Shown here: positions 1 to 38,731 of the stretch, one piece after another | Layout: every line of letters starts with the position of its first letter | How positions within the stretch are numbered: position 1 is the stretch's first letter | DNA from: Lentisphaerota bacterium | GTDB lineage: Bacteria; Verrucomicrobiota; Kiritimatiellia; UBA8416; JAUUYL01 | Reading direction: 5' to 3' | Assembly: GCA_030590485.1 (NCBI GenBank) | Contig: JAUUYL010000017.1 | Coordinates: forward strand, 1-38,731 | DNA: 38,731 nt | Made by a program: the position numbers and the translations under genes | Notes under the pieces: generated by a model | The model's database searches: none | What the model was told of the DNA's origin: nothing | The model's input: only the letters and a program-made list of their open reading frames with translations

Positions 1-2
1 AC

Positions 3-243
3 AAGTCCGGCAAAAAAGCAGAATCATTGGGATGGAAGAAGCCAAATAAAGAACAGGTCAAAAGAAGGCTGGGAAAGCTACGGGCTTACAAGTGGAGTTC
101 GTACAAGTATTACGCAGGATATCGGCGGCAGGGATTACGCTGCCGTCTCGGTAATGCTTAAACGATTTGAGAAGAGGGTGAATGCTGATAAGTCCCTGGC
201 TAAGAACGTACAGGGGTTCAGAAAGGTAATGTTGAATGTTTAG
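3..243 (+). pseudogene. Degraded IS200/RAYT-like transposase, C-terminal remnant
   Basis: Two reading frames carry pieces that read like the end of a REP-associated tyrosine transposase (Y1/IS200 relative). Positions 3-116 encode a stretch ending in LRAYKWSSYKYYAGY, which matches the family's YRWSSYRAYAG block. Positions 130-243, in another frame, encode RDYAAVSVMLKRFEKRV and continue to a TAG at 241-243, resembling the C-terminal helical part. The two halves lie closer together than in an intact protein, so a deletion plus frameshift is likely. The start lies outside the window. The family assignment comes from motif recall, not a search. The sequence GACCTGACCCC follows directly and may belong to the element's edge. 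Confidence 0.55.
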
Positions 244-311
244 ACCTGACCCCTATGGAGGCCAACTTACCGGAAGCAGCTAAACTGTTACGGAGGTTAA
301 TGGTTGTTAAT

Positions 312-1520
312 CTACTTGCTCACATCGATGCTGACGAGTCTGCCGGTGCTTTTTCTGCAGTAGATAGATCCATTGGCAAGAACCGGAACTGTCCAGTTTT
401 GCGGTTTTGAGCCCAGGATTTGGGCTTTGGATATCTCGACAAATTTATTAGGATTTACTTCTGCTATCGTAAGATCACCAGCCTTGTCCATGATGATCAG
501 CTTGCCGTCGGCAGCCATCAGGCCTTCGTAGCCTTTTCCTTTCGACCACTTTATCGTGCCTGTTTTGAAGTCCATGCATGTGACCTTGCCTTTCCCCGTG
601 TTCTCGGCTATTCCATATAGGTTGCCGTCGATTAGAACGGAGGTGTTGAAATGATTTTTCATTTCTGCCTGAATGCCCCAGACTTGCCTGGGTTTTGAAC
701 CGCTGAAATCGATAAGGCTCGCGCCAGTCTTGTAGCCTGAAGAGATATACATCAGGTTTCCGTCAACGATTGGGTCTGCAGCGTGAACATCGTAACTTGT
801 GGTCCAGGGGTAAGACCAAACCTTCTTTCCTGTTTTTGGGTCAACAGCGTTTACTGCTTTCCCACTGAAAATGGCGACGAGATCTTTTCCGCCCGATTGA
901 AATACGACAGCGCTGGCATAAGACTCGTTTCCTTTGCCGCTGGACCATACTGTCTTTCCGGTCTTCTTGTTCAATGCGATGCCGTGAGCGCCGGCGTTGT
1001 AGATGACCAGATCATTATAAATAACAGGTGAGCTTGCGTGCCCCCATCTTGGTTCTTTTGCGTCGTCATCTGCGATCAGGTCGCGATTCCATATAACCTT
1101 GCCTGAAGATGCGTTCAGGCAATAAGCCTTGGCGTTACGGCTGAAAGTGTAGACGTTGTTTCCATCAATAATGGGTGTTGATCTTGGTCCTGGGAAATTA
1201 CCTTCTGCACATTTGTATGACTGTTCCCATATTATGGAGCCGTTTTTTGTGTTGAGGCAGGAGATGACATCTGTTCCGTCCCTGTTCCCCAAGGTGTAGA
1301 GCTTGTCGCCCTGGACTGAGACGGAGGAATGTCCTTTGCCGACATTTGCTTCCCAGGCTATCTTGGCACCGCTTTTCAGTGCGGCAGGGTTCCATCCTTT
1401 TTCATTGGATATGCTGTTTCTGTTTGGACCTCTCCAGACAGGCCAATCGTCTGCAATGATGTTATGCGCAGAAAGGATAAATGTAAAAAGTAACACTGCT
1501 TGAATTGACGTACGTTTCAT
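312..1520 (-). CDS. Secreted PQQ-like beta-propeller repeat protein
   Basis: This 402-residue protein begins with a signal peptide (residues 1-23, charged start MKR then a hydrophobic core). The mature N-terminus carries WPVWRGPNRN, a motif common in PQQ-like/BamB-type propellers of planctomycete and verrucomicrobial genomes. Repeated blade motifs follow (GKVIWNRD, GKTVWSSG, GKKVWSYP, GTIKWSKG). These are the usual tryptophan-docking repeats of a seven- or eight-bladed propeller. No heme motif or catalytic pair is evident, so it may be a binding or scaffold protein rather than an alcohol dehydrogenase. The ATG at 1520 has a GGAG ribosome site 6 bases upstream. It is transcribed divergently from a second propeller gene. 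Substrate unknown. Confidence 0.8.
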   Translation of the reverse strand: MKRTSIQAVLLFTFILSAHNIIADDWPVWRGPNRNSISNEKGWNPAALKSGAKIAWEANVGKGHSSVSVQGDKLYTLGNRDGTDVISCLNTKNGSIIWEQSYKCAEGNFPGPRSTPIIDGNNVYTFSRNAKAYCLNASSGKVIWNRDLIADDDAKEPRWGHASSPVIYNDLVIYNAGAHGIALNKKTGKTVWSSGKGNESYASAVVFQSGGKDLVAIFSGKAVNAVDPKTGKKVWSYPWTTSYDVHAADPIVDGNLMYISSGYKTGASLIDFSGSKPRQVWGIQAEMKNHFNTSVLIDGNLYGIAENTGKGKVTCMDFKTGTIKWSKGKGYEGLMAADGKLIIMDKAGDLTIAEVNPNKFVEISKAQILGSKPQNWTVPVLANGSIYCRKSTGRLVSIDVSK

Positions 1521-1589
1521 ACTATGCTCCTTTAATAGCTGAGTTTGTTCTGAATAATATGTAATCGCGCGTGATATTCAAGGGTTTTT

Positions 1590-2897
1590 ATGAAGTCTAT
1601 AACGAAATGTCTGACTGCTTGCGTTATTGCAGTGGTGTGCGTGTTCACTGCTGAAGCCGCTGGTAAGCAGTGGAACAATTGGCGTGGGCCTTATTATAAC
1701 GGGTCCAGTGACGAGAAAAACCTTCCTTCAAGCTGGAGTGAGACAGAGAATATTCGATGGAAGACGAAACTTCCGGGTAATGGCGCATCGTCACCGATAG
1801 TTTCTGATGGCAACATATTTCTTAGCGCTGAGGTTGGCGAGAGTAAAGACCTTACGGCTATTTGTGTAGACAGGGTGTCTGGAGAAATCCGCTGGCAGCA
1901 GATTCTGAGTAAGGGTTCAAGAATACCCAGGAACACCATGGCTTCCCCTTCACCAGTGGTAGACGGGAGGGCCGTATATTTCATGTTCGGCAATTGTGTT
2001 CTTACTGCGATGGATTTTGACGGAAAGATCAAATGGACCCGGGACTTTGAAAAGGATTATGGGGCTAACAATATTAAATTTGGTTATAGCTCCACACCTC
2101 TTCTGTATGAGGGAAAACTGTATGTTACTGCCATTCGTCCTGACAAGAAGATGTTGTGGCCTAAGAAGGAAGGTAAGATTGCCCGCAATGCGTATCTACT
2201 TGCCTTGAATCCGGAAGATGGGAAGACAATATGGCGGCATGTTCGTCCGACCAATGCCGATGATGAATCTCAGGATGCTTACAGCTCGCCTGTGCCTTGC
2301 GAAGCGTCGGGGCGAAAGGAAATAATTATTCTTGGTGGCGACTGCGTTACGGGGCATAACCCTGAGACAGGCGATGAATTGTGGCGCTGGAGCGGGTACA
2401 ATGAGAAGAACAGTGACCGGAACAGGCTGATAGCCTCTCCACTGGTCGCAGGTGAGATGGTGATAGTCTGCGCACCCCGGCATCGGGGCGTCTATGCTTT
2501 GCGAATAGGCGAAAATGGCGAAGTCGGGGAAAGGGATTTCTTGTGGAAAGCTTCTGGTGGTGCCGATACCGTGACACCTCTTTATTATGATGGTATTCTT
2601 TATGTGGTTGATGGTGATAGGAAGAGACTTTATGCTATTGATCCTGGAACGGGTGGTACGCTCTGGAATGAGCAGCTACCATCGAAGAAGGTTTATCGTG
2701 CATCGCCAACGGGTGCAGATGGAAAAATTTATTGTTTAGGTGGAGACGGTAAGGTTACAGTGTTTAAGGCGGGACGTGAATGCAAGGTGTTGGCGACGAT
2801 GGAGATGGGCGGGGATTTTTGTAGATCTTCGATTGCTGTGTCTGACGGATGTCTTTTCGTTCGCACCACCGAGACTTTATACTGTATAGGGAAATAG
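1590..2897 (+). CDS. Secreted PQQ-like beta-propeller repeat protein
   Basis: The product is 435 residues with a signal peptide (residues 1-24, ending ...FTAEAAG). It has the same N-terminal signature as its divergent neighbour, here WNNWRGPYYNGSSDEKNLP, followed by propeller blades (GEIRWQQ, GKIKWTRD, GKTIWRHV, GDELWRWSG, GGTLWNEQL). It is probably periplasmic or exported. The two genes look like diverged paralogues sharing a 69-base intergenic region, so they may be co-regulated. Annotation as PQQ-binding is by fold only: no PQQ-dehydrogenase active-site residues were recognised. A perfect hairpin follows shortly after the stop codon. Confidence 0.8.
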   Translation: MKSITKCLTACVIAVVCVFTAEAAGKQWNNWRGPYYNGSSDEKNLPSSWSETENIRWKTKLPGNGASSPIVSDGNIFLSAEVGESKDLTAICVDRVSGEIRWQQILSKGSRIPRNTMASPSPVVDGRAVYFMFGNCVLTAMDFDGKIKWTRDFEKDYGANNIKFGYSSTPLLYEGKLYVTAIRPDKKMLWPKKEGKIARNAYLLALNPEDGKTIWRHVRPTNADDESQDAYSSPVPCEASGRKEIIILGGDCVTGHNPETGDELWRWSGYNEKNSDRNRLIASPLVAGEMVIVCAPRHRGVYALRIGENGEVGERDFLWKASGGADTVTPLYYDGILYVVDGDRKRLYAIDPGTGGTLWNEQLPSKKVYRASPTGADGKIYCLGGDGKVTVFKAGRECKVLATMEMGGDFCRSSIAVSDGCLFVRTTETLYCIGK

Positions 2898-2903
2898 AGA
2901 AAA

Positions 2904-2927
2904 GCATCCGAAAAGGATTTCGGATGC
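2904..2927 (+). terminator. Perfect 10-bp hairpin after the propeller gene
   Basis: Arms GCATCCGAAA (2904-2913) and TTTCGGATGC (2918-2927) pair perfectly around a 4-base loop, 6 bases after the stop codon. No T-tract follows, so it is either an imperfect intrinsic terminator or an mRNA 3'-end stabiliser. It resembles the hairpin after pgk in layout. Confidence 0.5.
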
Positions 2928-3095
2928 AGTTAATAGTAAGGGTTCTTCGGGAAAGGCATCAACTACACTTGATGTTAGCGCAAAATGCTTAGATTGGCTT
3001 TAATGTGTTGGTATGCTGGAAGCTAATAACCTTTAACTGTTAACCAATAACTGAGCCTGGCCTTTTGGGCAGGCTCTAGAAAGGGAGTTCATTTT

Positions 3096-4334
3096 ATGGT
3101 GGAGAAACGCAGAGTTGTTGTGACTGGTATGGGAATTGTATCCAGTCTCGGGCTGGATACAGCATCATTCTGGTTAAATATGATTTCAGGAAAATGCGGG
3201 ATCAAACCTGTTGTAGATATCGATGTATCGGAATGTAAGACTCCGTATGGCGGTGTTGTTAACACCGACCAGTTGACTGAGGCTCTCGCCGCAGTCGCGG
3301 TGAGACCGTTTGAGCGAACTGTCGATATGGCAACGTTAGCTACACATCAAGCGCTTTTGCAGGCTGGGCTGATTGTTCCTGGGCAGGAGTATGAGAATCA
3401 GGATGTGGCGGTTGTGTTAGGTTCCGCGGTGGGTCCTACGCACGCTGTATATGCATCGCATAAGGCTTTCCATGAAAAAGGTCGCAGGGGTGTTCGCCCC
3501 ACAACAGTGCCCAGATGCATGGCTAATGTACTGTCATCGCAGATGTCCATTCGTTTTAAGCTTACGGGTTCTAATTATGTGATGGTGTCGGCCTGTGCGT
3601 CATCGACGTTGGCTATTGGGAATGCGTTCAGGATGGTTCAGGATGGTTATACAGAGAAAGCGCTTTGCGGTGGAACCGATGCTATTTTTGATCCAGCTTC
3701 ATTTGCGGCCTGGAATAATCTCGGTGTGATGTCTAAGAATCCTGATCCCGAGAAAGCTTGTCGGCCGTTTGCGGCGGACAGGGATGGCTGTGTGTTGGGA
3801 GAGGGGTCGGGTGCTTTGCTGGTAGAGTCCTTGGAAAGCGCGGAAGCAAGGGGCGCGAAAGTTCTTGTTGAGTTGCTGGGATATGGTGAGTCTTCTGATT
3901 CGACCCATATTACTACGCCAAGTTCTGAAGGTCAGGCAAAGGCCATTCAAATGGCATTAGATAATGCCGGGCTGAAGCCGGAGGATGTAGGGTTTATTAA
4001 TGGTCATGGCACGGCGACAAGAGCGAACGATTCATGTGAATGTAAATCGGTGCGGCAGGTTTTTGGCGGGCATGCTGACAAAGTGTTGATGGCGTCCAAT
4101 AAATCATTTTTCGGTCATATGCTTGGCGCGTCGGGTGTGGCAGAGGTTATTGTGACTGCGCTTGGTCTGGCAGCTGGAAAAGTGCCGCCAAACCGGAATC
4201 TTGACAATCCCGATCCTGAATGCGATTTAAATTTTGTCGGGCCGGAAGCAATGAATATATCATCGCCGATAGCGATGAAGAACAGTTTTGGTTTCGGCGG
4301 CAATAATGCGGTGCTTATTCTTAAGAATGGTTAA
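3096..4334 (+). CDS. fabF: Beta-ketoacyl-ACP synthase, FabF (KAS II) type
   Basis: This 412-residue thiolase-fold condensing enzyme extends acyl-ACP with malonyl-ACP. The Cys-His-His triad is visible: Cys167 in VSACASST, His304 in NGHGTATRAND and His341 in SFFGHMLGASG. The length fits FabF (about 410). The start ATG follows a GGGAG ribosome site. An ACP, an LpxL-like acyltransferase and a FabG-type reductase lie downstream on the same strand. There is no fabD, fabH or dehydratase, so it could be a dedicated synthase for a specialised lipid rather than the housekeeping enzyme. Its stop codon lies inside a GGTTAATGGTTAATGG repeat (4326-4345). Confidence 0.88.
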   Translation: MVEKRRVVVTGMGIVSSLGLDTASFWLNMISGKCGIKPVVDIDVSECKTPYGGVVNTDQLTEALAAVAVRPFERTVDMATLATHQALLQAGLIVPGQEYENQDVAVVLGSAVGPTHAVYASHKAFHEKGRRGVRPTTVPRCMANVLSSQMSIRFKLTGSNYVMVSACASSTLAIGNAFRMVQDGYTEKALCGGTDAIFDPASFAAWNNLGVMSKNPDPEKACRPFAADRDGCVLGEGSGALLVESLESAEARGAKVLVELLGYGESSDSTHITTPSSEGQAKAIQMALDNAGLKPEDVGFINGHGTATRANDSCECKSVRQVFGGHADKVLMASNKSFFGHMLGASGVAEVIVTALGLAAGKVPPNRNLDNPDPECDLNFVGPEAMNISSPIAMKNSFGFGGNNAVLILKNG

Positions 4335-4358
4335 TGGTTAATGGGGTGAGAGGAGAGT

Positions 4359-4607
4359 ATGAATAAAGAAGAAATTATTGAGAAACTGAAAGAGGCGATG
4401 AAGGGTTCATCCGAGGTTCAGGTCGATTGGGATTCTGTTTCAGAGGAGTCGACGATTGAGTCTCTAGGGTTTGATTCCTTGTCTATCCTTGATTTGATTT
4501 ATGATGTTCAGCAGTTGTTCGACGTTGAATTTGAGGCTGAGGCGATGGTTGGTGTTAGCACTGTTGGTTCATTGGTGGATTTTCTTCAGGGCAAACTGCA
4601 GTCGTAA
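4359..4607 (+). CDS. Acyl carrier protein
   Basis: An 82-residue acidic protein with the phosphopantetheine attachment motif GFDSLS; Ser40 is the expected 4'-phosphopantetheine site. It carries growing acyl chains between the adjacent ketosynthase, reductase and acyltransferase. A GAGGAG ribosome site lies just ahead of the ATG. It begins 24 bases after the ketosynthase, consistent with one operon. Whether it is the main fatty-acid ACP or one dedicated to this cluster cannot be decided here. The motif context LGFDSLSILDLIYDV is that of a standard ACP. Confidence 0.88.
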   Translation: MNKEEIIEKLKEAMKGSSEVQVDWDSVSEESTIESLGFDSLSILDLIYDVQQLFDVEFEAEAMVGVSTVGSLVDFLQGKLQS

Positions 4608-4622
4608 CGTTATTGGGTTTTA

Positions 4623-5501
4623 TTGAGAACACTACGATATATTCTGGAATATGTGTTGTTGCGAATTGCTTTGGCAATAGTGGATGTTATGCCGCTGTCT
4701 GTCGCGGAAGGTTTTGCAAGGTTTCTTGCGGATATTTATTGCGAATTGAACGTAAAGAGACGTCAAGTTGCTATTGACAACATCAAGCGTAGTGGTATCG
4801 CGGAAGACGATGACGAGACCAGGCGGATTGCCCGTGACTCTTTTCGCCATTTTGCAGTGCTGATCATTGAGTCGATTAAATCAGACCGATTTTTCGACAA
4901 AGAGAACTGGCGTGATAAGGTCGAGATGGATATTCCGGAAGAGACCATGGAGCTGTTGAAGAAACCTGGTCAGGGAATCTTGCTTGTGTCCGGGCATTTG
5001 GGCAACTGGGAAGTCGCGGCGCAGTTGTTGTCGTATCTCAAGCCGGTTATGGCCATTACTCGTGACATGAATAATCCTTACAGCAACAATTTGATTTTGA
5101 AGCGTAAATCCCGCGAGCGATTGACTCTTACTCCGAAGCACAGTGCGGATGGCGGGAGATTTCTTAATGTTTTAAGAAACGGTGAAGTGTTGGCGCTTTT
5201 GAACGACCAATATGCAAGAGATCGAGGTATGAAGGTTGATTTCTTCGGTTCTCCGGCGGAGACACATACGGCGGTGGCGATGCTGCACTTTATCACAAAA
5301 GCTCCGATATGTTTCGGGTATTGCGTCAGGACAGGGAGCATGTCATTCAAGTTTAAGGCGACGAAGCCGATGGTGTTTAAGCCGACAGGGGACAGGAATG
5401 CTGATACGCGCGCAGTTCTTGAATCGTTGAACAGGGAGCTTGAGGCGGCAATAAGGGAATATCCTGAACAGTATCTGTGGGCACACAGGAGATGGAAATG
5501 A
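4623..5501 (+). CDS. LpxL/HtrB-like lysophospholipid or lipid A acyltransferase
   Basis: This 292-residue protein belongs to the LpxL/LpxM/HtrB acyltransferase superfamily. The HX4(D/E) catalytic motif appears as His125-Glu130 in SGHLGNWEVA, and an N-terminal hydrophobic anchor spans about residues 7-25. These enzymes transfer an acyl chain from acyl-ACP to a glycolipid at the inner membrane. The start is a TTG at 4623; no ATG occurs upstream in frame, and the next in-frame ATG would remove the anchor. It lies 15 bases after the ACP gene, which suits an ACP-dependent acyl transfer. The final acceptor may be lipid A or another lipid. Confidence 0.82.
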   Translation: MRTLRYILEYVLLRIALAIVDVMPLSVAEGFARFLADIYCELNVKRRQVAIDNIKRSGIAEDDDETRRIARDSFRHFAVLIIESIKSDRFFDKENWRDKVEMDIPEETMELLKKPGQGILLVSGHLGNWEVAAQLLSYLKPVMAITRDMNNPYSNNLILKRKSRERLTLTPKHSADGGRFLNVLRNGEVLALLNDQYARDRGMKVDFFGSPAETHTAVAMLHFITKAPICFGYCVRTGSMSFKFKATKPMVFKPTGDRNADTRAVLESLNRELEAAIREYPEQYLWAHRRWK

Positions 5502-5516
5502 GGGAGTTTTAATGAT

Positions 5517-5621
5517 GAATATCGAATGTCGAATAATGAATATCGAAGGTACATGTGTTTTTACTTATAGGTACAGTTCTTCCCTTCGAAATTCGAAATT
5601 CGGAGTTCGATATTCGATATT
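5517..5621. repeat. AATATCGAAT-family repeat forming a long imperfect hairpin
   Basis: The left arm (5517-5549) is built of ATCGAAT/GTCGAAT units and ends ATATCGAAGG. The right arm (5583-5621) starts CCTTCGAAATTCGAAATT and runs to ATTCGATATT. The arms are near reverse complements around a loop of about 33 bases. The element fills the spacer between the acyltransferase and the reductase genes and would form a strong RNA structure ahead of the reductase start. It also creates a spurious N-terminal extension of the reductase reading frame. Confidence 0.8.
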
Positions 5622-5641
5622 GGGGTGGAGCGGGGAATGTT

Positions 5642-6382
5642 ATGAATGGATTTAAGGATAAGAAGATATTGGTGACTGGGTCGACTCGGGGGATAGGGTT
5701 TGCTATAGCTGAGATATTGGCGGAGCAGGGTGCTGTTGTCGGGATTCATGGGCGAGATGAAGGGCGGACTGCGGAAGTTGCCGGGACGTTGACGGCTAAG
5801 GGGTTTTCCGTGTTTCCTGTTGCGGCTGATCTCGGTAATCCTGATGAGGCTGTTGGTCTGATTAAGCGTTTTGTTAAGCAGGCAGGATCTTTGGATGGTC
5901 TTGTGAATAACGCGGGCGGCGGTAAGGCTGTGGCTTTCAGGGGGATGAAGCTTGAAGATTGGCGTAACACATTCAGTGCGAACCTGGAAGCTGCCATGCT
6001 TGCGTCACGTGAGGCTTATGTGTTGATGCGTAAGAGCAAGCAAGGCTGTATTGTTAATGTCGCATCTATTGCGGCGCATGGACCAGGCAAGTGGATGGGT
6101 GCCGATTATGCGGCCAGCAAGGCGGGACTGGTAAGTTTGACAAAGACATTAGCCTTTGAAGCCGCCAGACTGGGCATACGTGTGAATGCGGTATCGCCAG
6201 GTATGGTTGCCACAGATATGACTGCCTCGCTTTCTGAGGAGATGAAGCAGGGATTGGGTATTCCTTTGGGTCGTTTAGCGAAGCCGGAGGAAGTGGCTTC
6301 TGTTGTCTGTTTTTTACTTTCTGACCAGTCCAGCTTCATCACAGGCCAGGTACTGCATGTCAACGGCGGCCTCTGGATGTGA
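5642..6382 (+). CDS. fabG: SDR-family 3-oxoacyl-ACP reductase (FabG-like)
   Basis: A short-chain dehydrogenase of 246 residues that reduces a 3-oxoacyl group using NADPH or NADH. It has the Rossmann motif TGSTRGIG (12-19), NNAG (89-92) and the catalytic Ser142, Tyr156 and Lys160 (YAASK). The end, GQVLHVNGGLWM, is typical of FabG. The open frame extends upstream to 5555, but that part is encoded by the hairpin repeat. I chose the ATG at 5642, where a GGAG/GGGG stretch lies just upstream and the protein begins in normal SDR register. The clustered ketosynthase and ACP support an acyl-ACP substrate; other SDR substrates cannot be excluded. Confidence 0.82.
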   Translation: MNGFKDKKILVTGSTRGIGFAIAEILAEQGAVVGIHGRDEGRTAEVAGTLTAKGFSVFPVAADLGNPDEAVGLIKRFVKQAGSLDGLVNNAGGGKAVAFRGMKLEDWRNTFSANLEAAMLASREAYVLMRKSKQGCIVNVASIAAHGPGKWMGADYAASKAGLVSLTKTLAFEAARLGIRVNAVSPGMVATDMTASLSEEMKQGLGIPLGRLAKPEEVASVVCFLLSDQSSFITGQVLHVNGGLWM

Positions 6383-6441
6383 TAATATAGACTGTGGACT
6401 GTGGGGCGTGACCACGAACCATTGAGATCTATTGCCTTCTC

Positions 6442-7539
6442 CTAAACCATATCGCCAAGGATACGGCTGCCTTCGTCGAGGAAGATTCCCTGCAGGTTCA
6501 TTCTCAGAGATTCCGCGTTTGTTGCGAAACGCATTCCGTCAGCTTCGGTTATTAATCCGGCCTTAATATGGTTGTAGACTGACTGGTTGAATGTCTGCAT
6601 TCCGTCGTCACCGCCTGTTTCGATAGCTGCGCCCAGGACATCCAGTTGGTTTTTCTGGATGAGCTTACGTACGGTGGAAGTGTTTATCATGATTTCCACG
6701 ACGGGAATAGCACCGCCCTGAGTGTCTGGAACCAGGCGCTGGCAAATGATTGCATAAAGGTTTCCTGCGATACCAACACGTATCTGATCCTGCTCTGCGG
6801 CAGGGAAAACATCCAGCATTCTGGGGATTGCCTGGTCGGCTGTTCCTGCATGCAGTGTGGAGAGCACGAGGTGACCGGTTTCTGCGGCAAGTAGAGCTGT
6901 TTGGATACTGGTTGAATCACGCATTTCACCGATAAGTATAACATCGGGATCCTGCCTCATCAGGTGCTTTAGCGCCTTGTCGAATGACAGGGTGTCCAGG
7001 CCGATCTCGCGTTGTGAGATAACAGATTGGTCGTCTTTAAAAGTGTATTCGATTGGATCCTCCACAGTGATTATCCTGCGCCGTTGTGTCCTGTTGATTT
7101 CTCCGATGATAGCGGCCAATGTGGTTGACTTACCGCTTCCGGTGGTTCCAGCCATCAGGATGATACCGCGTTGCGCCTGGGCAAGATCAGTCAGCTGTTC
7201 CGGTACACGTAATTCCTCAAAGGTAGGAATCGCGGTTTTTACATGACGCATGACAATTGTCGGTTCGCCCTGGCAATTAAAAATGTTAACACGGAATCGG
7301 CCGCAACCTTCTTCTTCCAGCGAGAAATCAGCTTCGTGTTCATTTTGATAAACTTCGGCAACATGCGGTGGGATTATGTCTTTAATGATATTTGCGAGAT
7401 CTTCTGATGTAGCTTTTTCAAAGCCGCTGTCTGTCAGGTCGCCGTGAACGCGGAAGATGGGTTGTTGGTCGTGGGTGATGTGGATATCAGATGCTTCCAT
7501 TTTGACGGCTTTAGCAAGGATAGGTTGAAGAACTGACAT
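6442..7539 (-). CDS. pilT: Type IV pilus retraction ATPase, PilT/PilU family
   Basis: A 365-residue hexameric secretion ATPase that drives pilus retraction at the inner membrane. Walker A is GTTGSGKS (131-138), the Walker B region is DVILIGEMRD (199-208), and the Asp box and His box (STLHAGTADQAIPRMLDVFP) are present. The length fits PilT. A good ribosome site (GGAGG) precedes the ATG. It lies 14 bases after the LptF/G-type gene and is probably co-transcribed with it. No other pilus genes are in the window, so assignment to PilT rather than PilU or a twitching-independent paralogue rests on the protein alone. Confidence 0.88.
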   Translation of the reverse strand: MSVLQPILAKAVKMEASDIHITHDQQPIFRVHGDLTDSGFEKATSEDLANIIKDIIPPHVAEVYQNEHEADFSLEEEGCGRFRVNIFNCQGEPTIVMRHVKTAIPTFEELRVPEQLTDLAQAQRGIILMAGTTGSGKSTTLAAIIGEINRTQRRRIITVEDPIEYTFKDDQSVISQREIGLDTLSFDKALKHLMRQDPDVILIGEMRDSTSIQTALLAAETGHLVLSTLHAGTADQAIPRMLDVFPAAEQDQIRVGIAGNLYAIICQRLVPDTQGGAIPVVEIMINTSTVRKLIQKNQLDVLGAAIETGGDDGMQTFNQSVYNHIKAGLITEADGMRFATNAESLRMNLQGIFLDEGSRILGDMV

Positions 7540-7553
7540 GTTTCCTCCTGAAG

Positions 7554-8669
7554 TTAGATTATTTTTCTCGTCATAACAATTCCTGCGATGAAGAACAGTA
7601 TATTAGATAACCATGCTCCCAGCCAAGGTGATAATACCTGTTTCTTGCCGAGAATCATTCCAAACTGAATTGTGGCGTAGAAGAGAAAAAGGTATGCGAT
7701 AGCCATGAATATAGTTGTTAAGACACTTTGTCGGCTGCTTTTGGCACCAACGGGAATGGCGAAAAGAGTGGCGATAATGCATGCCCATGGCATGGCAAGT
7801 CTGGCGTGAAAGTCTACTTTCAGCCTGGTTTGTTCGGATGGAGGCAGAAATTTGTGAGTATTGAGAAAACGGAGCAGGTCAGCAGATGAGAGGTGTTCCG
7901 GGCTTCTGGCTGAATTGGCGAAGTCTGACGGCTCTTCGGTTAAGTCGGGTATTTCCATAATGGTGTTTTCGCCTGGTATAGGGGCGAAGGGCTTGCCGAC
8001 AGGGTTATCGTTGTCGTCGAACTTTTGTATGGTTACATTGTAGAACCACCATTTTCCGTCAAGCCACTCGGCTTTATCAGCTGTTAATTTTTCTACACGT
8101 GTGCCGTCGGCTTTTTCTCTAGTAAGGACGACACCTGTAAGTTGTTCGGGGTGACTTTCGCTGAACGCGTCAATCCGCCATTGCCGGTGGTCATCGGTGT
8201 TTGAGTAGGGGTAGTCAGTGAGGCTTCTGTTCATGTTCTCCTCGAATGCTGCAGCGTCATATCTGCTGTCGGAGAGTTTTCTGAGCCACATACTGGTGTA
8301 GGGCGTGACGTTTTCTTTTAGTATAGCCATGGTGATGCTGAAGCATATTCCGATGACAATGAAAGGTTTCATGATACTCAGAATGCTGATTCCTGTGGCA
8401 CGCATGGCGATAAGTTCGTTGTGTCTGGCTAATTGCCACAATGTGTAGAGGGTGGCGAGCATCAGGCATGCAGGCACGATAAACTCCAGTGTCATAAGGA
8501 GTTTAAAGAGGTATAGCTGTAATATCAGTTGTTTTGGGGTGTCGGCTGCCAAATACCTGGAAAGGCGTCCGAAAAGATCAGAAATGGTGAAAAGAGACAT
8601 GAAAGTCATTAGGCAGTATCCAATGGATTTCATATATTCTCGATAAAGGTATTTACTGATGATTCTCAT
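7554..8669 (-). CDS. LptF/LptG-family permease (LPS export)
   Basis: The 371-residue protein has three hydrophobic helices near the N-terminus (about 13-32, 60-80, 97-117), a large soluble middle region, and three helices at the C-terminus (about 298-368). This is the YjgP/YjgQ (LptF/LptG) layout. In the Lpt machine these permeases extract lipopolysaccharide from the inner membrane and pass it to LptC. The N-terminal segment MRIISKYLYREYMKS is characteristic of the family. The partner LptF/G, LptB and LptC are not in the window, so I leave F versus G open. It is divergent from gap. Confidence 0.8.
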   Translation of the reverse strand: MRIISKYLYREYMKSIGYCLMTFMSLFTISDLFGRLSRYLAADTPKQLILQLYLFKLLMTLEFIVPACLMLATLYTLWQLARHNELIAMRATGISILSIMKPFIVIGICFSITMAILKENVTPYTSMWLRKLSDSRYDAAAFEENMNRSLTDYPYSNTDDHRQWRIDAFSESHPEQLTGVVLTREKADGTRVEKLTADKAEWLDGKWWFYNVTIQKFDDNDNPVGKPFAPIPGENTIMEIPDLTEEPSDFANSARSPEHLSSADLLRFLNTHKFLPPSEQTRLKVDFHARLAMPWACIIATLFAIPVGAKSSRQSVLTTIFMAIAYLFLFYATIQFGMILGKKQVLSPWLGAWLSNILFFIAGIVMTRKII

Positions 8670-8758
8670 ATGGAGTACTTATAGCATGATAATATGGCAA
8701 TATGCAAACGCAGATAAAGGCCGATGGCTGTGAAAAGATCAAAAATGCTAATTCATTA

Positions 8759-8786
8759 TTGACTATTACGCTCCAGCTACTATACC
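8759..8786 (+). promoter_or_regulatory. Candidate sigma-70 promoter of gap
   Basis: TTGACT (8759-8764) and TATACC (8781-8786) are separated by 16 bases and lie about 60 bases ahead of the gap start codon. The leader would include a strong AAGGAG ribosome site at 8834-8839. Inferred by consensus match only. Confidence 0.45.
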
Positions 8787-8809
8787 GTACACGTTCTTTA
8801 TACAAGTAG

Positions 8810-9853
<1,044 letters not shown>

Positions 9854-9855
9854 TT

Positions 9856-9894
9856 ATCAGGCCGCTGCTCAATAAACATTGAGTGGCGGCTGAT
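9856..9894 (+). promoter_or_regulatory. gap-pgk intercistronic hairpin
   Basis: In the 58-base gap-pgk spacer, CTCAAT pairs with ATTGAG around an AAAC loop; after a TG/TG internal mismatch, GCCGC pairs with GCGGC, and the stem extends a few pairs beyond a bulged G. No T-tract follows and pgk has its own GGAGAG ribosome site at 9898-9903. A role in RNA processing or 3'-end protection of the gap message is possible. Confidence 0.5.
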
Positions 9895-9911
9895 TATGGA
9901 GAGATGGTTTC

Positions 9912-11135
9912 ATGGAAAAAAAAACTGTTCACGATCTTGATTTGAACGGTAAGCGCGTGCTTATGCGTGTTGATTTCAACGTGCCGCTGGACGGCGTCAC
10001 GGTCAGTGATGATACGCGTATAAGAGCGGCGATGCCCACTATTCAATATGTGCTTGGACAGGGCGCATCGCTTGTCCTGATGAGCCATTGCGGAAGGCCG
10101 AAGGGTGAAACGAAGCCTGAATTCAGTCTCAAACCGGCTGCAGACCGTTTGTCTGAGCTCTTGGGTAAAGATGTGGCGTTTGCTCCTGATTGCGTAGGTG
10201 ATGAGGTTAAGGCTATGGCCGAAGTGCTCACGCCTGGTGATGTGCTTCTGCTTGAGAACCTTCGGTTTCATCCTGAAGAAGAAGGCAAGAATGTTGAGCT
10301 GGACGCGCAGAAAGAGTTTGCGCGTCAGTTGTCTGAGCTTGGTGATGTTTATGTTGACGATGCATTTGGAACGGCTCATCGTGCGCATGCATCCATGGCT
10401 GTCGTGACTGAGTTCTTTGAGGAATGTGCAGCAGGTTTGCTTCTTGAGAAAGAGATAGAGTATCTTGGCAACGCTGTTGCCAGTCCCGAAAAGCCGTTTG
10501 TCGCCATTATTGGCGGTGCAAAGATAAGTGGTAAAATAGACGTTCTTATGTCTCTTGCTGACAAGGTTGATTCGATTATTGTTGGTGGCGGTATGGTTTA
10601 TACTTTTTATAAGGCCATGGGGACGCCGATTGGCAATTCGCTGCTGGAAGAAGACAAGGTCGATCTGGCCAGAGAGACGATGGCGAAGCTGGAGGAGAAG
10701 GGTGTTAAGCTTCTTCTTCCCACGGATCACGTATTAGCAATGCTTCCAGAAGGCATTTCGCTTCCCGGTGGGTTCACGTCAGATATACCTGTGAAAACAT
10801 CAGTAGATATTGATGATGGTTGGACGGCTCTTGATATCGGTCCTGAATCCACTGCCGCATTTTGTGAGGAAGTCAGAAAAGCGAAAACTGTTGTTTGGAA
10901 TGGTCCGATGGGTTTTTTCGAGATTCCTGCTTTTGCCGAAGGTACAATGTCAGTTGTTAAGGCGCTTGCTGAGACGGATTGTGTAAGCGTCATCGGCGGA
11001 GGTGATAGTGTGAGTGCTGTGAACAAGAGTGGGTTGGCTGATCAGATGACCCATATCAGTACTGGCGGCGGGGCTAGCCTTGAATTTCTTGAGGGTAAGG
11101 AATTGCCCGGTATTGTAGCGTTGAGTGATAAATAG
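9912..11135 (+). CDS. pgk: Phosphoglycerate kinase
   Basis: A monomeric 407-residue kinase that makes ATP and 3-phosphoglycerate from 1,3-bisphosphoglycerate. It begins with the substrate-binding signature RVDFNVPLD (19-27) and includes [18 protein letters not shown], the hinge motif [23 protein letters not shown] and the nucleotide-binding end [10 protein letters not shown]...[18 protein letters not shown]. The length is normal. It lies 58 bases after gap, separated by an intercistronic hairpin, and is followed by a second hairpin. A long open frame on the opposite strand (9894-10730) is a shadow. Confidence 0.97.
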
Positions 11136-11140
11136 AGACC

Positions 11141-11162
11141 ACCCGAAAAGGTGTTTTCGGGT
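11141..11162 (+). terminator. Hairpin after pgk without a T-tract
   Basis: ACCCGAAAA (11141-11149) pairs perfectly with TTTTCGGGT (11154-11162) around GGTG, 5 bases after the pgk stop. The lack of a following T-run suggests partial termination or 3'-end stabilisation. A GGTTAATGGTTAA repeat follows directly. Confidence 0.5.
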
Positions 11163-11262
11163 AGAATGGTTAATGGTTAAGAAGAGCGAATCTATACTGG
11201 ATTATTGTGCATGCAAGCATGATGTTTGTTTTAAATTGTAGTATATCAGGTGAGTAGGAGAT

Positions 11263-12024
11263 ATGAAGAAACTGAGAAAAAAGATAATTGCTGGTAATTG
11301 GAAGATGAACAAGACGACTGCTGATGCCGCTTCGCTGGCAGAGGGTCTTAAGTTAGAGTTGGGTGATTGCCTGGATGTGGATATTGTGTTGTGCCCTCCT
11401 TTTACAGCACTTAGTGCCGTGAGCGGTATTATTGATGACTGTCATATGAAGCTTGGCGCGCAGGATATGCATTGGGAATCTGAAGGTGCTTATACTGGCG
11501 AAATTTCCTCCGGCATGTTGAGAGATCTGTATTGTAATTATGTAATACTTGGGCATAGCGAACGGCGCGCGTATTTTGGCGAAACAAACGAAACGGTGAA
11601 CAAGAAAGTCAAAGCGGCCATTGCTGCAACACTGATACCGATTGTTTGTGTGGGCGAGACTTTGGAGCAACGTGAATCGGGTACCACAGAAGCCGTTGTG
11701 CGTGATCAAGTCGAGAACAGCCTTGCTGGGCTTGATGATGATCTTGCTAAGATTGTTGTTGCTTACGAGCCAGTGTGGGCTATTGGAACTGGTCTGACTG
11801 CTACGCCGGATCAGGCTCAAGATGTACATGCGTTCATCCGGAAGCTTTTAGCCGAGATTGGTGGTTCTGATATTGCAGATGGTGTAAGAATTCAGTATGG
11901 TGGCAGCATGAAGCCGGCTAATGCGGCTGAACTGCTTGAAAAGCAGGATATTGACGGAGGATTGATTGGGGGCGCGGCTCTCGATGTTAGATCCTTTGCC
12001 GAAATAGTCAAAGCAGCAATGTAG
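11263..12024 (+). CDS. tpiA: Triosephosphate isomerase
   Basis: A 253-residue TIM-barrel enzyme interconverting dihydroxyacetone phosphate and glyceraldehyde 3-phosphate. The catalytic residues are visible: Lys14 in AGNWKMNKT, His98 in ILGHSERR and Glu169 in VVAYEPVWAIGTG. The phosphate-gripper region IQYGGSMKPANAAEL and GGLIGGAAL are intact. The ribosome site is GTAGGAG just ahead of the ATG. A 127-base spacer with a hairpin and a short repeat separates it from pgk, so it may have its own promoter. secG starts 10 bases after it. Confidence 0.97.
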   Translation: MKKLRKKIIAGNWKMNKTTADAASLAEGLKLELGDCLDVDIVLCPPFTALSAVSGIIDDCHMKLGAQDMHWESEGAYTGEISSGMLRDLYCNYVILGHSERRAYFGETNETVNKKVKAAIAATLIPIVCVGETLEQRESGTTEAVVRDQVENSLAGLDDDLAKIVVAYEPVWAIGTGLTATPDQAQDVHAFIRKLLAEIGGSDIADGVRIQYGGSMKPANAAELLEKQDIDGGLIGGAALDVRSFAEIVKAAM

Positions 12025-12034
12025 AGGTGTTAAA

Positions 12035-12436
12035 ATGTCAGGTATAGCGATATTAAAAGGGTTTTTGATGGTTGTAGAGGTGTTGAGCGCATTTCTTCTC
12101 ATAATTATTATTCTTATGCAGAAATCCAAGAGCCAGGGTATGGGCCTGGCATTTGGCGGTGCTATGGGTGAGTCCTTGTTTGGCGCGCAGATGGGTAATG
12201 TGCTTACCAAGGCAACTGTAGTATTGGCTATTGTATTTATGGTTAATACGACAATTTTGGCTATGCTTGGTCCAATAGGCGGCGAGCCCAAGACTATTGC
12301 CGATACGATATCCGACGTTCCTGGTTCGGCTCCGATGGATCAGCCGATGCAGTCTCAGGTGCCGATGTCTCCACCTGTTGAGGGTACGACACCAGCAATT
12401 CCGACGGTTCCGATAGTGCCTGCACCTGTGGAATAA
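12035..12436 (+). CDS. secG: Preprotein translocase subunit SecG
   Basis: A 133-residue membrane protein with two transmembrane helices (about 9-29 and 63-81) flanking the conserved cytoplasmic loop LMQKSKSQGMGLAFGGAMGESLFG. SecG assists SecYE-mediated protein export. The tail after the second helix (residues 85-133) is rich in Pro, Met and Val and is longer than in E. coli, as in many non-proteobacterial SecG proteins. The tpiA-secG pairing is widely conserved in bacteria. Its TAA overlaps the next start by one base (TAATG). Confidence 0.92.
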   Translation: MSGIAILKGFLMVVEVLSAFLLIIIILMQKSKSQGMGLAFGGAMGESLFGAQMGNVLTKATVVLAIVFMVNTTILAMLGPIGGEPKTIADTISDVPGSAPMDQPMQSQVPMSPPVEGTTPAIPTVPIVPAPVE

Positions 12437-14316
12437 TGAAAAGAAATAATAATGCTTTTGCGAGCCCCACTACCGTGGGGCTTTTTTCTCTTTTGAGCAT
12501 GGTGTTATTTTGTCTTTCTGGCTGCGGGCACAACGATGGCTCGGTGATGGCTGAAAACGAGATGGTGTATTCTGGCGTAACCACCCGTATACGAGGGTTT
12601 GATCCCGTTAAGGCTGGTGATGTCTCATCCGCCATGGCTATTAGCAAAATATACGAAGGACTCGTTCAGTATTCCTATCTCGAAAGACCATACAAGGTTA
12701 TCCCGAATCTTGCCGAATCAATGCCCGACATATCCGAGGATGGTCTTGTTTACACGTTTAAGATTCGTAATGGTTTGTTTTTTCAGGATGACCCCTGTTT
12801 TGGGAAATCCAATGGGAAGGGACGAGAGCTTACGGCTGAGGACTTCGTCTATTCGATCAAGCGTGTGGCGGATGTCAAGAATCAGTCGACAGGTTATTGG
12901 GTTTATAACAATCGTATAGTTGGTTTGGATGACTTTCGCGATAAATCAAAAGATCCTGAGTCTACTGATTATGATTCAATTGTTGAAGGGCTGACAGCGT
13001 TGGATCGATATACTCTTCAGATCAGGCTTGTTGCGCCTTACCCTCAATTGCTCTGGGTGTTGACAATGCATTATGGCTACGCGGTGCCTCGTGAAGCAGT
13101 GAGTCATTATGGCGGAGAGTTCCTGAATAATCCAGTTGGAACGGGACCATTTGTACTCGAAGACTGGGTGAGAAATTACTGTGTTAAGTTTGTGAGAAAT
13201 CCTAAATGGAGTGAATCGGGAAGAATAGAGCTCTATCCTTCGGTGGGTGAGGAAAAGGACAGAGCGAGTGGACTTCTTGATGATGCGGGGAAAGCTGTTC
13301 CGATTATTGACAGGATAGTCCAATACGTTATTTCCGATCCCTCAACGCAATGGTTGAAATTTGTTACTGGCGGTTTGGAGTCGTCGGCGATTTCGAGAGA
13401 CAACTGGGATGCTGTTATTTCCCCTGGAGGCGGATTAACTGAGAGTCTGAAGAAGAGGGGGATAAGGCTCAACAAACAGCCTTCGCTGAATGTCTTTTAT
13501 GTGGGTTTTAATATGAATGATCCGGTTGTAGGTATGTCTGAGAATAAGGCCAAGGATCTGGGGCACAAAAAACTCAGGCAAGCACTGACATGTGCGTTTA
13601 ACAGTGAAACGTGGATTAAATTCTGGAATGGTCGGATAATTCGGGCGAAAGGACCAATCCCTCCCGGTGTAGCGGGTTTTAAAGATGAACCAGCGCAGTA
13701 TCCCTATGATTTGGATAAGGCCACAAAGCTGTTGGCGGAAGCCGGGTATCCCGATGGTGTAAGTGCTGAGACCGGCAAGCGATTGAGGTTGACGGTTGAG
13801 CTTGGCAGTGCTGACCCGCAAACCAGAGAGGCAATAGACTTGATGTCTTCGTTCTTTAGAGAGATAGGAGTCTTGCTGGAGGCCAGTTATAATAATTGGC
13901 CGACTTTCCTGCAGAAGATGGAGCGTCGCCAATGTCAGCTTTACCGACTCGGCTGGATTGCAGATTATCCGGATGCAGAAAATTTCTTACAGCTTTTTTA
14001 TGGGCCGAACAGCTCGCCCGGCCCTAATCACAGTAATTATGAGAGTCCTGAGATCGATAAGTTGTACGAAATGATTCGCACAATGAATGACACACACGAA
14101 CGGACAGCAATATACAGGAAGATGGCTGACATCGTGGAGGAAGATGCTCCGTGGATATTTACGGACCACCCTATGTCTTTCGGTCTTCATCATTCCTGGG
14201 TGAAGAATTATAAGCATCATGATTTTCCGTATGGAATGACCAAATACCGTAAGCTTGATCTCGTGATGCGTGAGGAATGGCAAAGGAATTACGGAAAAAA
14301 GCATTGGCGGGAGTAG
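12436..14316 (+). CDS. Peptide ABC transporter substrate-binding lipoprotein (SBP_bac_5)
   Basis: A 626-residue extracytoplasmic solute-binding protein of the OppA/DppA family. Residues 1-30 form a lipoprotein signal ending in the lipobox LSGC (Cys30). Family motifs include YEGLVQYSY, PNLAESMPDISEDGLVYTF, LTAEDFVYSIKR, NPVGTGPF and KLRQALTCAFN. It would deliver oligopeptides or a similar ligand to the two downstream permeases. The start overlaps the secG stop by one base and has no clear ribosome site, suggesting translational coupling. An intrinsic-terminator hairpin lies within its signal-peptide codons. Later in-frame starts would lose the charged N-region. Confidence 0.87.
   Translation: MKRNNNAFASPTTVGLFSLLSMVLFCLSGCGHNDGSVMAENEMVYSGVTTRIRGFDPVKAGDVSSAMAISKIYEGLVQYSYLERPYKVIPNLAESMPDISEDGLVYTFKIRNGLFFQDDPCFGKSNGKGRELTAEDFVYSIKRVADVKNQSTGYWVYNNRIVGLDDFRDKSKDPESTDYDSIVEGLTALDRYTLQIRLVAPYPQLLWVLTMHYGYAVPREAVSHYGGEFLNNPVGTGPFVLEDWVRNYCVKFVRNPKWSESGRIELYPSVGEEKDRASGLLDDAGKAVPIIDRIVQYVISDPSTQWLKFVTGGLESSAISRDNWDAVISPGGGLTESLKKRGIRLNKQPSLNVFYVGFNMNDPVVGMSENKAKDLGHKKLRQALTCAFNSETWIKFWNGRIIRAKGPIPPGVAGFKDEPAQYPYDLDKATKLLAEAGYPDGVSAETGKRLRLTVELGSADPQTREAIDLMSSFFREIGVLLEASYNNWPTFLQKMERRQCQLYRLGWIADYPDAENFLQLFYGPNSSPGPNHSNYESPEIDKLYEMIRTMNDTHERTAIYRKMADIVEEDAPWIFTDHPMSFGLHHSWVKNYKHHDFPYGMTKYRKLDLVMREEWQRNYGKKHWRE
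12463..12487 (+). terminator. Rho-independent terminator inside the binding-protein signal sequence
   Basis: AGCCCCAC (12463-12470) pairs perfectly with GTGGGGCT (12475-12482) around a TACC loop and runs straight into TTTTT, then CTCTTTT. This is a textbook intrinsic terminator placed 27 bases into the open frame of the binding protein and 27 bases after the secG stop. It probably limits read-through from the gap-pgk-tpiA-secG operon into the transporter genes. Its codons encode residues 10-17 of the signal peptide. Confidence 0.75.
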
Positions 14317-14324
14317 AGCTTGAG

Positions 14325-15671
14325 ATGAGGCAAATGTTAAAGTATGTAATACGCAGGGTGTTGTACATGGTGCCAACGGTGTTTGGCGTCATTCTGATTA
14401 CCTTTGCCCTCTTTAATATGGCGGGTGGTGATCCGGCTCTCATGCGGCTCGGCAAGCAGGCGGCTGCCGATACCATGGAAGCGTATGATGTTCAGCGCGG
14501 ATTGAATAAGCCGCTGTTTGCGGGAATGTGGGGTAGGACTCGTGCTTATGAGGCAACAGATTTCTCAGTTAATGCTGGCAGTTGGTCAAAGTTGGAGGGC
14601 GTAGAATACGCAGGACGGGCTAAAGGTTATATAGTTCTTTCCAAAACAGGAGAATATGAGGCAGACAGGCGTTTACCGCTTAATCCGGGTGAAGATTACC
14701 AGTGGGTTGTCAAATGTCGTTTGAGTAATCAGGGGAACGCCAGGTTTCTTGTTAAAGAGGGCGACACCGAGTTGGCGTCAGTGCAAATTCCTGAATCAAG
14801 ATCGTTTAGAACTTTACGGATTCCTTTTGTGGCAGGTGCAAGCGAGGCTTCATTGCGGAGTTTGATTGTGATTAAGGCGGGATCCTTAGATGTGACGGAT
14901 ATCAAAATTCAGAGGCGGGTAAGGCATATATTCGATTCGCAGTTTGTATTCTATATAAGCCAGATTCTGCGATTCGATTTCGGAGTTTCGGATGAGACCA
15001 ATCAGAGGGTCTCAAAGATGATCAAGGATGGGATATTGCCGTCGCTCGCTTTGACGGCACCAATGTTTCTTGTGGGTCTTATTACGGCTATAGTGGTGTC
15101 CTTGATCTGCGCTTATATGAGGAATACCTTTTTGGATCGTTTCTTTGTCGTGTTCTCCATTCTGCTGATGAGTATTAATTATCTGGTGTGGATTATTCTG
15201 GGGCAGTATCTATTCGCTTATAGGCTGCACTGGTTCCCTATATGGGGTTTTGAATCGATGCGCTTTCTTGTTCTCCCCGCCATCATAGGCGTGATTAGTG
15301 GTCTTGGGTCAAACATAAGATTTTACAGAACAGTTATTCTCGATGAAATGTACTGTGATTACGTGAGAACAGCTCTTGCCAAGGGTGTGAGTAAGCCAAG
15401 TTTGCTGTTTAAGCATGTTCTTAAGAACGCCATGATTCCAATTTTAACAAGTGTTGTGATAGCGATACCGTTCCTTTATACGGGCAGTCTTTTGCTTGAA
15501 ACATTCTTTGGCATACCTGGCTTGGGGAGTATGAGTATAAACGCTATTAACAGTTCCGATTTTGATGTTATTCGTGCCGTGGTTTTTGTGGGTGCAATGA
15601 TCTATGTGGTTGCCAATCTTCTCACAGATATATGTTATGCGGCAGTTGATCCAAGGGTGAAACTGAAATGA
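14325..15671 (+). CDS. ABC transporter permease, OppB/DppB type, with inserted domain
   Basis: The 448-residue protein starts like OppB (MLKYVIRRVLYMVPTVFGV, first helix about 7-31) and ends with five more helices, including the EAA-type loop (DYVRTALAKGVSKPSLLFKHVLKNAMIPILT) and the C-terminal DPRVKLK. The normal family length is about 310. The excess is one block, residues about 66-203, placed after RGLNKPLF and before QFVFYISQILRFDFG; these flanks are adjacent in ordinary OppB. The block (GEYEADRRLPLNPGEDYQW..., FRTLRIPFVAG) looks like a beta-sandwich, carbohydrate-binding-like domain. I chose the ATG at 14325, 8 bases after the preceding stop; 14334 is also possible. Confidence 0.85.
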   Translation: MRQMLKYVIRRVLYMVPTVFGVILITFALFNMAGGDPALMRLGKQAAADTMEAYDVQRGLNKPLFAGMWGRTRAYEATDFSVNAGSWSKLEGVEYAGRAKGYIVLSKTGEYEADRRLPLNPGEDYQWVVKCRLSNQGNARFLVKEGDTELASVQIPESRSFRTLRIPFVAGASEASLRSLIVIKAGSLDVTDIKIQRRVRHIFDSQFVFYISQILRFDFGVSDETNQRVSKMIKDGILPSLALTAPMFLVGLITAIVVSLICAYMRNTFLDRFFVVFSILLMSINYLVWIILGQYLFAYRLHWFPIWGFESMRFLVLPAIIGVISGLGSNIRFYRTVILDEMYCDYVRTALAKGVSKPSLLFKHVLKNAMIPILTSVVIAIPFLYTGSLLLETFFGIPGLGSMSINAINSSDFDVIRAVVFVGAMIYVVANLLTDICYAAVDPRVKLK

Positions 15672-16648
15672 GTATTGAGGACAATAAGAAAAAGCATGGC
15701 AAGACGCTGTATGCTGATGCGTGGTCGAGTATTCGCAGAGATAAGCTGTCTATGGCGAGTCTTGTCGTGATTGTGTTTTTTATGCTGACCGCTTTGTATG
15801 GCACTTGCATTTACTGGCGCTATAACATCATCGATGCGGAGAGTCCTCAGATGCTGAAGCCTTTAAAAGTGGTGGTTGAAAAGGTTCTTATGGCCGACCG
15901 GGTGAAAGGGCAGGTTGCGCCTTATCAGAGACAGGATCTTGACAACAGGTATATGTCTCCTTCGGTATCTCATGTAATGGGTACTGATAGTCTTGGCCGG
16001 GATGTGTTTCAGAGATTGGTTCAAGGCTCCAGGATTGCATTTCAGGTTGGTGTTATCACGTCTCTTATCGCAATACCCATAGCGGTTCTACTGGGCTGTA
16101 TAGCCGGGTATTTTGGAGGATGGGTTGATGATGTGATTGTATGGTTGTATTCGACCTTCGCCTGTATGCCGACTTTGCTCTTTATAATTTCTATTTCTAT
16201 GGTTATTGGCAAGGGTTTGACGGGGGTCTACATAGGGATAGGTTTCACAACCTGGGTTCATTTATGCAGGCTTATTCGTGGTGAGGTCATGAAGAGAAAG
16301 GATCAGACCTACGTGCGGGCTGCTCAGGTATTAGGGTATAGCCATGCAAGGATTATCTTTCGACATATACTCCCGAATATCATGCACATTATAATTATTA
16401 ACTTCTCGCTCAGGTTCCCGTCTGCTATACAAACAGAAGTGATACTGAGTTTCCTGGGGATTGGAGCTCAGTCAGAACCATCTTGGGGTTTGATGATTAA
16501 CAGTGCCCGGTTCAGGTTGTGGTATGGGGTCTGGTGGGAGCTGACGTTTACCACACTGGCAATATTGGCAATTGTCCTGGCGTTCAACCTTCTTGGTGAC
16601 GCGTTAAGGGATGCGTTGGATCCTCGGTTGAGAGAGGTCGAAAGATGA
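15668..16648 (+). CDS. ABC transporter permease, OppC/DppC type
   Basis: A 326-residue partner permease. The family signature GTDSLGRDVFQRLVQGSRIAF is present, followed by the membrane helices and the EAA loop (YVRAAQVLGYSHARIIFRHILPNI). The C-terminus GDALRDALDPRLRE is typical. The first helix spans about residues 31-50. The segment between it and the GTDS motif (about 52-97) is somewhat longer than usual. It overlaps the upstream permease by ATGA and the downstream dxs by ATGA, so the three are translationally coupled. No ATPase (OppD/OppF) gene is present in the window, so the energising subunits must be encoded elsewhere. Confidence 0.9.
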   Translation: MSIEDNKKKHGKTLYADAWSSIRRDKLSMASLVVIVFFMLTALYGTCIYWRYNIIDAESPQMLKPLKVVVEKVLMADRVKGQVAPYQRQDLDNRYMSPSVSHVMGTDSLGRDVFQRLVQGSRIAFQVGVITSLIAIPIAVLLGCIAGYFGGWVDDVIVWLYSTFACMPTLLFIISISMVIGKGLTGVYIGIGFTTWVHLCRLIRGEVMKRKDQTYVRAAQVLGYSHARIIFRHILPNIMHIIIINFSLRFPSAIQTEVILSFLGIGAQSEPSWGLMINSARFRLWYGVWWELTFTTLAILAIVLAFNLLGDALRDALDPRLREVER

Positions 16649-18522
16649 GCAAGATTTTGGATAGAGTGAATGTTCCTGCTGATTTGAAGGATTTGAATGT
16701 TCATGAGATGGAAGACCTCGCGGCCGATATCAGGGAGCTGATAATCGAGACTGTCAGCAAGACAGGAGGGCATCTGGGCGCGAACCTTGGTGTCGTTGAA
16801 CTCACGATAGCACTTCTTAAGGTGTTTAGTCCTCCGGATGATAAGATTGTATGGGACGTCGGCCATCAAAGCTACGCATATAAGATTCTGACAGGCAGGA
16901 AAGACAGGTTCAGCACATTGCGTCAGTCGGGAGGTCTGTCCGGATTTCCGAAGATGGCAGAAAGTGAGTATGACGCATTTGGGGCAGGGCATGCAGGGAC
17001 AGCGCTTTCGGCCGGGATGGGTATGGCGTATTCCCGTGATATGCGGGGTGGGAATGAAGACATTGTGGTTGTTACGGGTGATGCCTCGGTCAGCTGTGGA
17101 ATATCTCTTGAGGCATTGAATAATCTGGCGTCAGCTACTAATCGTATGATTGTGATCATGAACGATAATGAGATGGCGATTTCGAAGAATGTCGGATCAA
17201 TCTCCGGTTATCTTGGACATTTGCTGGCCAACCCGCGTTATAACAGATGGAAGAAGGGTGTTGAGACCGCGGCAAAGAAAGCGCACTTGGGCTGGTTTAG
17301 ATCAACTTACTATCGCATGGAAGAATCAATCAAGAGCCTGTTTCTGAATAACGTCATTTTTGAAGAATTTGGACTCCGGTATGTTGGCCCCATTGACGGA
17401 CACAATATTCATGACTTAATTGACGCTTTGACTGTAGCCAAGGAATATGACAAGCCGATTATTCTTCATGTAGCCACTGTGAAGGGGAAGGGGTATGAGT
17501 TTGCGGAAGCCTACCCGGAGAAATGGCATGGAACAGCAGGATTTGATATCAAGACAGGCGATGCGTCTGTAGCTGTATCAGGGAAGGGTTATTCACAGGT
17601 GTTTGGAGATGTGCTGACAAACCTTGCTGCCGGGAATAAGGATATTGTAGCAATCACTGCTGCTATGACCGGCGGAACAGGATTGACCGGGTTTGCAGAA
17701 ACCCATTCTCGCCGTTTCTTTGATGTCGGCATGTCTGAAGAACATGCAGTGGTATTTGCCGCAGGTTTGGCTGCCGATGGCATGTCTCCGGTTATTGCGA
17801 TTTATTCAACATTTATTCAGAGATCGGTTGATTGCATAATTCATGATATTTGTCTGCAGAAACTGCCGGTTGTTATATGCCTCGATAGGGCTGGCATAGT
17901 AGGTGATGACGGACCGACACATCACGGAGTATTTGACATAGCGTTGTTGCGGCCGGTGCCGGGATTGATAATCATGCAGCCGAGAGATGAGGCTCAGTTT
18001 GCCAATATGATCGATACGGCAATCAAACTGAAGAAGCCGGTTGTGATTCGCTATCCACGAGGTGCAGGGCCAGGTTTGGAGGTTCCCGAGATACTAAGCG
18101 AAATCCCTGTTGGGAAAGCAGAGATAATCCGGCAGTCAGCGACTTGCGGCGACAATGGCGCGGTTGTTTTCTGGGCACTTGGAGATATGATTCCTTTGGC
18201 AGAAAAGGCCGCGGATATTCTGGAGGCAGACGGGGTGAGCTGTTCGATTGTGGATCCTCGTTTTATCAAGCCGTTTGACCGTGAGCTGCTTAAAGAGACC
18301 TCACGCGGTACAAAGGCAGTGGTGACATTGGAGAACGGGGTCATCTCGGGCGGATTCGGTTCCGGGGTCGAATCATTTCTTGCTTCTGAAGGATATGATG
18401 GAAAGGTCTTGAAATGCGGCTGGCCTGATGAATTTATTCCGCATGGTTCTGCCGATATCCTGCTGGAGAAATATGGGCTTACGGCAAAAGCTGTTGCTGA
18501 GAGAGTGAGAAATGAAACGTGA
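16645..18522 (+). CDS. dxs: 1-deoxy-D-xylulose-5-phosphate synthase
   Basis: A thiamine-diphosphate enzyme of 625 residues making 1-deoxyxylulose 5-phosphate from pyruvate and glyceraldehyde 3-phosphate, the entry step of the MEP isoprenoid pathway. Motifs include SKTGGHLGANLGVVELT, WDVGHQSYAYKILTGR, the TPP/Mg motif GDASVSCGISLEALNN (145-160), DGHNIHDL and DRAGIVGDDGPTHHGVFDIA. The length matches the family. It overlaps the permease gene by 4 bases. The last codons (AAT GAA ACG TGA) match a repeat family seen elsewhere in the window (AAACGTGA), so the extreme C-terminus may be repeat-derived. Confidence 0.95.
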   Translation: MSKILDRVNVPADLKDLNVHEMEDLAADIRELIIETVSKTGGHLGANLGVVELTIALLKVFSPPDDKIVWDVGHQSYAYKILTGRKDRFSTLRQSGGLSGFPKMAESEYDAFGAGHAGTALSAGMGMAYSRDMRGGNEDIVVVTGDASVSCGISLEALNNLASATNRMIVIMNDNEMAISKNVGSISGYLGHLLANPRYNRWKKGVETAAKKAHLGWFRSTYYRMEESIKSLFLNNVIFEEFGLRYVGPIDGHNIHDLIDALTVAKEYDKPIILHVATVKGKGYEFAEAYPEKWHGTAGFDIKTGDASVAVSGKGYSQVFGDVLTNLAAGNKDIVAITAAMTGGTGLTGFAETHSRRFFDVGMSEEHAVVFAAGLAADGMSPVIAIYSTFIQRSVDCIIHDICLQKLPVVICLDRAGIVGDDGPTHHGVFDIALLRPVPGLIIMQPRDEAQFANMIDTAIKLKKPVVIRYPRGAGPGLEVPEILSEIPVGKAEIIRQSATCGDNGAVVFWALGDMIPLAEKAADILEADGVSCSIVDPRFIKPFDRELLKETSRGTKAVVTLENGVISGGFGSGVESFLASEGYDGKVLKCGWPDEFIPHGSADILLEKYGLTAKAVAERVRNET

Positions 18523-18571
18523 TCCGGCGTCGCCTTTGGCTATGCCAAGACAAGAACGTGAAATGTGATGT
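18511..18571. repeat. AAACGTGA repeats flanking a TCCGGCGTCGCC module
   Basis: AATGAAACGTGA (18511-18522) includes the dxs stop codon. It is followed by the 13-mer TCCGGCGTCGCCT (18523-18535), which recurs identically at 37979-37991, then GCTATGCCAAGACAAG, similar to 26119-26134, then GAACGTGAAATGTGATG. The unit fills the dxs-rdgB spacer. Confidence 0.65.
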
Positions 18572-18586
18572 GGCGGAGGAGATGAA

Positions 18587-19174
18587 GTGAAGATTTTGAT
18601 AGCAACGAGAAACCAGCATAAACTCACTGAGATACGGGAAATATTCTCTGATTCGGGTTTGGAGCTTTTGACGGTGGATGATTTTTCAGGTTTGCCGGAA
18701 GTTGAAGAAGACGCGGATACTTTTGCGCTCAATGCCATAAAGAAGGCGGTGACGTTGGCTATGGTTGCAAAGATGTGGACGTTGGCGGATGATTCGGGGC
18801 TGGAGGTCGATGCGCTCGGAGGCGAACCTGGAATTTATTCTGCCAGATATGCTGGTGAACCTGTTGATTACGAGGCTAATAACCGGAAGCTGTTGAAAGA
18901 GATGGAGGGCGTCGCTGATCGTAATGCAAGGTTTCGATGTGTTATTGCGTTGTCGACACCTGAAGGTTTTTCGCAATATGTGGAAGGCGTATGCGAAGGT
19001 GTTATTGTGAACGATGAGCGCGGAGAAGATGGCTTTGGTTATGATCCGCTCTTTATGCCTGATGGATATGAAGACACTTTTGCGGAAATGGATTCCGGGC
19101 TTAAGAACAGCATATCTCATAGGGCAAACGCATTGCGTATAGCGTGGGAAAAATGGGAAAAACTTCTCAAGTAG
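18587..19174 (+). CDS. rdgB: XTP/dITP diphosphatase (RdgB/HAM1 family)
   Basis: A 195-residue nucleotide-pool sanitising enzyme that hydrolyses dITP and XTP to monophosphates, keeping deaminated purines out of DNA. It shows IATRNQHKLTEIREIF at the N-terminus, the catalytic block LADDSGLEVDALGGEPGIYSARYAG, GEDGFGYDPLFMP and SHRANAL near the end. The start is GTG at 18587 with GGAGG about 8 bases upstream. It follows dxs after a 64-base repeat-filled spacer. It ends one base before the converging lipoprotein gene. Confidence 0.93.
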   Translation: MKILIATRNQHKLTEIREIFSDSGLELLTVDDFSGLPEVEEDADTFALNAIKKAVTLAMVAKMWTLADDSGLEVDALGGEPGIYSARYAGEPVDYEANNRKLLKEMEGVADRNARFRCVIALSTPEGFSQYVEGVCEGVIVNDERGEDGFGYDPLFMPDGYEDTFAEMDSGLKNSISHRANALRIAWEKWEKLLK

Positions 19175-19175
19175 C

Positions 19176-19898
19176 CTACAGCTTTATATTTTTGCCTGTA
19201 AAAGTGAGCTGTATGAGGCTGTCGTGCAGGTCAGTTATAGCGTTAGGGTTCTTGTTGTAATTGAAGTCCCATTGCGCGGTAAAGCGAGAAGTCTTTGCTG
19301 CGTTACTCCTGAGGATCATTCCTGGAGTGTTGATTCTGACTGTTACGTCGAAACCACCAAGTAGAGGTGTCAGCTCCTCATGCTCTTGCGGCGACAGTGT
19401 TTTGTTGTTGCTGGCCTTGTCGGCTTTATCTCGCTTTAGAATGTAATCGCCAGCCTTGTTTTTTTGAAGCGATATTCTGTGGCTGGTAAAAAGATCGGTT
19501 TGTGCCATCCGGGGCAGGCTTTCGAAGTCCAGTCTGATATGCGTCTTTTTTGATGCGTTTCGTGTGTCGACGGAGATTTTTGCAATCCTTATTCCGTTTG
19601 CCTTGTATTTCTTGAAAAAAGCAATGAAGGCTTCTTTTGATGGATTGTAGAAAAGCATAATTAGAGGATCATCGGGTTTGGCGGCGGGCTTGCCTGATGC
19701 AGCCATGAGTTCATCCCTCAGTTTCATCATGGCTCTAAACTGGGTGATTGATTGTTCGGATATCGAGTACTCAAGGTCGAACGATCCTGACCCGTCTTCC
19801 TTAAGGATCAGGGTCGGTTCTGCTTGAATGCAGCCGGTAATGGCGCAGATAGCGCAGATGACGGCGATAATCAGAGTAGCTTTAAATACAGCTTTCAT
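19176..19898 (-). CDS. Putative lipoprotein of unknown function
   Basis: The 240-residue product has a clear lipoprotein signal: a hydrophobic stretch at residues 4-20 and lipobox ITGC with Cys23. The next part, EPTLILKEDGSGSFDLEYSIS, resembles the start of small lipoproteins that carry a beta-rich domain (LppM-like), with no catalytic motif. A Lys-rich middle and a final beta-rich segment follow. I do not recognise the family with confidence. Its ATG overlaps the ftsB stop by one base (TAATG), so it is coupled to ftsB and eno. It is probably anchored to a membrane facing the periplasm. Confidence 0.75.
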   Translation of the reverse strand: MKAVFKATLIIAVICAICAITGCIQAEPTLILKEDGSGSFDLEYSISEQSITQFRAMMKLRDELMAASGKPAAKPDDPLIMLFYNPSKEAFIAFFKKYKANGIRIAKISVDTRNASKKTHIRLDFESLPRMAQTDLFTSHRISLQKNKAGDYILKRDKADKASNNKTLSPQEHEELTPLLGGFDVTVRINTPGMILRSNAAKTSRFTAQWDFNYNKNPNAITDLHDSLIQLTFTGKNIKL

Positions 19899-20215
19899 TA
19901 CATTCCTGGTCTGGGTGATGATGTTTTTGCCTGTGTATTTGTGAACTTAAATACTGTTTCGTTTGGCTTTACCATGCCGGATTCCCTGGCTGTACGCTCG
20001 ACGAAGCTTGGGTCAGAGGCAAACCGCTCCTGTTTTCGTCTGAGTTCTCTGGTCTGCTCCTCGGTCTTGATGTTTTCCCGCTGGAGCGCCAAGGCTCGTG
20101 CCTGGAGCTCTCTGACGGCATCCCACCTGGGAAGGAATATGGTGACCAGCGTGATTAACGCCAGTATGCACAATAATACCCAAGCAAGTTTATAGATCTT
20201 GTTCCAATGTTTCAC
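19898..20215 (-). CDS. ftsB: FtsB/DivIC-type septum formation protein
   Basis: The 105-residue bitopic membrane protein has a short cytoplasmic start, one transmembrane helix (about 10-28), a coiled-coil segment (about 35-65, RELQARALALQRENIKTEEQ) and a C-terminal part FVERTARESGMVKPNETVFKF that matches FtsB/DivIC. FtsB works with FtsL and FtsQ at the division site. It lies 15 bases downstream of eno, a gene order seen in many bacteria. The last 15 residues are a low-complexity tail. Confidence 0.85.
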   Translation of the reverse strand: MKHWNKIYKLAWVLLCILALITLVTIFLPRWDAVRELQARALALQRENIKTEEQTRELRRKQERFASDPSFVERTARESGMVKPNETVFKFTNTQAKTSSPRPGM

Positions 20216-20230
20216 AAAACCGTTACCGAG

Positions 20231-21529
<1,299 letters not shown>

Positions 21530-21591
21530 TTATTATGTGTAGCCAGACGGTGAAATTAGTGTAACGAGGTAATAAAGGCAAGGGAATTATA

Positions 21592-21623
21592 TAGGCAGTA
21601 GGCAATGGGCAATTGCCTACTGC
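21592..21623. repeat. GGCAGTAGGCAATGGGC repeat forming a perfect hairpin
   Basis: GCAGTAGGCAA (21595-21605) pairs with TTGCCTACTGC (21613-21623) around a 7-base loop. It is an 11-bp perfect stem in the divergent spacer between eno and the dehydratase gene. A related GGGCAATAGGCAATGGGG copy lies at 37997-38014. Confidence 0.65.
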
Positions 21624-21670
21624 GCATTTTCCACTGGTGTAGCTTACGATGATGGAGTAAGGTCTTGGGT

Positions 21671-22681
21671 ATGAAAATACTTGTTACAGGCGGGGCGGGG
21701 TTTATTGGCAGCAATTTTGTGCGTTTCATGCTTTCCAAGCATAGCGATATGGAGATTGTTAATGTTGATTTGCTGACATATGCTGGCAATCTGGAGAATC
21801 TGGCTGGTCTTGAAGATGAGCCGCGTTATACTCTCGAACGCGGTAATATTGCAGATCCAGATCGCATGAATAGTTTGTTTGAAGAGCATGATTTTGATGC
21901 AGTTGTGAATTTTGCCGCTGAAAGCCATGTCGACAGAAGCATTCACATGGGCGCGCACGATTTTATCATGACAAATATATATGGCGTTCAAGTGCTGTTG
22001 GACGCTAGCAGAGAGCATGGTGTTGAGCGATTTCTTCAGGTATCGACAGATGAGGTTTATGGCAGTCTTGGCGCAGAGGGTTTATTCACGGAAGACTCAC
22101 CGATTCAGCCCAACAATCCTTATGCAGCGACAAAGGCCGGGGCGGATTTTATGGTGAGGGCGGCTTGCGAAACACATGGTCTTGATGCTGTAATTACAAG
22201 ATGTGCCAATAATTTTGGTCTCTATCAGTTTCCAGAGAAGCTTATACCCCTGATGATAACGAATGCTATTGAGGATAAGGAGCTTCCTATGTATGGCGAC
22301 GGGCTTTACATCAGAGACTGGATATATGTTCCGGATCATTGTTCAGCCATAGACCTGGTGTTGCGAAAAGCAACTGCGGGCAGCATTTATAATATCGGTG
22401 GAGAACACGATTTGACGAATCTGGATATTGTGAGTCTGATTCTAAAGCTGGTGGATAAGCCGGAGTCTTTAATCAAGCATGTTAAGGATAGGCCTGGTCA
22501 CGACAGACGTTACGCTATGGATTCCAGTAAGATCAGGGCGGACCTCGGATGGGAGCCCGACTATTCTTTTAAGGATGCCATGGATGCGACTGTTTCCTGG
22601 TATCTTGATAACAGCGACTGGTGGAAGCGAATCAGAAGCGGCGAATACCAGGAATATTACAGCAGAATGTACGAAAAATAA
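21671..22681 (+). CDS. rfbB: NAD-dependent dTDP-glucose 4,6-dehydratase-like protein
   Basis: An extended SDR of 336 residues. It has the NAD motif GGAGFIG (7-13), the dehydratase active-site trio Thr126-Asp127-Glu128 in STDEVYG, Tyr151 and Lys155 (YAATK), and the RfbB block YGDGLYIRDWIYVPDHC. RfbB makes dTDP-4-keto-6-deoxyglucose for dTDP-rhamnose and other deoxysugars in surface polysaccharides. I chose ATG 21671 over the in-frame TTG at 21665 because TAAGG lies 8 bases upstream. The usual partners rfbA, rfbC and rfbD are absent, so a related NDP-sugar dehydratase remains possible. Confidence 0.88.
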   Translation: MKILVTGGAGFIGSNFVRFMLSKHSDMEIVNVDLLTYAGNLENLAGLEDEPRYTLERGNIADPDRMNSLFEEHDFDAVVNFAAESHVDRSIHMGAHDFIMTNIYGVQVLLDASREHGVERFLQVSTDEVYGSLGAEGLFTEDSPIQPNNPYAATKAGADFMVRAACETHGLDAVITRCANNFGLYQFPEKLIPLMITNAIEDKELPMYGDGLYIRDWIYVPDHCSAIDLVLRKATAGSIYNIGGEHDLTNLDIVSLILKLVDKPESLIKHVKDRPGHDRRYAMDSSKIRADLGWEPDYSFKDAMDATVSWYLDNSDWWKRIRSGEYQEYYSRMYEK

Positions 22682-22696
22682 GACCTGTTATATTTC

Positions 22697-24121
22697 ATGA
22701 AAGACAGACTTAAGATATTTTGGAAGTTCGTAAGAGAGGATATTTGGGATATTGAGCTCACCTCACTTACCAAGCTGAAGCGACTGGGCGTCAAGTCGCT
22801 CCGGGTAGTACATCTGGTTTTTAAGGGCTTCAAAGATGATGAATGCCCGCTTCACGCATCAGCACTGACGTTCAATTCATTGATGGCCATTGTGCCGATA
22901 CTTGCTTTATCATTGTCGTTGGCAAGGGTTTTTGGCGGGGCTGAACTCGCGGAAACACAGCTGAAACAGGTGGTGGGAGAAATAACCAGCCGCCTGGAGG
23001 TTCGGGGAAACACGAATAATATGGCGGCAGTGAAGGCTGAAGGTGTCGATGTCGTTGTTGATGATGGTGTGTGGACGCCATCGGAAATTGCAAGTGAGCT
23101 TAATAAGGCTGTTGATTTAGGGTTCAGGCAGGTCGAAAAAGTCAATTTCACCGCACTTGGAAGCGCGGGTTTGATTTTACTTCTTTGGATGGTAATCGTG
23201 GTGCTCAGTAAGGTGGAAGGATCGTTTAATACTGTTTGGGGTGTGACTCAGGGGCGGCCATTCTTTCGCAAGATCACGGATTATCTTTTTATGGTTATTG
23301 TGATGCCATTTCTGATCAGTATGCTTGCATCGTTCTTTCTTGCCGAGCTCGCGGTGAGGTTTACAAGTATTCCTTTGGCTTCAGAGATGGCGGGGCTTAT
23401 CAGCACTAAGATTTGGAAGAACCTGGCTGTTCTGACTTTGATTATGCTTACAATTACTCTCTTGCTTAAGTTCATGCCCAACACCCAGGTGCATTGGCGG
23501 CCGGCGCTTATTGGCGGGCTGGTCGTGGCGTTACTTCTTCTGCTATGGTTATGGTTTTGCGCCAGGGTGCAGGTTGGGGTTGCCAGGAACAGCGCTTTGT
23601 ATGGAAGTTTCGCTATTGTTCCAATAGTGCTCTTCTGGGTGTTTGTCAGTTGGGAAATAGTGTTGTTCGGTGCCGAAGTGGCTTTTGCGACTCAGAATTG
23701 CGCTACCTACAGGATGGAGTATGGATCCAAGAGAGCGAATGTGCAATCGCGACTGATTCTTGGCCTGTCGGTTATTGTCGAGGCGGGTAAGGCAATGATG
23801 GGGAAAGCGGATTATTTTGAGGTGGCGAAATTCGCCAGTACGCACAGGGTGCCGGTGCGGTTTTTAAACGATATTGTCGATGAATTGGTGCGATTGGAGT
23901 TTCTGGCGTCCGTTGGAGAACAGCCGGGTCGTTTTGTTATGCTCAAACCTCCCTCTGAGGTTTCAGTCAGGAGCGTGATCGATGCTATGATGGGATCAGG
24001 TGTAAAGCCTGAGGCGCTTGGGTTGATGAATGTTAATCCGGCTATTGAACAAATTGTTAAAACTTCCACCAGTAGCATCGGCGGTTCTCTGTCCGAAAAA
24101 TATGTGGCGGACATTGTATAA
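22697..24121 (+). CDS. YihY/BrkB-family inner membrane protein
   Basis: This 474-residue protein has the BrkB/YihY core: ALTFNSLMAIVPILALSLSLARVFGG near the N-terminus, then several hydrophobic helices (about 155-175, 195-217, 244-262, 273-293, 310-330) with the conserved FMPNTQVHWRPALIGGLV and ALYGSFAIVPIVLFWVFVSWEIVLFGAEVAF. The extra cytoplasmic C-terminal domain (about 350-474) looks like a winged-helix region, as in the longer family members. Once mislabelled ribonuclease BN, the family's function is unknown. It starts 15 bases after the dehydratase gene and 15 bases before the helicase gene. Confidence 0.85.
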   Translation: MKDRLKIFWKFVREDIWDIELTSLTKLKRLGVKSLRVVHLVFKGFKDDECPLHASALTFNSLMAIVPILALSLSLARVFGGAELAETQLKQVVGEITSRLEVRGNTNNMAAVKAEGVDVVVDDGVWTPSEIASELNKAVDLGFRQVEKVNFTALGSAGLILLLWMVIVVLSKVEGSFNTVWGVTQGRPFFRKITDYLFMVIVMPFLISMLASFFLAELAVRFTSIPLASEMAGLISTKIWKNLAVLTLIMLTITLLLKFMPNTQVHWRPALIGGLVVALLLLLWLWFCARVQVGVARNSALYGSFAIVPIVLFWVFVSWEIVLFGAEVAFATQNCATYRMEYGSKRANVQSRLILGLSVIVEAGKAMMGKADYFEVAKFASTHRVPVRFLNDIVDELVRLEFLASVGEQPGRFVMLKPPSEVSVRSVIDAMMGSGVKPEALGLMNVNPAIEQIVKTSTSSIGGSLSEKYVADIV

Positions 24122-24136
24122 CTCCTGAGTTTTGTT

Positions 24137-26068
24137 ATGGATTTTCGAAAAGTATTAAATCAAGAGCAGTATAATGCCGCAACGGCGCCTGATGGACCTA
24201 TATTGGTTCTGGCTGCTGCAGGAACAGGCAAGACGCGGACTCTCGTTTACAGGGTTGCGTACCTTGTTGAAGAGGGGATCAGTCCTGATAGGATCTTGTT
24301 ACTGACTTTTACGAACCGCGCAGCGAATGAGATGTTGGAACGTGCTCGTACGGTTATAGGATCAGAGACGGGCGGATTCTGGGCTGGGACATTTCATCAC
24401 ATGTGTAATCGGATGCTGAGACGCTACGCTACCAAAATTGCTTTTAAGTCTGATTATGCCATTCTGGACAGGGATGATTCTCGCAGTCTCATGCGTAATT
24501 GCATAAGAGATCTTGGTTTTCAAAGTAAGGATTTTCCTAAGCGAGATGTCCTTCTGGCTATTGTTGGTTCAGCGGCAAACACTCAAACTGATGAAGAGGA
24601 GGTCGTTGAAAACTGGTTTGATGATACGAGCGTTAATCTTAAAGATGTATTGAAGGTTGTTGACCGCTATCGCCACAGGAAATTTGAGATGGGAGCCATG
24701 GATTTCGATGACATGTTGATCAATTGCCTTCAGCTTCTGGAGACGCATGAAAAGGTGGCGGATCAATATAGAGAACAGTTTCAGCATGTGTTGGTTGATG
24801 AATACCAGGATACTAATATAATTCAGTCCAAGTTAGTGGACCTTATCGCCGGGAAGCATAGAAATCTTCTTGTTGTAGGTGATGATTTCCAGAGTATCTA
24901 CGCCTGGCGAGGGGCTAATTTCCGCAATATCATGACGTTCCCGGAGCGGTATCCTGATTGCCGTAAATACATTTTGGAAACCAATTATCGTAGTGTGCCG
25001 GAGGTCCTGTCGGTAGCAAATGCATGTATTGCAGGGAACCCCGATCAATTTCAAAAAGTCCTAAGGCCGACGAGAGAGAGCGGTGTGAAGCCGCGCGTGG
25101 TTCGGCTTCGTGATGGCGAGACCCAGGCTCAGTATGTGCTTGAGCGGATTCGCATGCTTAAACGGGACGGTTATGTCGCCAATGATATAGCGGTCCTGTA
25201 TAGGGCTCATTTTCATGCTATGGAACTGCAGATAGCATTGGCTCGCGAAGGAATGTCTTATTCGATAACTTCCGGTGTGCGGTTCTTTGAGCAGGCGCAT
25301 ATCAAGGATGTGTCCAGTATTCTCAAGGTAATGGAGGCACCGCATGACGAATTGGCGTTTGACCGGCTGTTGCAGCTTTTGCCGGGAGTCGGGGTGAAGA
25401 CTGTTGAGAAACTATGGCAGAAGATGGGTGGGCAATTCGACGCACAGGATGCCGCCGACAGAGATAAGCTGATGGGCATCCTGCCCAAAGCAGCCTTTGA
25501 GAAATGGAAGCCGATAAATGATATTATGGCTGCGTACCAGAATGACAACCTGTCCGAGGATCCAGGCGAAGTTGTCCATAGGTTAGTCAGCGGTTTCTAT
25601 GACCAGTATGCGGTCAATGCATTTGAAAATTCGACCCGACGTCTGGATGATATAGAGGAGTTTATTCTGTTCAGTTCAAAATATGAAAACGTTAAGCAGA
25701 TGCTTGCTGATGTCGCGTTGTTGACAAACGTTGATACGCAGTACGAAAAGCAGGCTAGCGGAGATAAAGATTTGCTGAACCTGAGTACGATTCATCAGGC
25801 AAAAGGTCTGGAATGGGGTGCCGTTATCATTATATGGGCCTGCGAAGGGATGTTTCCGTCTGGACGTGCTTTGGAAGACGGCGACGGGGATGATTCTGAA
25901 GAGAGGCGCCTTTTCTATGTCGCTGTCACCAGGGCTAAGGATGATCTCAGTATTATTGTTCCTGAAGTACGGCGCAGTCGTGACGGAGGTGTGTTCTATT
26001 GCTCGCCTTCACGATTTGTGGAAGAGATTCCGGATGAACTTGTTCAGGATGTCAGGAATTACTTCTGA
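24137..26068 (+). CDS. UvrD/PcrA/Rep-type ATP-dependent DNA helicase
   Basis: A superfamily 1A 3'-5' helicase of 643 residues. Motif I is AAGTGKT (27-33), Ia is LLTFTNRAANEM, II is DEYQDTN (221-227), III is GDDFQSIYAWRGAN (248-261), IV is NYRS (283-286), V is STIHQAKGLEW and VI is RRLFYVAVTRAKD. Motif III has Phe where many UvrD proteins have Asp (GDDDQSIY). The protein is shorter than UvrD or PcrA (about 720-750) because it ends soon after motif VI, lacking the C-terminal Tudor-like tail, so it is nearer Rep-like helicases. Likely role: DNA repair or replication restart. Confidence 0.9.
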   Translation: MDFRKVLNQEQYNAATAPDGPILVLAAAGTGKTRTLVYRVAYLVEEGISPDRILLLTFTNRAANEMLERARTVIGSETGGFWAGTFHHMCNRMLRRYATKIAFKSDYAILDRDDSRSLMRNCIRDLGFQSKDFPKRDVLLAIVGSAANTQTDEEEVVENWFDDTSVNLKDVLKVVDRYRHRKFEMGAMDFDDMLINCLQLLETHEKVADQYREQFQHVLVDEYQDTNIIQSKLVDLIAGKHRNLLVVGDDFQSIYAWRGANFRNIMTFPERYPDCRKYILETNYRSVPEVLSVANACIAGNPDQFQKVLRPTRESGVKPRVVRLRDGETQAQYVLERIRMLKRDGYVANDIAVLYRAHFHAMELQIALAREGMSYSITSGVRFFEQAHIKDVSSILKVMEAPHDELAFDRLLQLLPGVGVKTVEKLWQKMGGQFDAQDAADRDKLMGILPKAAFEKWKPINDIMAAYQNDNLSEDPGEVVHRLVSGFYDQYAVNAFENSTRRLDDIEEFILFSSKYENVKQMLADVALLTNVDTQYEKQASGDKDLLNLSTIHQAKGLEWGAVIIIWACEGMFPSGRALEDGDGDDSEERRLFYVAVTRAKDDLSIIVPEVRRSRDGGVFYCSPSRFVEEIPDELVQDVRNYF

Positions 26069-26405
26069 GATGTGAAACGTGAAAAGTGATGATTATGGGT
26101 TTCCGGCTTCGTCCAAGAACTACGCCGTGACAAGTAGGGAAGAGCTCACAGATTGGTAAGGCCTGCAGGGGGCGCGTGTGCCGAGATCCTTCGACTTCGC
26201 TTCCTCCAGAGGACGGACAGGCAGGATGACAACTCCTTCAGTGATTTTGCCTGCCACGCCATCGGCGTGGTCATGCTGAGCCTGTCGAAGCATCTCATCC
26301 CTGAGTATTGAAAAAGAGGAACGTTCCAAATGGTGCTAACTTAAGCCGCATTTTCAGAGCTCTTTATTCACGTTTCACGCATCACGTTTCACGTTTTCTT
26401 TTTTC
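26069..26405. repeat. Gene-free repeat island between convergent genes
   Basis: These 337 bases hold nested repeats and no plausible gene. The edges carry GTGAAACGTGAAAAGTGATG (26071-26090) and, in the opposite sense, CACGTTTCACGCATCACG (26371-26388), giving an outer inverted repeat. Inside lies TCCGGCTTCGTCC...CTACGCCGTGACAAG. Next come GAGATCCTTCGAC (26183-26195) and its opposite-facing partner GTCGAAGCATCTC (26284-26296), with AGGATGAC and GTCATGCT between them. At the centre is the perfect hairpin CCACGCC/GGCGTGG (26254-26270). The island could end transcription for both flanking genes. Confidence 0.7.
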
Positions 26406-27617
26406 TCACAACTTATCAAAAAACTTGCCCAGGCTTTTTATACCGCGGTCTAATTCTTTCTTGATCTGTTCTTCGGCTTTATTTGAGCCGTCCTGAATTT
26501 TGCCGTCGTGTTTTTTTGTTTTTTTCTTCAAAAAGTCCATCAGGACATCCGCGTTTGCCGTGAGGTTTTGAAGTATAGCATTGCCTATTATTACACCAGG
26601 GTTTTCGGCGAAACGTGGGCTTTGCACGGGACCCTCTATAGGCAGAGGGGCAGACAGCTCTTTGATGGAGGGGAAATCAGGGTTTTTCTTCGCCAGATCG
26701 CCAGTGGGTCGGCAATTCTTGAGTTTAAGGAGGATGACCGATCCGGGATGTTGGTAGATTCCGTCAATACACTTGAGGTGTATTTCCAGATCAGCTGACT
26801 CAGCCTGTATATCGGCTTTCTCAAAGAGTTCCTTTATCCCGTCCACTGTAAGGTCAATAGCTAGAATGCTACCCTTGAGCGTGAATGTGGGTTTAAGCGG
26901 ATTTGTAATCGGAAGAATCTCTCCTATGATATCTGTCCTGAACAGGTCAGGCTTGTCATCAAGATGCGCTTCGATGGTGATAGTGCCGTTGGGTAGGCCT
27001 GCGTTCTCGACAGTAGTGAGGTTCTTGATGCCTATTTTTGTTTGCAGGCCAAAACGGGTGATTTCACCCCTTAGTTTGTGGTCTACATACTCAAGTTTTG
27101 TTTCAATCGAAAGGTCTTTGATGAGCAGTTTAGGCAGCTCAAGTGGTTCAGCTTGCGTGGGTCGGTCGGGTTCTGGTTGTGGCAGCTCAGGTGTTTCTTC
27201 TGTTGTTTCAGGCTTCGGTATTGCCTTGGATATCTCTATAGCATTGACCTGGTTGTCCTTGTTGCGAACTATTGTTATTATAGCATTGTCGATGCGAGCC
27301 TCTGTGAGCTCGGTGATACCCTTTAATGTGGAGATCAGCCCTATGTTGATTTTGCAGTCGTCCATAGAGAATATGGTGGGTTCTTGAAAGTTGTTTGGGT
27401 TGCCGAGTCTGACACCTGATAATCTTAGTGATCCTCCAAAGAGGTTGATGCCTGCATCGTCCATATCTACATCTAAATCAAGTGTTCGCTCTATTTCTGG
27501 AATGATGACGCGATTGATGACTTCACCAAGCTTGGCTTGCAGGATGAAATGAGTCATGACGACGAGCAGAACCAGGAGGAGTGCAATTGCGATAAGTATT
27601 TTCCAGATTATTTTCAT
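26406..27617 (-). CDS. AsmA-like membrane-anchored protein
   Basis: The protein begins with one membrane helix (MKIIWKILIAIALLLVLLVV) followed by a large region rich in predicted beta strands. It carries AsmA-type features: INRVIIPEIERTLDLDVDMDDAGINLFGGSLRLSGVRLGNP, typical of the N-terminal chorein-like part. A Pro/Glu-rich linker (about residues 138-160) interrupts it, and the C-terminus is Lys-rich and helical. AsmA-like proteins are linked to lipid transport between membranes. I chose the ATG at 27617 (403 residues) because AAAGGAG lies 11 bases upstream. A GTG at 27650 overlapping the GNAT stop would add 11 residues. Confidence 0.7.
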   Translation of the reverse strand: MKIIWKILIAIALLLVLLVVMTHFILQAKLGEVINRVIIPEIERTLDLDVDMDDAGINLFGGSLRLSGVRLGNPNNFQEPTIFSMDDCKINIGLISTLKGITELTEARIDNAIITIVRNKDNQVNAIEISKAIPKPETTEETPELPQPEPDRPTQAEPLELPKLLIKDLSIETKLEYVDHKLRGEITRFGLQTKIGIKNLTTVENAGLPNGTITIEAHLDDKPDLFRTDIIGEILPITNPLKPTFTLKGSILAIDLTVDGIKELFEKADIQAESADLEIHLKCIDGIYQHPGSVILLKLKNCRPTGDLAKKNPDFPSIKELSAPLPIEGPVQSPRFAENPGVIIGNAILQNLTANADVLMDFLKKKTKKHDGKIQDGSNKAEEQIKKELDRGIKSLGKFFDKL

Positions 27618-27646
27618 GGCAGGAGGGTCTCCTTTTGAGGTTAGGT

Positions 27647-28147
27647 TCACTTTTGTATCTTCATTGCCACAGCAACTTCAGGACAGGTGAACGGTGAGTC
27701 GTATTTTGAGCAGTTCTTGCAGCCCATGTAGATTTTATGTATCAGGGTTTCCTTTGGAATCACTTCGAACCCAAGTTTGGTGTAGAACTCAGGGTGAAAT
27801 GTCAGGGCGATTATCTGTGCAGGGTGAAGCGTTTTGATGTGATCTATGGCGGCATTAACCAGGGTTTTCCCTATGCCTGATGACTGGTGGTCCTTATGCA
27901 CAGCCAGCGACTTGATCTCGACGGATGGTTGTTTTGGAGCGCCTATCTCGGGCAGAATCTGCCAGGACACGGTGCCGACGACCTTGCTGTCTGTTATGCA
28001 TATAACGAAGCGGTCAATATTCTCAACTATATCGCTCATTGGGCGGGCGATGAGCTCTTCTGGGTAAGACTTTATGAGTTCAAAGATTGCTTCGGCATCT
28101 TCAAAGCCTGCTGATCTAACTATAAAATTGTTGTCTTTATTGGTCAT
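27647..28147 (-). CDS. GNAT acetyltransferase, ArgA-like with Cys motif
   Basis: A 166-residue GNAT-fold protein. The acetyl-CoA-binding motif A is IKSLAVHKDHQSSGIGKTLV (about residues 78-97), with FYTKLGFEVI near the C-terminus. The end carries YMGCKNCSKYDSPFTCPEVAVAM, a Cys motif seen in short ArgA-like N-acetyltransferases proposed to make N-acetylglutamate for arginine synthesis. No arginine genes are nearby, so the substrate is inferred from the family. The stop codon overlaps a possible start of the AsmA-like gene. It is divergent from fusA. Confidence 0.8.
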   Translation of the reverse strand: MTNKDNNFIVRSAGFEDAEAIFELIKSYPEELIARPMSDIVENIDRFVICITDSKVVGTVSWQILPEIGAPKQPSVEIKSLAVHKDHQSSGIGKTLVNAAIDHIKTLHPAQIIALTFHPEFYTKLGFEVIPKETLIHKIYMGCKNCSKYDSPFTCPEVAVAMKIQK

Positions 28148-28264
28148 ATCATTTGAAACCTATAATGCGGAGCCGAGAAAAACAATAAAATTCACATTTT
28201 TCCTTGCAGTTCAGGGGTAAAGACGCCATAGTCTCGCTCCTTCGCAATGAAATAAGGAATAATA

Positions 28265-30355
28265 ATGTCACAAGAGATTGATTTACATAAAATTAGAAAC
28301 ATCGGGGTTATGGCCCATATAGATGCCGGCAAGACGACGGTCAGTGAGCGTATATTGTTTTATTCCGGCAAGACGCACAAGATAGGCGAAGTCCATGATG
28401 GCGAAGCTATTATGGACTGGATGGATCAGGAACAGGAGCGCGGTATAACTATTACATCTGCGGCTACAACAACATCCTGGAATGATCACACCATTACCAT
28501 CATCGATACACCCGGACACGTTGATTTTACAGCGGAAGTTGAGCGTAGCTTAAGAGTTCTTGACGGTGCCGTAGCTCTATTCTGTGCCGTGGGCGGTGTT
28601 CAGCCTCAGTCCGAGCAAGTTTGGAGACAAAGTGAGAAGTATGAAGTTCCTAAAATAGCATTTATTAATAAGATGGATCGTGTTGGCGCTGATTTCTTCG
28701 GTGTTGTAGCGCAGATTCAAGATACGCTTGCAGCTAATGTTGTTCCGATAGTTCTGCCTATAGGTAAAGAAGATTATCTGAAAGGTGTGATAGACCTGAT
28801 CAAAATGAAGGCCGTTTATTATAGTAATGAGGATCGCGGTGTTACATACGACGAAGAGGATATACCGGCGGAGATGCTGGATGAGGCAAACAAGTGGAGA
28901 GCCAATCTTCTCGAGAAGAGTGCTGAGCAGGATGATGAACTGTTTGAAAAGTTCCTTGAAACAGGTACACTTACTGAAGATGAGATAGTAAATAGTATAC
29001 GCAAAGCGACTATTGGTCGTAAGGTGATACCGGTTTATTGCGGATCAGCCTTTAAAAATAAAGGTGTACAGCGCATGCTTGACGGGATCGTTAACTTTCT
29101 TCCTTCACCTGCTGATATAGCGCCGATCATTCATGTAAGTGGTGAAGAGGAGATTGTCAGGAAGCATTCGGTGGATGAGCCGTTTTCCGCTCTGGCCTTT
29201 AAAATTCTTGCCGACAAGCACATGGGCAAACTGACGTTTATAAGGGTTTACTCTGGCTGTGTGGAGGCAGGTGCTACAGTTTACAATTCGACCAAACAGA
29301 AAACCCAGAGGATTGGGCGTATTATAAGGATGCACTCTATTAAGCAGGAAAGCATTGAGCGTGCAATGTGCGGAGACATTGTTGCGATTGTCGGTCTTTC
29401 TGATACGCGCACAGGTGATACTCTTTGCTGTAAGGACAATCCTATTGTTCTTGAATCAATTGAGTTTCCTGCGCCTGTAATGTCAATCAGTGTTCAGCCT
29501 GAGAGCCGCACTGATAGTGACAAGATGGGTGATGCGCTTCATAAGTTATCAGACGAAGATCCTACATTTACAGTAGGCTACGACAAGGAGACCAACGAGA
29601 CAATTATTTCCGGTATGGGTGAGTTGCATCTTGAAGTTCTAGTTGAACGTCTGAAACGTGAATACAATGTCGTTGCAGATGTTGGACGACCTGAGGTTGC
29701 GTACAGAGAAACAATTACACAGAAGATTGAGGGGCAGTACAAGCACTCTAAGCAGAGTGGTGGACGCGGTCAGTACGGTCATGTTTGCTTCAGGATGGAG
29801 CCACTTGAGCCTGGTAAGGGCTTAGAATTTGAGAACGAGGTTAAGGGCGGAAATATCCCATCCGAATACATCACTGCGGTCAAGAAGGGTGTTGTTAAGG
29901 CGATGGAGAGCGGGCCGTTTGCCGGTTATCCTGTTGTTGATGTTCGCGTTACGGTCTATGATGGTTCGTATCATGATGTCGATTCCAGTGAGTTTGCGTT
30001 TATTGAGGCTGCGCGAGTATGTTTCAGAAGTCTCTTCATGCAGGCTTCACCGGAACTTCTTGAGCCTGTTATGTCTGTAGAGAGTGTGGCTCCTGAGGAG
30101 TATATGGGCGGAGTTTCCGGCTCTATATGTCAGAGACGCGGACGTATTGAAGCTATGGACGAGCTCGCCGGCTCAAAAGTTGTGCGCGGTATGGTTCCTC
30201 TGAGCGAGATGTTTGGCTATACGAACGTAATCAGGTCTCTCACACAGGGCAGAGGCGAGTTCACAATGCAATTTGAGCGTTATGAAGCTGTCCCATTCTC
30301 AATTGCCGAAGAGGTCATCAAGAAGCGGCGTGAAGAAGACAAGATCAGAGCGTAG
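28265..30355 (+). CDS. fusA: Translation elongation factor G
   Basis: A 696-residue GTPase catalysing ribosomal translocation. G1 is AHIDAGKT (17-24), the switch region is [21 protein letters not shown]3 is DTPGHVDF and G4 is NKMD. Domains II-V follow, with [18 protein letters not shown] and the domain IV segment [17 protein letters not shown]. The length is standard for bacterial EF-G. It stands alone, without the rpsL-rpsG-tuf context, so it could be a paralogue, though the switch sequences are canonical. AAGGA lies ahead of the ATG. A TATAAT at 28161-28166 could serve as -10. Confidence 0.95.
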
Positions 30356-30407
30356 CTCAGGTCTGATATCAGATGGGGTCGCGTCACGTGAATGCGTTTG
30401 GATGTTT

Positions 30408-31556
30408 CTAAACGAACGGCGACAATTTGCGAAGTCGATCTACGATTGGCGGCATGTTTTCAATCACGTAATCCACATCCTCCTCAGTGTTGTATCTGCT
30501 GAGGCTGAATCGTATTGATCCGTGAGCCGCGGTAAACGGTATGCCCATTGCGCGGATGACATGTGACGGTTCAAGTGAGCCGGAAGTGCATGCTGATCCG
30601 GAAGATGCGCATATGCCTAAATCGCTCAGATGGTACAAGATAGCTTCGCCTTCGATGTACTGAAAGCTGATGTTGCTGGTGTTCGGTAAACGATTTTTGC
30701 GATCCCCGTTCACCATGGTATCAGGACATGCCTTTAGAAGCCCGTTTTCCAATTTGTCTCTTAAGGTGGCAATTCTATTCTCATCCTTCAGGCCGGCGGC
30801 AGCCATTTCGCAGGCTTTGCCCAGACCCACGATGTAAGGGACATTCTCCGTTCCAGCTCTACGACCGTTTTCCTGATGCCCACCGAGCATGAACGTATTG
30901 AGTTTTGTGCCCTTACGGATGTATAGAGCTCCAATCCCCTTTGGTGCATGAAGTTTATGCCCTGATATTGATAACATATCAACAGGAACCTTGCTTACGT
31001 CTATGGGTAGCTTGCCGGCTGCCTGCACAGCATCTGTGTGGATAACGCCCCCGGCACTTTTGATCATCTGAGATATCTCCTCAATCGGGAATATCACTCC
31101 GGTTTCATTGTTGGCCCACATTAAGCTTGCGAAGACAGGCCCTTCGAGCAAGGACTCTCTGAGTTCAGCCATGTCTAGTATGCCTGCGGAATCAACTCCG
31201 ATTTCAGTCAGATGAAAACCCTGGTCCCTGAGATGTCTGCATGGGCCTTGCACGGCTGGGTGTTCAACTCTGGATGTGATTATTCTCGTGCCAGCACCTG
31301 AGGCTTCAACAGCTCCGTTAATAGCCATATTATCGCTCTCGCTACCACAGCTGGTAAAGACGATCTCGGACGGATCGGCTCCTATTAAGGAAGCGACCTT
31401 TCCTCTGGCTTCTTCTATGTGCTTACGTACTTGCCCACCAAAATAATGCATACTGGATGGGTTTCCCCAGTATTCCTTGAAGAATGGGATCATTACCTCT
31501 GTTACTTCCGGCGCAACGCATGTGGTGGCATTATTATCAAAATAAACAGTTTTCAT
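30408..31556 (-). CDS. nifS: Cysteine desulfurase, NifS type
   Basis: A 382-residue PLP enzyme that removes sulfur from cysteine for Fe-S cluster assembly. The PLP lysine is Lys201 in SGHKLHAPKG, and His/Asp contacts appear in IHTDAVQAAGK. The catalytic Cys323 lies on the mobile loop CASSGSACTSGSLEPSHV. The loop length and the GIGALYIRKG region fit the NifS/IscS class (class I). The ATG at 31556 follows nifU by 59 bases, giving a nifU-nifS operon. No nitrogenase or other nif genes are near. It converges on fusA with 52 bases between them. Confidence 0.93.
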   Translation of the reverse strand: MKTVYFDNNATTCVAPEVTEVMIPFFKEYWGNPSSMHYFGGQVRKHIEEARGKVASLIGADPSEIVFTSCGSESDNMAINGAVEASGAGTRIITSRVEHPAVQGPCRHLRDQGFHLTEIGVDSAGILDMAELRESLLEGPVFASLMWANNETGVIFPIEEISQMIKSAGGVIHTDAVQAAGKLPIDVSKVPVDMLSISGHKLHAPKGIGALYIRKGTKLNTFMLGGHQENGRRAGTENVPYIVGLGKACEMAAAGLKDENRIATLRDKLENGLLKACPDTMVNGDRKNRLPNTSNISFQYIEGEAILYHLSDLGICASSGSACTSGSLEPSHVIRAMGIPFTAAHGSIRFSLSRYNTEEDVDYVIENMPPIVDRLRKLSPFV

Positions 31557-31615
31557 AAATAAATCTTCAGTACGTCTCTCTTAACCATATAAACATCAAT
31601 CATGCACGTAGCACT

Positions 31616-32455
31616 CTATTTGTCCTCTTCCACAACAATGTCTGCAGAAACAAATTCTCTAAGTTTCGCTTCTACAACATCTTTCATTGTAAATTCAGCA
31701 ATCTGGCATTTTGCGCACATGCCGCGAAAAGAAATTACAACTTTATTTCCTGATACATCGATTAGCTCTAGGTCACCTCCGTCTTGTTTTAGAAGAGGTC
31801 TTATTTCTCGATCCATGGTTTCTTCGATCAGGCGTATTCTTTCAATAATAGTCATCTTTGCTGGCTTAGGAGAATCGGTTTGTTTGTTTATTTCGGCCTG
31901 TACGCGATCAATAACGGCCTGGATATCCGGTAGACATTTCCCGCATCCACCGCCGGCTTTACAATAGTTTGTTACCTCTTCAACCGTCGTGAGGTTATTC
32001 TCTCTAACAACATGTTCGATTTCCTCTTCTGTGATGCCGAAACAAGTGCAGATGACCTTGCCTTCCAGAATTTTCTTACTTGTATCGCCTGTGTAATGAT
32101 TCTTAATTGCGACTTCCAGAGCTTCTCGACCCATAACTGAACAGTGCATTTTCTGCTCGGGCAGGCCGCCGAGGAATTCTGCGATATCAAGATTTGTGAC
32201 ATTTGATGCTTCGTCAAGAGTCATTCCCTTGATAATTTCTGTAAGTGCTGAAGATGAAGCGATAGCGCTTGCGCAACCGAAAGTCTTGAATTTTGCATCA
32301 GCAATACGTTTGTCTTCACCCAGCTTAAAAGTCAACTTCAATGCGTCGCCGCAAGCCAGTGAACCCACTTCTCCGACACCATCAGGATTCTCGATAGCAC
32401 CTACATTTCGAGGGTTTTTAAAATGATCTAATACTTTATCTGTGTAATCCCACAT
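31616..32455 (-). CDS. nifU: NifU Fe-S cluster scaffold (IscU, BFD-like and Nfu domains)
   Basis: The 279-residue modular protein matches full-length NifU. The IscU-like domain has scaffold cysteines Cys35 (LACGD), Cys61 (FGCAS) and Cys105 (MHCSV). The central bacterioferritin-associated-ferredoxin-like domain holds a 2Fe-2S motif with Cys136, Cys138, Cys171 and Cys174 (VICTCFG, GGCGKC). The C-terminal Nfu domain has the CAKC pair at 247-250. It assembles clusters with sulfur from NifS. All key cysteines are intact. It is divergent from the small basic protein, with 104 bases between their starts. Confidence 0.94.
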   Translation of the reverse strand: MWDYTDKVLDHFKNPRNVGAIENPDGVGEVGSLACGDALKLTFKLGEDKRIADAKFKTFGCASAIASSSALTEIIKGMTLDEASNVTNLDIAEFLGGLPEQKMHCSVMGREALEVAIKNHYTGDTSKKILEGKVICTCFGITEEEIEHVVRENNLTTVEEVTNYCKAGGGCGKCLPDIQAVIDRVQAEINKQTDSPKPAKMTIIERIRLIEETMDREIRPLLKQDGGDLELIDVSGNKVVISFRGMCAKCQIAEFTMKDVVEAKLREFVSADIVVEEDK

Positions 32456-32520
32456 TTATGATTTCCAATCTTAGATTCTCAGTGGTTGTTTATTACTTGA
32501 AGATAATATACGTGAGTTCC

Positions 32521-32547
32521 TTGACAAAGAAAAGCCATTTTGATACT
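32521..32547 (+). promoter_or_regulatory. Candidate promoter of the small basic protein gene
   Basis: A perfect TTGACA (32521-32526) is followed after 15 bases by GATACT (32542-32547). The spacing is short, so the match is only suggestive. Transcription would begin near 32554, leaving about 6 bases before the ATG, which fits the absence of a ribosome site there. Confidence 0.35.
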
Positions 32548-32559
32548 TATTCCGGCCTT

Positions 32560-32655
32560 ATGGGACAACAACTTAGAGTTAGAGTAAAAAGAAAACGTAA
32601 AGAGCGTCGCAAGAAACGGAAGAAAGAAGCCGTTAGAGAAGCCGCTCAGAAATAA
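32560..32655 (+). CDS. Tiny, highly basic protein (31 residues)
   Basis: The encoded peptide MGQQLRVRVKRKRKERRKKR then ends KKEAVREAAQK. Sixteen of 31 residues are Lys or Arg, and the middle is probably one charged helix. The open frame extends upstream to 32458, but that part is hydrophobic and unlike the rest. I chose the internal ATG because the basic core begins there. It lies 24 bases before tRNA-Cys on the same strand and may be co-transcribed with it. The composition suggests binding to RNA or the ribosome, in the style of ribosomal protein tails. The family is not identified with certainty. Confidence 0.55.
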   Translation: MGQQLRVRVKRKRKERRKKRKKEAVREAAQK

Positions 32656-32679
32656 TACGTTTCCTTTTTCGAATATGAT

Positions 32680-32753
32680 GGCGTGATGGCCGAGTGGTTA
32701 GGCACGGGTCTGCAAAACCTGGTACATGGGTTCAAGTCCCATTCACGCCTCCA
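32680..32753 (+). tRNA. tRNA-Cys (GCA), CCA encoded
   Basis: The acceptor stem GGCGTGA (32680-32686) pairs with TCACGCC (32743-32749). The D stem is GCC/GGC. The anticodon loop CTGCAAA places anticodon GCA at 32712-32714. The T arm is ATGGG-TTCAAGT-CCCAT. Discriminator T and an encoded CCA (32751-32753) follow. All stems are intact. It lies directly upstream of a stretch without genes, a typical integration position for mobile elements, but no duplicated 3' end was found in the window. Confidence 0.95.
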
Positions 32754-33222
32754 TCTTAAAGCGTTGCAACTGAATGGGTTACAGCGCTTTCTTTGCGCCC
32801 TCGAATTTCTCATAAATGCGTATAAATGTGCATGATATCCGGATTTCTCTGCACAAACCTTGCACATTTTATCTCCTGGAATTTGTCTGTCGTTTACTTA
32901 TTCTGCCGTTATGAGCACGATGGATTCTTTTAGCTTCTGTGCAATCTCTTGCATGTTATCTTCCGGTGCGTTGGAAGTTGTATCCCGTAGCCCATTATTA
33001 AGAATATCTGTTTGCTGATCTTTTTATCTCGAGGTGTATCAACTCTCTCTGGTCCTGTATGTCTACAGCCAGTTTGGCTGTGGAACCATTTTTTGGCGGG
33101 ACGCGATAACCACCCTAGAATCTGACCGCCTATACAAAGGTTCCTGTCAAGATCTTGACGTTCGTATTGCCAATCGGTTGATTTTCTTGTCGCAAATGCA
33201 GCTGTTAGGCCGTAAATAGTAA
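32754..33222. other. Gene-poor stretch downstream of tRNA-Cys
   Basis: This stretch, part of 504 bases between the tRNA and brnT, has no intact gene I can support. On the minus strand two fragments look protein-like but are broken: about 33114 to 32998 reads GGYRVPPKNGSTAKLAVDIQ and ends at a stop, and about 33010 to 32898 in another frame reads DNMQEIAQKLKESIVLITAE to its stop. They could be a decayed gene, or chance. No family was recognised. The open frame at 32930-33376 on the minus strand overlaps brnT and is rejected. Confidence 0.3.
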
Positions 33223-33251
33223 TTGACAAGTATATTACCATAATATACACT
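33223..33251 (+). promoter_or_regulatory. brnTA promoter with embedded inverted repeat
   Basis: TTGACA (33223-33228) and TACACT (33246-33251) are 17 bases apart. A perfect inverted repeat, GTATATTA (33230-33237) and TAATATAC (33241-33248) around CCA, fills the spacer and enters the -10. This is the expected place for an autorepression operator of the antitoxin. The ATG at 33258 lies 7 bases after the -10, so the message is probably leaderless. Confidence 0.65.
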
Positions 33252-33257
33252 ATTGAC

Positions 33258-33557
33258 ATGATGGATACTGTTTCAATGCCAGAGTTCGAAGGGTTCGAGT
33301 GGGGGCAGGGTAATATTGATAAAAACTGGCTGAAGCACTCTGTAACGCCACAGGAGACGGAGCAAGTATTCTTCAATGCTCCGCTGATCGTCGCAGACGA
33401 TGCGAAGCATTCAAAAATAGAGAAACGTTATTTTGTACTGGGCCAAACCGATGAAGATAGGCCCCTGTTTATCGCTTTTACAGTTCGGAAAAAACGCATA
33501 CGCGTTATTTCCGCACGGGACATGAGTAGAAAAGAGAGGAAGGTGTATCTGTCATGA
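33258..33557 (+). CDS. brnT: BrnT-family toxin (ribonuclease)
   Basis: The 99-residue protein has the BrnT (DUF497) pattern: FEWGQGNIDKNWLKHSVTPQETEQVFFN, then KRYFVLGQTDEDRPLFIAFTVR and the ending RVISARDMSRKERKVY. BrnT is a RelE-fold ribonuclease toxin that halts translation and is neutralised by BrnA. Two ATGs stand at 33258 and 33261, with another at 33276. No ribosome site precedes them, consistent with a leaderless transcript from the promoter just upstream. The stop overlaps the antitoxin ATG by 4 bases, giving coupled translation. Toxin first is the usual brnTA order. Confidence 0.87.
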   Translation: MMDTVSMPEFEGFEWGQGNIDKNWLKHSVTPQETEQVFFNAPLIVADDAKHSKIEKRYFVLGQTDEDRPLFIAFTVRKKRIRVISARDMSRKERKVYLS

Positions 33558-33850
33558 AAAAAACACCCAAATTCAAGAACGAAGCAGCTGAACAGAAGTT
33601 CTGGGCTGAGCACGACTCAACAGAGTATGTTGACTGGTCCAATGCCAAGCGAGCTGTGTTTCCGAACCTCAAGCCTTCGACAAAAACTATCTCGTTGCGC
33701 TTGCCTGCAACAATGCTTGAGGAGCTCAAAGGTTTAGCAAACAAGCGAGACGTGCCTTACCAGTCACTTCTGAAAGTATTTCTCTCAGAGAGAATTGATT
33801 CAGAAATGCAAAAACATCACCCCAAGATGGCAAAGGCCTCTAATGGATGA
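33554..33850 (+). CDS. brnA: BrnA/CopG-like antitoxin
   Basis: The 98-residue partner of BrnT has an N-terminal toxin-binding part (FKNEAAEQKFWAEHDSTEYVDW) and a ribbon-helix-helix region, TKTISLRLPATMLEELKGLANKRDVPYQSLLKVFLSERI. RHH antitoxins bind the toxin and repress their own promoter; the inverted repeat in the brnT promoter is the likely operator. The C-terminal residues are lysine-rich. The gene ends 34 bases inside the 3' end of the convergent sigma factor gene, so the two messages are complementary there. Confidence 0.82.
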   Translation: MKKTPKFKNEAAEQKFWAEHDSTEYVDWSNAKRAVFPNLKPSTKTISLRLPATMLEELKGLANKRDVPYQSLLKVFLSERIDSEMQKHHPKMAKASNG

Positions 33851-34737
33851 CCCTGCGAGGCGAACAGTTCGACATGCTCAATGTGATCCCATGTAGAATG
33901 CATCTGGTTTTTCAGCATTTGAAGTCCGCGTGCGCATACCTGGCGACAGCGTTCTTTCGATACACCGAATACCTGTGACATGTCATGCAATGTGGGCTTG
34001 TAGTCGCTGAGAAACATCATGGACAACATATCTTTTGTTCTGGGGGGGAGGGTATTCATCTGTCGCAGGAGATATTCCCTGAGGTCGGTATTGTCTGTCT
34101 CGTCATGCGGGTTAATTGCAGAATCGTCAGCGAAAAGATCGCTCCAGTGTGATTCGCCGTCTTCAAATGTGAAGTCTTCAAGCATTACCGTGTTACTCTG
34201 CAGGCCCTGCTTGATTGTCCTCAGGCGTGATTCGCCGATATCAAGTTTTTGTTGCAGTGACTCATCGGATATATCGTTTTTTGTGTCATCAGTGAGTTCT
34301 TTGATTTGTTTCCAGTATCCATAGTGGTGGTCGGGGATATGAATGAAACGCGCTTTCCTGAAAGCTTTTCTCATGGCGTTCTTGATGCATTTGCAGGCAT
34401 AAGCGCTGAAGCGAATGGGTTCCGCATGTTCGGCTGTCTGGTACCCAGGGCTGAAATTCTCTGCGGCTTTGACCAGTGCCAGATTGCCTTCAGCAATAAG
34501 ATCCATGATAGTTATACTGCTCTTGGAACTCCTGATAAAGCTGGTAAAGCTTTTAACGCAATGAATAACGAGCCTCAGGTTTGATCTTGTCAGTTCGTCA
34601 ACAGCAGCTTCCACGTATTCGGCCTTCTTTCCCTGGGAGATGATTTTACAGAGTTTTTTTTCTCTCTCTCTTGAAATCCTCGGGTGCATGCTTATATCCT
34701 TAATGTAGCGATTGTACGTGCTGTTAGTGTCTGTCAT
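33817..34737 (-). CDS. Sigma-70 family RNA polymerase sigma factor, divergent
   Basis: A 306-residue sigma factor. Region 1.2 is YNRYIKDISMHPRISRERE (8-26). Region 2 spans about 49-130 with MDLIAEGNLALVKAAENF and FSAYACKCIKNAMRKAF (110-126). A shortened region 3 follows, and region 4 (about 224-278) contains the helix-turn-helix MSQVFGVSKERCRQVCARGLQ. The paired tryptophans that help melt the -10 region in housekeeping factors (WWIRQAI) are replaced by CKCIKNAM. It is therefore an alternative factor, RpoS/RpoH-like in layout, not the main sigma. Its 3' end overlaps brnA head-on. Confidence 0.82.
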   Translation of the reverse strand: MTDTNSTYNRYIKDISMHPRISREREKKLCKIISQGKKAEYVEAAVDELTRSNLRLVIHCVKSFTSFIRSSKSSITIMDLIAEGNLALVKAAENFSPGYQTAEHAEPIRFSAYACKCIKNAMRKAFRKARFIHIPDHHYGYWKQIKELTDDTKNDISDESLQQKLDIGESRLRTIKQGLQSNTVMLEDFTFEDGESHWSDLFADDSAINPHDETDNTDLREYLLRQMNTLPPRTKDMLSMMFLSDYKPTLHDMSQVFGVSKERCRQVCARGLQMLKNQMHSTWDHIEHVELFASQGHPLEAFAILG

Positions 34738-34783
34738 GAACGTCTCCCTTTTTCATTGCAATATTACTTCGCCTATGTACTAT

Positions 34784-34800
34784 TGCTAGAACCATGCCAA
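34784..34800 (-). promoter_or_regulatory. Candidate sigma-54 (-24/-12) promoter of the sigma factor gene
   Basis: On the minus strand the sequence TTGGCATGGTTCTAGCA matches the sigma-54 consensus YTGGCACGrNNNTTGCW with two mismatches, and the GG and GC dinucleotides have exact spacing. Transcription would start about 36 bases before the ATG. No rpoN or enhancer-binding protein gene lies in the window. Confidence 0.4.
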
Positions 34801-34889
34801 AGTGGCGATTTTTTTGAATAAAAACTGTAACAGCCTGCAATGGAGACGGTTAGAGGCGTAGAGTCTCCGCAGGTGAATTACCGAATAAA

Positions 34890-34937
34890 TGCATACAGTA
34901 TACAGGTGTATGCAGATTGGGCGTAAAGGTGCATACA
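34890..34937 (+). promoter_or_regulatory. Threefold TGCATACA motif before the U32 peptidase gene
   Basis: TGCATACA (34890-34897) and its reverse complement TGTATGCA (34907-34914) form a perfect 8-bp inverted repeat with a 9-base spacer. A third copy, TGCATACA (34930-34937), overlaps the first codons of the peptidase. This could be an operator or an RNA hairpin controlling translation start. Confidence 0.4.
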
Positions 34938-36251
34938 AAAGTAGACAGCAAAATAGTTCGCAGGCCTGAGATAATGGCGCCTGCGGGGGACTGGGTATGT
35001 CTTCGAGCGGCGTTGGATGCTGGCTGTGATTCTGTATATTTTGGTGTAGAGCGTTTTAATATGAGGGCTGGTGCGCCGAACTTTAAAGAGAGTGATGTGC
35101 CGGAAATCATGTCTGCCTGCAGGGAGAAGGGTGTTAGGGGGTATCTTGCGCTGAATACTATTGTGTATGAGGAAGAGCTCGGCGCATTGGGTGGAATTAT
35201 TGGTAGAGCGAAGGAGGCGGGTGTTGATGCGGTTATCTGTTCTGACTTGTCTGTGCTCCGGGAGCTCAAGAAGCAGGGAGTGCATGCAATCATTTCAACT
35301 CAGATGAGTGTATCTAATTCTGAGAGTATTTTGTTTTTTTATGAGACTTTGGGTGTAACACGATTTGTATTGGCTCGCGAATGTACGCTTGAGGATATAT
35401 TGAAAATAAGATTTGATTTATCCGAGAAGCTTGCTGGTAAGGCTGACGAAATAGAGCTGGAAGTTTTTATCCATGGTGCCATGTGTGTTTCGCTCTCAGG
35501 GCGTTGTTTTCTGTCTCATTATCAATATGGCAAGTCGGCAAACAGGGGTGAGTGTTTGCAACCTTGCAGGCGTGAGTATTTAATTGAGAACAAAGAGGAG
35601 GATGTGAGTTTCTCTGTCGGTAGTAATTATATCATGAGTCCTAAAGACTTATGTGTTATGCCGTTTATAGAGAAGCTTATTGATGCGGGCATTGAGCGCT
35701 TTAAGATTGAAGGGCGAGGCAGAAGTCCGGAATATGTTTCAAGAGTTACGGGCGCGTACAGACGGGTGGTCGATTATTACTTTGAGAACAAAGGCAGTGA
35801 TGGATTTGATGATGATTTCAAGTTGCTCAAGGACGAGCTTGTCGAGAAAATGAACGAAGTCTACAATCGTGGTTTCTCCTCGGGCTTTTTTATGGGCAAG
35901 CCGGCGGACGCCTGGACGGAGGTTGATGGAAGTGCGGCAAGCAAGAAGAAGGTCTATTCCGGTATAGTGACAAATTATTATGCAAAGCCAGGTGTCGCGG
36001 AGATATTAATTCATGATAACGGATTCACGGTAGGGGACGAGGTCATGTTTCAAGGTAAGAAAACAGGAGTTCTCAGGCAGGCAGTGGCATCGATAGAGGT
36101 TGATCACAATCAGACAGAGAAGGCGGAGAAGAAAATGCTGGTCGCGGTCAAGACGGATGCGCCTGTGCGCAAGAATGACAAGGTATTTGTGGTCAGGGCG
36201 CAGGGAACAGGGGACAGGGAACAGGGGGGAGAAGCGAGGGAGAAGCGATGA
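34917..36251 (+). CDS. Peptidase U32 family protein
   Basis: The 444-residue protein matches U32 (YegQ/YhbU/RlhA-like), now known mostly for tRNA or rRNA modification such as hydroxylation. The start EIMAPAGDWVCLRAALDAG is the family N-terminus. The U32 signature EVFIHGAMCVSLSGRC is present with Cys190 and Cys197, followed by Cys213 and Cys217 (GECLQPC), which likely bind an Fe-S cluster. The start is uncertain: TTG 34917 or GTG 34929. The last 16 residues (QGTGDREQGGEAREKR) are encoded by a GGGAACAGG repeat, so the C-terminal tail is repeat-derived. Confidence 0.85.
   Translation: MGVKVHTKVDSKIVRRPEIMAPAGDWVCLRAALDAGCDSVYFGVERFNMRAGAPNFKESDVPEIMSACREKGVRGYLALNTIVYEEELGALGGIIGRAKEAGVDAVICSDLSVLRELKKQGVHAIISTQMSVSNSESILFFYETLGVTRFVLARECTLEDILKIRFDLSEKLAGKADEIELEVFIHGAMCVSLSGRCFLSHYQYGKSANRGECLQPCRREYLIENKEEDVSFSVGSNYIMSPKDLCVMPFIEKLIDAGIERFKIEGRGRSPEYVSRVTGAYRRVVDYYFENKGSDGFDDDFKLLKDELVEKMNEVYNRGFSSGFFMGKPADAWTEVDGSAASKKKVYSGIVTNYYAKPGVAEILIHDNGFTVGDEVMFQGKKTGVLRQAVASIEVDHNQTEKAEKKMLVAVKTDAPVRKNDKVFVVRAQGTGDREQGGEAREKR
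36199..36232. repeat. GGGAACAGG repeats inside a coding 3' end
   Basis: CAGGGAACAGGGGACAGGGAACAGGGGG repeats a 9-10-base unit. It encodes the C-terminal tail of the U32 protein. Related copies lie at 36644-36676 and, inverted, at 37068-37100, so the family brackets the broken four-helix gene. Confidence 0.65.
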
Positions 36252-36643
36252 TTTTTACAGTTTTATTGTTTTTGTTTGTAACGATGCCTATTCTGGAGAT
36301 TGTGGTATTGTTTAAGGTCCATCATGCCATTGGCAGTATGGAGACCATAGCGCTTGTAGTTGTGACGGGTTTTATCGGGGCCGCTCTTGCCAGAGCGCAG
36401 GGTTTTATGATTGTTAGGGATATACAGCGTGACTTGCAGGAAGGCCGGGTGCCGGCGCCTCGGGTGTTGGATGGGATGATGGTCATTATTGCCGGGGTAT
36501 TGTTAATCACGCCGGGATTGATTACTGATACGGCTGGATTTCTGCTTCTTGTGCCCGTTGTGCGTGCCGAGGTGCGAATGTGGTTAAAGCGTCGTTGCGA
36601 GAAAATGATTACAGAAGGCAAAGTGGTTACCTGGAGGATGTAG
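36248..36643 (+). CDS. fxsA: FxsA-family membrane protein
   Basis: The 131-residue FxsA-family protein has membrane segments at about 4-22, 30-50 and 75-100. Conserved family features are PILEIVVLF, the loop GAALARAQGFMIVRDIQRDLQEGRVPAPRVLDG, and GVLLITPGLITDTAGFLLLVP. FxsA in E. coli is a small inner-membrane protein linked to exclusion of phage T7; the general role is unknown. Its ATG overlaps the U32 stop (ATGA), so it is translationally coupled. Confidence 0.88.
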   Translation: MIFTVLLFLFVTMPILEIVVLFKVHHAIGSMETIALVVVTGFIGAALARAQGFMIVRDIQRDLQEGRVPAPRVLDGMMVIIAGVLLITPGLITDTAGFLLLVPVVRAEVRMWLKRRCEKMITEGKVVTWRM

Positions 36644-36676
36644 GGAAAAGGGAACAGGATGCAGGGAACCACAGGG
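36644..36676. repeat. GGGAACAGG-family repeat
   Basis: GGGAAAAGGGAACAGGATGCAGGGAACC follows the fxsA stop codon directly. The opposite-facing copy at 37068-37100 (CCTGTTCCCATCCCCCCTGTTCCCC) lies on the other side of the four-helix pseudogene. Confidence 0.6.
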
Positions 36677-36683
36677 TGAGGTG

Positions 36684-37049
36684 TTATTTACTTTTTAGTT
36701 TTTTAATTAGCGCGATCAGCATTCTGGCTATTTCTTTCTGAAAGGTAATTAAGAATTCATATTGCTCCTTATTGCAGTATCCAAGCTTCATGGAGATTAT
36801 TATTTGGGTTTCAAGTTCGTTGAGTGAACCGAAAGATATCTGCAGGAAACGAATGTATTCCTTCGTTGAGTATCGACCATAACCTTCTGCTATATTACTT
36901 GGTATTGATATTGCGGATCTTCTCATTTGAGACACCAATCCGAATTTTTAGCTGGATGGATATTGGGCGGTTTTCTTGTATATTTCTGTTACTAGCTCTA
37001 TTGCGCGCTGCCATACAATCAAGTCTTTGTAGTCCCTAATCTTGCTCAA
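36684..37049 (-). pseudogene. S23-type four-helix bundle protein split by one in-frame stop
   Basis: The intact downstream part (84 residues from a TTG at 36938) begins VSQMRRSAISIPSNIAEGYGR, which is internal in this family. Reading upstream in the same frame gives KFGL, then a TAA (36948-36950), then SSPYQATKKYIETVLE in reverse order, that is a normal N-terminus MSKIRDYKDLIVWQRAIELV beginning at a TTG at 37049 with AGGAGG 5 bases ahead. The full frame has 122 codons including this TAA, the usual family length. Family members usually have a Glu here (GAA to TAA is one change). It looks like a recent pseudogene; read-through cannot be excluded. Confidence 0.8.
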
Positions 37050-37067
37050 ATGTGCCTCCTTCCATAT

Positions 37068-37100
37068 CCTGTTCCCATCCCCCCTGTTCCCCGCCCCCTC
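37068..37100. repeat. Inverted GGGAACAGG-family repeat
   Basis: CCTGTTCCCATCCCCCCTGTTCCCC is the reverse-oriented partner of the repeat at 36644-36676. It lies between the four-helix pseudogene start region and the end of the secreted protein gene. Confidence 0.6.
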
Positions 37101-37105
37101 TTTTT

Positions 37106-37804
37106 TCACTGAATCATAATCACAGTTGCCTTGGGTTTATGGAGGGTGATTGAGAAGTTGTTGATACCCAGTTCGTCACGTGTGTTGCTGCCAGCTACAT
37201 CGTCGATTACCCAGCGAATGACAACCGTTTGGGAATCACGTAGCGGTGTGGGCAGCTTGATTCTTGCTGAGCGTTTGGAAATAATCCAGGAGGGGTCGGC
37301 ATCGCCCGTTTCTGGAGATGTAAAAGAAAGTTCATTTATGACTTGGGCCGTGTCGTTTGTTACGGATATTTCAAGGTTAATGCTTGAAGAGCGGTCGGCG
37401 TTGTTACGGCTTGTGATGTCGTAATTGATTGTTATTTCTATGATGCTGATTCCTGTGGAATTGCTGACAGATGCAGCGAACCAGCCAGGTGAGAAGTCAA
37501 TGGCAGTCGGTTGACACCCTATGGCTATATCATTGCTGCTTATAGCCCATGCGTAACATCCACCTGTTGTCGTTGAGTTGGTTTTTACACCTCTGAAATC
37601 AATGTCGTCTTCCTGCATCGCGGACGGGCCATTCGTAGATACACTGAAACCGTGTGGCAGTGAAGTGAAAGTTCCGAGAAACTCGTCGAAAGATTCCTGC
37701 ACCGGCAGGCCTGCGGAAGTGACAGAAATGCTGTCCGCGAGTACTTTGCCTTCGATTGCTGTTATGACAAAGACGCACAAGTATATACTGATAAACCTTT
37801 TCAT
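37106..37804 (-). CDS. Secreted protein of unknown function
   Basis: The 232-residue protein has a signal peptide (about 1-23, ending KVLADS). The mature part starts ESFDEFLGTFTSLPHGFSVS and has the look of an extracellular beta-sandwich (LamG- or lamin-tail-associated N-terminal domain) with many Ser, Thr and Asn and a motif GCYAWAISSNDIAIG. No catalytic residues are obvious and there is no C-terminal sorting signal. In related genomes such domains often begin larger surface proteins, so this may be a short stand-alone version. An operator-like repeat cluster lies 63-116 bases upstream of its start codon. Function unknown. Confidence 0.7.
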   Translation of the reverse strand: MKRFISIYLCVFVITAIEGKVLADSISVTSAGLPVQESFDEFLGTFTSLPHGFSVSTNGPSAMQEDDIDFRGVKTNSTTTGGCYAWAISSNDIAIGCQPTAIDFSPGWFAASVSNSTGISIIEITINYDITSRNNADRSSSINLEISVTNDTAQVINELSFTSPETGDADPSWIISKRSARIKLPTPLRDSQTVVIRWVIDDVAGSNTRDELGINNFSITLHKPKATVIMIQ

Positions 37805-37866
37805 AATGGAGCTATAGTATCGAACGAAGAAAGCTCTGTCTATCAGGCTGGGCCCTGATTTTTCTT

Positions 37867-37920
37867 GTAGGGTTTTCCCTTAAGGGAGTGTAGGGGAAAC
37901 CACTACAGTTTCCTTAAGGG
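37867..37920. promoter_or_regulatory. Operator-like cluster of overlapping repeats
   Basis: TTCCCTTAAGGGA (37875-37887) is a palindrome and TTCCTTAAGGG (37910-37920) repeats its core. Between them GGAAAC (37895-37900) pairs with GTTTCC (37908-37913), and TGTAG (37889-37893) with CTACA (37903-37907). It lies upstream of the minus-strand secreted protein gene and may bind a dimeric regulator. Confidence 0.4.
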
Positions 37921-37949
37921 TATGGATTACACCGGGACTCGGAGTCATG

Positions 37950-38014
37950 AGGATGAGATTTCTCGACTTTGCTTCGTTTCCGGCGTCGCCTAGGGAATGG
38001 GCAATAGGCAATGG
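37950..38014. repeat. Composite of two dispersed repeat families
   Basis: GATGAGATTTCTCGACTTTG resembles the GAGATCCTTCGACTTCG element at 26183. It is followed by TCCGGCGTCGCCT (37979-37991), identical to 18523-18535, and by GGGAATGGGCAATAGGCAATGGGG, related to 21592-21612. It follows the stop of the NYN nuclease gene. Confidence 0.6.
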
Positions 38015-38016
38015 GG

Positions 38017-38529
38017 TTACTCAATGTTCCATTCGTTTTTCAGTGAAGCGTTGATATCTTTTATTTGTTTAGGTGTAAGGTTCTTTTCGTTTGAATGCCT
38101 TTGCTGTCTAGCGGAGCGGTTGGCAGTGGGGGTGGTGAAAAAGTTTGATGCGGACATGATGGTAGCCTCGCGGGCGCGCGAATGGGTTTTGACGAAATTG
38201 TCATCAGAAACCACGGTGATGGCCGCGGTGGCGCTTAATTCGTCAATCATTGTCAGGATGCGGGTATCTGCCGTTTCGCCTGTGTTTGTATAAATAGTTC
38301 TGATTCCAGTGCCTGGTTGATAGTCGTTGCCAACGACGCCGGATTGGCCGTCAAAGACAATGTAAAAGAGGCCGAAATCTCTTCGCGTGGCGAGCCAGCT
38401 GGAGCAGAAGCGAAACAATTGAGTTCGAGCGGTTGCCAGGTCCTTGTTTAGGAACTGTTGTAGCTCTGGTATGCGATGTATGACATTATAGCCGTCCAGT
38501 ATAATAATATTTTCAGTCATTTTCTGCAT
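38017..38529 (-). CDS. NYN domain protein, YacP/Rae1-like nuclease
   Basis: The 170-residue protein matches the YacP (DUF901) branch of NYN/PIN-like nucleases. Acidic residues expected at the metal site are visible in IILDGYNVIHRIPEL, FDGQSG, ETADTRILTMIDE and TVVSDDN. YacP/Rae1 proteins cut RNA, in Bacillus at translated sites. The C-terminal part is a Lys/Asn/Gln-rich basic tail. The start is the ATG at 38529 or the one at 38520; neither has a clear ribosome site. No rlmB or other usual neighbour is in view. Confidence 0.8.
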   Translation of the reverse strand: MQKMTENIIILDGYNVIHRIPELQQFLNKDLATARTQLFRFCSSWLATRRDFGLFYIVFDGQSGVVGNDYQPGTGIRTIYTNTGETADTRILTMIDELSATAAITVVSDDNFVKTHSRAREATIMSASNFFTTPTANRSARQQRHSNEKNLTPKQIKDINASLKNEWNIE

Positions 38530-38619
38530 CTTCTGCTTTACGAATCAATGTGAAGGAGTAGACTAGTGTTGTGTTGTGTGTTGTGTCAAGTGCAGGAGTC
38601 TCTATGTGTCATACCAATA

Positions 38620-38731
38620 TGAAAATGTCCCCTTGTATCCAATTTAGAAATGTCCCCTTATAATACGCCTCCAAAAGGAGGAGTTATGGGAGAACTAAGA
38701 ATGAGCATGAAGGAGCGTAAGCGATTAGAGT
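38620..38731 (+). mobile_element. Left end of an insertion sequence with truncated transposase start
   Basis: Two AAATGTCCCCTT copies (38625-38636, 38648-38659) look like terminal repeats. The transposase start ATG (38686) opens MGELRMSMKERKRLE and runs off the window; this resembles the N-terminus of ISNCY/IS1202-type transposases, though only 15 codons are available. CCTCC (38668-38672) pairs with GGAGG (38677-38681), burying the ribosome site in a hairpin, a known way for IS elements to limit transposase synthesis from read-through RNA. Confidence 0.5.

Follow-up and report, generated by a model that had tools for sequence, protein, structure and literature searches.

Intrinsic terminators are usually assigned to the space between genes, and predicted intragenic ones are often dismissed. 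Partial internal terminators, which set the stoichiometry of operons, also usually lie between genes. The closest described systems place a terminator near translated sequence. In E. coli, the tR2 terminator is repressed by the finishing ribosome when it lies a few bp past a stop codon and recovers with distance; placed 30 bp past an AUG, a terminator keeps most of its efficiency, translation lowers termination by ~10% and the released RNA is non-stop (PMC4824070). In Streptococcus gallolyticus pil1, pilus transcription increases when ribosomes translate a long leader across a terminator (PMC3894217). Runaway transcription would also allow a terminator to act (PMC13323073, in which PVC is named in a figure legend).

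Here we describe a terminator-shaped hairpin that lies within the signal-peptide codons of an oppA-type gene in a Lentisphaerota bacterium, is conserved among relatives, goes with the secG gene upstream and uses the same bases for RNA structure and for protein. The window, meaning the whole stretch of DNA analysed, is 38,731 nucleotides long (contig JAUUYL010000017.1; Table 1). As in an operon-end intrinsic (Rho-independent) terminator, a GC stem with a short loop and a T-tract follows the last gene of the presumed operon at a distance of about 26 nt, but here the whole stem is part of the coding sequence of the following gene, whose full-length transcripts must pass it. It resembles partial internal terminators in that a step-down would fall between genes of a cluster, and differs from them in being dual-coding. 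In the tR2 plasmid W48, too, a terminator lies within the first 100 bp of a coding region, ~30 bp past the AUG, and the terminated RNA has no stop codon; W48 is an engineered E. coli test (PMC4824070), whereas the window case is natural and is conserved with changing sequence. With leader-peptide attenuators (trp and pyrBI, cited in PMC4824070/PMC3894217, and S. gallolyticus pil1) it shares a terminator near a translated start and a possible effect of the ribosome. Unlike in those systems, there is no separate leader peptide and no stop codon ahead of the terminator, we saw no antiterminator, and what is translated is the structural protein's own signal peptide.

Table 1. Positions of the genes and of the hairpin in the window
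Feature	Position	Strand	Basis or remark
gapA, glyceraldehyde-3-phosphate dehydrogenase	8846..9853	+	ORF list, profile match
pgk, phosphoglycerate kinase	9912..11135	+	ORF list, profile match
tpiA, triosephosphate isomerase	11263..12024	+	ORF list, profile match
secG, at the end of the presumed glycolytic operon	12035..12436	+	PF03840, TIGR00810
oppA-type extracellular solute-binding protein (SBP_bac_5)	12436..14316	+	PF00496, E 2.8e-72
oppA lipoprotein signal-peptide codons through lipobox Cys30	12436..12525	+	lipobox by inspection
Hairpin	12462..12483	+	8 Watson-Crick pairs and one outer G.U, loop TACC
T-tract	12482..12487	+	six T, then CTCTTTT up to 12494
oppB-type permease	14277..15671	+	start uncertain; overlaps oppA as called
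oppC-type permease	15668..16648	+	ORF list, profile match
dxs	16645..18522	+	ATG overlaps the end of oppC

The genes gapA, pgk, tpiA, secG, oppA, oppB, oppC and dxs all lie on the plus strand, and the ATG of the 626-codon oppA frame overlaps the stop codon of secG (TAATG, with the A at 12436 common to both). The oppB-type permease (464 aa) is covered by Pfam only at residues 20-85 and 271-462; the gap of more than 100 residues between the matches is possibly an inserted extracytoplasmic domain. The oppA-oppB-oppC genes are followed immediately by dxs, and no gene for a transporter ATPase intervenes (14277-18522).

At 12463-12487 the sequence reads AGCCCCAC TACC GTGGGGCT TTTTT, with six T at 12482-12487 (from 12482 onwards, TTTTTTCTCTTTT). 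Positions 12463-12470 pair with 12475-12482, and the outer G.U joins 12462 and 12483. The preliminary description had noted an 8-bp GC-rich stem with a run of T inside oppA, just past secG, and both its coordinates and its account of the structure are correct. The stem begins 27 nt into the oppA frame and encodes SPTTVGLF, residues 10-17 of MKRNNNAFASPTTVGLFSLLSMVLFCLSGC. In isolation, the hairpin has a folding energy of -16.9 kcal/mol (z = -5.6) and none of 200 dinucleotide shuffles was as stable, while the longer segment 12380-12485 is unremarkable as a whole (z = -1.5; 15/200 shuffles as stable). A terminator consensus scan of 5000-20000 listed the hairpin, with G-C in 6 of its 9 pairs, first among 16 sites, where 12.7 were expected by chance; a minus-strand site in the same scan (11164-11139) has 11 pairs, 5 of them G-C. 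The window thus holds the structure expected of an intrinsic terminator, a stable GC-rich hairpin with a T-tract directly 3', and the hairpin is predicted to release the RNA at that tract.

We considered other identities for the element. Between 11500 and 13200 no Rfam family scored above its gathering threshold at E <= 1, and a known RNA family was rejected because the only match was sub-threshold. That match, to STnc100 at 12424-12493, spans the hairpin but probably arose by chance (23.2 bits against a cut-off of 47). A promoter was rejected as well, since promoter-like sites in 5000-20000 occur at chance level (20 against 22.2 expected). The in-frame starts past the early ATG of oppA (GTG at 12475, in the stem, TTG at 12493 and ATG at 12499) would leave no charged n-region, which makes the early start the more plausible one.

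Relatives were collected by searching for oppA in 57 and then 345 genomes, of which 186 of the 345 matched at E <= 1e-100, and also in genome contigs, where the matching records include Pontiellaceae, Kiritimatiellales, Kiritimatiellaeota, 'Lentisphaerae' and Verrucomicrobiota. To these we added another 80 stretches, working approximately from the highest score down and leaving out lower-scoring oppA matches. From 154 loci we removed 18 duplicates, 2 that lay too near a contig start and 1 without a usable oppA, which left 133 distinct oppA 5' regions; secG lies directly upstream of oppA in 95 of them, and tpiA is also present in 91 of those 95. The oppA starts among relatives were chosen by a simple first-ATG rule. 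Hairpins were called by two rules, one for a simple hairpin with a T-tract at dG <= -16 (the energy rule) and one for a strict contiguous helix; both replaced a scan allowing 75-nt spans and branched folds, which gave inflated energies and was dropped. The energy rule can miss a canonical stem, and in the window it chose a longer hairpin that encloses the canonical one.

Under the energy rule, 58 of the 95 distinct secG-oppA junctions carry a hairpin with a T-tract, as do 202/3905 same-strand control windows from the same loci, with junction stretches of up to 155 nt set against control windows of 130 nt. Among oppA homologues with no secG found upstream, a mix of distant paralogues and loci where secG may lie past the end of the stretch or contig, 2/38 have one (1/15 at identity >= 49%). 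Relaxing the threshold to dG <= -8 gives 68 junctions, 808 control windows and 10 oppA without secG (of 95, 3905 and 38). The strict rule finds 48/95 junctions, 218/3648 length-matched control windows and 2/38 oppA without secG. Most hairpins lie in the gene: 55 of the 58 energy-rule hairpins are inside the coding sequence, 2 lie across the start and 1 before it, and the 48 strict ones divide into 43 inside, 4 before and 1 across. Strict stems start 15-62 nt past the secG stop in 47/48 cases, with the remaining one at 114, and the 43 strict stems that lie within oppA end 32-74 nt past its start. These counts across junctions ignore relatedness, for which a tally by family is a rough correction: 14/24 families have at least one member with a hairpin inside the gene or across its start by either rule, and 10 do by the strict rule with the hairpin inside only. 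The junctions that fail (37/95 at dG <= -16, 47/95 by the strict rule) include some with imperfect visible stems and some with none. By both rules there is no hairpin in the same-order relatives of the window that have the junction (L002, L004, L013), nor in the distant L027. In L124 and L131, an in-frame repeat inserted between secG and oppA (like FPSPDGVVGGS...AVWSRDDLVP; twice in L131) parts the stem from the signal peptide; it resembles a small mobile or palindromic repeat.

The sequence of the stem turns over while its place is kept. Stems are unrelated between families: in f44 the arms are AGACTCCCC..GGGGAGTCTTTT, coding RLP..GSL; in f31 GAACGGCGGA..TTCCGCCGTTTTTC, coding ERR..SAVF; in f43 ATCCCCGCGC..GCGCGGGGATTTTT, coding SPRR.CAGIF; and in f38 AAAGGGTC..GGATCCTTT, coding KG..GWIL, none of them like the SPTTVGLF of the window. 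Within f44 the stem has shifted register in L102, L103 and L106, is new in L083 and has decayed in L071. With 20/22 f44 junctions compared (all but L072 and L109) and 5 of these 20 omitted for having a different stem or none in that register, 158/180 cells pair in register against 88-108 when slid, and 5 pairs, including 2 at the ends of the helix, show changes on both sides. Third-position variation, in an analysis that also omitted L090, is 0.20 and 0.11 in the two arms and 0.43-0.49 elsewhere. Taken across the class, the hairpin appears to be kept as a structure under sequence change, and is absent in L002, L004, L013 and L027. The check suggested in the preliminary description, whether the stem persists in relatives whose signal peptide differs, came out positive, with a hairpin in 58/95 junctions and both stems and residues varying between families. 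The 95-junction comparison also strongly supports the earlier suggestion that the same bases serve a terminator-shaped RNA and signal-peptide codons.

Composition accounts for part of this signal. When codons were resampled synonymously according to the usage of each locus, 16.6 hairpins were expected against 58 observed, with p <= 0.05 at 40/95 loci and p = 0.005 for the window itself. The synonymous null reaches -16 or below in at least half of the resamples at 7/95 junctions, including L115, where the hairpin sits in unshuffled spacer. Cross-family chimeras joining left and right halves reach dG <= -16 in 538/3000 (17.9%) against 58/95 (61%) of natural junctions, and dG <= -20 in 219/3000 (7.3%) against 45/95 (47%). 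When stems were picked without the T rule, in 54/95 junctions and 610/3965 control windows, at least 5 T in the next 8 nt followed 31/54 junction stems and 19/610 control stems. Codon third positions within the 9 nt past the stem are rich in T (79/96 against 27.2 expected; 17/93 against 20.3 in the next 9 nt), a count from 43 loci that were partly chosen for their T-tract and that serves as illustration only.

The hairpin is not a general property of gene starts, which we rejected from a crude strict scan of 720 kb (281 kb of this genome's contigs, the window and 400 kb of the relative G126): of 98 strong sites on both strands, 4 lie at the very start of a long frame, and the window hairpin is the only one of these 4 from this genome. 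A general property of lipoprotein starts was rejected from a second crude scan, with dG <= -16 at 0/7 other lipoprotein-like starts sampled from this genome and at 1/11 from G126. Both crude scans missed the known G126 case in the sampled stretch L184 (seen as L085); on our reading, the strict scan did so because that stem has two G.U pairs and the lipoprotein scan owing to its lipobox pattern. In these stretches the strict rule yields few strong canonical terminators, a scarcity that might reflect heavy reliance on Rho or on terminators of less regular form.

Whether the structure belongs to secG or to oppA can be asked where the two are apart. In 30 genomes where oppA is weak, missing or not behind secG, we located secG via tpiA, which is present in 28, with secG in 27 of the 28. 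A strict terminator follows secG within 150 nt in 8/27 of these genomes, and 19/27 have none. Intergenic terminators lie 14 nt past secG in L197, 23 nt in L199 and 15 nt in L201; in L217 the best score is 72 nt past secG, with another hairpin nearer by eye, and in L211 the terminator is doubtful. A dxs-like frame apparently follows secG in L211 (G002), by eye. Two of these genomes, G032 (L199) and G046 (L217), have oppA elsewhere and without the hairpin (L019 and L018). In G053, G037 and G055, secG has no strict terminator after it (L213, L207 and L210), and the oppA of G053 that has no secG upstream (L007) has its own energy-rule hairpin. An operon-end terminator should go with its upstream operon, and the hairpin is found in 58/95 junctions with secG against 2/38 oppA with no secG found. 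On balance, the structure seems to follow secG rather than oppA, as would an operon-end terminator over which oppA begins. The preliminary description had the stem ending the glycolytic operon, which gains indirect support from this linkage and from the intergenic terminators after secG in 8/27 genomes where no oppA was found there.

We think it somewhat probable that the stem-loop is the operon-end terminator of gapA-pgk-tpiA-secG, which the oppA signal peptide overprints, and that it works as a leaky step-down; from the sequence comparison we infer the termination, its efficiency, the effect of translation and the single-transcript operon. The stem-loop would close the gapA-pgk-tpiA-secG transcript, and oppA would begin ahead of it. 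The codons of the n-region, together with the earliest ones of the h-region, would then overprint the stem, and hydrophobic codons (TTT, CTT, GTT) would provide the T-tract. The stem is probably clear of the shadow of the ribosome finishing secG and would end before a new oppA ribosome is likely to reach the polymerase, and should thus work despite being coding; lying in the stretch between two ribosomes, it is expected to be a working but leaky terminator. Stop-to-terminator distances, which bear on the coupling of transcription to translation, come from small sets of 6 and 12 sites. The stop would be partial, with most transcripts ending at the stem and a fraction continuing into oppABC and probably dxs. 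As every oppA message with a full signal peptide must pass the stem, a step-down between the glycolysis genes and the transporter would follow. The claim that oppA expression depends on passing the stem is thus upheld by the geometry for transcripts initiated upstream, and passage may be by any of the routes that had been offered with it (antitermination, read-through or ribosomes closely following from secG) or by plain leakage. Re-initiation at oppA should raise readthrough if it comes soon enough for the ribosome to cover the left arm, and the E. coli 30-bp result suggests that ribosomes alone need not open the stem (PMC4824070). The genome has tmRNA and Rho matches, both above cut-offs, so non-stop fragments can be dealt with. 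Against a plain terminator, lost oppA output and non-stop mRNA should be costly.

In an alternative that we regard as possible but doubtful, the signal peptide doubles as a regulated transcriptional attenuator. Initiation at oppA, coupled to secG by the close stop and start, would decide whether the hairpin forms, and only timely oppA translation would open it; the first codons of the structural gene would be its own leader peptide, and oppABC transcription would report ribosome supply, initiation efficiency or ligand at the oppA start. The position of the stem ends, 32-74 nt past the start for the 43 strict stems within the gene, is consistent with this, as is the fact that the stem has stayed translated through sequence turnover although an intergenic placement is possible (4/48 strict hits lie before the start), and the pil1 leader offers a precedent for translation through a terminator raising transcription (PMC3894217). 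However, the start-stop overlap is not conserved, since the chosen starts, counted from the secG stop, range from -4 to more than +30; the encoded residues vary between families (by eye), so that regulatory codons of the kind found in leader peptides were not seen; one fold of 12380-12485, the last 57 nt of secG plus the stem, gave no antiterminator pairing; and in E. coli translation that began at an AUG 30 bp upstream lowered termination only by ~10% (PMC4824070).

The remaining explanations seem to us less probable still. The hairpin might act in the message rather than on RNA polymerase, slowing early translation, aiding membrane targeting of the mRNA or protecting a processed end, with the T-tract merely the h-region. 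Signal-peptide codons are T-rich, so any hairpin there would look like a terminator, and T is somewhat over-represented at third positions 5' of the stem (55/168 against 37.3 expected) and beyond 35 nt (71/312 against 56.6) as well; yet it is in the 9 nt directly 3' of the stem that the excess is concentrated, and oppA without secG, which has the same export need, mostly lacks the hairpin (2/38, or 1/15 at identity >= 49%), so we consider a role in the message improbable. It is very unlikely that this is an ordinary intergenic terminator with a mis-called start, oppA truly beginning after the stem: in the window, any start past the stem would lack a charged n-region ahead of the h-region, and different species of f44 and f31 have similar residues before or at the left arm (MRF..., MERR...). 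This holds even though the relatives' starts follow a simple first-ATG rule, the chosen start is downstream in 4/48 strict hits (L074, L115, L142, L143) and the inserted repeat parts hairpin from signal peptide in L124 and L131. We give scarcely any credence to chance, by which GC-rich n-region and T-rich h-region codons would form hairpins by themselves. Composition does contribute, since chimeras and synonymous resamples reach -16 or below in 17-18% of cases, but natural junctions do so in 61% (58/95), and the both-sided changes and quiet third positions in f44 also argue against it.

The leaky operon-end terminator that we favour is built of known parts, as the terminator, the early coding position and the attenuator have each been described, and it is their fixed combination that appears to be new. 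In the accessible literature, with subscription journals mostly outside its scope, we found no account of signal-peptide codons that contain a conserved terminator, and 'Kiritimatiellota', in that spelling of the phylum, was not found together with 'terminator'.

The comparison points to a terminator-like structure that many lineages retain within a gene start although their sequences differ, with hydrophobic codons as its T-tract. It offers a natural, phylogenetically replicated case for studying competition between transcription and translation in the first 100 nt of a gene, and a caution that terminator predictors should avoid masking coding sequence. Signal peptides may be loose enough in sequence to hold a second signal. 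If the attenuator reading were true, secG, a gene of the Sec translocon, and a gene for a secreted protein would be tied together by one RNA switch, terminated messages would become non-stop RNAs for tmRNA, and selection would be preserving a switch in coding sequence throughout a bacterial class despite the turnover of its letters.
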